The position numbers and the translations under genes are program-made. The notes below the pieces were generated by a model. It saw only the letters and a program-made list of their open reading frames with translations, searched no databases and was not told the DNA's origin. Positions 1-64,000 of a stretch of DNA of 64,000 bases are shown one piece after another. How positions within the stretch are numbered: the first letter of the stretch is position 1; each line of letters opens with the position of its first letter. Source of the stretch: Agrocybe praecox (lineage: Eukaryota > Basidiomycota > Agaricomycetes > Agaricales > Agrocybaceae); assembly GCA_964017145.1 (NCBI GenBank), contig OZ024843.1:3304443-3368442 (forward strand). The letters are read 5' to 3'.

Positions 1-1267
1 AAATTGGATTGGATCCCATATCACTCTTTAGCTTTAATAAGTGCGCGTCGGAACATCTTTCTTTGTGTGGATTGCCGGTGACCTTTATATCTTTTTACGT
101 ACAGGCCTAAATTATCGACTTGTACGTCTATTTTAAATCATCGGGTACTTCCGAACTTATACCAGTAGCAAGCGTAGGTGCGTAATGAACCTTTGGAACT
201 TGAGTCAATATCCAAGTCCAAGGGTCACACTTCAACCTTTCGAATCACCGTCATGAAGCGGTGCCATATCATCCTTACGAGTTTCAAGTTGGTAGACATG
301 GCGCATAATTACCATCAACTCCCCTTAGAGCGAAGTCTATTCCGTGGTCCTTAGGAATTAAGGAGACTGTCTTGTAAAAATGAAAATGAAAACAAAGATT
401 ATAGGAAATTAGGAAACATGAACAAGGTGATGATGGTGTCAAACTGCTACCTAATACCGACAATTAATGTTCATGGGACCCGATGAGTACAGAATTCGTG
501 GTTTTTTCTCAATAATATGCGGGCAATTTTTCCTTGAATGAGCGCTATTGAACTGACACTATGGGAAGGTGCAATCTCAAGAACTGCCATGGATTTAAAC
601 GCTGGAGACGAATCATAGTCACCTCTGTTGTATACAAAATTCGCCGACATTATGAACGCAATCCTATCAAGGGGTTTTATGCTCGTATACGTAACACGAT
701 CTCACCCCGACTACTACTATCATCATCATCTCCTCTCCTGGGAGGGTAGATACAGCTTTCCGCGCGCCTCCCAAATTATTGAAAGCTCTTTCAATGAAAA
801 CCTGACTAGACTTTAAATAATTTTGTACTTGAAATTGTCCTGAACGTTATAGTTATATAATTCAATTGATGACTTGGAATCTTTTTGGGTATTTTTGGTC
901 GGAAACTCATAGGCGCCCTATGATGATGTTCTTTGCAATCCTTGGCGGCAAGAATAACTTATTGCACTACATTCGACCAGCTACAACCAGGTAAGCTATG
1001 CTGCACTTGTAAGTATTGTATTTCGTTTTCAAATGACGATTCGACATGTGATGATGTGTGTGTAAATCACGCTGATTAGGAAATAACTGTTGTGTTGTCA
1101 AGTGCTTAGCGCAACTTGCAAGGCGTTCAGCACGCGTGCATATTTGCACTATACCCCCTTTTTCTCTATAACTACCTCTCGCTGAAGTTCCCTTTGCTCT
1201 CAGCAGCTCGACTCGCCCTGCGAGCGCCGCGTTGGCTTCGTGTTCGAGCAACTTCTGATCTTGCAAA
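1..1267. other. Intergenic region upstream of the kinesin gene
   Basis: No coding region can be supported here. The longest open frames are about 60 codons, overlap one another and resemble no family I know. The last 150 bases or so before position 1268 should hold the promoter and 5' leader of the kinesin gene. A pyrimidine-rich stretch lies near 1145-1200, as is common just upstream of fungal start codons. Confidence 0.5.
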
Positions 1268-4200
1268 ATGTCTGAAGGGGGCGATGGGAACATTAAGGTC
1301 GTCGTGCGGTGTAGACCGCTCAACTCTCGAGGTGCGTACTTGGTTTCAATCGACTGTAAATGATCTTATGCAACCGTTATGTAGAGCTGGCTCGCGGAGC
1401 AAAACCACTCATTCGAATGCAAGGGAACCAGACATTCATTGATCCACCGGAGGTGGGCTCCTCGCAGGATGCAAAGCGTGCAACGGAGAGAAAGACCATG
1501 GCATTCAGCTTTGACAAGAGTTACTGGTCGGCGGGACCGAGAGATGAACCTCGTTATTGCTCGCAGGAGACATTGTATAACGATCTCGGAAAGGAATTGC
1601 TGGATCACGGTTTCTCGGGGTTTAATGCATGTATTGTCGCTTGTAAGCACCTTTCAACTTTTCGAGAAGACTGAGTGTTCATTAAAACTGTGAAGATGGT
1701 CAAACGGGTACGTCATAAAGAATCTTTCCAAAGATGTGAACTGTTAACCTGGCCCACAGGTTCCGGTAAATCGTATAGGTAAGTCTTTGTAGTTTCAAAA
1801 CGCTATTCTACTCTACGAATCTGAATTCCATTGGATTGACAGTATGATGGGATGTATGTTGCTATTCTACTCCTCTATCCTGGTCTCTCAATTGATCCAA
1901 CCTCACTGTTAGATGGAGCCGACAAGGGCATCATTCCTCTAACGTGTGAGGAGTTATTCAAGCGCGTGGAGGACAAGAAAGCAAAGGACCCAAACATAAA
2001 CTTCACTGTCGAAGTCTCTTACATTGAAGTACACTCCGCGCCTATCCCAGTGTGAAATCTGAAAGTGACTTTGAAATCCCCAGATCTACAACGAGAAAGT
2101 GCGCGACCTGCTCAACCCCAAGAACACGGGAAACCTGAGGGTTCGTGAGCATCCAAGCTTGGGCCCTTACGTCGAGGATCTGAGCAAGCTGGTCGTTGGA
2201 AGCTATGATGAGATGATGACCCTCATGGACGAAGGTAATAAGGCACGTACAGTCGCTGCAACAAACATGAACGAAACGTACGTCTTTATTTCTTCGTCTG
2301 AAGCGCATCACCCAAAGTATCGAGCCGAAAGCCCCGTATTCATTTCTTGTTCCTTCCAGCTCTTCCCGATCGCACGCCGTTTTTACCCTCCTTCTATCAA
2401 TGAAGAGGCATGATGAGACCACTAACTTGGACACTGAAAAGGTTTCTCGAATCAAGTGAGCAGAGCGTCCTACTCCGCACTCCACATTTTCTGACTCTTT
2501 CTGTACAGTCTGGTCGATCTTGCAGGATCTGAACGTGCAAATTCAACTGGCGCTACCGGGCAGCGACTGAAGGAAGGTGCTAACATCAATAAGTCCCTTA
2601 CCACTCTCGGTAAAGTCATCTCGGCGCTTGCTACGGCAAGTCAAGCAGAAGGCAAGAAGGGCAAGAAGAAAGCTGAGGACTTCATTCCTTATCGTGATTC
2701 AGTGCGTGATTGTCGCAAAATTCGGTACCTAATTGATCACTGACGTGTGCGATGCAGGTTCTTACATGGTTGCTGAAGGACAGTCTTGGTGGTAATTCGA
2801 AGACGGCAATGATTGCTGCCATTGCACCTGCTGATTATGAGGAGACTTTGAGTACGCTCCGGTATGCCGATCAGGCCAAGAAGATTAAGAACAAGGCTAT
2901 CGTGAACGAGGATCCCAACGCGAAGCTTGTGCGTGAGTTGAAGGAAGAGTTGGAGGTGCTAAGAGGTACGGCATAATCGCACTTTTGCTCGCCCATCTGC
3001 TGACAGTCATCCTTTCAAATAATCTTTTGTGACTCTGAATATATTAGCCCGTGTCGCTGGTGCCACTTCGGAATCTACCTACGATCCTACAGTGCCTCCT
3101 GAGAAACAGAAAGTCACGTACCAGACTAAAGATGGTCGAATCAAAACCGTGACCAAGGCTGAACTGGAGGAGCAAATGGAGGCTAGCGAGAAACTTATGC
3201 AAAGTCTGAATGAAACCTGGGAAGAGAAATTAGAAAGAACTCAGGAGGTGCAGAAGGAGCGAGAGAAGGCATTGGAAGAGCTAGGCATTACAGTGGAGAA
3301 GAATCTCGTCGGTGTCCACACCCCGAAAAAAGTGAGTTGGAGTCACTTCCAAATGTCAACACATAATTTAACCATTGATTCTGCCAGATGCCACACCTTG
3401 TTAATTTGGTGAGTTCTTAATCTATTTTCGGCCGTTGTCTGTCATTATATTAATGACTATCTTCACGATATTTTCAGAATGAAGGTATGCTCATGACGAC
3501 CAGCTTTTTGTTTGCTGGCAACTAACCGCATTCTGTCCTGACTAAAGATCCTCTCATGAGCGAATGTCTAATCTATCAGCTCAAACCAGGAAAGACTGTT
3601 GTACGTTATCTCGATACGCACCCCCGGAACGTGCCAAATCTAATCTGATACGGAATCAACCACCATATAGGTAGGAAGATTGGACAGTGAATTACCTGCT
3701 GCAATCCGACTAAGCGGGGATAACATCCTCGAAGAACATTGCCACATCGAAAATACCGATGGCAAAGTTGTCATCGTCTGCATGCCAGATAGTGTTACAG
3801 TGAGATACATTTCCTTAAATGTCGTGAACCATTTTAACTGTGTTGTGCGATAGTTTTTGAATGGTAAACAGCTTCAGCCCGCGCAGGTAAGCGAGCTTTC
3901 TGCGAATCACTTGACGTATTTCAGTAACGGTCTCACCTTTCGTAGCCTTATAAACTTCGCTCTGGATTCCGCATCATTCTTGGTTAGTTTTCCTAGACGG
4001 TTTGATCCCCTTAAAACCCAATCACAGCTTACTCATGCCTCTATTACGACGGGCAGGTGATAACCATGTCTTCAGATTCAATAATCCGGAGGAAGTGCGC
4101 AAACAAAGAGACCGCGCCACGATGAAAACTAACATGCACATGAGCATATCTGCTGCCGACTTGGAGGCTAGCGACAACTCACCACGGCCTCATTCCCCCA

Positions 4201-7200
4201 CATCGTCCACGGATGAACAGTTTGACGTTGACTGGAATTTCGCGAAGCGTGAAGCTGCATTTGCTAGGCTCGGTCTGGATCCTGCTCTTGACAACCTACC
4301 GGATGATGATTTGAACAAACTATTTGAAAAAATCACTAAGGTCAAAACATTGCGAGACCACAATTCAAAATCTCGCCCTGAAAGCAGTCTTAGTCAAGCT
4401 GATGATGTCTGGAGTGAAACTAGTAGACCACAGACGAGTGATGCAAACACAGACGACACAAGTTTTTATGCCGGCGCTAGCTATGCAGGAACTCCAGCCG
4501 TGGATGGCGACCTTAAAGATGTCCAAAATCAACTGGAAAACAGGCTCCAAGAGATGACAGGCGACTCTACAGAAGCGGACGACTTAAAGATTGAAAAAGA
4601 ACACATGGAACACCAATTGCGACTTGTCAGAAACCAGATGAGACGTCTCATCGATGCGCGCTCACGAGGAGACACAGACACTGTTGGCTTGGATTTCGAA
4701 CCTGCTATCTTTTCAGCTCGTCAGTTGAAATTGATAAGAAAGGTGCTTGATCGGTGGCGCGCGCACAGGTCTTTTTCTATGGCAGAAATGATTCTGACAA
4801 ATTCCGTCATGGTCAAGGAAGCAAACATCATCAGGCATGTTTTTTTGTGCGCTAGCACCTTTATAGAAATCATTGTTTATTAATTTTTTATAGTAAGGAA
4901 CTCGGGAAAGAGGTATCGTACAACTTTACTATCGCCTCTGGCGGCTCTTTGGCTGCACCTACATCGGCTGTAGATACAATTGCTGGATTAGATCAATTTG
5001 GCGATGTATCCGACCCTGTTTTAGCATCGGCAACGCAGCCATCTGTTGCGGTGAAGGTTTTGGACAAGCGGAATAATGCCATCTATGCGTGGTCTCTGGA
5101 TCGCACACAACAGCAGCTGCAGCGCATGCGCAATTTGACGACTTACATTGATCGTCCTTCTTATACTCAGCACTTCTCTTCCGACGAGCCCTTTTTTGAT
5201 TCCCCGCCCCCGGAATACTCTTTCATTGGCAATGCGCTGATATCACTTGCAACCTTATCGCGAAAACTCTCATCTTCATCTACTGTGCCCATATTTTGCC
5301 GATACACGTCAGAAGCAATCGGTTCATGTCGGGTCGATATCAAAGTTGTCAATGTCGTCTTATCGCCTAAATACCTCGATAATTCATCTCCACCTACGCG
5401 ATCTTCATCCCCAATGCTAGGGACGGTACCACCTGGTAGCAAATTATCATTTTTTCTCACAATCGACCAAGTCAAGGGCTTATCATCTCATGACTTCCGT
5501 GGTGTACATTTTCAAGTTCGACTATCCTCCTTTGTGGGAGCATCCGTGGCGGCAGAAGAAGTATTCCCATCAGCAGCTCTCGATATGGATGTGTCTTCCC
5601 TGTCTGAGCTGAAATTCAGGCGTAGTTTTACTATAATTACAACCTCTAGGGTCCTTAATCATCTCCGACAAGGTTATGCTCCCATCGAGTTCTTTGCTGC
5701 TCTCAAACCCACTTATCTGGAGCGGATGGAGCGGTGGGACGAGATGCGAGAGCAAAAACAATACATTCGACCCAACCCGACTTCTCCTACTACAGATACC
5801 CGACCAGCTACACTGCCCCCGATGCGCCGTTCTGAAACCGATTTCGTGGTGGAACAGGTTCACGACATTGTTGCATGGGTTCAAGTCTGTGAACTGGGAC
5901 CCAATGGTTTGTATGTTCCAGTGCCCGTAATTTCACAGGGTAGCCTGGATCCAGGTGTATTTTCATTGCATCAAGGATTGCAAAGGCGACTTGTTATTTC
6001 ATTGTCATCTAACTCGGGTCTTCAACTCCCTTGGCAAGAAACTACGAAGGTTCGTATTGGAAACGTTCGATTGCTGGATGCCAAAGGCCGCATCCATGAA
6101 CCATCCTCCAAAACCCTCGTCACGTTGCCTCTCCTCAAAGATCAAAGCGTTGAATTCAAACCAGATGGCTCAGGTGTTATCAGTGCGGAGGCACTATGGG
6201 ACTCGAGTGTGCATGACTCTATCCTTTTGAATCGTGTCACCGCACCCAACAATCGTGTCATGCTGCAATTGTCATGCTCTGTAGCAGTTGAAATATGTGC
6301 CGATCCCGTTCAGTTCAACATGGACATAGCAGTTACGATGCAAGCAAGGGATGCCGGCCCGCCATCGAAAATTCTCACATTCTTTGGTTCCAACAAGCTC
6401 TTGTCGAAGACGAGCACACTGTTCAGCGTGCGTTTGTCACCTCCTCTAACACGTTCTGCCAAGGATCTTTGGAGACTCGACACGTCGGAAAAGTATGTGA
6501 GAGGCGAAGAAACTCTAGGATTATGGAAACCTCGAGGTATTTCCGTTGTGGAAGATTACACCAAATTAATCACAACAGAAAGACGAGCAGCCGATGTGCA
6601 GGCCATTAGAGTCATTCTGGCTGCCTCGCCTCCCAAACCCATATCTCCCGATGCTCTTGCATGGCGTTCAGATGAGCTTCTCAAGAAATCTCTAGCCTTG
6701 TGGCAGAAACAATTTGGACATCCTGGAAAGGTACGTTAATTACCTTGCGCCTTGAGTCGCGCTGACCACTAATTTTTGTATCTTAGATTGTTCTAAGTCA
6801 AGATCCCGTTGACCCGGATGATCAGACCAGTTCCAAATCAGACGTTGGGTCACTCGAAGGACTGAAATTGGTGTCCGAGACGAAGGTCGTTCCTAGAAGG
6901 TATACTTCTTTTTGCGCCTCTCATTTGACTTCTGGATTGATGATGACCTGTGAATTAGTGACGGCGTGATCAAGAAAGGTCATTTGTTGATACTCACAGA
7001 TGCAAACCAAGATATTTGGGAACGAAGGTGGTTTGTATTGAAACGGTACGTCTATCCAAGTGTATCATCATTCCATTTTAGTAATCCTTTGATAACTTCC
7101 CAAGGCCGTACCTTCACGTCTTTGCACATTCCAATGAACTAGAAGAGACGAGTATCATAAGTCTGACGGGCGTAAATGTTGAAAGCGACCCTCATAAAGA

Positions 7201-7391
7201 ACTACTATTAGGAGTAAGTGCTCTTTCCCTTACAAACAACTCAACGTCGTCTGACATAGTCTCGCCGGTTACAGAAACCACACTCTTTTACACTTTTTAC
7301 ATCGTCCAACTCACATGCACTTGCTGCACCTAATGCTAAAGAGCTCCAGTCATGGATAACGAAACTAGATCCTACCCGAATACCACCATGA
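1268..7391 (+). CDS. Kinesin-3 motor protein (Unc104/KIF1 type)
   Basis: Microtubule plus-end motor that carries membrane cargo such as early endosomes in fungal hyphae. The start at 1268 opens with [19 protein letters not shown], the usual kinesin-3 beginning. The P-loop GQTGSGKS is assembled across three small exons near 1640-1780. Switch II and the end of the motor lie at 2510-2980 (LVDLAGSER, then [25 protein letters not shown]). An FHA domain follows at about 3540-4090 ([46 protein letters not shown]). The KIF1 stalk is at 4220-4340 and a long tail exon runs 4949-6739. The C-terminal PH domain, at about 6960-7391 ([20 protein letters not shown]), would bind phosphoinositides on cargo. 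The reading frame can be spliced from end to end and gives roughly 1,600 residues with no break. It contains two very small exons at 3388-3408 and 3478-3484. Family assignment is secure; a few internal splice sites were not checked. Confidence 0.93.
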
Positions 7392-8290
7392 TACATGGAA
7401 TGAATACATACATACACCCCTTTTTTTATTTCTATTCGTAATTTCGCATTGTTTGTTGGTTTTATAAAGGCAACGGAGGTCCGGTCTCTCTCTCTCTCTC
7501 TCTTTATATTTTTCTCTACTACATCATATATCTGCACATCCATGTATATCTATTCTATATACTATTTACATACCACAAACGTTATTTATCTCGCGTGTTC
7601 TGACTCTGAGCGAACAGAAAAGGATTAGTCCGTGACTTTTCTTTTCACTCTTTTTATAGAAACTTTCCATAAGAGGCGAGTGACTTTCCATATAGGGCGC
7701 GACACAAGTCCCAAATCGTGCTAGACCATTCTCGGTGCAAACTGCTGTTCGGTGTTCATTTCCTCCAATAAATAATGTAGATACATACATGTCTAACTTT
7801 TTATAACTTTGGGAGAAATATGACACAACAAACTAACTCTATGAGGTATATATATCAAGGGCTCGGTGTTTCTATAGATATATCGAAGCATAACAAACAA
7901 GCAGCCCAGTGCGCTCCGAATCAATCCACTAAGTGGCGAGAGAGAAAAGGAGTAGAAGTTTTCAAAACAAAAACAAAAAAACAAGTAGTTGAATGTGGGT
8001 AGTAAGCGATACATGTGGTCTAGTAGTCGATGCAGATCCTTCCAATGAGATGTTTAAATAATATTCTAAGTCGTCTACGAGGGTGGCTGGGTGGTGTGAT
8101 GCGGATGGGTGTCCAAAAGAGCATAATACTAATAATACAGTAGTGGGGCCGTGTGAGGCGCGTCGTCGTATGGGGCGTCGTCAATGAGGACATTTTTTGG
8201 TGAGGTGGTATTGGTATCATAGGGTCGAGGGGGGTAGAAGAACGAAGAATAAGAAGAAAAAATAGACAAAAAAATAGCAAGAGGAAGAGG
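7392..8290. other. Convergent intergenic region between kinesin and CFA-synthase-like genes
   Basis: This holds the 3' ends of two converging genes. I see no supportable gene. It is A/T rich, with a TC dinucleotide run at 7485-7502 and many short T and A tracts. Open frames of up to about 100 codons are low-complexity and unlike the codon use of the neighbouring genes. Confidence 0.5.
7485..7502. repeat. TC dinucleotide microsatellite (9 units)
   Basis: A run of nine TC units lies about 95 bases after the kinesin stop codon, in the likely 3' UTR. It is a simple sequence repeat and probably length-variable between strains. Confidence 0.85.
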
Positions 8291-10299
8291 TTAATCGCAT
8301 CGAACTGCAGGTGTATCGTTCTGGTAAGAGAAAAGAGTATCTCGGTCAGTACGAATGGACTGCATGCAGTAAGATAAAAAGTACATACTTCACGGATGAA
8401 AGTGAGCATGTGGCATGTGATATATCCTTTGCAGAATCCAGCACCGGCGTATGCAAAGAGGTATTGCCATTTTCGCTTGAAGGCGGTATAGTCGGCAGGG
8501 TCACGGAGAGAAGGGTAGTCTTTCGATATCAGCTCCTGAGTGAGATTGCTCTCTAGCCTTCGGCCCCACTCGCGGAGAGTACGAGGATAATCTAAAGATG
8601 GATTAATATCAGCGACTGTATCTGCATTTGGCTCACGACGCGCCATAAAGAATAGACTTACGAGCAGCGTGATTCTCGACACCTTCTAGAGTGAATCTGC
8701 CTTGTGATGCGGTGTTGGCGGCTGTGATCAGCGTGGTCGCACTTGGTAGGCAGGAGTTTGGCCACATATATTTTCTCATGAAGTCTTCAGCTCTAATTAG
8801 GAAGAGTCAATCCACTGTTTCGTTCCAAGAAGGGTGGTCCTTTGAACTCACTGATAATCTGAGTATCTCGATTCAGGGAACGTTGATGAAGTGACGACGG
8901 CAGTTGCATTTTTCGATTTGAGCGCAAAGTCGACGAGCTTGAAGTAGAGGTTGTAGTATTTGGCGCCGACATGCTGAAAAATATATTCATTAGATTTAGA
9001 GGCAATGCATAGGTCTGAAAAATTGCATACCTCTAACATTTCTATGCTGACAAAGGCGTCGAATGCTTTTTCGAACTCGGCAGGAATTTCCCGGTAATCG
9101 AGAAGGTGCACTCGAATACGACCTTCGAGACCCGCCTCTTTGATGCGCTCCTCGGCGAGCCTTTTCTGTTCTATTGATAGTGTCAAGGTGTCGACTTCGC
9201 AACCGAAAGAACGGGCAGCCTAGACAAATGGTTTGTGTCAGTCACTTTTTTCCCCTGCGATATAGAAATTATTCCCAAGTACCTCAATGGCGAGACCTCC
9301 CCAGCCGCTACCAAATTCGAGGATTCGATGGCCAGGCTTGACTCTTGCTGCACGTAATACGTGACGAATTTTTCGTAGCTGGGCTGCCTCGAGATCGCCC
9401 GGAGTCGGGCCCATCTCGAGATCACCTCTCACTCCGCCTTCAGCTTCACTCCACAGCCCGCAGGAATACATCATCTCTTTACTTAAGAAAGCCTAAAAGA
9501 CGGTCAGAAAAGGTCCGATGTATTTTTATTGACTCTGAGAGAAAAACGTGCCTTGAATAGTTCATTCGACTGGTCGTAACTGGCAATGGCATTTAGTCGA
9601 GCCTGCGAGCGTGTCTGGCCCAGGAAGCTATTATATAGACTTGATATGGCGGAGGAAATTTTGGCGACTGTGGATGAGAGAGTGTCTTCCATGCCGGCCT
9701 GGTTCTCTAACCATATCTAAAAATATGATGAATAAGTGGATATCGGATAAACGTGTCAGGTGTATGCATACATCCATGGCACCCTTGAGAGATGATACAT
9801 CGACATCTCCAATCATGTACGCTTCGCTAACTATTAGGAAGACGTGAGTAAAAAATATTGGAGTTGTTGCAGGTTGTTCTCACAGCCGAGGTCTCCGGAG
9901 CTATTTAAATAAGGGTCAATCAAACACGGTCCCTGACAATACTATATGATACCAGGCACTTACAGCAGGATTCGGAACCAGAAATTGTCGTTGAGAACGC
10001 GAAGTTGGACATCATTGCAGCCCTTGTGGTATTTTCCGTAATAGTGAGTTCCCTCAGAGTCTGATATTGTGAGGTGTCCGACATGAATCGCGTTTTCTAG
10101 GACAGCGAGTATGGATGAACGCGCTGAATGAAATGGTTAGCGACGCGACATTCAAGGAGGGTAGATGTAGATATGTACCAAAAGAAACGGCCCATGATCT
10201 TGGACTGAGAGAGGATAATGAGAAGAGGGAAGAAGTTTTAAGAGCGGCCTTGGAAGAAGAGGGAAACTGAACGCAAATCGGAGACTGTGCAGACTGCAT
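8291..10299 (-). CDS. Cyclopropane-fatty-acyl-phospholipid synthase-like SAM methyltransferase
   Basis: Methyltransferase of the CFA synthase / sphingolipid C9-methyltransferase superfamily, which adds a methylene or methyl group to an unsaturated acyl chain. The SAM-binding motif ILEFGSGWGGLAIE is at about 9290-9350. It is followed by LTLSIEQKRLAEERI and the acidic motif DAFVSIEMLEHVG, both typical of the family. The C-terminal part contains YPRTLREWGRRLESN and ends HMLTFIREN-DTPAVRCD. The upstream part (EGTHYYGKYHKGCNDVQLRV and FSEAYMIGDVDV) matches the N-terminal CFA domain. The gene is split by at least eight short introns. The start at 10299 (MQSAQSPICVQF) is the upstream ATG joined in frame to the conserved part; the exact start is less certain than the body. 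No separate N-terminal membrane segments, as in fungal sphingolipid methyltransferases, are evident. That favours a CFA/MFA-type enzyme, but the substrate cannot be read from the sequence. Confidence 0.88.
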
Positions 10300-11100
10300 T
10301 GTGGTGAGGAGAATGGGGAGAACAGGAGAAAAAGGTTGGAGCTTTTATGGTGTTGGTTCACGGATGAAATTGGACACATCTTTAGATCTGGAAAATCTGA
10401 GTGAACAGATGGGGAGGAGAGTGAGATGGAATCGTAAAGGTAGATGAAAGCGTGGATATAGTTTTTGGTAGGCTTGTTTCGAGACCTTAATGGGGCTTCT
10501 TCCGTAAGAAGATCAGCTCAGAACATAGAATTTCCAGATCCCTGCGGGCACTCACATACGGAAGCCCAAGCAATCCCACGTGGTAAAGGTAAAATCCTAC
10601 AAATCCTGGGATTCCTTGCCGCGGTATGTTTTCCCTGACCCAGATCTTATCCCGAAAAGAGTCTATTATCCATTTTCTGTCACAAAGTAAAACTCTCGGC
10701 CTCCGATAAACTCACTCAGTATTCGAGGTCATCGAGAGTTTAACATGCACTGCCTTGGGAGAAAAGAGGGTCGCATTCACGTAACTTGCAGACGGTCGTT
10801 GGGTTTTATGTTAATGTATGATAAGATCCAGCCGTCTCCAGTCCGAATCTATCGAGGAGTAATTGCCTCGCTCTGCCAACAAAAATTAAAGTACGGGGCA
10901 AGCAATCAACTACAATAGAACCCCAGGACGGGATTGGACAGTAACATTCATTCTGGCACGCGGCTTGTTGCAGGATACGATCATTCATTGGACCAGAAAC
11001 AAGCAACAAACTATATAGTAACACTCACGACTAAAAGTATAGATCGTAATACCTACCCTTCGTGACACAGCCAAATTCCTAGATCGCAGAACAACGTTTA
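10300..11100. other. Intergenic region, promoter side of the CFA-like gene
   Basis: No gene is supported. The stretch next to 10300 is purine-rich on the + strand (pyrimidine-rich on the coding strand of the minus gene), as expected of a 5' leader. The rest holds only short frames without family resemblance. Confidence 0.45.
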
Positions 11101-12005
11101 TTATACACTCACTTCTTGTTGGACGTGCGAATTTCCAATACTGTAGTATAATCCTCCTGCGACATCATTCACAACCCAGTCTAGTCCAGACACAAGATTG
11201 GCTCCAGTAACGGCGCTACACGGCCAAATGGTCCAGCGATGTGTTGTGATCGCGTTGAGATTCAAAACCTATGAGGATTTACATCCCAATGTTAACCATG
11301 GAATCGTATGACAGGAACAAGAAAAAAGGGTCTTACGTCGCGAATTTCCGCGTCAGTCATCGAACCCTGCAAATCCTGTTTATTGGCAAATACAAGTAAG
11401 GAGGCACCAGCCAGCCGCTTGAAGAAAGACGTGATATCCGTAGTTGAGTATGACAGGTATACTTGAAGGATCAGAGAGCTTACATCTTCAGTCAGCAAGC
11501 TATGTAACTCCTCTTTACAGTCTTGCATGCGGGTCCTGTCACTCGAGTCAACGACCCACACCAACGCGTCTGTTTGTTCGAAATAATTTCGCCAGTAGGG
11601 CCGGAGAGTCCGTTGGCCGCCAACGTCCCCTTAATTGTAACAGCACGGATGTCAGTGGGGTGGCGGAGTGGCAAAAAAGAAACGTCCATACTCACAGATG
11701 TTTAGTGTATAACTTCCAAGAGGAAGACCGAGAACAGATCAGTTCTGCCATGGATGCTTGCATCCGGAATGTACGAACTTTCCATGCGCAAATGTCTTGA
11801 TATTGAATCCTAATGTAGGACTGATACTGCTAATATCCTCCCCGTTCAGTTTCTTCAGAATCGTAGTCTTCCCCGCATTATCCAGACCACTGTAAGATAT
11901 CAATGTCAGAACATTCAGGAAAGCGGGATTTTACACTGACAGGAAAAGTAATCGCATTTCCTTTTCTTTCTGACGATTCTTCCTGATGATTGTGAGCAGC
12001 CCCAT
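11101..12005 (-). CDS. ARL2: ADP-ribosylation factor-like GTPase Arl2
   Basis: Small GTPase that with tubulin cofactors controls alpha/beta-tubulin folding and microtubule assembly (Alp41 in fission yeast, Cin4 in budding yeast). The start at 12005 gives [20 protein letters not shown], the hallmark Arl2 N-terminus with Gly2. G1 is GLDNAGKT, split by an intron. The switch region carries [19 protein letters not shown]3 is [18 protein letters not shown], again split. NKQD supplies the guanine specificity motif and CSAVTG the G5 motif. The last exon encodes [20 protein letters not shown] and [16 protein letters not shown]. Five or so short introns are present and the protein is about 190 residues, normal for the family. 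The gene is divergent from eIF5B, with about 220 bases between the start codons. The C-terminal tail after YYS is a little longer than usual and may depend on a splice choice. Confidence 0.94.
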
Positions 12006-12225
12006 TGTCCTGTAAGTGTATACACTGAAGTCAAGAGAGGGATGAAGTCAAGCTTGATCAAGTCACGTTCGGCAGCGATCGCGGTCTTAATCAATTTGCC
12101 GTTTGCCGGAACCGACTTTCCTTGGTGGCTGATAAATTATCTATACGCTCATTTCCTGACCAGCACGGTCATTGCTTCAGATTCAGGCATTCTATCTTCC
12201 TTATATACTCACTTTTTAATCTTAC
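12006..12225. promoter_or_regulatory. Shared divergent promoter of ARL2 and eIF5B
   Basis: Only 220 bases separate the two outward-facing start codons, so both genes must be driven from this interval. An A/T-rich TATA-like stretch (CTTATATACTC) lies at about 12199-12211, close to the eIF5B start. This is inferred from gene layout. Confidence 0.6.
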
Positions 12226-15200
12226 ATGGCTCCTAAAAACAAGGGGAAGAAGGGAAAGAAGGGCGATGATGACTTCTGGTATGTGACTTTTTCCGTGCTC
12301 TTTTGTCTCCTTCTCAATAGAAACGCAATGAATGTGTTCATCACTTTGTCGGATCTACAGGGATAACGCAGGAGAAGCCGTCGCACCCAATTTACAAGCC
12401 TTGGGGGACCCGGAGGATGACGATGTACCCTTCAAGAAACCTAAAGCAGCAGGTTTCTCTGCATTTTCTACTGCGGGACTCATGGATGACGTCCCGGATG
12501 AGGAAGATGGCGGTGGCGGAGGAGGACTCATGGTGCGTACGGCTCCCTGCCATTTCTAAAATTAATTCGATACTCACCTTTCCCGCCCGTTCAGTCCCTG
12601 ATATCCAACGCGAGCAAGCCGAAGAAAGACAAGAAGAAGAATAAGGCTAAAGATTTCGATGATTTCGACGATCAGAATGAAGCTCCGAACGTAGAATCAA
12701 AGGCACCTGTGGAAGTGACCGCTGAAGATTTGGCTGACGAGGAATGGGGCCCCGTCAAGGAGAAGAAGAAGAAAGACAAGAAGGGTAAAGGAAAGAAAGG
12801 CAAACAAGAAGAAGAGGATGAGGCAGACAAGGGTATGTTTTAACCCACTAATTTTGACGCGACTATATCGTCTGATCAATTTCAAGTTGAGCCTGCTCCT
12901 GAGCCGGCGACTGAAACTACCACTGCGGCGACACCCCCTGCCGATAAGGACGACGGGGACGACGATGAACCACAAGAATCGACCACAAAAGTATTATCCA
13001 AGAAGGAGAAGGAAAAACTCAAGAAAGAGAAAGAAAAGGTTTGATTTTAAACTATTGACATGATTCAAAATGACAGTATAAACTCATGTATTTTAACCAG
13101 GCCAAGAAAAAGGCTCAGGCTGCAGCTAAGAAAGCTGCGGAGGACGGCGATGCACCAGTACCATCAACACCCACTGCTGCAGAACCTGCTGAAATTTCCA
13201 AACCTGAAGCAGAGGATAACGATGGAGACGATGCTGCAGGAGGTAAAGCAGATTCGAAGAAGAAGAAGAAAAAGAAGGCGGCAAAGAAAGATGATGAACC
13301 TGCCCCGACACCCGCCCCTTCAGAGGCGGCTGGTAAAAAGAAAGGAGGAATCGGCGCCCTCAGAGCTCTTATGGAGGAAAAGAAACGTCTTGAGGAGGAA
13401 GCTAAACGCCTTGAAGAAGAAGAAAGGAAACGCATAGAAGAAGAGGAACGCTTAGCAGAGGAGGAGGAGAAAAGGAAAGAAGAAGAAAAGCAACGCAGAA
13501 AAGAGAAAGAGAAGGTTTATTCGCATTTGAATCTTCTTCGTCGAATAGTCATCTCATTACCTGTGCTCTCCAGGCTAAACGGGAAATTGCCAAGAAAGAG
13601 GGTCGTCTGCTCACAAAGAAACAGAAAGAAGAGAAACAGATGGCAGAACTTCGCAAACAAGCTCTTTTGGCTTCCGGGGTTCAAATCGAGGGTTTACAAC
13701 AGCAAGCTTCAGGTAGTGGCCCGCCGGCACCAAAGAAGGTTGTATACGGAAATCGAAAGAAGAAAGGGCCTGCGACGAAAGATGAATCGCCTGTACCATC
13801 AAGGCCAAGATCACCGGAGCCAGCACAAGAAGTGAAGGCATCACCTTCGCCTGTAGATGATACCCCAGAAAAAGCTGCTGACGCAAAGTCTGACTGGGAG
13901 GCGAGCAGTGATGAGGGCGAGCCCGCCCAGTCGCCCGCTCCAGCAGCTCCTTCTGTCAAGGATGATTGGGATGCTTCAAGCGAAGAGGAGGGAAAGAAGA
14001 AACCAGGCAAGGGTCAATATAGTCGAGATGTTAGATTTTTACTGACATCAATGAATGAAAACGTAGCGCCTGCACCTGCTAAACCAAGTGCGCAAAAGCA
14101 ACCTGCAACAAAATCAAAGACAGCAGAGAAGCCTGCGAATGGCAAGCCTACAGTAGCCACTACTGCCCCTTCAAAGGCGCCTACGAAAGCACCCGCAAAG
14201 GAAGAGGAGACCTCTTCATCTGAAGAAGATTCTGACTCCGACGACGATTCGTCCGAGGAAGATTCAGATGATGATTCATCTGACGAGGAATTGAGCGTTG
14301 CTCAGAAAATTGCAGCGCAACGCAAAGCTGAAGCTGCCGCTCGTCGTGCTAAGGCGCGCGAAGAGGCTCTAGCAGCTCGAAGCAAGGAGGACTTGCGAAG
14401 TCCTATTTGCTGTATCTTGGGTCACGTCGATACCGGTAAAACCAAGTTGTTGGATAAGGTACGTACGACTCAGAACGTTTTTTCTTTCGACCAGTCTATG
14501 AATAACTTGAGGGATTCATAGATCCGACAAACCAATGTCCAAGAAGGTGAAGCGGGTGGTATTACCCAACAAATTGGTGCTACGTATTTCCCTGTTGAAG
14601 CAATCAAGACTAAGACGGAGGTCATGAACAAGGTACGCGCTTTTTCTTAGTCGAATTAATTGCAACTAATTAAGACACGTAAACAGGATGGCACACAAGA
14701 GTACAAGATTCCCGGTCTTTTGATTATTGATACCCCTGGACACGAGTCTTTCACCAATTTGCGATCCCGTGGAAGTTCCTTGTGTAATATCGCCATTCTT
14801 GTTGTCGATATTATGCACGGTCTTGAAGCACAGACCCTGGAGTCGTTACGCCTGTTGAGGGATCGTAAGACTCCCTTCATTGTCGCTCTTAACAAGGCAT
14901 GGATGTTACCCCCAGCGTTCGCAGTGTCCTTTCTTACGCGTATCATATAGATCGATCGTATATACTCATGGGACCCTACACCAAACGGTGCTTTCCGCGA
15001 ATCCCTGGCCAAGCAGAAGGCTTCAGTGCAGCGAGAATTCGAAGACAGAGTGGCAAAGACAATTGTGGCCTTTGCTGAGGAAGGTCTCAACGCTTGTCTG
15101 TACTACGACAACAAGAACTTTGCGCGCAATGTGTCCTTGGTACCCACGTCCGCAATTACGGGCGAAGGCGTCCCTGATATGATTATGTTGCTCGTCAACT

Positions 15201-16697
15201 TGACTCAACAGCGCATGAGTGATCGCCTCATGTATATTTCTGAATTGGAGTGCACGGTCCTTGAAGTCAAGGTCATTGAGGGTTTAGGTACAACAATCGA
15301 TGTTATCCTATCGAATGGGTATCTTCGAGAAGGAGACCGAATCGTCGTGTGCGGTCTCAATGGACCTATTGTAACACAGATCCGTGCGTTATTGACCCCG
15401 CAACCCCTACGAGAACTTCGCATCAAGGTTGGTACATATCTCCTACGATAAATGTATTCTAATTCTGATATTTTCTGCAGTCCGCGTACGTTCATCACAA
15501 AGAAGTCAAGGCCGCACTTGGTGTCAAGCTCACTGCACCAGACCTGGAAAAGGCCATCGCTGGTTCGCGTTTGCTTGTCGTTGGACCCGACGACGATGAG
15601 GATGAACTCAAGGAGGAAGTTATGTCTGATCTGACGTCACTCTTTGACAATATCGATAAATCCGGGCGTGGTGTGTGTGTACAGGCATCAACTTTGGGAT
15701 CTCTCGAAGCCTTGTTAGACTTCTTGAAGAGTAGCAAGATTCCAGTATCAGGGATCAATATTGGTCCCGTATATAAACGCGACGTCATGCGTTCCGCTAC
15801 GATGTTGGAAAAAGCTAAAGAACTCGCCTGTATTCTTTGCTTCGATGTTCCTATTGATAAAGAAGCGGAACGTCTCGCTGAAGAAATGGGCATTCGTCTT
15901 TTCAAAGGTATGGATGTTCTTTAATTGGAAAGGGTCGAACATAGATTTTCTGACATATTTAACTAGCCGATATTATCTACCATCTATTTGACTCTTTCAA
16001 GGCGTACAATGCAGAGATTGTAGAAGCAAAGAGGAGAGATGCTGCTCCTCAGGCTGTCTGGCCTTGCAGACTGAAGATCATCGCTGCATTCTGTAAACGT
16101 GATCCTATCATCCTTGGTGTTGACATTTTGGATGGCACTCTTCGTGTGGGCACACCTATAGCAGTAGTCAAGATTGACCCCGTCACTGGGAAGAAGGAAA
16201 CCATCGATCTCGGCAAAATGTTTGTCGTCTCTTCTCTTTTTATCGTAGCTCATTCAGTCACTAAATAGTAACCCCTCAGTACATCGCTTGAAATCAACCA
16301 CAAGACACAAGATGTAAGTCGACGACATCAACTGTGGTATCACGTAGTAACATCTTGGGGATAGATCGTCAAAAAATCACAAGCTGGAGGAGGTGTAGCC
16401 GTTAAGATCGAACACGCTGTGTACCAGTCAGCGAAAATGTTCGGACGTCACTTCGATGAGAAGGATGAACTCCTCAGTCACATCACTCGCCAGAGTATCG
16501 ATGTCTTAAAGGTCTGATCATTTTCAAAGCTATTTTTTAGTCACTCGGCGCTGATCGAGTTATATGCTAGACTTCATTCAAGGCTGATGTTTCGAATGAG
16601 GAATGGCTTCTTGTTCGAGGCCTCAAGACAGTAAGTCCTTATTACGAGTTATTTATAACTACGCTAACATCGAGTTAAGCGCTTTGGAATCCCTTAA
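12226..16697 (+). CDS. eIF5B: Eukaryotic translation initiation factor 5B (GTPase)
   Basis: Ribosome-dependent GTPase that joins the 60S subunit to the 48S complex (Fun12 in yeast, homologue of bacterial IF2). The start at 12226 gives [19 protein letters not shown] long charged, low-complexity N-terminal half follows (Lys/Glu-rich coiled coil near 13370-13520, acidic serine runs near 14210-14290). The G domain begins with [18 protein letters not shown] near 14406. [13 protein letters not shown] is switch [20 protein letters not shown] is G3, and NK followed by IDR across an intron is G4. Domain II ([20 protein letters not shown]), domain III ([19 protein letters not shown]) and domain IV ([19 protein letters not shown]) follow. 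The last exons read [20 protein letters not shown], matching the family C-terminus that contacts eIF1A. All junctions checked are GT-AG and in frame. Confidence 0.96.
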
Positions 16698-16916
16698 ATA
16701 TCTTCGCTTACTTGTTGCCCAAATTTCGATACTTAGGGGAATAACGTATCATTACTCACTTGCTGGCTCATATTTTCGGATGTAGTTACTAAACGGCTTG
16801 CTTACAAATGTTTTCCAGCTGTACATATGTGGTGTATAAACAGTGTTTGTTTGTACACCTTTTCCAGGTTCTTTTTTCTCTTATCACATCTTCAGCCCTC
16901 GGTAGGCTTGTAAAAA

Positions 16917-19350
16917 ATGACGGCGGATTCTAAAGCTTCTAAAAATGACGGAGGAGAATCGTTGTCGAGCCCTGCCCAGGATCAGGACGAAATTCAACTG
17001 GTAATTACGACATGGGCATGATCATTGGCCGGGAAGACAACTACGAGTAATATGGACATGTTCGATGGTAACGTCCAACTGGTGATAACTGGCATGGCTG
17101 CGGGTATCGGAACGCATCTTTACTTTCCCTCCTTCATAGGAGGTGAAGTTTGGATTGTGGGAAGATTGAGATAATACCGCTTGAACCTGAACAGCGCTCA
17201 TACCTGCGTAGGGAAGCCCACCAGTGTCATCGTTCTTTTTCTTTGATCCCCGTTGTTGGGGATATACCTGTCACTAACTTTGTTTTTCTAGCAAAACCTG
17301 GGATACAAGCAGGTAAGGAACATCGTCTAAGTCTATAGGAAATTACGTTTGTCTAACTCCCTTTGCGCATAAACAGCAACTCCATCGAACATGGAGTTTA
17401 GTTGAGAGTTTTGCAGCAAGCTTCTGTGCGCTTAATTTCATTGGAGGCGTTCGGTAAGTATTTGCATGTTATAACTCTGTAGAATCCCATTTCACTATTG
17501 TCACAGATCTGCGATTTTCTTAGGTCTTTTGGCCGGTGGACCCGCTGCAATATGGTACAGAAACATTCCAGATAGCTGAAAATAATGGTGTTTGACACAA
17601 GTATAGGTCTTCGTACTTGATTACTATCGTGTTTATGATGATCACTGCTGCTGTTTTGGCCGAGATTTGTTCAGCCTTGCCTCTGAGTGGCTCTATCTAC
17701 ATCTGGGCTGCAGAGAGTGCTGGCCCGAAATATGCGAGGTTCTTTGGATTTATTGTTGCTTGGTGGTCTTGTACCGCGTGGATGACATTCACAGCGGGAA
17801 ATTGCCAGGTAGATTATTTCGTTACTTTACATCTTTCTCAAACTCAACAACCATTTTTCAGACAACTGCGAACTATCTGGTATCCCAATTAGCTGTATGG
17901 GAAATCGACTTCCCCGGAGGAGTGTCCAACGACAATGTGAAATTTCGCGCGCTCATCTGGGCTGTATCCGAGGGCTTGTTGTTACTAGCAGTGGCTATTA
18001 ATTATTTACCCCCACGCTTATACTCCCTCGTCTTCCGCTTCTCCATCTTCCTCATGATGCTTGACTTCTTTTTATGCCTCATCTGGCTCCCAATTGGGGT
18101 TTCCAAAACTTATGGATTCAGATCAGCTAAAGATGTTTTCACCATGACTTGTGGGTGTATTTTCATTCATGGACAAAAAAAACTCGGTTTATATGGTTTA
18201 TGATCTAGATAACGGCACTGGTGCTCCCGCGGGCTGGAACTGGATCTTGTCATTGTATGTAAATTTCCCCCAAGGAATATTGGTTGTACTGATCATTATA
18301 TTTAGCCTCTTTACGGCGGGAACGATGACAGGATTTGACGCATCTGGTCACATTGCAGAAGAAACAAAAAATGCTCGGTAAATATTTTTAACGAACTCCA
18401 TATACATGTAGCATGTCTCATCGCGCACTCACAGAGTCATAGCTGGTCGAGGCATTTTATCCAGTGCCATTGCTACCGGGGTTTTGGGCTTCATAACAGC
18501 CATTCTTTTCCTGTTTTGTACTCCGGATCTTGAGGTGTTATTTTCGTTGAACGCACCACAACCATTTGTGCAATTGTATGCTCTTGCTCTGGGCAAGAAA
18601 GCTAGTATTTTTATGACCATCATCGCCGTAATTGGTCTAATTCTGGTTCGTGGACCTTGATATCCCAAATAGTTTTCTATTTATCTATTCTTTAATCTTA
18701 GAACACCAGTATTGCCATCGTTGCCGCATCCCGGCTGGTCTTTGCAGTAGCTAGAGATGGTGTGTTACCCATGTCTCATTGGATTGGCCAAGTCGATGCC
18801 GAAGGTCAACCGAAACATGCGGTTACAGTCATCTACGTTTTCGGAGCTGCTATTCTTTGTACCATTCTTCCTAGTCAAGTCGCCTTCACGTCTTTGGTAT
18901 CCGCAGGTGGCGTCCCGACCATCGCAGCATACGGGTTGATTGCTTTGCTTCGTTTCACGATGACGCCGGACAGTTTCAAGTCGTCCTACTTTTTTCTCGG
19001 ACGCTTCAGAAAGTCGTTTTACCTGGTTACCATTTTGTTCAACGCGTTAATTGTTGCGGTGAGAAACAAACCATTTCTGCTAAAAATATTTTCCTTAATC
19101 CTTGCCCTTAGGTCATGCTTTCTCCATTCGTCTTTCCTGTAACTGCAGAGACGTTCAACTTTGTGAGCATCTATTTGGCAGCCTCCAGTTCGGACTTTCA
19201 TTGACAGCATAACAGGCATGCGTAATTTTTGGTGCTATCACCGTCTTCGGCGGCCTCTCTTGGTACTTCACACCAGCCGAGAAATGGCTTCGTCGAGAAC
19301 AAGTTTTACAAGCGTTGGAAGCTACCGATGAAGGTGATTCTTCCAACTGA
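16917..19350 (+). CDS. Amino acid / GABA permease (APC superfamily)
   Basis: Integral membrane transporter of the amino acid-polyamine-choline superfamily, of the fungal GABA/choline permease type. The start at 16917 (MTADSKASKNDGG) gives a hydrophilic cytosolic N-terminus. After a first intron of about 290 bases the protein continues LGYKQ-QLHRTWSLVESFAASFCALNFIGG. Signature features are GGPAAIWSSYLITI, AEICSALPLSGSIYIWAAE, WWSCTAWMTFTAGNCQ and TAGTMTGFDASGHIAEETKN, then SRLVFAVARDGVLPMSHWIG. About twelve hydrophobic segments can be counted. The protein ends EKWLRREQVLQALEATDEGD-SSN at 19350. Length is about 530 residues, normal for the family. Substrate is inferred only from overall similarity to fungal GABA permeases. 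The long first intron may hide a further small exon. Confidence 0.9.
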
Positions 19351-20640
19351 AAACACATTTATTTTTTTCCTTGAATTTATTTCTCAACTACTCGTGATTG
19401 ATTTTTTATCTTCAATGCCACATGTTTTCTTGACTCCTCTATGATTATAATGATTGTTCTCGAATGCTTCGAGTTTAATGCGAGGATTTTTCCCTCAGCA
19501 ATCAAACTGTACTACGCGACCATCGTTCCAACTGATGACCACAGGTTTCATGCATGATGCATTTCTCCGTGACACATTTCAGGCCTGGTTCTGATTCCAA
19601 CTTGTCAATAAGAGCGTGCGTGTGCGTGCATCATACGTATATTATGTAGTACGTACCTAGACTCCGATTTTTGTAGTACGTGAAATACGGATCTGGCCTC
19701 GTCTTATTAATAGTTGGACGATCATGGTAAGTATGACATGTCTATGTTTATTTCATAGTTTGACCACGCGGAGATTCTCCAAAACATATGGAATAAGAGC
19801 CATATCCCGCCATCAATACCGAAGTGGGCATAGAGCGTGTACTTCATTAGATTTAGAATGGGCGGGCGGCGCTAATTCCGAATCGCTTCGGTATCAAGTT
19901 ACGGTCCCAATTAAATGTACCAAGAGATATAAGGATGCAGCTTGAGATTCAATTGAAGATTGAAATCCCATGAAACCCAGGCCAGGGTATCATTATGTTT
20001 ACATCATGAAGGAACAGGAGAATCGAGATGTACATCATTCAGGTTCTAACCATTCAATATCAATGTTGTAAACTCTATAATGTTCAGTACTAGTATCCTG
20101 AGATTCCTGGAAATTGTCGCGTGGGGATCTCGAACATCATGTGTGTATCGGACTTGTTGAAATGGATTTTACTACGCAAATCATCATCGTTCACGTTTTT
20201 GTAACCCTGCACATCTTTAATACGCGCACGTTGTGCTGACATCCAGGGCCCTACATAAAATTTTCGGTTACAGTTATTCCAGGGTTTCAAAACACCGTTG
20301 ACCCTAATCGGCATTTGGTCCCATGCGAATTTTTGGGAGTTTTTCCTACGACCTGGCCATATCACAAGGTTCCTCTCTCGTTCTCCCACTTTACTATACT
20401 ATGTCATAAAACATGAGTCTTTTTCATTTTCTTCCTAGAATTCTGATTCAAGGTGCCAAACCCTCGTAAGTTATAAACATATAAGGTTTGTTTTGCACTT
20501 GGCAATTCCCTTACTACGTCATGATAATTGACTGTCGGGCAATCCGATAAAACTCCTATATACACGGTCTATCCCTGGGACTGCGGTTAAAGTTTGGATA
20601 AATTCTAGGCCCTTTATAATAGCTACACCGTCTAGAAATT
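19351..20640. other. Intergenic region, no gene seen
   Basis: About 1.3 kb between the permease and a convergent minus-strand gene. Short open frames on both strands (up to 99 codons) show no family features. A short direct repeat of TAGTACGT occurs at about 19647 and 19674 beside an alternating GT/GC run. I see no tRNA. Confidence 0.4.
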
Positions 20641-21565
20641 TCAATCTCGGTGGGGACTCGCCACTTTATTAGGCTCCCACGATATACTGAACGGGTCAAT
20701 GTTTTCCTCACGGTGGAAGGGGTCGTCAGGCGACGACCAACCAGATGCATGATTTGCCGTCGTTGCCGCTATCATATCGCGTCCATAGCGAGAGCGGGGC
20801 TCTATAGCGGCTGACAAGCGTTGGACCGACGTACGCGCCCTCGGAACAGCGGTGGGGACGCTGTCGTACACCGGAGTAGTGAAGACTGGAGTTTCTTGAA
20901 GCGATACCGCCGGTGATGCTTTCCTGCAGAGAGGATTTTTTGCGGAGTTTCCATTAACGTCCATACTTGAGGTAGAGGAAGCCCAGCTAACTCTTTTCCC
21001 GCCTTTTGAACAACTGGTTGACAGGCTAGATTTTTTCTCTCTTACGTCGTCGGTTGTCGGTGATGGACCGTCCTGTGTAATGGGCGCAATGGGTAGGGAG
21101 GCCGAACGGTCGCGTCCATGATTTTTATGCTCGTAGCGCAAAGGTGGAATCAGGAATTGATCCGTGTGCACTAGGTTAATCTCTCTTCTACGTTTCTCCT
21201 CTTTTCGAGCTTTAAGCCGCTCAATTCTAGCCTTTTCTGTCTCTCTCATTCTCTTTTGTCGAAGATATTTTAGTACATATTACTCTGACTATTTATATCA
21301 AGCATTTACTGACCTCGGGGTGGAGCTCCAACTCCGGAGGGGAGTCAGCGAATTCCCTTTTGATAACGACAATCCAAATCCAGTAGGTGATAGCAGTCAG
21401 AGTTATTCCAATCATGAATGCGAGACCTCCGTATGCGTATAGCTTCAAGACTATCATTGCAAAAGTGGACATCGGGGTCCTGTCTATGGGAACTTCAGGT
21501 ATGAGAGTTCCACTGATGGACGGGGTAGGAGCAGCAACGGGATCGGCTCTTTCATTTATAAACAT
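20641..21565 (-). CDS. Hypothetical single-pass membrane protein
   Basis: I do not recognise this family. Exon 1 runs from 21565 to about 21313 and exon 2 from about 21252 to 20641, joined by a GT-AG intron of about 60 bases. The joint reads LHPE|RMRETEKARIERLKARKEE. The N-terminal 30 residues are Pro/Thr-rich. One long hydrophobic segment follows (MIVLKLYAYGGLAFMIGITL and the next 14 residues), which could be one or two membrane passes. After it comes a Lys/Arg/Glu-rich helix directly at the membrane, then a disordered Ser/Pro-rich cytosolic tail to the end (DPFSISWEPNKVASPHRD). The length is about 290 residues. Coding character in exon 1 is good; exon 2 is supported by the in-frame splice and the lack of stops. 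Confidence 0.6.
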
Positions 21566-22051
21566 AATGGTGGCGTTAACGTTGTCGAGTTGTTAAATAT
21601 GATGTAAAGTCGTGTCGGAGTAAGGGTGTATTACTGTTTTGAAGGGGAATAACTGTGGCGCTCAACGCCGAACTGAGCTAATGCCAGAAGAGCACTGGAC
21701 TGGATGGGCCCAACTCAGGATAGTGCAGGGAACAGATAAAGTGATTGCGTGGGCAGATCTCATCAAATTCTCTGAAATCAAAGAGAAATAGGAGATTTTG
21801 AAGCATCCTAGAGAATGTCTCGTTTAGTAAACCGAGGAATATCGATCGACTAAGTTAGCGCCTTGGGCGCCTCCTATGGAACGCTAAGCTATTCTTGGGA
21901 CCCTAACCCATTACAATAGCGGGGCTAATTTCACGTTCCATTGGCAACGGCTACTACAACCCAGTCATTTTGCACTCACCTCTGTTGGGCGTCTGGAGCA
22001 CCCTTTCTACTATATACACCATCCCAGCCTATTTGACGACTATACAACTGC
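21566..22051. other. Divergent intergenic region (membrane protein / lipase promoters)
   Basis: About 490 bases between two outward-facing genes. It should contain both promoters. No open frame of interest and no clear repeat. Confidence 0.4.
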
Positions 22052-24832
22052 ATGGCAAGGAATTGGGACAGATATAGCAGACAAGGCATCGATTTAGCCC
22101 ATACAGCATCTTCGTTTGGGTTTTCAGCTGCCAAGGCAAGCACGCGCTTAGGGGCGAGTACGTTGATAATTGGTCTTCACAGCAGTAATATAACCCGGAA
22201 AATATGTACAGTTCTCTATCGCAAAGGGATTTGCCACTACAGCAGCTGGCATCACTGGCACTGTACTCGATCTTGCATTATTTGGAGGTGGAGCCGTTAC
22301 TCGACCGGCGTTCGGCTACGCTGTCTCAACAGTTTTGACAATCGCGGAGCAGATCACACTTGCACCTATTCATCTTAGTGAATACATAACATCGACCTCT
22401 CTATTGGCGGCGCATAGTTCTATCAATGTTCTCTCTGTGATCTTTCCAGGGAGCAGCGACGCTTCATTCTCCTTGGCATCCTTCATTGGGCTGGTACGTC
22501 GCGAGTGGTCCGCAGGCGATGGAACAGGTCCAGAGAAACAGTATAGCATTACGCAAATTGCACGAGCTATAGTAGGATGGAGTTCATTACAGGGTGTCAC
22601 TCAAGAATGGCAGGAGCAACGCTGGCTGAAGTACATGAAGGAGATTGACGTGAAAGAGGCACATAAATCTCATAGAACATTAACACACAGGTAATGTAAT
22701 GTTCACGTTCCTGCCAGTATACAGCCTTGTTAACCTCTTTCGTAGGTCGTCTCGCATTCGCGTAACATCAGATGTGATTTTCCCTGGTCAACAAGGACAT
22801 CAGATCATCGCCGCCGACATTGGAGAACGTTCAACGCCATTTCTTTCTCGGACTAAGTCACATATGTCCCTGAGGCGTCAGAAATCATATATGTCGGGAT
22901 TTGCTGATGCAGCACTTCCCCCACTAAGCAACGCGGAACTGAAGGCCACCATGAGAAGATTGTCAAAGATGGTACTTGCAGGTTATGGCGGTGCTAGCCT
23001 ACTCTTTTTCGGGGTTTCTCCGTCAGCGCTTGGCAGTAACAGTGGCAAGACGAGGCCATTCTCTACAGGAATAAACGACAGCGGAATTTCAGCTATGGAT
23101 CGCGAAAAGAAATCTGAAGAAGCACGCTTAGCGGGCGCAATCGATGCAGCTGAAGCAGAGGCGGACGAAGGAGGATCCGACATACCGGTCGATGATAATG
23201 AGGATCAGAAATATTCGTGGTGGGATGTACTACTTGGGAAGCATGACAAAGAAATTTTCGAATCGTCGACTTCACACGGCGAGGACCGCTCTAAAGAAAA
23301 TTTACGGAAGGCAGCCAATAAACAGAAGATGAAAACCACTGCAGTTAATAAACTCTTCCTGATTTTCGGTTGATTGTCCCTGACATGTGTTCTTTATATT
23401 ATGCTTTTGTAGGTCATCGGCCAAGAGCATTTAATGCCCAGGTTTTGGGTACTAACCGATCACGGTCGGGGCCAAGTCGTTTTAGTTATACGTGGTATGC
23501 GCATTTTACTAAAAATATCGAGACAATGACATACGTTCTTATGTTGTCATGGAATAGAGACTATGTCGCTCAATGAGATCGCCGTCGACTTAACTTGCGA
23601 ACCAGAGTTTTTTGAACCAGCTTTCACTCCACCGTCGTCGGAAGTAGATGAAATTCCTGTTCCAGGTCAATTCGCGTTCCCAACTATATCGGAGAAAACA
23701 GAAGAGACAGTTGATGGGAGCCACCCAAAGTATCATGTCCATGGTGGTATGTTGAAGATGGCTAGAGCCATGGGAGACAATGGGAACCCGCTGCATCTCG
23801 CCGTTTTGGAAGCGCTCCACAGTAATCCGGACTTCGGTGAGCAATCACGATTTTCATTATCTTCTGACAATCATCTGATGAAGAAACATATGCAGATCTT
23901 GTGCTATGTGGACATAGCTTAGGTGCAGGAGTTGCAGCTATCCTGGGTATGGTATGTTCTATTTTATTACCCTCGTTTCATTTCACACCTCTAAAAATCT
24001 TCCCCAAGATGTGGGCCGACCCGAAGACATGTTTAACCGTCAAGTCAAGTGGCTTGCCTGTCGGACGTCAGGTCCAAGTTTATGCGTTCGCACCTCCGTA
24101 TGTCCAAGCTTTCTCGTGCTCCTGTGATGGTCAACTTGACATGACACTACTTTATTCTTTTGTATTAGGGCTTTGACTGATGCTGCCTTATCTTGTATCA
24201 CATCGAAGCTTGTGGTCTCCCTCGTGTACTCGCACGATGTTGTATCCCGCTTGTCTCTGGGCTCGGTTCGTGACCTGAAGAACGCTGCGATGTGGCTCTG
24301 TGAAGCAGAAGCTGGTAATGCAGTCGACGGATGGTCAGCTGTCGCCACCCGGGCCAAGAGATGGAAGGATGGCACAGGCTCAAAGAATGGCGATGACATG
24401 GATTGGGTGAGTGATTTTAAATATATATTTATCCTTCCTCTAATCATAGCATTTTCTTGGCAATACGTTGCTGACTTCTAAATAATCTCATTAAACATAT
24501 TAGTTTATCGCCATGCGCAAGACTTTGGAAGCGAACATGCAGAGCGTGAATATGTTCCCACCTGGTCGTGTTTTTTGGGCCATGCGGGACGGCGACTTAC
24601 ATCCTGCACATCAACTGCACACTATACCTGAAGATGGGAAGCCTAGCGAAGACAAATTGCGACTATTCGAGGTTCTGGATGTGGAAAAGGTTTTTTCGCA
24701 AATTGTATTTGCTCGCGACATGTTAACGTGCGTCTATCGTTTAATCATGGGGCTGAAAATGTTCCCTGACCTTAACTTTTCAGTGCACATATGCCTCACC
24801 AATACGACCGTGTTTTACACGACTTACTTTGA
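22052..24832 (+). CDS. Class 3 lipase, sn1-specific diacylglycerol lipase type
   Basis: Serine lipase of the class 3 alpha/beta-hydrolase family, resembling fungal diacylglycerol lipases. The catalytic serine lies in LVLCGHSLGAGVAAILGM at about 23901-23949. A conserved aspartate-containing segment (VYSHDVVSRLSLGSVRDL) follows near 24227. The stretch VIGQEHLMPRFWVLTDHGRG, then QVVLVIR and TMSLNEIAVDL, is the core beta strand and oxyanion region. It is normally R-G-T but is spelled R-E-T with the splice I prefer. The region upstream (22240-22650) carries GFATTAAGITGTVLDLALFG and further hydrophobic helices. A long disordered insert lies at 22800-23340. The start at 22052 gives MARNWDRYSRQGIDLAHTAS. 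The last exon ends AHMPHQYDRVLHDLL at 24832. At least eight introns were inferred; those around 22150-22240 and 23340-23410 are the least certain. Confidence 0.85.
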
Positions 24833-25349
24833 CTTTTTCACAATATGCATAATCCAATCACCAACATCATATAATCGATAATTCTATACTAACCAACTAC
24901 TAATGTTGATATATGTAGCACATGGACGCAATGGATTCGTTTCCCATATAAACCTATAGTAACAAACTGTATTTTTCGTACATGTCATATTACCCTTATA
25001 TTTAGTCCCTACCTGTTTGACATCCTCCCACAAAACTTTAATAACAGGAAACATTTGACGAGCTGGATGCATACTAGAAGGCGCTCCAGCAAAGCCTGGC
25101 CATTACATTGGGTTGTTTATTTTCGGTTTGCGAGCACGTGCCATCCAGTCCCAAAAAGGTAATTGCTTTCCTCAACGTCGTGGATCGCGACATCGTCCGA
25201 GCCCTCAGTCCTGCAACATATCGACACCGTCCGGCGCGCTTGACTGTTCCCAAAAGCCCAGCTCAAGGAGACTGGTTTGTCTTTCTTCAAGTAAGCATAC
25301 CTGAATAGTTGTCTGATTTATCTGCTGGGCTTTTAGGTATGTAGAACAT
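24833..25349. other. Intergenic region between lipase and PPR-like gene
   Basis: About 500 bases. Open frames at 25108-25308 have no ATG and no recognisable product. They could represent 5' leader of the next gene. Nothing else seen. Confidence 0.4.
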
Positions 25350-28079
25350 ATGCAATGCACCTGGCAGAAATCAGCCAGGCTCGCTTCTCCAGATGCTTTA
25401 GCACGAGCATGGGCGACCACACAATTTTTCCGAATCCCTTTTTTATACAAACCAGCATCTCCACGACTATGTCCTCAATACCTATGCAACGCCCCATCGA
25501 CAAGAAGATATTTCAGCGTAGCAAAAGCTAAATTATCGGCATCAGCAAACTTTTCGCCGCTTCCCATTTCGCCAAATCTCGAACCGCCAACTCAGAGACC
25601 ACCTCTCTCAGAGCCAGGACACTTAGAAAACGGGGAAAGGTCGAATAGAATTCTGTCTTTTGCAGAACTCAGTCGTGCAGCCGCTCGCGCCGTTCGTTTA
25701 TCAGTCCAGTATGGTAATTTGGCGGACGCGTACCTAATAGTCAACTCTGTGCGGTATGCTGGTGTGGTACATACCGCAAGTGAACTCCCTGGAATTGACT
25801 CTATGGAACACTTTCGTTCTGTTGCACTGGCCTTTACCAGCGATGTTTCCCCTAGGCTACCATCTCATGCCCTATTACATGGTTTACTCCGCTATGGAAT
25901 GCCAGACAAAGCTTCAAATCTCGCGGAACAGATGATGTCGGCAGGTATAAAAGTGCGCTGCAAAACCCTTGAGGCCATCTTCGACAGCCTTGCTGAAATG
26001 TCAAGTGCCGAATCTGCGACGCGTCGTAGATTACCTCCCACAGCTTTTGCCTTGCAGAGCAGCGATATCTTGACGTTGAACTTGTCCATGACTTCAGACA
26101 CGGCAACCCAGTTTGCTCTTCAACTCTTATACCTCGCGCGACAATCAAGACAACGGCGCTCGCACAATATGTTCAAGACACTCATAACGCTATGTGTCAT
26201 AAACGGGGAAATCATACTTGCATCGTTATTATTCGGTTATATGCTTCGGGATTGGCAAGCCCGTGAACTTCAAAACTCGGAGGTGCCTTCGAATTATGAA
26301 ACACCACGTCCAGTTCATAATCGTATGAAAGCGATTTGTGAATTAGCAGATTCTATTCTTGCAGAGGATCACAAAGATGAACAGGCTCAGCTACAGTTCG
26401 GGTCAGCGCTGCAAGCTCTCGCAAATATGGCCCATCTGCTCGACCAGCGAATTATTCCATTTAGCAACATCACCCCCATTTTATACTCTCTTTCCAACTG
26501 TCCTCGCACGTCAGCCAAGGTCTGGGCTCCAGACGAAAACGGTGTACCTCAATACATTGAAGCCTATCCGTACTTTCACGAAGTCTTGGAACGATTCATT
26601 CATTCATTACCCAGGAATAGCCCAATTCACGACCCGACTTCTTCACAATATTCAAAGGGCGACATGATGATACCCATGGCTCGCGCTACCTACCACAGCT
26701 TGTTACATTATGCTCTTCGACATCGACGGTCCCCTTCAATGGCGGAAACGTTGATACATCACATGTCACACGTTCGAGAACCGCCATTGGAACCCGATCA
26801 TATCACCAGAAACATTGTTACGCGTTCCCAACAACTCCTACGTAGACTCAATATCACAGACGGCCTGCTCTCTAAACTTGCGCGACCTATGGACGCACAG
26901 ATACAACCCGCTCCTGTGCCCGATCATTTGTTATCATCAGGTGACCTTCGTTCACTGGCCAACACTGGAGATAATTATGCCTTGAGCATGCAAATTGCTC
27001 ATCTTACAGCGACCAATCGTGTCAAGGTTGTCGTCCAAGCTATCCCTTATTTGCTTCCAGGGTTGACACTATCTATGTATCCTGAGGGCAATGCCGATAT
27101 GTCTACCGAGCAAATCAAGCGAATGCGGACGACGTATCGTCGAGAAGGTTTACAACGTGCAGTGGAACTCGGTCCCGTCGTTCTTACGGCCATTCTCAAT
27201 GCTTTACAAAAAGACGGTCGAACTGCTTATGCTGAGAAAGTTTGGCTATGGGCAAAGGAAGCTGAAACCCTTAGCTGGTCGCTTGTTCGCAATGGAAGAA
27301 TCGAGCCGTGGTGTCTTCCTGTGAGCACTTACACGATTATGATCAAAGTGTATGCAGCAGAAGCAGCCAAACAACCAAGTAAGAACGGTACAGAACTTGT
27401 GCTTGGGTGGGGTCGACATACCTTGCGTACAAAGCGCAAGAGGTTAGGAAGATATAGGACCACTACGCATTGGAAAAACACTCCTAGACTGCGGTCAAAT
27501 TTCGGAAGACGAAGAGGTTTACTGGTTTATGGTTCACTCTGGACCAACGCGAGCAAGATTAGGAAGAGGTTACTCGATTTGCAAAGTCAAGATACACCTG
27601 TGCTCCTCAGAAGACGGCAACTGGAAATCCCCCGTCCTGACATACGGTTTTTCAACGCCATTTTGAAGATTGTCGGCAAAAGAAAGGATATGGCTCCTCG
27701 CAGGATACTATATGGGAAGAGCCATTACGCGAGGCTCATCCGGAGGACTAGAGCCCGATACATTCGTGGTGGTCGTTTACCACTCCCAGCTCCCGATCCG
27801 GCTTTGGTTGAAGTTGCCAATGATATGACGGCAAACCGTATACCGGTCCCCTTGCTATTCCAGAAACTTCTCATTGGGAGGTGGGATGGTCCGGCATCCA
27901 CCAAAATTTACCGCCATGACCGCAGGCCATTTGCTGCCAAGTCGGACCTCAAGAAAGAGACGTTTGAAGAAGCTGGAATAACCACCCTACCCGTTCTACA
28001 TAGTAAACGGACTACCGGCTCGTACAAGGAGAAAAGTAGACAGGCATCAACAAAAGAGACCCGTGTTTCCGGTCATTAA
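25350..28079 (+). CDS. Large PPR-like protein, probably mitochondrial
   Basis: A single uninterrupted 909-residue frame, notable beside intron-rich neighbours. The N-terminus (MQCTWQKSARLASPDALARA...) lacks acidic residues for about 30 positions apart from one Asp and has many Arg/Lys, as in mitochondrial presequences. Helical-repeat character of the pentatricopeptide type is seen in segments such as HALLHGLLRYGMPDKASNLA and ILNALQKDGRTAYAEKVWLW. The C-terminal third is strongly basic (RTKRKRLGRYRTTTHWKN, RPDIRFFNAILKIVGKRKDM), which fits RNA binding. A role in mitochondrial RNA metabolism or translation is inference. I do not recognise a specific orthologue. The start at 25350 is the first ATG of the frame. 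Confidence 0.75.
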   Translation: MQCTWQKSARLASPDALARAWATTQFFRIPFLYKPASPRLCPQYLCNAPSTRRYFSVAKAKLSASANFSPLPISPNLEPPTQRPPLSEPGHLENGERSNRILSFAELSRAAARAVRLSVQYGNLADAYLIVNSVRYAGVVHTASELPGIDSMEHFRSVALAFTSDVSPRLPSHALLHGLLRYGMPDKASNLAEQMMSAGIKVRCKTLEAIFDSLAEMSSAESATRRRLPPTAFALQSSDILTLNLSMTSDTATQFALQLLYLARQSRQRRSHNMFKTLITLCVINGEIILASLLFGYMLRDWQARELQNSEVPSNYETPRPVHNRMKAICELADSILAEDHKDEQAQLQFGSALQALANMAHLLDQRIIPFSNITPILYSLSNCPRTSAKVWAPDENGVPQYIEAYPYFHEVLERFIHSLPRNSPIHDPTSSQYSKGDMMIPMARATYHSLLHYALRHRRSPSMAETLIHHMSHVREPPLEPDHITRNIVTRSQQLLRRLNITDGLLSKLARPMDAQIQPAPVPDHLLSSGDLRSLANTGDNYALSMQIAHLTATNRVKVVVQAIPYLLPGLTLSMYPEGNADMSTEQIKRMRTTYRREGLQRAVELGPVVLTAILNALQKDGRTAYAEKVWLWAKEAETLSWSLVRNGRIEPWCLPVSTYTIMIKVYAAEAAKQPSKNGTELVLGWGRHTLRTKRKRLGRYRTTTHWKNTPRLRSNFGRRRGLLVYGSLWTNASKIRKRLLDLQSQDTPVLLRRRQLEIPRPDIRFFNAILKIVGKRKDMAPRRILYGKSHYARLIRRTRARYIRGGRLPLPAPDPALVEVANDMTANRIPVPLLFQKLLIGRWDGPASTKIYRHDRRPFAAKSDLKKETFEEAGITTLPVLHSKRTTGSYKEKSRQASTKETRVSGH

Positions 28080-29019
28080 TTTTGTCTAGTCGTAGTGTTC
28101 ATATTTTATCTGGAAGTCTGGGTATTCATAAATTATTGTAATATAGCGTATTCATGAACTCGTCCTTTTGTTTTCGATTAAATCTGAACCACTCGTAAAC
28201 CTCGTCCAATGTCAATCTGGATTCTGGAAGAGTCGATCCACCATAAATAGTAAATTCTCCCTAATTTGTATATGTGGCGGTGCTACAGTATTTTTGTTAA
28301 ATAACAAAGGCTTAGCCAAATAAGCAAACATTTGTTCTTGATTTTCCTTCGACGACGATCGTGACCGTCCTTTCTCTGCTTTTTCCACCTTCTTCGCATA
28401 TTCGATACTATTCTACGGACCATAGAAGCGGGGTACTAATAGTGCTAGTAAGTACCAACCCATCCACTGTTGTTCTCTTCTTTTTCATTATGATCGAAAA
28501 AAATTGGCATAACGCCTCCAAGCGTGGGGGCATCCAAAAGATGTCCAGTCCCTTCTCCGGCTAGCATTCCAACTCGTTTTGACGCGGGGTGCATACGGTC
28601 GTAGAAGTGGGCGCTATCATTGCGATGAGGGTACTTGAAGTTATAGTTATTCTGATTCTTTGTCCCTTTCTCTATTCACGTCTTTATATCAAAACCAATT
28701 ACTGATCACCAGTATTCTCTTTTAGTTCTCTCAACACATACGATCTTTGATAAGAGTAGGGATAATGAATTAGTGATATCTATGGATACATTACAAGACG
28801 TTAGATACACTACCAATTGGTGTGCGATAAAGGTACTTGAATGTGTATATATAGTCTACTTTGTTTTTCTATGAATGCAGAGGACAGTTCCGAAATCTTG
28901 TGTATACGGAAAGTATGTAAAATAATAACAATAGTGTCTGTATACGCAGACAGAAACTAAGATAATAGGAAAAGATTAGAAATATAGTTTTTGTACGCTG
29001 GCACGCAAATGTGCGGCAC
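28080..29019. other. Convergent intergenic region, no gene seen
   Basis: About 940 bases between the PPR-like gene and the mitochondrial carrier. A/T rich, with only short frames. Probable 3' UTR sequence at both ends. Confidence 0.45.
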
Positions 29020-30548
29020 TCAATCGTCGTCGTCGTGGCTGATTGAACGTTGTCTTGCAGTTGTTCGGAGTAACCACGCCAGGTTTTCATAGACTACGAA
29101 TGTAATGCATGTGCCTGGAAGTACACGCACTAAATTCGTACCAAGGCCTCTGAAGAAACCTCTAGGGCCCTCCATTGCCCATGTACGCTTGATGGTAGCA
29201 GGGATGGTGGGAAATAGAGCAGACTGGACATTATTCTGTATGACAGAAGAGGAAAACAACGGAAATGTGAAAAATTAGGGGGGAAAGTGTTCATCAGTGT
29301 TATGTTGAGAACTGGTAAAAAGAAAGGAGCGAAATAAACGGGAGCGACAAATGTGCACAATGCACAGCATCAGAAGATGGACGTGACAAGAAGATAGACC
29401 ATAAAAGACGACGTAAATTACACGGACCTGTATGCGAGACCTAACAACTTGATATGGGTATGTGACCGATAGAGCAGCAAGTTTGCTCGTGATAGACATA
29501 ACTGTGTATGAAAAGTTCGACTAAAGATTGAATTAGCTCAACTGATAATAAAGATAGAGAAAGTTTTGGCGATGGAAAGCCTAATTTTTTGATTTAGTAG
29601 CTCCGATACAACTAACGACGAAATTGTATTTTCGAAAAAGAGAAATGGAATAAAGTAGCTCACCAATTTGTCCACTTCCTGGTTGTATTTCTTACCCGCT
29701 TTTTCGTATTTTCTGCGTTTCCTGTCGAACCCCCATGCTTTCATCTTTTCATAGACCATGAATTGGATTGCACCGTTTGACACTCCAAAGAGTCCCAGTG
29801 ATGTACCTCGGAAGAGCCCAAGTGCCCCTTCCTTACGAACTATGGTGCTGAGACCATCTAGAGTAGTTTACCGTTGACAATAAGTTACAAAGAACAGGAA
29901 GATATAACTCACTCCAAAGCCCGCGATACGCTGTTGGTGAGTCTGCTCGAGAAGTAAACATACGGACACGGACCAGCCATAGGGGATTCGTTATGACAGC
30001 TGTAGCGGCACCTAAAGTAAAACGATAATTAGACAAAGTATAGATATTGGGATAAAGGATGTGCGAACTTGCTTGAGCTGAACACAAAAGATATTCGGAG
30101 GCTGATAGTGGTTTCGTTATATCCCCTCCGGAGGCTCGTTTCTTCAACATATTATAGCTATTTCAGTCAATATTACGTTTTTGATAATTAAGGCGGAAAT
30201 TTAACACACAATAGAAAATATAGACCCCAACTTGATGCGTTCCCCGCAATATTAGGCACCAAACCGCGATACAATCCCCGCCATCCTTGGCTTTGCTGAA
30301 TCTCCTTAAGAGAAAGCCATATATGTTTTCCCATAGAGACAGAAGGGTTCTGCGTGGTAACCTGCAGCTTGACCTTTAGAAGATCAAGTGGGTTCATGCA
30401 TAATGTTGTTACGACGCCTGCACCTAGCCCCGCTGCTGCATGATCCTGGAATATGAAAAATTCAGCTGAAGTCGTGGCCAAAGTGTGATACTCCACTTAC
30501 CAATGCTGTGGTCGGAAAGAAGCTGGGTGGTTGGGATGTGATGCCCAT
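29020..30548 (-). CDS. FLX1: Mitochondrial carrier, Flx1-like (FAD/folate transporter)
   Basis: Inner-membrane solute carrier of the SLC25 family. The start at 30548 gives MGITSQPPSFFPTTAL, spliced to DHAAAGLGAGVVTTLCMNPL. Carrier signature repeats are visible: the first is MNPLDLLKVKLQVTTQ; the second is TNPLWLVRVRMFTSRADSP; the third is VTYPYQVVRSRIQVR. Each has the P-x-[DW]-x-[IVL]-[KR] pattern at the end of an odd helix. GWRGLYRGLVPNIAGNASSW and APSALGLFRGTSLGLFGVSN-type segments are family hallmarks, and SNGAIQFMVYEKMKAWGFDR matches the FAD/folate branch. A W replaces the acidic residue in the second repeat (PLW), as in Flx1 and MFT proteins. The C-terminus is FRGLGTNLVRVLPGTCITFV, then a tail ending in four Asp residues. 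About six introns. Substrate is inferred from subfamily resemblance. Confidence 0.88.
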
Positions 30549-31274
30549 CCCAGGCTCTGAACACAGATCCTTGGCCCGTCGATGAGTAGTAGTAGTTATA
30601 CCTTGGCAAGCTATTCGATTTCGATACTGGTGACGATGACCTCAAAGATGGTGGTAGTCACGTGAGCGGACTATGTTCCCTCCGGTCCGCCTCCCGTGGT
30701 CCAAGCGCCCGTGACTACTAAGCTCTTTTCTATCTTATCGTGATTCACCAACTTATTCATATCCGCCATATTTACAGGTTTGCCTTTTCATATACCGACA
30801 TATCTGTCCTTCGCGCTCCTCTCGGTTATCTCAGCATGCTGCCAAGTTCTGTTCAAACATCTAGCTAATTTTACCGAGCACCCCTAACGACGTCATGAAT
30901 AGCAGACTCAAAAAATTCCTTCAAAAAGCCGTAAGCGGTTCTATAGTCCTAGGCTGGCTGTCATCATGTAAATAGAAAGCCTGTAATTGGTGAAGACTTC
31001 CTTACCTCATAAGCATTGGAAGAAGCATTGTTATCATTTTTCCTATGGCTCTCATGCCTCGCGTAGTCCCACTTGCCGGCGGCCTGGTTATGCCGGCATC
31101 TCGGTCTTCCCAATGAGAAAAGTTGGTTTCATATTGGCTATTCGCTGCCGTGTCTTCAAATATTTTCTTCTGACAATTATTCAAATGTGTGTATTCTATT
31201 CACACGTCCGCTCTGTTCATGCGGTTCCGTTAACGTCAAGGTAGACAAGAAAGGTATTAATCCGTAGGCTTACC
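30549..31274. other. Intergenic region upstream of a weak ORF
   Basis: No gene is firmly supported. A short ATG frame at 30896 (MNSRLKKFLQKA) is followed by a possible GT donor. A stretch near 31020-31110 translates to a hydrophobic run in one frame (SIVIIFPMALMPRVVPLAGG). These could be exons of a small gene ending at 31616, but I could not join them convincingly. Confidence 0.3.
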
Positions 31275-31616
31275 ATGCCGAACTCGGAGTACTCAGAATT
31301 CAAAGATGATTTCCTGCCGTTGAGAGCCCGCGGCCAGGCTGTCGCATCCTTACGCCTTTCCGACGCCCTTAAATGGAGCTTGCGTTGCGTCACTCACACA
31401 CCTTTTCAATGCCACGCTATTCTACCTTTTTCTATTCAATCTACCTGGCAGTCTATTGAGTCCCGATCGATCGACTACTACACAACGGACATTTTGTCTA
31501 TATCTGTGCCTACGATCTTCAGGGAAAGTTACATACCCCAGAAAGCGGACCCTAACGATCTTGAAGTAATCCATTCAGCGAAGCTCAAACGGGGTAAACT
31601 TCCTTTCTCAGCTTAA
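31275..31616 (+). CDS. Hypothetical protein or last exon of a small gene
   Basis: A 113-codon frame (MPNSEYSEFKDDFLPLRARG ... KLKRGKLPFSA). It is richer in G/C than its surroundings and has balanced amino acid use. I recognise no family. It may be the C-terminal exon of a gene with upstream exons in 30896-31250. No stronger support is visible. Confidence 0.3.
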   Translation: MPNSEYSEFKDDFLPLRARGQAVASLRLSDALKWSLRCVTHTPFQCHAILPFSIQSTWQSIESRSIDYYTTDILSISVPTIFRESYIPQKADPNDLEVIHSAKLKRGKLPFSA

Positions 31617-32181
31617 GTTTGGCTTGAGTTTCTATTTTCTACTCTTCTGTCTTCACACCTTCCAAAGCTATGGCCAAGGTCGAAGAAATGACGGAGGTGG
31701 CGTTCGTTTATTACTGATTTACCTTTGTGGGATCTTCTCGAGGACCTTGGCTAAAAGTACTAGGTTAACTTTGCTGGAGTCCGTCGATATGGTACGTTGA
31801 CAGCTATAAAAGATCGTGTATATGGGACTCATTTGTACCACGCCAGCGGTTGCTACATAGAGTCTTCGCGAAGGTTTTAGTGTTCTCACACACACGCGAG
31901 TCTGTTCCATGAGTTGTATGTACCACGTTTCGATTTATTTTCTTTTCAATACCATTCACTAATATTTTTACCATGGCCTGGGACATAGATGTGCAAAACC
32001 TAAATCACAGCGTCATCCGAAGTACTAGTGTCCGTTCGGATGGATTCAATTTCTCTTATTAGTAACTTTCCCGGTTCGTTTTCTTCAACCACCGTTCCTC
32101 CGGTACGATTCTCATCTTGCTTATAGTCCCTTTTTGCTTTGATGTCTTCTGTCACTTAACTCCTTGTTTGTTTTTCCGAAA

Positions 32182-32662
32182 TCAACAGACGGACGGGGGA
32201 TTCTCCATTTTTGTATCTATTTTTATCTCATTGAGTTCTAGTTGAAATCCGAAGAATTTATTTATATCTAAATCCTTCATTGGAATCCTGGAACTGCGAG
32301 GTCGACCCACATCGTCTTCACTTACATGTAGCAATGGGAAGCGTACAGACATACCGGGCCCGGATTCATTTCCGGATCTTCTGCAGGTACTCTCTAAAAA
32401 GGTGTTCCAACCGGCCTCGCTTGTGGAGTCGATCTGTACCTTGTTGAGTTCTTGAAGGGTCCCGAGAAAACGTCGGAGGGTGTAAAATAGGCTTTGAGTT
32501 TCTAAGTGATCTCGCTGTCTTTCGAGCGCCTGTAATATGAGCCTTGTGTTTCTCTCTTGCGCCAAAGATCCCCGCGTATCTGACTACTGTGAGAGTCGCA
32601 CGTCTCGAGGTACTGGCCTTACAGAATGAAGAGAAACATGAGTGCCCATTTTTAGGAAACAT
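32182..32662 (-). CDS. Weak hypothetical ORF
   Basis: A 128-residue open frame (about 32565-32182) with a helical Leu/Arg/Gln-rich start (TRLILQALERQRDHLETQSL) and a C-terminal half ending KIDTKMENPPSVC. It has no ATG of its own at the front. An ATG at 32662 in another frame could supply a first exon, but no splice I tried joins the two in phase. Function unknown, and it may not be a gene. Confidence 0.2.
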
Positions 32663-35387
32663 ACATCAAATTCTCGAGCGCTTCTGAGTAAATTTTTCGG
32701 TTGATTTATCAATCACACACACTGTCTCTCAAAATCACCAACGCCAACAAAGTACGCCTTTTAAATATCTCTACCTTCAAGTAGGAGATCTCTCCTCACC
32801 GAGCGCACATGTATACTACGGTATAGCCTTCTGAGCATCTTTGACTACTGATTCTGGGTGAGTCTCTTTGGCCGTAGTAGGGAAATTTCCAAAAATAAAG
32901 TTACGAAAGGTAGGTAAGTAAGAGGACCAGAGCATCGTCTAAAGGTCATTTTCCGTGCGAGAGCATGTCAACGTCTATTTATAATTTATAGGTAGGTCCT
33001 TCACATATTGCGGGGGAAAGTACCTTATCTGGAAGTCTTCGGAAGGTGTCTGTACCTGCTCCTAGGCTTTTCTTGGTCTCGCAGGCTCAAATCCGCTTAG
33101 AATTTAATGGTTTTTGCTCAAATAAAAAGGATCTTCAATCAAGTTTGGATTTAAAGTTTGAAGCTTTAATCTTTGTCTCGCCCTTAAAGGCAACTTGCCC
33201 GCGGTAGGTGGGAACATTTTGAAGCATTATGTTTTTTCTTCCGAGTCGGGTGTAATAACATATGTTCACATCTGCCGTACCCTTGGATGGCTCGCCCCAA
33301 AATCTGAAGACCAGGGTAAACAACCAACAGGAGCTTAAAGCCCACTCTAAAGTTTTTTTTTTACTCCGCCGTGATACTATGCCCATTTGCTGAGATCTAT
33401 AAATGAGGTTGGAGTGAACCTACCATGTTAGTTCTATCCCATCTCAAGAGCCCGATGGTCTATGATATAAACTCAGGTGGTAAAACACACCTGTGCAATA
33501 TTGTAAAGCACTACTGCTTGTACTATTTAGAAACTCTTGCACCTACAGTGCGCCCCACACAGGACAGCACATGAAACCAAGGCTTGTGAATTTTTTCCAA
33601 AGCAAACAGCGGTAGAAATAAAGTAGTCAAACAACTGTCTAGATTTAACTATTGAGTATTGACATCCGTCGGAAAAAAATTCATTTACCAATAATATAGA
33701 CATGAGTTCTATACGGAAGCACGTGGTGGAGGTGTGTACTGCGCAGGAGAAATGTGATGGGCATCTTATTATGTACCGGCATATTGGACTGCATGTATCA
33801 TGTCAATGCTGGACCCCTGTAATATGCGTGTTGTACGACTGTTCGATACATTGATTTTAACATTGCACCAATCTGAGCAAAGATAGCTATAATCCACAGG
33901 ATTTTAGAGCCTGCTCCTCAGCATGGTCCCAGGGTGATTATATTTTTCACAGCGCGTGATGTAAAGCATGATGAATTGCTAGTCAACGGGGGAGTCATCA
34001 CAGTGGCCGTGCATATCGTCCAACACTGCTGAGATAACAATTCTGGAATTAGCTGGTGTCTGGTAATACTTCAAGCCGTGGCGATGATGTCGAGGACAGA
34101 ACTTCGGTTGGTCCCAATCCCGGTGCCTTTTGAGTGGTGTGTAAGTCAAGCAGACAATCCATCCATATAAATTCATATCCATATAATGGTCCTGGTAGAA
34201 ATTCCAGTCCATTCACAGCTGATCATGATGTTCATCAGCCAAGCGACTGTCAACAGTTTGAATAATGTATTACAGCGGCAAGAGAATGACATACCGAAGG
34301 CAAGGATAAGGTTCTGGGCCAAGCATAGCCTTCCAGTTGTAAAGTTCCGTTCGACTTCGACGACTCGGTATACCGTTTTGCGTCCTCGTGATATATGATG
34401 AGCCAAAATAGCACGGGTTTTTCATCGGAACACAGGCTGTACCATACACAATTCGTATGCTTCCTCCTCAATAAAGTAACCTGTCTGCGAGAAAAATTAA
34501 GCAGCCGCTGAGAGATTGGATCGTGATCGGTGAGAAGTCATAGTGATTACTAGTCGCAGATTCTTTGAGAATATGTGATTCTATTCAACGAAGTCTAATG
34601 AAGTGCCTTAGAGGACACGGTTGAGAAACAACCCGTCAGAAGTATGCACGATGAAAAGATCCGTGACATATGACACTGGATGACTTACCTACGTACTTGC
34701 AAATATATGTCTGAATAACATCATAATCCTCATTCAAAATTTCGCGACCTTCCCAAATTCAAATACAATCTTACCTTGCCGTCCTCAGAATATCTTATAA
34801 CTCGCCGAGAAGTAGTGCCGTGTGATTGAAAATTTAACCTAGATAATTCCGTTGAAATTTTTATAAACAGTAAGTGTCCCTGCTGGTAGACATGGCTGGA
34901 ATGTTTGGTTAACACCAACCTTGACAACTGAGAGAACGTCTCATATGATGCTGAATGGTAAATAATTGCCCTCGCTCATTCTGAAACACTTCTCACAGTC
35001 TACGGAATTCACACCAGCCCTTCGATTGGTAATAAGTTATAACTGCCGTGCTGTGTCGGGTAGCCTCCAGAATAAGCCCAGGGCAGCCTTCCTCGAAAGA
35101 TTATATATGAACCTGAGAATAGATGATCAGGTGAGATGGCTGTACATACATATAGTTGTCGCAGAATGAACATCCTTGATATTTAGTTGGTGAGGAATAC
35201 CTAGTAAGGGTTGCTTGCGCATAGAAACGTCGGAAACAAAGCGAACAAGTAGAGGCAAGCGTGTGCCTCGCAATTGCGGGACGTACCCTCAAGATTTTCA
35301 AGGACGTTGGTGTTTGAGTGATGCTTGTTGAAAAACAAGGTACTGTGTATTGAACTGGGAGCAGTATATCGAAGAAATGCGCGGTTC
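32663..35387. other. Gene-poor stretch
   Basis: About 2.7 kb of A/T-rich sequence with frequent stops in all six frames. Short frames at 33135-33386 and 34173-34471 (both minus) show no recognisable motif. No terminal inverted repeats, tRNA or transposase remnants could be picked out by eye. It could be an eroded mobile element or pseudogene region. Confidence 0.4.
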
Positions 35388-35831
35388 CTATTCCACCCGC
35401 TTCTGTTCTGAATTATAGTCTACATCCAGTTCGATTGGATGACTGATCTCGGTCGATCGTGGATTCCGTTGTGGCCAATGTGAACAAGATCCGTGACAAG
35501 ATTGTTTGAGGGAGAGACCAGACCATCTGATACTGCCAGTTAGGTTTTGGGAAGACACTGGGATTCCCATAGATGAGCATTCGCTGGTGATAATGTCGCT
35601 CAGAAGCCTTCGTAATAGACCACGGGTTGGCAGAAATTGATAAGTCATGAGACGCAGATATGATACACGTCGAACAATGGATTCTGAGAGTTTGATTTGG
35701 ATTACTCGAGAGGCCAGTGAACAACTTGAAACACGCTGAAGGAACGCAGATGCATTCAATTGGACTGAAAAGTAGTGGTATTTGTCATCCTTGGCATATC
35801 TGTACAATTTTTGAATGAGCCTGAGGCTCAA
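35388..35831 (-). pseudogene. Possible gene relic, unknown family
   Basis: A 147-codon frame beginning MSLRLIQKLYRYAKDDKYHY, with a basic C-terminus. The first 60 residues look protein-like (NASAFLQRVSSCSLASRVIQ). The overlapping frame at 35413-35724 is also open, and the downstream part lacks any conserved pattern. I read it as a decayed or orphan gene. Confidence is low. Confidence 0.2.
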
Positions 35832-36127
35832 AGGCAGTACAAATGAACGTACTATTCCGATTTGGTGTATTAATTAGCACCTAAGAGTAGGGTAATTGGC
35901 GTCCAAATCGCCGTCTGTTTTGTTGGAAATTATTCTACACACATCATCATAGTTTCGAGGGTGTTTCAAGAGTCTCTTGAAGAAAATTTCCAGTCCCTTT
36001 GGTCAAGAACGTGCAGGTAAAAGTGAAGGGTTGAGTTCATCGACCGGCGGAACCCGAATTTGACCGGCTGTGCCACGCGATAACTTCTGGGCTGTACGTC
36101 CCATTTCCCTTTAAAGACGTAGCTTAG

Positions 36128-39100
36128 ATGCTCTTGAGGGCCTTCTTACCTTTCAGAGGGCCTCTCATACACTCGTTCATCCCACGTAATCGTCTTTTCT
36201 CGATTTCGACAATGTCTCGTACTCCTTGGACTCCTAACGAATATCCACCGACACGTCGCTCTGATCGCGTCGATGTGTACAAGAGCGCTGGTCGTGGTGA
36301 AGTACGCGTCGCCGATCCTTATCAATGGTTGGAAGAACATACAAACGAGACCGACACATGGACGAGCGCGCAGGAAGCATATACGCGCAATTACCTGGAC
36401 AAGAACTCTGATTTGCCGAAACTCGAAAAGGCATTCCGCGAGTGTACAGACTATGCCAAAGTCAGGATTCATGCTCTGGATCTCGAGCCTCCCTAATCCT
36501 TTTTGTTAGTTCGGAGCGCCGCGATTACGCGACGATAACAGATGGTATTGGTTCTACAACTCTGGGCTTCAACCCCAGACAGGTAATTTGTATAAATACT
36601 AGTTCCGTCAATGCATACATTAAAGCCCCATCTCGAAGCAATTTACAGATCCAAAGGTAGCTCCTTGCCGGACGTCTCCAAAATCGATGGAGATGATTGT
36701 GAAATTTTTTTTGACGTGCGTTCTTAGCTCTTATTCATCTCCTGCTGACTACTGACTTTCGAGAAGCCGAACGCTTTAAGTGAAGACGGAACTGCTGCTT
36801 TGTCTACCAGTGCCTTCTCTGATTCTGGGCAGCATTTTGCCTACGCTATTTCTCAATCGGTATGTAGGATGGTCGGTGGCCAATTTCCGTTTGTTCCAGA
36901 AACATGGGGAATCGTTATTTTCTACGTTCTCGTGTTCGGCGCTCAGGTATTGGGGATGAATGAAGACTGTGTCCTTGAGATATGATCAAAGGACCAGACA
37001 ATATGCATCTTTAAGTTCCTTTGTCAAAGATGTGGAAATCACTGCCCACTGTGCATCTAAATTTGTGGTAACATTGCTCATGTATGTTTTCAGGGAAGCG
37101 ACTTTGTGACAATCTATGTGCGATCCACAGATTCGCCTCTTACCAAGGTTACCGACATTAACAATGATAATGGTCGTCTTCCTGATGAGATTAAATTTGT
37201 CAAATTCTCCTCGATCTCATGGACCCCGAATTCGAAAGGCTTTTTCTATCAGGTGGGTCCAAATTTATATACATATATATTATGTCGGGCATTAAATTAT
37301 TCTGCAGCGCTACCCCGATAACTCTGTCACCCATAAAGAAAACGGAACAATTGCAACTGGAGGAGATTTAGATGCTACCGTTTATTATCACGCTTTAGGC
37401 ACTTCTCAAGGTTCTTTTCTTTTCTCCCTTTTTCCCCGCCACATCGGGGTGCTGAACAACGCGCTACAGCCAACGATATATTAGTCCACCAAGACAAAGA
37501 AAACCGGGAGTACATGTTTGGCATAGACACCACAGAAGATGGAAAATACATTTTACTCTACACCAGCAAGGACACTTCTCGCGTAAGGTTTCTGCGGTTG
37601 AACCAAGTTAAACTTTTGGGTCTCAAGTAATTTAATTTCTAGAAAAACCTGCTCTGGGTAGCAGACTACACACCGGAGATTATTGGACAGAAAATTAACT
37701 GGAACAAGTTCATAAACGAGTTTGAAGCTGAGTACGACTTGTATGTGTTACTTTCTCTTTTAATAAAGTTATTACGAGAGATATTTATGTTTCTTTTTTC
37801 CTTTCAAGGATTGCCAATGACGGGCCCGTATTCTACGTCAGGACCAACAAAGATGCCCCTCAGTACAAGGTCATCACTGTGGACGTCAGTAAGAACAATG
37901 AAATGAAGGAACTCATCCCTGAAAGTCCAGACGCCTGTCTGTCTAGCATCTCTAACGTCAACCAGTCATATTTCGTACTCACTTATAAACGCAACGTAAG
38001 TATCCAAGTTCTTCCTGGGTATTTCGTGACTCAAAGTGTTCCTCCCTAGGTAAAAGACGAAGTGTACTTATATTCACATTCAGGAGAACGCATCGCACGA
38101 CTCGCTGAAGACTTTGTCGGCGCAGCTTCGATTTCTGCTCGTGAAAAACAACCTTGGTTTTTCGTTACTCTCAGCGGATTCACCACGCCTGGCACCATAT
38201 ATCGATACGACTTTACTGTACCGGAAGAACAGCGATGGTCCTTGTACGCAAACGTCAAACCTAATGGTTTAAACGGCGAAGACTTTGAAGCTACTCAGGT
38301 AATATTCGGCGTTGGGGTTATCATATCGTTTATTGAAAATGATGGTTCTCCCTTTTGAAAATAGGTCTGGTACGAGAGCAAAGACGGTACCAGGGTGCCC
38401 ATGTTCATCGTTCGCCACAAGTCGACGAAATTCGATGGCACTGCTCCTGCCATCCAGTACGGTGAATATGAGTTTCTCTGCGGTAATACCTCATCTGTTT
38501 ACACCCTTCCCCTTCAGGTTACGGAGGATTCACTATCTCCATCGACCCCTTTTTCAGCCCGACCATGCTCACATTCTTGCGCAACTATGGTGCTATCCTC
38601 GCGGTGCCCAATATCCGTGGTGGCGGAGAGTTCGGAGAAGAATGGCACCTTGGTGGTTGCCGCGAAAAGAAGGCAACTCTTCTTGTTACTATGATCTTCG
38701 TCTATATACTGATCAAACTTGCAGGGGAACTGTTTTGACGACTTCATTGCTGCTACGTACGAATGCACCAATCTGCTTCATGATGCGCATGCTAACTAAA
38801 TCACACGTTACTTAGCGAATACCTCGTCAAAAATAAGTACGTTGCGCCTGGAAAAACCATTATTAACGGAGGCTCAAACGGAGGTTCCTACAATTACGTT
38901 CTCGCTTTCTAGTGATTCATTTTCTGATTCTGAGTCCTCGAACAGGACTTCTTGTTTCAGCCTGTGTAAACCGTGCCCCTGAAGGTACATTCGGTTGTGC
39001 CATCTCGGAGGTTGGCGTCCATGACCTCCTGAAAGTACGTACATATTTTCGCGTATCCACCTGCATGGTAGTTAACTTACATATCGTCAACTTGTTAGTT

Positions 39101-39652
39101 CCACAAATTCACTATCGGTTCGTGCCCGTCGCGCCTTGAACAGTAAATATCTCTAATTTATCTCATAGGACGGGCGTGGATGAGCGACTACGGAAATCCC
39201 GACGACCCCCGGGATTTCAATTTTATCTACCCGTTATCCGCTCTCCACAACATACCGAAGGATAAAACATTCCCTCCAATGCTCCTTTTGACTGCAGATC
39301 GTGCGTTTTCTTCCTCTCTCCATTGACCTAATTTCCCGGCCTTCTCAACTTCTCAACTTCTCCGCTGTGCAGATGATGATCGTGTGGTGCCCATGCACTC
39401 TTTCAAAATGGCCGCTGAATTGCAACACACACTCCCACATAACCCACATCCCCTACTCCTTCGTGTCGACAAGAAAGCTGGTCACGGAGCGGGTAAGTCA
39501 ACACAACAAAAGTAAGTCCATTGACGGTGTATCCTTTTCGATTCCTTGCTAAACTTCATCGCAAAAGGATCAAGGAGAATGCAGACAAGTGGGGATTCGC
39601 TGCCCAATCAATGGGCCTTGTCTGGAAAGATCCTGAGCAACCAGATCTCTAA
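36128..39652 (+). CDS. Prolyl oligopeptidase (S9A family)
   Basis: Cytosolic-type serine peptidase that cleaves short peptides after proline. Met at 36212 begins [18 protein letters not shown], the usual family start. An in-frame upstream ATG at 36128 adds 28 residues rich in Arg and hydrophobics. The beta-propeller spans roughly 36500-38300 ([68 protein letters not shown]). The hydrolase domain has the substrate-binding stretch [17 protein letters not shown]. The nucleophile is in GGSNGGLL, formed across the intron starting near 38891. The Asp lies in [20 protein letters not shown] and the His in [10 protein letters not shown]. The triad is complete. It ends WKDPEQPDL at 39652. More than a dozen introns, one of them apparently GC-AG. 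This is the housekeeping form by context; no peptide-precursor gene for a cyclic peptide is visible nearby. Confidence 0.93.
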
Positions 39653-39881
39653 CTTGGAATACACCTTTTGTTTAATAATGTACATTTGTTGGGACCCCAT
39701 GAATAACGGCTTGACTGCAGATTGACACCGAGTTTTGCTAAATATCACGAGCGGAATTAATTTACGAACTGAACCAATCTGCACGTCACCAAAGAAGCAC
39801 ATACTAGAAAAGTACGGGGAATAGGACTTGAGACTTCCGTGCGTGTATAGCAAATCTTGCATAACATTTCAATGATTTTCC

Positions 39882-40677
39882 TCATAATTCGGATATCAGG
39901 TTATCATCTTTTGTCCGATCTGCAGCTGACGCCATAGGCAGTATCTCAGTTTTGAGGACGCGGTTCGCCTTGGACTTCGGTACAGGCGCTGGGGAGGAAA
40001 CAATAAGCAATATTTATAGGAGTTTTGGAAGTTACCCATACCATTGGTATTTTCTGTGATGTAGAATCGACGTAATATCATAATAGCATCCTCGCGACAA
40101 TATCCACCAGTAGATCGATAAGCTGCATGCACAGGATGTTCTAATCTTTTTTTCAAAGTCACATAGCTGCCTTTCATCCACAAAATGGGTACTTACTCTT
40201 CATTTACACCTAGGACACTCCCATTACCCCCGAATCTATCGTTACCGCATCCATAATAGACCTCTTTGATTCCCATCTGTCTCAACGCAGACGCACACAT
40301 GATGCATGGTTCAACGGTGACGTAGAGTGTGGTAGTTGAAAGAGGATATTGAATTATTTCTGGAGTAAGTTCTTTATCCGACAAGATTTGGTCGATGGCC
40401 TCCAGTTCTGCATGTCTTGTTGCCTATGTTTTGACTAAAATTAAAACATTACAGAAGCCAGGCACATGAATCATACATTTCGTAGCGCATTGGTGCGGTT
40501 TCTTGCTTTGGCTATGATTCTCCCATCTCTGATGAAAACACAGCCCACCGGCACTTCTTTCGCTGTGAGGGCTTCTTCTGCCTGATGTCATTAGGGACTA
40601 TTGCACGATATATCCAGACCAGTAGAACACACCATAGCCATAGCCTCTCGCATCCATTTTAAGTGTTCTTCGTCCAT
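39882..40677 (-). CDS. TAD2: tRNA-specific adenosine deaminase subunit Tad2 (ADAT2)
   Basis: Catalytic subunit of the enzyme that converts A34 to inosine in tRNA anticodons, acting as a heterodimer with Tad3. The start at 40677 gives [15 protein letters not shown], spliced to [20 protein letters not shown]. The zinc and catalytic motif is [11 protein letters not shown] (His-Ala-Glu), across an intron. The second zinc motif is [19 protein letters not shown], followed by [18 protein letters not shown]. The next exon reads [20 protein letters not shown] and the last [17 protein letters not shown], ending DDNLISEL at 39882. About 200 residues. All zinc ligands and the catalytic Glu are present. 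Confidence 0.95.
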
Positions 40678-41093
40678 TTCCACCCGGACCAGCAGGAGGT
40701 AGAAAACCCCGCTAAGATTACGGTGATGATATGTCGAGGAGGTGAAGAAGGCATAAAGGATTGATGTTAATTTGCTTGTCTAACCCTAACCTCGGGCAAC
40801 TCCTGGGCTATGTTAGGCTATGTTTTTGCCCAAACCTCTTCTGTTGATGATGATGATCAGCGTCTAAACTTGAATATCACCAGAGTCTTATGATCCACCT
40901 ACGATTATCACCACCCACGATTATCATGGACATTGAATCTATGAATAAGTATGTCAACTCATCATCCGCTATTTTTCACAGTTAATGGCAGTGGCTTGGT
41001 TTGGGCCCTTAAAACTCCCTGTAGTGAGAGTTGACTTCCATTTGACCCCCATCTCACCAAAGGACATCTCCGATACACCTGTTTTCTTGAGAA
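40678..41093. promoter_or_regulatory. Divergent intergenic region, TAD2 / secreted protein A
   Basis: About 415 bases between outward-facing starts, so it should hold both promoters. No gene and no repeat were seen. Confidence 0.4.
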
Positions 41094-41907
41094 ATGCTCG
41101 TATGTCTTTTGTGTCGCATGGCATTCTTCGTTGGTATCTTCAACGCTATATCCTCGTTTGCAATACCACATCCTATCGGTTTGTACCATGCTCGAATTCC
41201 CCAAAAACGGCAAACAGGCCTCCCAAGTAGTCTACCTTCGCAGTGTCAATCACTCTGCACGTCTGTAAATTCTGCCGTTACACAGGTACGTAGTATTTCA
41301 TCCTTCCAGTTATCTCTATTTTGACCATCATTTTTATGGTCTTTTATCTGTGCAGGGATGCCCTGCCTCTGTCTGCTGCAATGCCGCCTTCGAGATGGAA
41401 TACTTTAATTGCTTCCTTTGTGTGGCAAAGGCTCTGAATGTCACCGATTTTAGTGTTCCCCAGATAGACGTTGATAGTGAGCATGCTCTCTCGAAAATGC
41501 CCGAAATATACTAAAGCTTGTAATCGATATCGCTTTGTTCTCTAGTGTTGTTCAATGATTGCGCATCTGCTGGGTCTCCAATCCCAAAGTTAACCTATCC
41601 TGGACAAAATCCCGACCGTACTCTTTCTTCTGTACCTGATTCATTCCCCCCGACTCCGTCTACCACAAGTCACTCTCAGGTTTCACCCGGAATCTCTCAA
41701 CCATTTGGCCTCCCAGGGGCCCCCACTGCATCCGCAGTCTCGTTTGCGGGTCCAGCTTTTTCTCAAGTAACTATCACAGCTAGTTCTGCTGACCTGCCGC
41801 CACTAAACAGCGACACTTCATCACCAACTTCGACGGCAATTAGAAATTTCATTAACATCGGAACAATAGTGGTCTCTTTTGGTGTAGTCCTCTTCCGGAC
41901 TATCTGA
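41094..41907 (+). CDS. Secreted, probably GPI-anchored eight-cysteine protein A
   Basis: Family not recognised by name. The start is Met 41094 or Met 41118; the second gives a clean signal peptide (MAFFVGIFNAISSFAIPHP). A Lys-Arg pair (IPQKRQTG) follows, a likely Kex2 cleavage site. The mature part has eight cysteines with spacing C-x3-C-x10-C-x4-CC-x10-C-x2-C-x23-C. Residues include GCPASVCCNAAF, FNCFLCVAKALNVTDFS and LFNDCASAG. A Ser/Thr/Pro-rich stalk of about 100 residues follows, fit for O-glycosylation. The C-terminus is hydrophobic (NFINIGTIVVSFGVVLFRTI), as in GPI-anchor signals. Three exons, with introns at about 41286-41356 and 41479-41546. It is a tandem paralogue of the next gene. 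A role at the cell wall is inference. Confidence 0.8.
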
Positions 41908-42241
41908 TCGTCAGTCGAGCGAATATATAGGTGCAAATCAAGCTTGTCAAAAAATACAACCGTTTTGGATACTTTTGGACAGCATCTAAAAAATCAGAAG
42001 ATGGATGAAGTACAAATATACAAATATTGCACGAGTGTTAATAAATGGCAGGCGTCTAAGCTTGTACCTGACCCAAATGGTCCCCGGGCCGTGAAATTCG
42101 CATGCATTTCTTGATAACATGGGAATTCGAAGCCATAGAAAAAGCGGTTATAAGCCAGCTGTCAGGTTGCTTTTATTCTAGCCCCCTTCTCCAGCATTTG
42201 CTCCCCCCACAAATTCAAGTTGTCTGAGTGTGTAGAGCAAT

Positions 42242-43123
42242 ATGCATTCAAGACTCTCTTGGGCTTTTGCAATCGGGTTGTCGATTCTAAATACCAAAAT
42301 CGCATTTGGTTTGCCCAACCTCTCTGGTTTGGACGTAATAGATCTCGAAAATGATTCGATTCCGTTGCGTAAACGACAATCTGAATCTGGCGTCCCCGTC
42401 GATCCAGCTAGCCAATGCTCGTCATCGTGTAACTCAGTAACTTCCGTCTTGTCTTCGGTGGGTCATATAAATTATTTCCTTTGCGAATGAGAAAGTCGGT
42501 TTACTTAACCGTTACTACAGGATGCAGGATGTCAAGCAACAACATGCTGCAAAGCGACTTTTGAACAGAGCTACTTTAGTTGCTTCCAGTGCGTGGCTCA
42601 AGCAGCAAACATCACGGATTTGAGCGGTCCACAGTTTCTCATCGACAGTAAGCTCAGACTCCGAGTCTAACACAAAATTACTACATCTCGTTTTAACCTT
42701 CCTTAATTCTCAGCATTATTCAACCAATGCGCAGTGGCCGGATTCGCGCTGCCAAAATTAACATTTGCCGGGCAGAACTCAAGCCGCGTCCTTTCCACTG
42801 TCGTGTCTGGTTCTGCAACAGCTACCGCCCCTACTACCGCCTCTACCGGTGGTGTATCATCTCCAGGTGCATCATCATTATCCACCCTTCCTCTCTCTGT
42901 TTTATCGCCGAGTCATTCGATCCTGACCTCTGCGATTACAGGGAGTCCTACTAGTTCCAATCCCTTCGGTCAGATAACGATCCCGAACCCAACTGCGAGC
43001 GGAACAAATACTGGACCAGTACCTTTTGCGACACCTGCGCTGGGAATAAGGTCCATGGATATTCGTTGGGGAATGGGTGTTCTTGGAGTTGCAGTTGGGA
43101 TGATATTACCTCAAATAATCTGA
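42242..43123 (+). CDS. Secreted, probably GPI-anchored eight-cysteine protein B
   Basis: Paralogue of the gene just upstream, on the same strand. Signal peptide MHSRLSWAFAIGLSILNTKI, then a pro-region with a Lys-Arg site (PLRKRQSESG). The eight cysteines have spacing C-x3-C-x12-C-x4-CC-x10-C-x2-C-x23-C, nearly the same as protein A: GCQATTCCKATFEQSYFSCF, QCVAQAANITDLSG, LFNQCAVAGFALPKLTFAGQ. The Ser/Thr stalk ends in a hydrophobic tail (WGMGVLGVAVGMILPQII) fitting GPI attachment. The introns (about 42460-42521 and 42650-42713) fall at the same places as in protein A. The pair therefore arose by tandem duplication and then diverged, strongly so outside the cysteine core. Confidence 0.82.
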
Positions 43124-43514
43124 TTCCTGCCTCCTTCATAAATGGTCGAGTGCGCGATTTGCTCAATAACAATAACAGACAATCCGCCCTTGTTTTTTGG
43201 TAATGATCCTAATGCCAACGATGTACTATGCAGTAAAATAGGGTATTTGTATTTATATTTGGTCGTTCGGTGTATGATTGAATACATGTCGATTTGTATC
43301 TTTGCTTGCAACTTACAAGATCGTTAAATGGTATTTCGGGAAGTTGTTCGAGCCGGGTACAAAAAACAAATTGCATAGTCAGAATCATCATATATGAACA
43401 CACAAGTGGTACAAGTACAGAGCATATGTTCTTTCATCAGCGATCTAAATGCCGGAATGATATCACATAGAGTGAACAATCATGGCATGAGAATAGAAAC
43501 TATTGGCTTACCAC
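43124..43514. other. Convergent intergenic region
   Basis: About 390 bases, A/T rich; 3' ends of two converging genes. Nothing else seen. Confidence 0.4.
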
Positions 43515-44249
43515 CTAGACAATTCCTGCTGCAGTATACTTCGCATAGTATTCGTTCTGGAATCTCTGAATAAGAGCGTCGTTGGGGTTGGTGCACTTGA
43601 ACTATGCAGCCCAGGTTGCAAGCTGCGCCCTTTGGATTGGGCGCCCTTGTTTACTGACGATCTCGTGGAGGTACCTAACAGCGTCAGCCAGATCGTAAGG
43701 CTTCGCTCCTGTCTTCATGAGGCGATCAAGCTTTGTGGCAATGGCGTAGCGCCATGGTGCGGCAAGGACCGTGAGCCCAGTCTTCTTGAAAATGACTGCG
43801 TTCTGAGTGGTGGACTCTATGTAAAGAGCGTTGATGTGGTCCTCCTATTAAATTAGACGGATTCAGTAAATTGTGAACCTGACTGAATAATAATCTTTTA
43901 CCGATAAAAAGACGGCGGTATGGTTGTTCAACCACTGGTCGTTGAACCCGGTCTGCTTCGCAACGTACTTCGCCGCCTCGACAACAAGAGACACCTCTGG
44001 ACTCTGTTGCTTTGTGTTAAAGAAAAAGTCAACATCGCCAGTGGTCAAGCGCGAATGAAGGAAGATTGTATTGACGGCCCCTCCGACGGTTATGATGGTG
44101 ATATCTTTGCCTTTCCCGTGTATATAATCAGCGACCTTGCCGAGCATGTCGTTAATTTGCTTCTCGTTCATGTCGATCTCAGGCACGTCGCGGTTATTGA
44201 CGATTTCGCGGAGGGCTTCCCAGCCATTGGTGGAGACAGATTGGCCCAT
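43515..44249 (-). CDS. Nucleotidyltransferase-fold protein with an internal TAG
   Basis: The start at 44249 gives MGQSVSTNGWEALREIV. It carries the nucleotidyltransferase pattern: VGGAVNTIFLHSRL, then TTGDVDFFF (Gly-Gly, then Asp-Val-Asp). Exon 1 ends AVFLS. An intron of about 60 bases follows, then EDHINALYIESTTQNAVIFK and APWRYAIATKLDRLMKTGAK. This resembles the nucleotidyltransferase-like proteins common in fungi, often near antitoxin-type or DUF6036 families; the substrate is unknown. In exon 2 a TAG at 43602-43604 follows ATWAA. The same frame then stays open with protein-like sequence (FKCTNPNDALIQRFQNEYYA) to a second stop at 43515. Either the TAG is a nonsense mutation or readthrough site, or it is removed by a 57-base intron beginning GTCAGT. 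If the first TAG is used, the gene ends at 43602. Confidence 0.75.
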
Positions 44250-44605
44250 TTTGATACTGAGTTCTAGAAGTAGAACTGGTCTCTGAAGGATTCAACCTTC
44301 ATCCTTCCTATCTCATTATATGCATTCTGGTGGAGATGGAAACAACAGAAGTGAAGCTTGTTTGGGTTTCTAATTATTTCAGATGAGCCTATTGGATGCC
44401 GACGAGAACCATGAACATGCGGCACTCCAATGTCCCGCAGGCTCTAGTGCGGTGACGAGCCATCGCTCTATTTTAATATAATAAAAATTGTAAGCCATGG
44501 TTTTCACGGCATTATTTGGCTTCATAATTAATTTCTCACGGTAATTAGTATCGCAATTAAAGCCTGCGAGGACAGGCGTCCTTTCTTTTCTTCTTCAACA
44601 ACTTC
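44250..44605. promoter_or_regulatory. Divergent intergenic region
   Basis: 356 bases between outward-facing starts at 44249 and 44606. It should hold both promoters. No motif stands out beyond A/T-rich runs at 44470-44540. Confidence 0.4.
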
Positions 44606-45384
44606 ATGTTTGGAAACATTTTCGCCGAGCCACTTCCACCTACTATCAAGGATCTTCTTGATAGGCGGGAAGAATTCCAAAAAGAATTTCCCACAACTGG
44701 CTCAGCTCGCTGGCGCGTATCTAGAAGGCCTGGGCTCTCCTTCTCAGCCAAGGATAGCGCGTCTGCATCGTTCTACCGCATATACCAGTTCATTATTCTT
44801 GGACAGAACATTCAAATGCGCAATGAGCTTGAATATTTTTGTTGCCGACACCCAGACTGGGCTATCGAAAGCTTACCAGATCCAGCTGATCATGGAGAGC
44901 CTTCGAGATACGCAGCCCTGGCTGCCATTACCCACCTCATGTGCGATGCCTTTAATCGACGTATAGAGCTGGGGATACCGCGAGATGCTCCGGCAATCGT
45001 TGAAGACTGGGATGAGCTCGCACGGAGACCCAAAGTTTTGGAGCGCATCCCTAGCTGGGTGGAGAAGGTCGCGCCCCTACCAGCTATGCTCTACATACCT
45101 AATGCCGAGGGTTGTACTATCCAAGACGATGACCCAGAAGTATGCCCACCATTCAAGAGCCTCAACATAATGATAAGCCAACCGCATATCCACTTCATAT
45201 AAACAATGGGGTACGTCAGTCCAGGCCTAACCTTCTCAGAAATATTCTTATCAAACTCAAGCCGAGAGAAGGGCAACAGTACGAACCAACAGCATTTATA
45301 ACGCAGTGTCCGTTGATATATCACATGCAAATGAATAGGATATACACTGTGCTAACATTCGACGATGAGGGTGAGCATAATTGA
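44606..45384 (+). CDS. Conserved-looking hypothetical protein
   Basis: The first frame is open from 44606 (MFGNIFAEPLPPTIKDLLDR) to 45202 and looks strongly coding. It is hydrophilic, with segments RYAALAAITHLMCDAFNRRI and WVEKVAPLPAMLYIPNAEG. I do not recognise the family. A second frame (45179-45384) also looks coding (PTAYPLHINNGVRQSRPN, IYTVLTFDDEGEHN). A GT-AG segment of only 38 bases (about 45139-45176) would join the two in phase after DDDPE. If that splice is real the protein is about 247 residues and ends at 45384; if not, it is 198 residues and ends at 45202. No signal peptide or membrane segment. Confidence 0.55.
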
Positions 45385-45575
45385 CGGCGGAGGAGCCGTT
45401 CCTACAGACCCACCGAATTTAGCGCTGAATATAGGTCGGCCACGCGTAATGTTCTCATGAAACACTAAGCAAGAGAATCCAGTTGCACGGAACGTTAGGA
45501 CGCTTACAATGAAGCCGTCTGCAGCGCAAAATAAGAAAGAGAATTTCATATGTTAGAAATACGCGTACCAGTCCT

Positions 45576-46451
45576 TCATATGTCAATCGCGATGGCATTG
45601 CGCCGTTTCTCGTCCCTGAACCCTCCAAGGGATGCTGCATTGACCAAAGTCGTTTCCAGTACATCCCGCCTCCAAAAGCTCTTTACTACAACAACGAAAA
45701 GATCCCACCATCCACCTTTTGCGGCACAAACTCGTTCATACGCCGCTTGCGCATCTGACCACGCTACATTTTCAACACCCCTCGCAGCATGTATGTGGCC
45801 AAAGACATGCAAACGTGGCCGTACCTTCCACAGCTCCTCGAGCAGAGCCACGCAGCCATTCCCGCCATCAGCATGATAAGCAGGCGGTCCGTGGGTGACG
45901 AGAACGTCCGTGTTGCGTGGAATTTTTGACCAATTGGCCAGTTCAGGTTTATTTCGGAGGTATTGGAAAGGCCAAGAGCCATGTTTTGGTGTCAATGGAC
46001 TGCCGTATATGTGCAATGTACGCCCTTGGATAGTTACTGCATGGGAAGTTTCGTTTAGGTAAACAAGCGAAGGAAATGATTTAAAGAGACTGGTGGTGTC
46101 GGTCGTGTTTAGAACATCATCATGGTTTCCCGCGATAAAGACCTTGTGGGGGTGTGGTTGGCTTTCGAGCCACTGCAAAGCGGAGTGCAGCTCTTCTGCT
46201 GTCCCAGACTGCGTAAGGTCACCAGCATGTACCAAAATGTCCCCTAGCGGAAGAGGCGGGAGTTCGCCATGGTGGTTATGAGTATCCGATATGACGACTA
46301 TTCGGACAGGAGAGGATAATGATAAACTTGAAGGACAAGATACGAGTCGGTGGGCGCCAAAATAGTAAGCCTTTCGCGCTAGAAATAATAGAGGGTTTTC
46401 ATTGAACTGTTCAAAAGCTGATGGTTGTCGGCGGTAAAGCAGAGCGTCCAT
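45576..46451 (-). CDS. Calcineurin-like metallophosphoesterase (MPPED/UPF0046 type)
   Basis: Single-exon gene of 291 residues. The metal-binding motifs appear in order: VVISDTHNHHGE (D-x-H), ILVHAGDLTQSG (GD), VFIAGNHDDVLN (GNHD), VLVTHGPPAYHAD (H) and LHVFGHIHAARG (GH-x-H). This full set predicts a two-metal phosphoesterase, with cyclic-nucleotide phosphodiesterases such as MPPED1/2 as the nearest relatives. The N-terminal 50 residues (MDALLYRRQPSAFEQFNENP) vary in the family. The start is the first ATG. A hydrophobic patch near the C-terminus (GGWWDLFVVVVKSFWRRDVL) is unusual and could contact a membrane. Substrate unknown. Confidence 0.9.
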   Translation of the reverse strand: MDALLYRRQPSAFEQFNENPLLFLARKAYYFGAHRLVSCPSSLSLSSPVRIVVISDTHNHHGELPPLPLGDILVHAGDLTQSGTAEELHSALQWLESQPHPHKVFIAGNHDDVLNTTDTTSLFKSFPSLVYLNETSHAVTIQGRTLHIYGSPLTPKHGSWPFQYLRNKPELANWSKIPRNTDVLVTHGPPAYHADGGNGCVALLEELWKVRPRLHVFGHIHAARGVENVAWSDAQAAYERVCAAKGGWWDLFVVVVKSFWRRDVLETTLVNAASLGGFRDEKRRNAIAIDI

Positions 46452-47303
46452 GATCCATAAGATTTCAACTCGACTAAATTAACTCCAAAATGGAGAACAT
46501 TTAATAGTCGAGGAGGCAATGCAAACGAAGGATACTTGGCAACTTTCAGCGGCGCAAGCTTTTAGGCGGAGTCTGAACTGACTTTATCAATTATATTGGG
46601 CAATCTTCTTGTAAGTCCCCCTCAACAACACCAAAAAGACAGCCATTTGCCCTGTATTTAATGTTTATATTTTTTTGAGATACACCCCGATTAATCCATC
46701 TTCGCAAGGTAAATACTGGAACATTATATTTTGTACAAAAGAATGTAATGCCTATGGGAGAGAACGTTATGTAGTACAAGAAAATTTACTAACGTGACGA
46801 AGACATTCGCGGTCGTCTCCTCAATAAAAAGACACCAAAAGTCTACGTATTGTTAAGAACGAGAGGTATGCTCCTACTTAGTTTTCCTATAGAAAAACTT
46901 ATGTATGTAGTACATTCCTGTGGTCACGCATGGTGCGTGTTTTTACTACCTTGATATACACACAAGTTAATTCGCTTCGGGAGACTGAGTGCGCCGAAGT
47001 GACCATGTTTATAAGCAGCCAATACTACAAAGGCGAGTAGTACCCTCTCTGCACAAAGCTCTTATGGCCCAGTTCCTTGACGAGACTACCCAATTTTGAT
47101 CGCACAGCCACCAAGTGCCAATTTCATTCCTAATTTAGGTTTACATAATCGACCTGCCTGATGCCATTCCACTACGACAGACAATTAACTTTTCAACTTA
47201 TCATCTTGAATCTTCTCTAATCTTCTAATTACTACTCACTTAACGATTCACATCCGTTATTTTGTGGCCACGCCTTCAAGCCAACCCAACATTCATTGGC
47301 GTT
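46452..47303. other. Divergent intergenic region
   Basis: About 850 bases between the phosphoesterase and the zinc-finger gene. No gene supported. C- and T-rich leader-like sequence lies just before 47304 (47160-47250). Confidence 0.4.
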
Positions 47304-48183
47304 ATGGTTTTTTGCCGCAAATGCCACAACCACTTCAGGGGAACCTGGATTGACCATGCTTTGCGATCTGAAAATCATAACTTCTGTGATCAATGCAATC
47401 GCGATTTCTCGAGCTGGAATGCGCTGAAAGAACATTTTGTCCAGAGCCAGCTCCACAATTACTGCCAGTACTGCGATGAACATTTCTCCGACCCTGATGA
47501 ATTGGAGAGCCACTACCGGTCAGACCACGAGTATTGCGAACGTTGCAGAATCGTTTTCGAGGACGAATACGGGTTGGACGAGCATTACCGGCAATCTCCA
47601 GATCACGAATTTGTGTGTGTTCCTTGCAGACGCGATTTCACTTCTGACAATAATCTCAACGAGGTATGACTTCGGATATCATTGGTTACTCGTATGGAGC
47701 ATTAAGCGCGATATACAGCACCTGCGGTCCTCTGCGCATCGACCCAGGGATAAAGCGTGTCAAGGATGTGACAATCTTTTCATTTCAGCATCAGCCGTGG
47801 TTTTACACTGGGAGAACGGCAGGTGTCGATCAGGAATCACTCGAAAGAGTGTAGATAAAGAGGTTCGCAAATACGATCCTGACAACGTTATCACCCGCCC
47901 CGCAACGATAGAAAGTTCCTGGAATGGGCAACAATATGAATGTTATCTCTGTCACGCAGAGTTCGAAACGCTGACGGCCCTCAATCAACATCTCGCAAGC
48001 CCCAAGCATAACGAGAAGATATACACGTGCGATGGTTCCAATTGTGAAAAACGTTTTTTGGCTTTCAGCGGTCTAATGCAACACACTGAGAGCGAGCAAT
48101 GCGATATATTGTGGGATGTCCGGGATACGATAGGCTCTATTTTTAATCAGATCCAAAGTATGTTGGCTGGGGACTCCGACTAG
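47304..48183 (+). CDS. C2H2 zinc-finger protein with about eight fingers
   Basis: The ATG at 47304 gives MVFCRKCHNHFRGTWIDHAL. Fingers follow closely: FCDQCNRDFSSWNALKEHF, YCQYCDEHFSDPDELESHY, YCERCRIVFEDEYGLDEHY and FVCVPCRRDFTSDNNLNE|HL. The last spans an intron of about 57 bases starting near 47664. Then come ACQGCDNLFISASAVVLHW (ending in Cys rather than His), YECYLCHAEFETLTALNQHL and YTCDGSNCEKRFLAFSGLMQ. Linkers are not the TGEKP type of DNA-binding arrays, and inter-finger spacing is irregular. This suggests an RNA- or protein-binding role at least as much as transcription. About 270 residues, ending SMLAGDSD. Similar multi-finger proteins are expanded in basidiomycetes. Function not inferable. 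Confidence 0.82.
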
Positions 48184-49643
48184 AAGGTTCCACTTATTCT
48201 TCATTTACTTCTTTCGTATCAAATGGTCATAATTTGCGCAACCATTTAGCACGCTTTTACTTTTTTGTATCGTTTTACTGGATGTTATTTAAAAACGTGT
48301 ATCGCCGTGTATTACTCCTCGGTGAGCGAATGGAACGCTGAGCGCTTAAACTATATATAGATAGTATAGCCATTGTTAAGTCATTATTGCATCCCATATA
48401 GGCTCCTTTTCCGACACGCCAAAGATTTGAAATAGTACTTATCTTCTTAAATACAAGGCATGCGCCTCGCTCCGCTCCGGCACAAGAATATGAATAAAAT
48501 TTGGAAAGCATATGGCAAGAAGGAATTAGAGCACAGCCGTAGGCATCAAAGTAATACCAAAGTCAAAGGAAAGAGAAGATGTCACTGAAAAGGTATGATA
48601 ATATCTGTAAAATAGTTCTTTGGTGAGGTAAAATGGAGAGATGGAGGACAAAAGATGGAATATGGCAAGAGCAATAGAAAATACGTCATCAGAATGAGAA
48701 AATGAGTAAAAAGAACAATAAGATTTACCAAAGAGGTGCAAAAACAAACATGTACATACGAACTTGCGCGTTTGCTTAATAGTATAGTAATAATGATATG
48801 TTCTAACTTATCAATCTTAGGATAATTATGGAGACTTATGTCTCCAGATACATAAGCGGTACATCAAGAGAGAGCCGGAGAAACAACTGAAGAAGATCGA
48901 TCCATTATGATAGAATGGTTTATGGGCTTTGGCAATGATGCAGTCGTCCGAGCACCAGTAGTGTCGAGTGAAGGGACTGAAGTGATAAGATAAGATAGAC
49001 ACCTAGATATAGGTTTTAAAAAATTACTAAGTGTCAGGCGAGGTCGAACCATGTTTAATGGGGAGGTCGAACAAGCCGGCTGGTTTCGTTTCCTGTAGTA
49101 TTGTTCACAGTTGATGTCCATGTTGTCAACTCAAACGTGCAGTTGAGTAGCCTGGCAAATATAGAGCCCAAAAATAAGAGCCTAAGTCGATACTGCTATC
49201 AGAGCGGCCATCTGATATCGAGCAGGTACAATGTCGCGTGCGCTGTGCGGAAGTGGCATGACAGATCAAAGAAGAGCCGCAAGAAAACGCTCCAGGATTA
49301 AGTCCACTCCTCCAGTTTTGCTTGCAATATGCAGAGAAATAAATTCATCAATGGGGGCTTTGCAGAAAAAGTGATAAGGCTCTTTCGGCTCATTCTGTGA
49401 AGGTAAGAGGAGAAGAATGATCTAATTAGGAAGAAATAACCTTTTCGGGAGCGCACAGCCACCTTCCCACGTTCTGTGACGAAGCGCGTCATCCTACGAC
49501 TAGTGACCACCAACTAAATTCTGGAAATTCCGACATTGTTATCCCAACTGTACGCGTCTTTCTCACTCGAACCTCATATATCATACCTTGAGTCTTGACG
49601 ACAAGAATTTTAATACACCATCGCCCTCGTACTATCGAATCCA
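48184..49643. other. Intergenic region, no gene seen
   Basis: About 1.46 kb. Short frames of 60-85 codons on both strands without recognisable features. Pyrimidine-rich leader-like sequence appears near 49540-49600. No repeat or RNA gene identified. Confidence 0.4.
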
Positions 49644-50438
49644 ATGAGCACATTTCTCGCCTTCAGAAAAGCAGCCTTTGTGGTGCTGAGGTCAGAGCCC
49701 ATAGGATGCATATCTCGCAATTCTTTATCTCCTATCTTCCAACAAGCTCGAGGCATGAAGGATGCCCGTTCGCACCCCAAAAACGGTCAAATTCCACACG
49801 AAATCATCCAGCTCAAAGACGCGGACGGCACCCTGCACCACGCTCAGAAGCTCTCAAAGCTTCTGGAGAGCGTTGATAACACGACACATGTAGTGCGCTT
49901 GATATCGCACGAACCGCCTATTGTACGCATTCTTACGCAAATGGAAGACAAGAAGCGAAAGGTTTCCCTGAAAGCGAGGAGGAAGGTTCGCGAAGAGAAG
50001 AGACATATCATCAACAAGGAAGCGCAAATGTCTTGGTTCACTGCACCTCAAGATTTCGAGCATAAGGTCCAAAAGATTGGTGAAGACCTTGAAAAAGGCG
50101 ACATTCGTATTGACATCGTGTTCAACCCAAAGATGAAAGTTCGCAACCCTACTAGGGATGAGATGATGGAACAACTGGAGGAGGTAAAGAACAAGTTGTC
50201 CGACGTGAGCGTTGAATGGCGCGAAAAAGAATTTCTGCGGGGTACAGCTAGGATGTTTCTGCAAAGCACCGTAAAGAAAAAAAGGGTTCTTCCAACACAA
50301 GAGGAAGTGGAGGAGATGGCCAAGGAGGACGTTGAAAGGCAGGAAAGGCAACTTCAAAGGAAGAAGAAGAAGGAACAAAGTTTACAAAAGGATAAAGAGG
50401 TGAACCGTGATATATGGAGCATCGATTCTACCCAGTAA
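49644..50438 (+). CDS. Mitochondrial translation initiation factor IF-3
   Basis: Binds the mitochondrial small ribosomal subunit and promotes correct start selection (Aim23 in yeast, MTIF3 in animals). Single exon, 264 residues. The N-terminus (MSTFLAFRKAAFVVLRSEP) is a basic, amphipathic mitochondrial presequence. The IF-3 N domain follows (NGQIPHEIIQLKDADGTLHH, VVRLISHEPPIVRILTQMED). A Lys/Arg-rich linker (KKRKVSLKARRKVREEKRH) leads to the C domain (FEHKVQKIGEDLEKGDIRID, MKVRNPTRDEMMEQLEEV). The C-terminal 60 residues form a charged helix. Start chosen as the first ATG in frame. Confidence 0.88.
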   Translation: MSTFLAFRKAAFVVLRSEPIGCISRNSLSPIFQQARGMKDARSHPKNGQIPHEIIQLKDADGTLHHAQKLSKLLESVDNTTHVVRLISHEPPIVRILTQMEDKKRKVSLKARRKVREEKRHIINKEAQMSWFTAPQDFEHKVQKIGEDLEKGDIRIDIVFNPKMKVRNPTRDEMMEQLEEVKNKLSDVSVEWREKEFLRGTARMFLQSTVKKKRVLPTQEEVEEMAKEDVERQERQLQRKKKKEQSLQKDKEVNRDIWSIDSTQ

Positions 50439-50899
50439 GAATGTACTTTATTACTATACTATTAAGAAGGCGTATTGCTTGTGATCATCATAGATTATTT
50501 AGTGCGCGGGTACAACCATCCGACGGAGATTAGTATAAGTATGCGAAGGCCTTCCACAACATACATCCATTGTAACTCAAAAGGTTGTTTGCTCTGGAGT
50601 CTGATAACTTGGTATATCGATGCCCAAGTTAGGTGAGCGTTTCGTTTTCGGCTGCAGGCTATATATGCTTCCTTCCCCCGAAAGCCTATTCTAATATCTA
50701 TCTAGGAATACTCCGTTGATGCAGTGTTTAAACAAAGAGCTTATTCTTTGTTGATTCATCAATCCCAAAAGTTTATGTAGACGCGCGTAAGTCATGGGAC
50801 AAAAAGCCTGCACATATATAAGACTCGTAGCACAGGCCTAGTCTTCCCCAAACAAACGTCTTAACTGTCCATCCTCACAAAAAATCACTACTACTTTCA
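50439..50899. other. Promoter region of histone H3 variant A
   Basis: About 460 bases between the IF-3 stop and the histone start. Contains the TATA element listed separately at 50814. A second TATA-like string (CTATATATGC) lies at about 50659. No gene. Confidence 0.5.
50814..50827 (+). promoter_or_regulatory. TATA-containing core promoter element of H3 variant A
   Basis: The 14-base string ATATATAAGACTCG lies 73 bases before the ATG at 50900. The identical 14 bases occur upstream of the other H3 variant gene (62798-62811, minus strand) at 80 bases from its ATG. The TATATAA core fits a TATA box; the shared GACTCG extension is unusual and suggests common descent or shared control. Confidence 0.75.
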
Positions 50900-51620
50900 A
50901 TGGCACGGACTAAAGCAACGGCGAGAAAGTCAACTGGTGAGTGTCCTTTTTTAATTAAAAAAAGTCAAGAGCTAACTCCTTTGCTAGGAAAGGCTCCCAG
51001 AGTGAGACACGGCGATACGCAAAAAGGCTTCAAATCTGCTTCAAATATCGGCAACATGATCGGATATGGTTCTTCGGTTGTGGCCAATGGGAACAAACCA
51101 AAATCTCAATGGGCTGTAAAGTCAACAAGCAAGAAGGATGCTACTTCGACTTCGTGGGTAAGTTGCACTATTATTTGTTGCTCCTTTTTCTATCCCACTG
51201 AAACGTTTGCAAGGAACAAAACGGAAAGGGAAAGTCTACCCAAGGACGCAAACATCGCTTCAGACCCGGGACTGTCGCCCTCCGTGAAATTCGAAAATAC
51301 CAAAAATCGACAGAACTACTTATTCGGAAACTTCCATTCCAAAGGCTCGTACGCGAAATAGCATATGGTCACAATGTACGGGTTCTCAGTATTTCGACCA
51401 CGTTGTCCCGCCTTCTGGCGTTTTTTACTGACTCGACTCCGAATTTTAGACGAACCTCAGATTCAAGACTTCCGCTGTATTGGCACTCCAGGAGGCCGCC
51501 GAGGCGTACATTGTTTCCCTCTTCGAAGACACCAACTTGGCTGCGATTCATGGCAAGCGGGTCACCATACAACCCAAGGACATTGCTTTGGCTCGCAAGT
51601 TGAGGGGCGAATCAAAATAA
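50900..51620 (+). CDS. Divergent histone H3 variant A with extended tail
   Basis: Four exons (50900-50936, 50988-51157, 51214-51375, 51450-51620) encode 179 residues, against about 136 for canonical H3. The first residues [17 protein letters not shown] match H3 with one Gly fewer. Then about 35 extra residues appear ([14 protein letters not shown]...), then an H3-like [11 protein letters not shown] second extra stretch precedes [20 protein letters not shown]. The histone fold is complete: [18 protein letters not shown], then YGHNTNLRF in loop 1, [20 protein letters not shown], and [15 protein letters not shown]. Loop 1 has the canonical H3 length rather than the insertion typical of CENP-A. 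However QEAAEAY is a CENP-A-like substitution. A nucleosomal role is expected; whether it is centromeric is open. The tail insert sits in its own exon. Divergence is spread over the fold without breaks, so the gene looks functional. Confidence 0.9.
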
Positions 51621-52106
51621 ATTCGTGGATTTAAACTCTTTGTGCTTTTATTGTTACATATAGCCTATAGTATTGGAATCATTTATATATTTGATCAAAA
51701 GCTGCTCGATTCAAATTTATCCCCATATGATGTTATTGAGGATTGATTAGAAAATACACCTTCAAGCGAGAAAAAGCGTATCTATAGCAAAAAGCAAAAG
51801 AATGTACAGAGAAATGTACATATATGTCAAGCCCGAGTCATATTTCTATCTCCATCCCAAAATAATCTACCATAATCACCATCCCCGATGCCCCCTGATC
51901 AGAAATTGAAAAAATAGGAATAGCGAACGACCGCAATACCGAAAAAAAGAGTAAGTGCGCTAGTGAATTGCGTGTATGCGACGGTGTTGTACCGATAACA
52001 AAAAGAAAAGAAAGATAGCAGACAAGAAACCAGCAATCCTGAGGGCCCTAGGAAGCCAACATATCAGAAGAAAGATCCCTGAAACCCAAAAGATTGCTGG
52101 AAGTAG
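51621..52106. other. Convergent intergenic region
   Basis: About 490 bases between the stops of H3 variant A and Ssk1. A/T rich, no gene supported. Confidence 0.45.
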
Positions 52107-55100
52107 TCATGAGTCGTTCATTATATCGTTAGGAATGGTTATGACGTTCGCAGAAGGGGCAGAGTCGGACGGATTGAGTACGTGCCCATTTCGTGTTTTT
52201 ATGGATTCCGTACTTGAGGCCCTAGGTATGGTTTGTGAAGGCGAGTTAGAGCGTGGTGTCATATAGGGCGGAGACACAGATCGCGAGTGGAGCTCTGAAG
52301 AATTGGAATCGACCAGAACCTGTGCCTGCGACTGTGGAGAGCCGAGCTTAGGCGTACCTGTATACAATGCAATAGATTAGTAAATACATGTTTTTTATCT
52401 AATAGGGCGAAATTTGACTGGCGCACCATCTGAAAAGATAAACATCAATAAAAGACATTCTGATAGATTCGTGGCAAATTATGATAATGGGACTAACCGA
52501 GATCGTTACCAAAAGGACTTCGCTTTCGCTTGATAGGATGTGGCTCAATGTCTGGACGAATACTCGATGCGGCGCCTATAGAGGTCGTTCGCATGCGCTC
52601 GATCGGATTTGGCACTTGACTCGAAGTGTTTGAAAGATGTGAAAATATGCCAGGAGACGCCGCAGCGGAGAGAGGTGGTGTGTTCATGAAACTTGATGAA
52701 GATCCTGCAGATGCAAGGGCAAGAACTGCAGCGTTTTCTTCCAAAATGCTCGAAGATCGTCGCACTGCGGAAATATTTGCTACTCGATCTTTGGGTACGT
52801 GCAGATTTTCAGCCACACTCCTGGCTTGTGCTTCTTGTCCACTCGTCAGATTCCTAACGCTTTCAGGTCGGATATCGGCCCACATCTGGAGCGCCTTGAT
52901 TGAACCCCATTCTATAATTTTGTTATTGAGCCATAGTAAGGAGACTGGCTTCGTAAGGAAGTCATTGCATCCTGCTGCAAGTGCAGCAACACGATCACTT
53001 TGCAGAGAAGAAGCTGTCAAAGCAACAATGATAACCGAAGAGCGATATGGTGAGTTCAAAGGACGGGCATCCAAATTCGCGGGTGCGGATGGTGTGCTCT
53101 GGTCGTTTGACGAATTCAGGGAAAGAGGAGGATACCCTGCAGTTGCATTGGACTTCTCCAGCCGCCTGATTTCTTTCGTGGCTTGAATACCGTCCATGAC
53201 CGGCATCTGGATATCCATCTATTGAAACAGCACAATTAAGAAATATCCCTAAAATTAATAAGCAAGAAAATAGGACATACAAGGATGAGATGAAATCCAC
53301 CGGTTCGCCATTTCTGCACGGCTTCTTGACCGTTACTGGCTAGCTCGTACTTAATCCTTTTCTTTCGCATGAATGTCGAAAGAATGGTCTGATTGATAGG
53401 ATTGTCTGTTGTACAAGAATAATTCAGATAGAGATACTTTGGTTAAACAAGAAACACATACCATCGACGATAAGTACGCTAATTGGTGGCACAACATTAT
53501 CAGAAGAGGTCAACGTCTTAGCCTTCTTCGAGGACGTCGAGGATGATATTTCTTTAGTATCATTCCGCTTGGGTTGCCGTCGAGTTGGCGTTGCGCTGCC
53601 TTCCTTAGTGGGCGAAGAAAGTTTGCGCATATCGTCGCTAGCTCGTCGGGGGACTGGCGACAGTATACTAGACGCAAGAGACGGCTGTTCGTGTTTATCA
53701 TCCATTGGACCGACAAATGATACTTTGGCTGAGGATGGCAAACTTTGAGGCGGTCGCACCGCCTGCGGGCTTCCGTGTTCACTCACTGTTTGTTCGTGCA
53801 GCGTTGAGAAAGTAACTTCATCTTTCTTACCATTGGATGGCGCACGAAGCAAGGATCCTCTCCTCGGGATTGGAATAGTCAGGTGACCTCGATCCCTTTC
53901 CATCGATTGACTGGAAGGATTCCTACTAGGATTTTTACTTCGAGGATGGAAATAAATCCCTGCAGTTTGTCCATCAGGACTTTGGATGACAAGGCCTGAC
54001 GATGGCGATGTTCCTAATTTCTCTGCAGCAGCTGAGAAATACTCCACATTATCTGGAAATGTTAGAGGTGAAGGAGGCATCACCGACGACATGTTGTTTG
54101 TATGTTCGTTAGACCGTGTCGAACGATCAGAATTACTTCGATTTCCAGAAGGCCTATTCGAGCTTTTCGCGGAAGATGATTGTGCCACGAAAGAAGAGTT
54201 CGTTTCGCTGGTAATTCCTTGGCTTCCATAGCTTCCATATTCGGTACTGGGCGTTGGGAAGAATCCCGACAAAGTAGACATTCCAGGACTGAGTGGAGAC
54301 GTAGCGATTGGGATAAACCAAGGATCGACAACGGGTTTTGTGACAGCAGTATGGAGGGCCGTCAAGAACCGCCGTGGACCAGCAGGTTTGGGAATAATCA
54401 TCACGTCGGGCAAAGGGGTTGCCGTGGTTGTATAGGAAACCATAAGAGACTGCATAGTGTCTCTCACCATCTTGTAGTTAGACAGACTAGTAAAATGCAT
54501 GATAACGACGGGCGGTGGTCGGATACCATTCATTCCTGCAAGGCGAGCCATATGTGGTGATGATCTTGGTCTATGACTGGATGATAAAGATGGCCGCTTC
54601 TTTGAGTGCGCCATCAGTGAGGCTTGATTATCAAACCTCGACGCTTGTAATCGTTCCTTGAGAATTTCGACATCGTCATCAATGAAGATGAAATCAGGAT
54701 ATGACGGCAGAGCAAGTCTGGGTTCAGTCTTGGTCTTCTCCTTAGGTGACGATGGTTCCTCTGAAAAGGTTGGTAATACAGGAACATAAGGGGCACTCCG
54801 GACTTCATCTTGCAACAAAGTCGTGTTGTCTGTTAGACCATCTGCATGACCATCAGGTGAAATGTGGTTGACATCCATACCCCAGGCTGTCAAATAACTA
54901 GTTAAATGCTGGGCGAAAGAACCTTTTGCACTGGCATATAAGGCTACTTTCTTTCCCTTCAGAGTTTCTCCAAACGAAGAAAGTTGCTCCAGAGTTGGCT
55001 CCGTGTTGGCTTCTTCTTGCATCTCAATAAACGCTGGAGCTGCTTGTAGAGGTACAGGTACTCGGTCTAGAACCATTTCCAGGTCACATGTACGGCCGTT

Positions 55101-56611
55101 TGTGAATGTACTGGGTGGTGGAAGATCCGAGACTAGTTTACCTCCAATGTGTGCAAGGATACGTCGTAGGAGGAGGGTGGAAAACAACGGCATGGGTCTT
55201 ACCTCAGTGGCCGCGCCGTCCATAGGCTGATCTGCATCATGTTGTGTTTCCGAGGAAGCATACTTATGGGAAATTCGTATTTTGATTTGAATGGGCCCAT
55301 TAGATTCCAAAGGCGCAGCACTCATCATGTCGTCCACTGGCGGAGACTCTACGTGCATCGGTGAGCCTAAAGAGCTTGATACGGGTCCTACTAAAAGGCC
55401 AAGTTCGATTGAATCTCCTCGTTCAGACGTATTTAACACTTGACGGATGATCTATAAAGAACGGTCAAGGACAGGCGGGAACCATAGTAAAAAAATGGCG
55501 TACATGTGATAAAGCAAAAGATATACCGCTTTCATCTCCGGAAACATAGACGTGCTTCAAGCCCACATCACCGTGATAGAGTACCAAATCCACGCCAACC
55601 TGTGCAGCCGCACCGCTCAATGCATCCCCAACACACTGCAACATCTCACCGATGTCAAATTCGTTATGCTGGGCACGATTTGATATTGTATTGGTGTCTT
55701 CTGTTGGAGGTCCGCATCCAGGGGAGCGATTGACGGTCTGTTCGCAGAACGCAGACATATTGGCCGATAGATAATTGATGTTTTTCATGGCAGTAAACAC
55801 AGCGGACATGGACGAGGTTGGAACAGACAAAGCGCATGCAGAGAACTGCTCTTTGGCGGGATCCAATACTTGGGGAGGCGATATTTGTAGCATAGTTTGC
55901 ACTATCAACTGGATAGAATCGGCCAATTCCACCGAAACTTCGCGAATTTGGTTGACCTGGGAATGCACAACACCTGGCGACAAAGGAACGGGAGGTAAAA
56001 GATGAGAGAATTTATGAGGATTCTGCAGTTGGCTGAGCTGTGAAGGAAGCGGCATTGAGAGGGCTCTGGAAAAGACGGGGACAGGTTTTTCTGAGAACGT
56101 TTTCAAGCCAGTTCGTGAGCCTGAGAGGCTTTGGGTAGGAGATGTCGATGAGTTGCTGTGGTTTGCTGTATGATAAGCAGCTGAATCATCGTCGTCTGAG
56201 TCCCCGTCTGACATGTGTTGTTCCCCTTCAGACCAAGTGAGCATGACGGAAGATTCTTTGGGCGTCTGTGTAGTTTCCATGCCTGAATTTCTCCGGGAGG
56301 ATGATGTTGCATAAGATACAGTGAATTTGTTGGCCTGTGGGGATTCCAAAGGGGAATTGGCTTGTATAATGCAGTCGCCTTCTGGGGTCATACGAACAGT
56401 CGGTAGGTTGGGAATATCCATGAGTATTTCGACCGTGTCCTCCTGGACTCCTGGTGGCTCAAACCTCCCAGCCGCGACAGGTATTCGTAGAAAGATTGGT
56501 GGTTGCGAGCACTGGACGACGACGAGCTGTGGAGAAGAATATGTGCCTAATGTCGTAATCAGGATGGGTATTATAAAGGCGGAGATTCCCCTGTACAGAT
56601 CGGGTCTCCAT
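52107..56611 (-). CDS. SSK1: Response regulator Ssk1 (HOG pathway)
   Basis: Receiver protein that passes the phosphorelay signal from Ypd1 to the Ssk2-type MAPKKK in osmotic stress signalling. The receiver domain lies at about 53490-52870: ISVLIVDDNPINQTILSTFM, with the acidic pair, then LMDIQMPVMDGIQATKEIRR with the phospho-acceptor Asp, VALTASS and FLTKPVS with the conserved Lys. An insert of about 40 residues separates the third and fourth strands. After it, KIIEWGSIKALQMWADIRPE is the Ssk1/Mcs4 signature. The N-terminal 900 or so residues are long and largely disordered, with a region like a degenerate kinase domain (VGDALSGAAAQVGVDLVLYH). The start at 56611 gives a 15-base first exon, METRS, which splices in phase to LVVVQCSQPPIFLRIPV. 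That choice rests on splice logic. The C-terminus depends on which of two acceptors is used after the intron starting near 52494. The longer form ends IPNDIMNDS at 52107. Confidence 0.9.
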
Positions 56612-56806
56612 ATCAAACCATCACAAATACAAATTCATTTTAAGGCAGTGAAATTCATAGTGTCGATTTATATTGCAGTCCAGACGGTTTCAATTTGTTA
56701 TATACATAATTAAAAGACTGCATTCCTCAACAGAACTAGCAGAAAATAATACTTCGTGCGCAGGCAGGACATCCCCATTCCAAAATATATCCCATACAAC
56801 CCTGCG
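56612..56806. other. Short spacer between Ssk1 and Ars2 genes
   Basis: 195 bases separate the 3' end of the upstream minus-strand gene from the Ssk1 start, so the Ssk1 promoter must overlap the Ars2 3' UTR. No motif stands out. Confidence 0.5.
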
Positions 56807-59800
56807 TTAATACATCAACTCGACGTCTCCCTGTTAGGACATCGTCAGCTTCGCCAGAGAAATAGCGTAAGATCATACTAACCTCAGCAACAAGATCCAT
56901 ATCGTGGTAGCTGACTCGTTTCCCCCCTGCCGCCCGAGGATCTTCTTTAGCATCAGGGGGTGGTGGCGGCGGTGGGCCACTGGACTGGTTGTTGGTATTC
57001 CTGTTATTCCTTCTGCCCATGTTGGAGTTTCCGCTCACAAGAGCCGTATCCAGTGCTGCGGGCGTAGGCTTAGGCGGGAGACCTGCACCTGCAGGAATAA
57101 CAGAGTTTTCGGGGGCGAAACCACTGATACGATCACTCAGTCTTCTGCCTGCAGGTCCATCGTCTCGCCGGCCAGAAGGGAAGCTTCCAATTGGGTAAGG
57201 TGGAAGTGGAGACTCCCATTGGCCAGCGTAATAAGGAGGATAACCAGCTGGTGGATACGGTCCATTGGCGCCGTAATAGGGGGGCCCACGTCCAAAATCA
57301 CCTCCTTGATAAGGAACAGGAGCTTGGATACCGTATGCTTGCGGAGGGGGCTGCTGACTGCTGTTACCAACTGCTACAGGCGGATGCGCAAAAGGTTGGA
57401 TTCGATGAGGATCTAGAGCAAAATTGTTGAAGTATGGAAGCTGGATATTGAAAAATAAGTTTAGTCTACGGCAGAATATTCAACAATTGCTTACATCTTC
57501 AAGTGACTTGACTAGTTCCGGGTGCTTGTTTGCGATATGCTTCTCCACAAACGCAGTAGCCTTGAAGAGTTTCTGACAAGTCTTACACCTGAACTTGCCT
57601 TCATCCTCCTGTTTGAGGAACGGCTCGACAGCTTTGCTAAGCTCCCTGGAAAAAGACAAAAATATTTAACTACAGTATACTGATTCAGGGAGCAAACGCC
57701 TTACTCTTCGTAACTTTTGCCACCGTAGGCACGAGGATCAACACCATCATGATTGATAAGCAGAGCGATCTTCGAGTCTAACCACTCAAGCCATCTCTCG
57801 TCTGTAATAATAAACTTAAATAAGCAAAAGGCTACAAATGCAAAATAAATCACAGACCATTCCGCTTCCAGTCCCTAGTGTCCTTCGACTTCCCGTTCTC
57901 TTTCGGTTTAGTTTTGTCATCAGCTGCAGTATCAGCAGGAACATCTTTATATTCCTCCTTAGATTTTCTTTCCTTCTCGGCTTCTGCAGCCTTCAATTCA
58001 TCAAGAAGAATCTTTGATAGAGGCTTTCTATCGTGTTTGACACATTTGCGCTGTAGCTCTTCAATGTGATCGGTTACGACAGCGCAATAATAGCACGTGT
58101 GGAATGCAGCTCGCAAATACGCAAGATACAAGTCGAGTGCTACAACGACCTGAGGAGAAATGTAAGTCAACCAACTTCAAGAAGCCAAAGCAAGAGAGAT
58201 ATTTACCCTCTTCTCCTCATACGCCTTCTCGTCATTCACGTCTACGAGACCCTGGTCACGCATATCAGCCATGACTTTCTCGATTCTTCTCTCTACAGCT
58301 TCGCTACCCGATTCCTTGGGCTCCTCTTCCTCATCTTCAAGCGAATTCATGGGCGAATCTTCGCCCTCGCCTGTCTTTTCGGAGTCATTCTCGTCGTTGC
58401 CTTTCTTTACCAGGTCCGCTGTTTTGGTAGCACGCAATTTAGCAGCTTGCTCCTCTAGAATCAAAGCGAGTTTTTTGGCATTCTCCAAGTCCATTTCAAG
58501 CCTATCAGGTTTACTAGCCACTTCGGGTGCATATCTCACTTTGCCCGTAAATGGGCGCACATTATGAGTAACATGCAATTTAAAGCCTTCAATCTGATAA
58601 AGATGTTCAATATTGTATTGAGATTAGGGCATAAGAGTGTGGAAGTACCTTCTTCTCTGACAGTTCAGACATCGTTGAACTCATGTCCGCGTCATCGGTA
58701 AACCTCAACCAACCCGCGCGATAATAATTGCGCTTTTGAAGAGGGTCACCGAGTGCTAGATAAACAAACCCAGGCATTTTGGAACAACTCTGCGGAAGAA
58801 GTGAATATGTTTGTCAAGATTCGTACTCGACAATGCATACCTCTTCCAATTTGACACGTCCAATGTCTGGTGGTATAGTCCTGATCATAACCTGATTGCC
58901 TTCGGTCGGAACAGAGATCTCTTCAAGACGTGCGCCGCGCTTGGTATCAGCAGAATACTTCCCATTAGTATCAGGACGGTTGGCATCGTGATCCCCGGTG
59001 TCCTCATCTACATCGACATTAAACTGCATGTCCTCATCAACAGTCGTGTTGGCTTTGGTATCTGTAGTATTACTGTCTGCCATAGCATCGCCATTCCCAT
59101 TTTCCTTTACCGGAGAAACGGGTTCGGCGTCTGGTTCATGTAGGTCTGGGTCGAATTTGCCTGATTCGAGATCCTGAAGGAAAGTATTCAAACGACCTTT
59201 CCATCCCTCTTTTCTCACGCGTGTGCGCAAATTCTCGAATTCTGGTGCTGGGTCATACTTTTCCGCAAACCAAGGTGATTTCCTATGATGTTCAAACATC
59301 GTTTGAAGCTACAATACGTAATATTTCAGTCATGAATTCCGACAACCCAACGAATAGAACACAAAGATGATTGTAAAGATACAAGAATAGCATACACATG
59401 GCATGGATTCAACAAAAGGAAAAGAGATGACTAACCTGTGTTGCAGCAAATTCTTTCTTATATTTTTCCCATCGACTTTTGATACCATTTCGGGGTTTGG
59501 AGCCATCACCAGCCTCTTGTTCAGCAGCCTTGTCAGCATTGTCTTCTTCCGTAGCTTGAGCAGAGTAGAAGTATCGGAACCATTCGGCATACTGTTTCAA
59601 AGAGGCAGGATAGTCAAATGTGTGTGGGTCGGGAGGTGCTCGTCTTGAGGGGGGGAAAGGCGCATGTCGCCGGGGTGACGTGTAGCCATGTCGGGAATGA
59701 GCATCTAGAAGTAAAAGTAAAGTTCAACGGTATTCCGTAAGATATATGAAGTTATGCGCCAAACCATAATCATCATTGTACCGTGGCCTTGGGTCGTAAC

Positions 59801-60126
59801 GTTCCCTGTCGTAGGGAGACATCGATCTTCTGCGTTTCCTGCCAGCTAAACAAACATAAACGTCATTACGAGTCCAAAACACGTGTGGAAAATATAGCAC
59901 TACCTTCATCGAGTGGAGGACTTCTACTCCGCCGTCTCCCGTAGTCATATGGAGGTCGGTCTCTTTCATGAGCCCATCTATCCCTATCATAGCCATCCCA
60001 TTCTGGTCTGTATGATTCTGAATAACTCTCAGAGTATGGAGCTCTGCTAGAATATCCTCCACGTGAAGGTGAGCGAGAGCGAGATCGACGCGGCGGAGGG
60101 GGATACGACGAAGACCAAGAAGACAT
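56807..60126 (-). CDS. Ars2/SERRATE RNA effector protein
   Basis: Nuclear partner of the cap-binding complex that links nascent RNA to processing or decay. The start at 60126 gives an Arg/Ser-rich N-terminus (MSSWSSSYPPPPRRSRSRSP). The SERRATE/Ars2 N-terminal domain follows (DPHTFDYPASLKQYAEWFRY, SRWEKYKKEFAATQ). Then come MFEHHRKSPWFAEKYDPAPE, a central RRM-like region (VMIRTIPPDIGRVKLE, KRNYYRAGWLRFTDDADM) and an acidic stretch. The DUF3546-like/helical part has FHTCYYCAVVTDHIEELQRK and WLEWLDSKIALLINHDGVDP. The C2H2 finger (GKFRCKTCQKLFKATAFVEK, HIANKH) is intact. The C-terminal tail is Pro/Gly-rich and ends DMDLVAE-GDVELMY at 56807, the short motif that in the family meets the cap-binding complex or its partners. 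About ten introns, all in phase where checked. In fission yeast the orthologue is Pir2. Confidence 0.93.
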
Positions 60127-60448
60127 CTTTTATGGAGCAAAAGAACTGAGAAATAGAAAGAGAAAGCGAACATAACGACGGCTGATCAGAGCCTGCGAGA
60201 GAGAGGTCGAGCATAGTGAAGAACCGACCTCTTGGATCACGAAAACAGCGGTTGTCAGTTGGCTACGACGGTGAGCTCAACGCTGCTTTGACACGCTCAA
60301 CAGTGTTTCGCGATGAGCTCGTAATTAACAGCAGCCAGCTCTCTCATGCGTAATTGAAGCGGAGTCCAAATCCAGGCCCGTGCGTGATATTGGTCCGACA
60401 CAATCAAATTATCAATTGTTCCATACAACTACATAATCTGATTAGTTT
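60127..60448. other. Spacer between Esf2 and Ars2 genes
   Basis: 322 bases holding the Ars2 promoter and the Esf2 3' UTR. No gene and no distinct element seen. Confidence 0.5.
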
Positions 60449-61440
60449 TCAGAATATATTCGTTAAAACACTATCTAATGATACCCCTTCATTTCCTTCC
60501 TTTTTCTTTTTCCTTGGTGCATCATTTTCTCCATCAAGCGTCCTCTTCTTGGGTTGAGGATTGGGCTTGAATTCAAATTCTTCCCCATTCTCCTTCTTTT
60601 TAGCCGCTCGTTTATCCAAGACACGAGCAAGTTCAACATTCTTCAGGTATTCTTGCTGCTCGGTCTTGGATTGTGACAGCTCAACGCGTAACTTAGCTGT
60701 ATGTACCGCCGCTTCATATGCTAGCAAGATAGATAAGAAATAAACTCGAAAAGACAATAACAATTTGTACTCACCAACTTGCTCCGTTAGCATATTCCAT
60801 TTGAATCTCGGCAAGTACTTCATTGTCCAGATATCATCTCGCCACCTTGTACCTTTCTTTCCGCCAATCGGCTGAGCGTTAAGCATCGCTGCAACACTAC
60901 GCGCAACCTTTTTGTCTTTGAATTCGACCCAGCCTTCTGTATAGTGTACTTTTTTTGTTGAAGTGAACTTCTTTCTGAGATACGCTCGTTTTGCATCTGT
61001 TGATCGCGTCTAAGATATATCATAATCTTTCAGGGATAGAGTGACTGACCTTCTTGTTGAAGATAAACTCGTCCTACAGTACCGTACGCGCTCATGAGGT
61101 GTCGAACTTTCGCGGGACGCATACCAGGAGGAATACGCGAGACATAGACAACCCCTGCCCGGTCCTGAGCTGCCTTGAAAGCAGCCAACGCCTCAGGCGT
61201 TAAAGGTTTTAGAGTTTTATCTCCGATGAATCCTCCTCGATCCATGCCTTTAACGAATCCTTCATCATGGTCACTGTCAGACCCTTCCTCTTCTTCATCC
61301 CCGTCCTCTTCCTCTTCGCTGCGCTGCGAGGTTTCCTTCAATTCTGATTCCTCTTCTTGCAGTCGGGATGGTCCTGCTTCGGGTTGGGTAGATACAGCGT
61401 TCGTTGAAAATTTCGGTTTGCTAATGATTTTCTCTGCCAT
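60449..61440 (-). CDS. ESF2: Pre-rRNA processing protein Esf2/ABT1
   Basis: Nucleolar RRM protein of the SSU processome that assists U3-dependent cleavage of pre-rRNA and stimulates the helicase Dbp8. The start at 61440 gives [20 protein letters not shown], followed by an acidic Glu/Asp/Ser run. The RRM opens [20 protein letters not shown] and [15 protein letters not shown]. After an intron it continues [40 protein letters not shown] and [20 protein letters not shown]. These are hallmark Esf2/ABT1 segments. A C-terminal coiled coil ([20 protein letters not shown]) and basic tail end in [10 protein letters not shown] at 60449. About 290 residues with four or so introns. Confidence 0.93.
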
Positions 61441-62055
61441 GATGGCTAGTCTGGCGACTTGAATTATATCCAAATGGTTTACCAGCTATGAAGAAAGTCA
61501 CAAACACTTGCCCAATAATTTCTAATGCTTCTGCGCAACAAACACAAACAGGGGACATTGTTTACCTATTTTTAGCTATTCATAGTATTTATAAATAGTA
61601 TCAGTACCAGGTGTCTAGGGACATAACGGGTTCAAAACAAGTTACAGCACTGCTTGGCAAATGATTGTGTTTTTGACGTGATCCTTCTACTAAGTTCACT
61701 GCTCTGGTGCGTAAGAAATTCAAACATGACTTTCGTTGGTAAGAAATTTTATATTTGAATAATTGCTATATCCCATATGATAACAGTTATCTGAGCCTTA
61801 GTACTATGATGAGCTTGGGAGCAGTTCGCTGCAGTTGTAGGGGGCTCAGTTTGGGCTCAGTCCACAAAAAGTATGTGCCTGCTTAAATAGCCATGTTCGT
61901 GTTACTTGCCATGGCAGCCTATAACATAACATTTTGAAAGACTCACAATGACAATGTCAACAAAAAAAATGTATGGGCTGTTTGCTTGAAGGATAATCAT
62001 GATGACCACAGTACTTAGACTTTACAGTAATAAATGAATCATAAGTGGTGCTTAC
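61441..62055. other. Intergenic region
   Basis: About 615 bases between Esf2 and H3 variant B, both on the minus strand. It holds the Esf2 promoter and the histone 3' UTR. A/T rich; no gene seen. Confidence 0.45.
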
Positions 62056-62718
62056 TTATATGCGAAGTCCTCCTCTCAAACGGCGAGCAAGGGCCATGTC
62101 CCTGGGCATTATTGTCACTCTTTTTGCATGGATTGCTGAAAAGTTCACGTCTTCGAACAACGAGACCAGGTACGCCTCCGACGCTTCTTGGAGCGCCATG
62201 ATAGCAGCTGACTGGAACCTAATTCCAGACTTGGTAATAAATCGGATTTGAACATGAAGCTCAGAAATCAATAATCATAAAACATTAGTACTTACCTTGT
62301 AGTCTTGTGCTATTTCACGGACAAGCCTCTGGAATGGGAGCTTACGGATGAGCAAATCCGTTGTATTCTGGTAATGACGTATTTCACGCAGAGCTGCAGT
62401 GCCCGGACGAAAGCGATGGGGCTTCTCGACCCCTCCGTAAGTTTTATTGCCCTACCAAGAAAGAATTAAGATTAACACAAGGTCCTTATAAAATTATTTA
62501 AAGAGGAATAGATTGAGTCACCGTAGTTTTCAGCGCCATTTGTTTGTCGTGTCTTCCTGCTGCTGTTTTATAACCATATTGACCATCAAGGCGGACGATA
62601 TGTTTCCAATGTACCTTTCCTGCAACAAATATAAGGATAACGAAATGATACGGTAACATACTAAACATTTTGGTATACCTCCGGTGGACTTGCGCGCCGA
62701 CTGCTTAGTACGCGCCAT
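62056..62718 (-). CDS. Divergent histone H3 variant B with extended tail
   Basis: Four exons (62718-62679, 62619-62522, 62451-62296, 62228-62056) encode 155 residues. The tail starts [15 protein letters not shown], so K4, K9, S10 and K14 equivalents are kept. About 20 extra residues follow ([20 protein letters not shown]), then [11 protein letters not shown], which aligns with the KQLATK region of H3. Next come [12 protein letters not shown] and [20 protein letters not shown]. The fold continues [35 protein letters not shown], and [20 protein letters not shown]. It is closer to canonical H3 in the fold than variant A, but with many changes at normally invariant sites. Intron 1 falls at the same codon as in variant A, just before Lys14. 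The ARKS motif around K27 is lost. It looks functional. A canonical H3 gene is not in this window. Confidence 0.92.
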
Positions 62719-63568
62719 TGTATGTGTGCAGACTGTGGTAGATTATTGACTTTGGTGGGTATTAATTGAAGGAATATTTTCTTCAGAGCTCGATATGCGA
62801 GTCTTATATATTCAACGTCGAAGTCTTCTAGGGAGCTCGGAAATTTCCATGGCTTCTCTTTTGCTGCAATCACCTTCGTGAGGTTGAAGTCGAGTCATGA
62901 CTCCGTTAGACGCGTTGTATTACACAGCCCTGGACCTACAGTTTCCGTAGATATACGGGGTTCAAAATCCAAACGTATGGCCCCAAGAGCCAGAACCGGG
63001 ATATCTGCAATGAATGACCTGAACTGTGGACATGCAAATGCCGGATTTTCTTCCGTACCTCTCCCCAATCGGTGCTCCAGACAACCTAATGAGCTGTCAA
63101 TAATTATTGGCGTTGCTTATATCCTTACGTTCGTTATCACGCAACATCACCCAGATAAAGCTAGATGGGTGCCGGGAAACTGCGAATCCCGGTTGGGGCA
63201 TAATTATTTTTAAGCGCACTGGGCAAGTTTATATGGAGATGACGATGTCCGAGGGCCGTTATGTTTTGCATTCCAGAATTTGTGTAGGTAGTAGCAGCTG
63301 TAACTTTTCGAAAGTTTCAGAACCTATCTGTATTCGCAGAACGAGTAGCAAGCGCAGTTTATTGACGAGAGATTCCCCGGGAGATATAAGGGTCAACGAA
63401 GCCCTGAACTGTACACGAACATTGAACGCCGTTAGAATCTGGGAAATGCATGAATAACCTCGGTACACGTGGGAAGAGTATCGTCATTCGGGCGGAGACC
63501 ATAAAAGTTGACTAGTGACTTGGAATTTCCGCGACTTCTATCAGTTTCCCTCAGGTTCGTCTGTAATA
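62719..63568. other. Divergent intergenic region of H3 variant B and the last gene
   Basis: About 850 bases between outward-facing starts. Apart from the TATA element at 62798 no feature is clear. Open frames at 62878-63213 and 63107-63457 overlap one another and have no family resemblance. Confidence 0.45.
62798..62811 (-). promoter_or_regulatory. TATA-containing core promoter element of H3 variant B
   Basis: On the minus strand this reads ATATATAAGACTCG, identical over 14 bases to the element upstream of H3 variant A. Its 3' end lies 80 bases from the ATG, against 73 in variant A. Confidence 0.75.
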
Positions 63569-64000
63569 ATGCAAGTACAGGATCCAAGCAAGAAAACGTC
63601 CATAACTTCGCTATTGAATCCCCAAGAGGCTTCGCGTTACCCTGCTCAAACACAAACCCCGGACCTTTTGGTCGCAAGTCAATCACATACCGTAATTTAT
63701 GAGAATGCCCCGTACGACGCCAGTAACTTGTATCACCCTCGCACAGCGAGCTGGGAAGCAGCTGAAGATCCTAGACGACAGGTTGTGCCAGCGACGCAGG
63801 TTCAACACCATTACCAGTCACAATACCATATGGTGCCCACGTACTCTACTGTGCCTCAAGTGTACTCGAGCTCCTCCATGCAATCTTCTTGGCAATCTTC
63901 AAAGGATTTGACTCAGCAGTCGTCACAGGACTTCAACCGGCAAGCTATCTACAGTGACGAACAAGCGGGTAACAAGTCCTAAGCTCTTCATTTCTTCCCA
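63569..64000 (+). CDS. Gln/Ser/Tyr-rich protein, 5' part only (cut by window edge)
   Basis: The ATG at 63569 gives MQVQDPSKKTSITSLLNPQE. The frame runs to about 63968 through a low-complexity Gln/Ser/Tyr-rich stretch (VQHHYQSQYHMVPTYSTVPQ, SSSSMQSSWQSSKDLTQQ). A GT donor (GGTAACAAGTCC) near 63969 precedes an in-frame stop at 63980-63982, so the gene most likely continues past the window through an intron. Short SLLNP motifs followed by Gln-rich sequence are common at the N-termini of fungal transcription factors. That identity is a guess, since no DNA-binding domain is visible. If the intron is not real, this is a 137-residue disordered protein. Confidence 0.55.

Follow-up and report, generated by a model that had tools for sequence, protein, structure and literature searches.

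The 64,000-nucleotide stretch of Agrocybe praecox DNA analysed here (the window) carries two divergent histone H3 genes with lengthened tails, gene A (50900-51620, plus strand, 179 aa) and gene B (62056-62718, minus strand, 155 aa). Few eukaryotic sequences vary as little as H3 tails, and the locus raises the question of what these two genes are: working histones or wreckage, and products of one insertion or of separate histories. The answer that we favour, and hold to be fairly probable, is that A and B are working, divergent H3 paralogues with rewritten tails, B belonging to a subfamily and A more likely going with a third variant, C, located on another contig. The coordinates are collected in Table 1.

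Table 1. Features of genes A and B in the window, and relatives of B in other mushrooms
Feature	Position	Strand	Remark
Gene A exon 1	50900..50936	+	12 codons + 1 nt
Gene A exon 2 (tail exon)	50988..51157	+	170 nt vs 56 nt in canonical paralogue
Gene A exon 3	51214..51375	+	tail end and first part of histone fold
Gene A exon 4	51450..51620	+	remaining histone fold and stop
Gene B exon 1	62679..62718	-	13 codons + 1 nt
Gene B exon 2 (tail exon)	62522..62619	-	98 nt vs 56 nt in canonical paralogue
Gene B exon 3	62296..62451	-	tail end (GGVEKPHR) and first part of histone fold
Gene B exon 4	62056..62229	-	remaining histone fold and stop
A motif D-x-Q-x-G-[FY]-K-[ST]-A	51014..51040	+	holds K23-like block I, QKGFKS, 51020-51037
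A K23-like block II (QWAVKS)	51107..51124	+	within stretch aligning to canonical PRKQLASKSAARKTATNAA
B motif D-x-Q-x-G-[FY]-K-[ST]-A	62561..62587	-	holds K23-like block I, QYGYKT, 62564-62581
B K23-like block II (QMALKT)	62525..62542	-	aligns to canonical QLASKS
A promoter stretch homologous to promoter of C	50632..50796	+	upstream offsets 132-297 of 400 bases before ATG
A extended TATA element TATATAAGACTCG	50815..50827 (G000:C4:3355257-3355269)	+	
B extended TATA element TATATAAGACTCG	62798..62810 (G000:C4:3367240-3367252)	-	only other genome copy
P0067 Psilocybe cubensis			B-type relative
P0072 Pholiota conissans			B-type relative
P0074 Flammula alnicola			B-type relative
P0080 Hebeloma cylindrosporum			B-type relative
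P0112 Hypholoma sublateritium			B-type relative; short tail, 26 residues
P0114 Galerina marginata			B-type relative

Both genes have four exons with intact, open reading frames, and all six introns have GT-AG ends. The encoded proteins match the core histone family (Pfam PF00125, cut-off 26.4 bits) with 139 bits for A (E-value 1.2e-40) and 133.6 bits for B (E-value 5.5e-39). Each core has 90 codons, as in canonical H3, and aligns with it without gaps, 13 of the 90 residues being changed in A and 18 in B. The N-terminus ARTK..ARKST.GK is present in both genes, with K14 kept alongside the K4 and K9 that the sequence-only reading had named; the full fold that it described is also there, and its claim of a kept H3 start needs the reservation that the start of A is not fully canonical (K14 is preceded by one glycine instead of two, and alanine stands in place of Q5). 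The fold and the ARTK start are common to A, B and the four canonical H3 copies of the genome (C1:1687842, C1:4534411, C13:2440943 and C13:2627595). In a PDB sequence search the best 60 of 172 matches were all named as ordinary H3 types. An AlphaFold model of the Psilocybe protein P0067 (ten sequences) was too poor for use, with a mean pLDDT of 51.5, a pTM of 0.22, helices from residue 63 onward only and a structureless tail.

As to introns hidden within the tail exons, exon 2 of B contains no in-frame GT-AG pair of at least 36 nt. Exon 2 of A contains nine in-frame GT-AG pairs, with a best donor score of 3.6 vs 3.4-8.4 for the 14 modelled donors; none of the nine has a branch-site match or gives back the canonical tail, and by sequence a hidden intron appears unlikely.

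Changes at near-invariant H3 sites (K79N in A; K56N and K36E in B) are what pseudogenes on their way out might show, with frames still intact by chance or youth. We regard this explanation as very improbable: the frames are open over four exons with GT-AG introns, and B has relatives in other genera. Relative to canonical H3, A and B have dN of 0.10-0.17 with dS above 1 or not computable, which argues that both genes are old and undecayed. The core of A has dN 0.097 and dS 1.36 against one canonical copy, a comparison in which the invariance of the canonical copy makes dN/dS overstate constraint; between A and C the values are 0.156 and 1.22 (1.222 to three decimals), and for the core of B dS is saturated and gives no value, hence no ratio. 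Where measurable, the cores of A and C look constrained. Because similar copies occur in related mushrooms, A and B are probably working, specialised histones, not wreckage.

That they are duplicates of the centromeric H3, CENP-A, is scarcely credible. Both are divergent H3s with altered tails, and sub-threshold Pfam matches to CENP-T (A and B) and CENP-S (B) were seen; the genome, however, has a separate CENP-A-like gene at C4:2427340-2427763. CENP-A (CenH3) has a longer loop 1 than H3 and a tail start unlike ARTKQTARKS, whereas A and B keep the ARTK start and have 90-codon cores as in canonical H3, with the loop-1 insertion absent.

How did the tails become longer? Intron 1 follows codon 12 in A and codon 13 in B, in phase 1 in both cases. 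The earlier remark that an intron precedes the insert at the same codon holds within one codon, yet the position is nothing special, being that of the ordinary H3 intron of the canonical paralogue C1:1687842, with which A, B and C have all three intron positions in common within one codon. (Variant D, a further H3 gene, has all five intron positions in common with canonical copy C1:4534411.) The intron shared by A and B is ancestral, and exon 2 of each gene is the canonical tail exon of 56 nt, grown to 170 nt or 98 nt. Relative to the paralogue of the same layout, exon 2 has 38 additional codons in A and 14 in B, and exon 3 has four and two; about 35 and about 20 residues had been estimated from the letters, so both tails are longer as stated, by somewhat different amounts. 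Between K14 and H39 there are 68 residues in A and 42 in B vs 24-26 in canonical H3. The intron positions indicate that A and B arose from a duplicated H3 gene that had the ordinary set of three introns. Constraint on the fold and on the N-terminal end (K4, K9, K14) has persisted, by measurement in A and probably also in B, and the tail exon after K14 has grown and been rewritten.

The string D-x-Q-x-G-[FY]-K-[ST]-A is indeed found in both tails, where it had been taken as a sign of homologous inserts. The tails do not bear this out: the best local score between them is 27, matched by 20.7% of 1000 shuffles, and the score of the best ungapped 9-mer was reached in 39 of 1000. The string alone is weak evidence of kinship between A and B. 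Against three canonical tails, the A tail scores 33-41 (matched by 1 to 6 of 1000 shuffles) and the B tail 38-46 (by none of 1000). Rather than new sequence without a canonical counterpart, as first described, the string is most readily understood as a copied Q19-L-A-T-K23 block of canonical H3, two such blocks lying in A and two in B. A double Q-x-[AGS]-x-K block occurs in 5 of 13 tails, with 0.62 expected if one block is inherited and five or more reached in 2 of 5000 shuffles, for a pattern set with A and B already known and tails that we picked by hand. With a looser pattern, 13.7% of the A shuffles and 2.7% of the B shuffles contain a second block by chance, and the double block is absent from eight of the 13 tails, including four of the seven B-type tails described below (Psilocybe, Pholiota, Hebeloma and Hypholoma). 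Tail growth may have proceeded partly through a second block of the Q19-L-A-T-K23 type; since the tails are short and of low complexity, block-to-block homology is an interpretation.

A single insertion inherited by A and B as one subfamily would explain why the inserts share their place in the protein, a similar 9-residue string and two K23-like blocks each. The promoters offer a further point in its favour: the 13-mer TATATAAGACTCG has two copies genome-wide, one at each of the two genes and in gene orientation, although a 13-mer present twice in 59 Mb is no rarity per se (the reversed control has one copy) and it is the positions that are telling. Yet the likeness of the A and B promoters is limited to a 14-bp TATA stretch (score 28, 9 of 2000 shuffles), whereas homology between the A and C promoters extends over about 165 bp (score 42, none of 2000 shuffles), and the insert between K14 and K18 is absent from C. 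The B and C promoters score 17, reached by 1723 of 2000 shuffles; TATATAAG lies at -85 in A, -92 in B and -82 in C. Also against a single insertion, the A and B tails resemble each other no better than shuffled sequences do, and the B tail is closer to the Psilocybe tail (local score 49) than to that of A. The core trees have very little resolution: the two built from protein (98 and 97 columns) have one well-supported branch each, the one built from DNA (270 columns) has none, and they recover no clade for the H3 variants. The AU test does not reject a clade of A and B (p 0.19 and 0.27), and in the DNA tree A and C are the preferred pair (79/93), not decisively. We consider the single insertion unlikely, and the one insert-bearing subfamily of the sequence-only reading gives way to a likelier pairing, suggested by promoter and core, of A with C.

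The affinities of B point elsewhere. Shared residues group it with six proteins from other mushroom genera (Table 1), annotated at source only as 'histone H3' or 'hypothetical protein'. The proposed group, B-type long-tail H3, was defined with B in view by S at T6, Y at F78 and 40-43 residues from K14 to H39. B has all three features, while A has T at T6, H at F78 and its much longer tail. Y at F78 occurs in all seven B-type proteins and in C as well, hence is not exclusive; S at T6 and a tail of 40-43 residues are each found in six of the seven (B and five of the six relatives). GGVKK is kept in all except B, which has GGVEK, and K36E and K56N are seen only in B among the seven. By these residues B stands for a subfamily also represented in Psilocybe, Pholiota, Flammula, Hebeloma, Galerina and Hypholoma. 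The proposal of lineage-specific, working H3s with a modified tail thus survives in part, on the relatives of B and the constrained cores, without the single subfamily of A and B. In the core tree the B-type proteins do not form a clade, with 2 changes where 24% of bootstrap trees have one, and their monophyly is not rejected (AU p 0.48). Homologue searches that started from A by itself and from a family alignment of nine rows have no bearing on orthologues of A or C: the 120 best matches listed were all at least 183 aa and at least 264 aa, respectively, both searches being swamped because most matches were proteins that seemingly contain H3 twice and so score double.

B-type tail sequences diverge strongly between genera while the cores are kept, and the Hypholoma tail is short, as would be expected of duplicates retained for dosage, in which only the fold and K4-K14 matter and a drifting long tail has no specific role. 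Tail-diverged H3s with a near-canonical core are also found in Chiua virens (P0089) and Imleria badia (P0091), both of which we take to belong to the order Boletales; there the segment after R17 is rewritten and contains Q-F-G-L-K-T and Q-Y-G-R-K. These tails have only 32 and 30 residues, the cores keep IQPKD and F78, and the changes are probably events separate from those in A and B. Such relaxation of the tail we hold to be possible, if rather doubtful: tail length is narrow and GGVKK is kept in six of the seven B-type proteins, K23-like blocks are commoner than chance, and A and B retain K9 and K14.

For working H3s with rewritten tails, which we prefer, the modification sites suggest a role. 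No second ARKS or ARKT occurs in either tail, confirming that the canonical K27 context is altered in both genes. The K36 position is E in B (YGGVEKPHR for canonical GGVKKPHR) and has no clear counterpart in A. By sequence, A and B are likely replacement H3s that retain K4/K9/K14 and are without the normal K27/K36 context. In nucleosomes, where they would be expected, they could bear K4/K9/K14 marks and two K23-like acetylation sites, and such nucleosomes, without normal K27, K36 (E in B), K79 (N in A) and K56 (N in B) sites, would be locally exempt from Polycomb-type, Set2 or Dot1-type marking. Writer-domain matches in the genome (H3K9, K79 and K27) are one Pre-SET on C8, one DOT1 and two preSET_CXC; a chromo-shadow search gave no match, and neither did its controls. 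The long segment after K14, with an intact K4-K14 end and fold, would amount to a natural experiment that uncouples K9-type from K27/K36-type marking, and the occurrence of B-type relatives in cultivable mushrooms makes the idea testable.

The remaining variants extend the picture. In C, which also has Y at F78, R8-K9 is changed to K8-R9, and in D K9 is changed to M. As a long shot, the genome could be said to hold a private set of four tail-rewritten H3s (A-D) beside four canonical copies and CENP-A, each rewritten copy putting another part of the H3 code out of action: A through N79 and the absence of K27/K36, B through E36, N56 and the doubled K23 block, C through K8-R9 and D through K9M. 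D would then be a natural K9M trap for the H3K9 methyltransferase, and the set would act as a chromatin switch specific to the lineage, for instance in basidia or during dikaryotic growth. Engineered K9M traps Clr4 in fission yeast, according to PMC5030085. C (K9R) and D (K9M) make it testable whether any organism uses a K-to-M histone as a normal regulator. A whole-genome search for the MARTK start gave 71 matches vs 20 for the reversed control; eight are H3 genes and 25 belong to one repeated 15-mer, and none of 11 stretches examined (six with this 15-mer) continues as an H3 tail.

The titles and abstract openings listed by literature searches include no description of a tail-lengthened H3 in agarics. 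A fungal likeness is H3V-CTG of Candida albicans (CTG clade), a lineage-specific variant with a changed tail and a measured role in gene regulation; as described in PMC6703697, it differs from canonical H3 at 31, 32 and 80 only and, unlike A and B, has no tail added. Animal H3.3 has the logic of a replacement H3 in common with them, whereas its origin is independent and its tail differs in length and sequence. At residues 87-90 the canonical copies of A. praecox have SAVM and B has AAIM; the human counterparts, as given in PMC3380720, are SAVM in H3.2 and AAIG in H3.3.

A and B, the two divergent H3 genes of the window, are intact, unusual and genuine H3 genes, as the sequence-only reading had observed: both have four exons, and all six of their introns are GT-AG, 51–74 nt in size. 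The pair is convergent, with 11 kb between the two H3-type genes, on a contig of 4.3 Mb (whole genome 59.2 Mb). A protein search of the genome, in which 16 candidates were scored, with 20 matches counted exon by exon, combined with a start pattern, gave at least eight H3 genes beginning with ARTK, a lower bound. The core proteins of the four canonical copies are identical across 90 residues. Over 90 core codons, A differs from variant C by synonymous changes in 35 codons and other changes in 19 (dN 0.156, dS 1.22) and from one canonical copy in 36 and 13 (dN 0.097, dS 1.36); for B against that same copy the counts are 40 and 18 (dN 0.16, dS not computable). These differences fit old genes under constraint, looser than that on canonical H3, with no ratio for B.

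Features of the window and of the rest of the Agrocybe praecox genome
Feature	Location	Strand	Product or copies	Basis
Gene A	window 50900–51620	+	179 aa, four exons
Gene B	window 62056–62718	minus	155 aa, four exons
Canonical H3	C13:2627595, C13:2440943, C1:1687842, C1:4534411			protein search + start pattern
Variant C	C11:298587–299261		157 aa	protein search + start pattern
Variant D	C12:46475–47227	minus	144 aa	protein search + start pattern
CENP-A-like gene	C4:2427340–2427763
Extended TATA element TATATAAGACTCG	window 50815–50827 (A), 62798–62810 (B)	gene orientation at each
15-mer ATGGCCCGGACAAAA	C2 3.1–3.9 Mb; also C3, C9, C11, C12, C13, C27, C195, C311		12 copies on C2
SERRATE/ARS2-type gene	window 57483–59308	minus		PF12066 (E 2.5e-9), PF04959 (E 5.9e-8)
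Receiver-domain gene	window 52496–53218	minus		PF00072 (E 8.7e-10)

The tail, the segment between K14 and H39, has 68 residues in A, 42 in B, 44 in C and 31 in D, against 25–26 in the genome's canonical copies and 24 in many other H3s. The tails of A and B each match the canonical tail: PRKQLASKSAARKTATNAA is the canonical counterpart of a 19-residue stretch in A, and B matches through another 19-residue stretch. The string D-x-Q-x-G-[FY]-K-[ST]-A, singled out earlier as a shared insert, lies upstream of this match in both proteins, so extra sequence is indeed present after R17. The proposed homology of the two inserts is not supported: the A and B tails align with a score of 27, matched by 20.7% of shuffles, a likeness not beyond chance.

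The intron at the same codon does exist in A and B (within one codon), but it is not special to them. Three introns interrupt canonical gene C1:1687842: one of phase 1 following codon 13 and two of phase 0, the first where the tail exon ends and the second at K79/T80. A, B and C share all three; in A and C, intron 1 sits a codon earlier. The shared intron is thus ordinary, and exon 2 of A and B is the tail exon of canonical H3, which measures 56 nt there, 170 nt in A, 98 nt in B and 113 nt in C. D carries all five introns of canonical C1:4534411, exon 2 being 25 nt in both, and its exon matching the tail exon has 71 nt vs 53 nt.

The string follows the pattern Q-x-[AG]-x-K-[ST], resembling canonical Q-L-A-S-K-S, and two such blocks occur in A and two in B. 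With the downstream K23-like block (QWAVKS in A, QMALKT in B) fixed and the rest shuffled, chance produces a second block in 2.0% of shuffles for A and 0.2% for B, or in 13.7% and 2.7% with the looser Q-x-[AGS]-x-K. Five of 13 chosen tails (A, B, Flammula, Galerina and database protein P0110) have two looser-form blocks, where 0.62 are expected given one inherited block and five or more appeared in 2 of 5000 shuffles, figures that are optimistic because the pattern was defined once A and B had been seen. In Chiua virens a QFGLKT block stands immediately after R17-P18, the canonical place. By eye, P0093, outside the 13 tails, looks like a longer tail duplication.

That A and B form a single insert-bearing family is not borne out, since their tails are no more alike than shuffles and the promoter of A is homologous to that of C: the A–C alignment covers ∼165 bp (score 42; none of 2000 shuffles as good). 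A–B promoter likeness is limited to a 14-bp extended TATA box (score 28, 9 of 2000 shuffles); the 59 Mb genome contains this element just twice, and its reversed control once. B–C promoter likeness is not beyond chance (score 17, reached by 1723 of 2000 shuffles). In the core DNA tree A groups with C (79/93) and B with D (83/92), without decisive support for either pairing, and an A+B clade is not rejected (AU p 0.19). In the protein tree A+B, A+C and the B-type group are each neither supported nor rejected.

Relatives of B were sought among 7990 candidates, 120 of them listed and 20 read, and tails were then inspected in every fetched protein up to 200 aa long. At least six B-like proteins occur among the matches listed: Psilocybe cubensis P0067, Pholiota conissans P0072, Flammula alnicola P0074, Hebeloma cylindrosporum P0080, Hypholoma sublateritium P0112 and Galerina marginata P0114. 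Counting B, six of these seven B-type proteins have S at T6, six have tails of 40–43 residues and all have Y at F78, a residue also found in C. P0102, P0106 and several other long-tailed entries were left out for apparent retained introns in their gene models, judged by eye. P0089 (Chiua virens) and P0091 (Imleria badia) have near-canonical H3 cores and tails rewritten after R17, which suggests more than one origin of tail-rewritten H3s in mushroom-forming fungi.

In A, K4, K9, K14 and K56 are unchanged, K79 is replaced by N, and GGVKK is missing; in B, K4, K9, K14 and K79 are unchanged, K36 is replaced by E and K56 by N. C (ARTKSHAKRSTGGK) reads K8-R9 in place of R8-K9. D (ARTKHVARMTTGGKAPR) has M at K9 through an AAA to ATG codon change within a 25-nt exon as long as its canonical counterpart, S at K56 and one additional codon near loop 1. 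Residues 84–90 (FKTSAVL in A, FQSAAIM in B) are unlike canonical FQSSAVM, so that the chaperone choice of A and B may differ. Genome matches to Pre-SET (one), DOT1 (one) and preSET_CXC (two) indicate that writers for K9, K79 and K27 are probably encoded.

We propose that duplicates of H3 genes would have kept the fold and the K4–K14 end while the K18–K36 segment was altered. Replacement nucleosomes with these H3s would be open to K4, K9 and K14 marks and to extra K23-like acetylation, and would escape signalling through K27 and, in part, through K36, K56 and K79; deposition, location and effect are predictions from sequence. The promoters of A, B and C carry TATATAAG boxes between −82 and −92. 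ACGCGT occurs in the promoters of B, C and D (window density 0.22 per kb) and is absent from those of A and canonical H3. These putative promoter boxes faintly hint at regulated, perhaps S-phase, transcription.

The 15-mer ATGGCCCGGACAAAA, with 25 genome copies, looks like a dispersed repeat; none of the six copies read continues into a histone, and its C2 cluster may mark a repeat-rich region. Between A and B lies the SERRATE/ARS2-type gene. ARS2 has a role in histone mRNA maturation in animals, and the position of this gene beside H3 variants may or may not be chance. Directly downstream of A is a gene with a response-regulator receiver domain.
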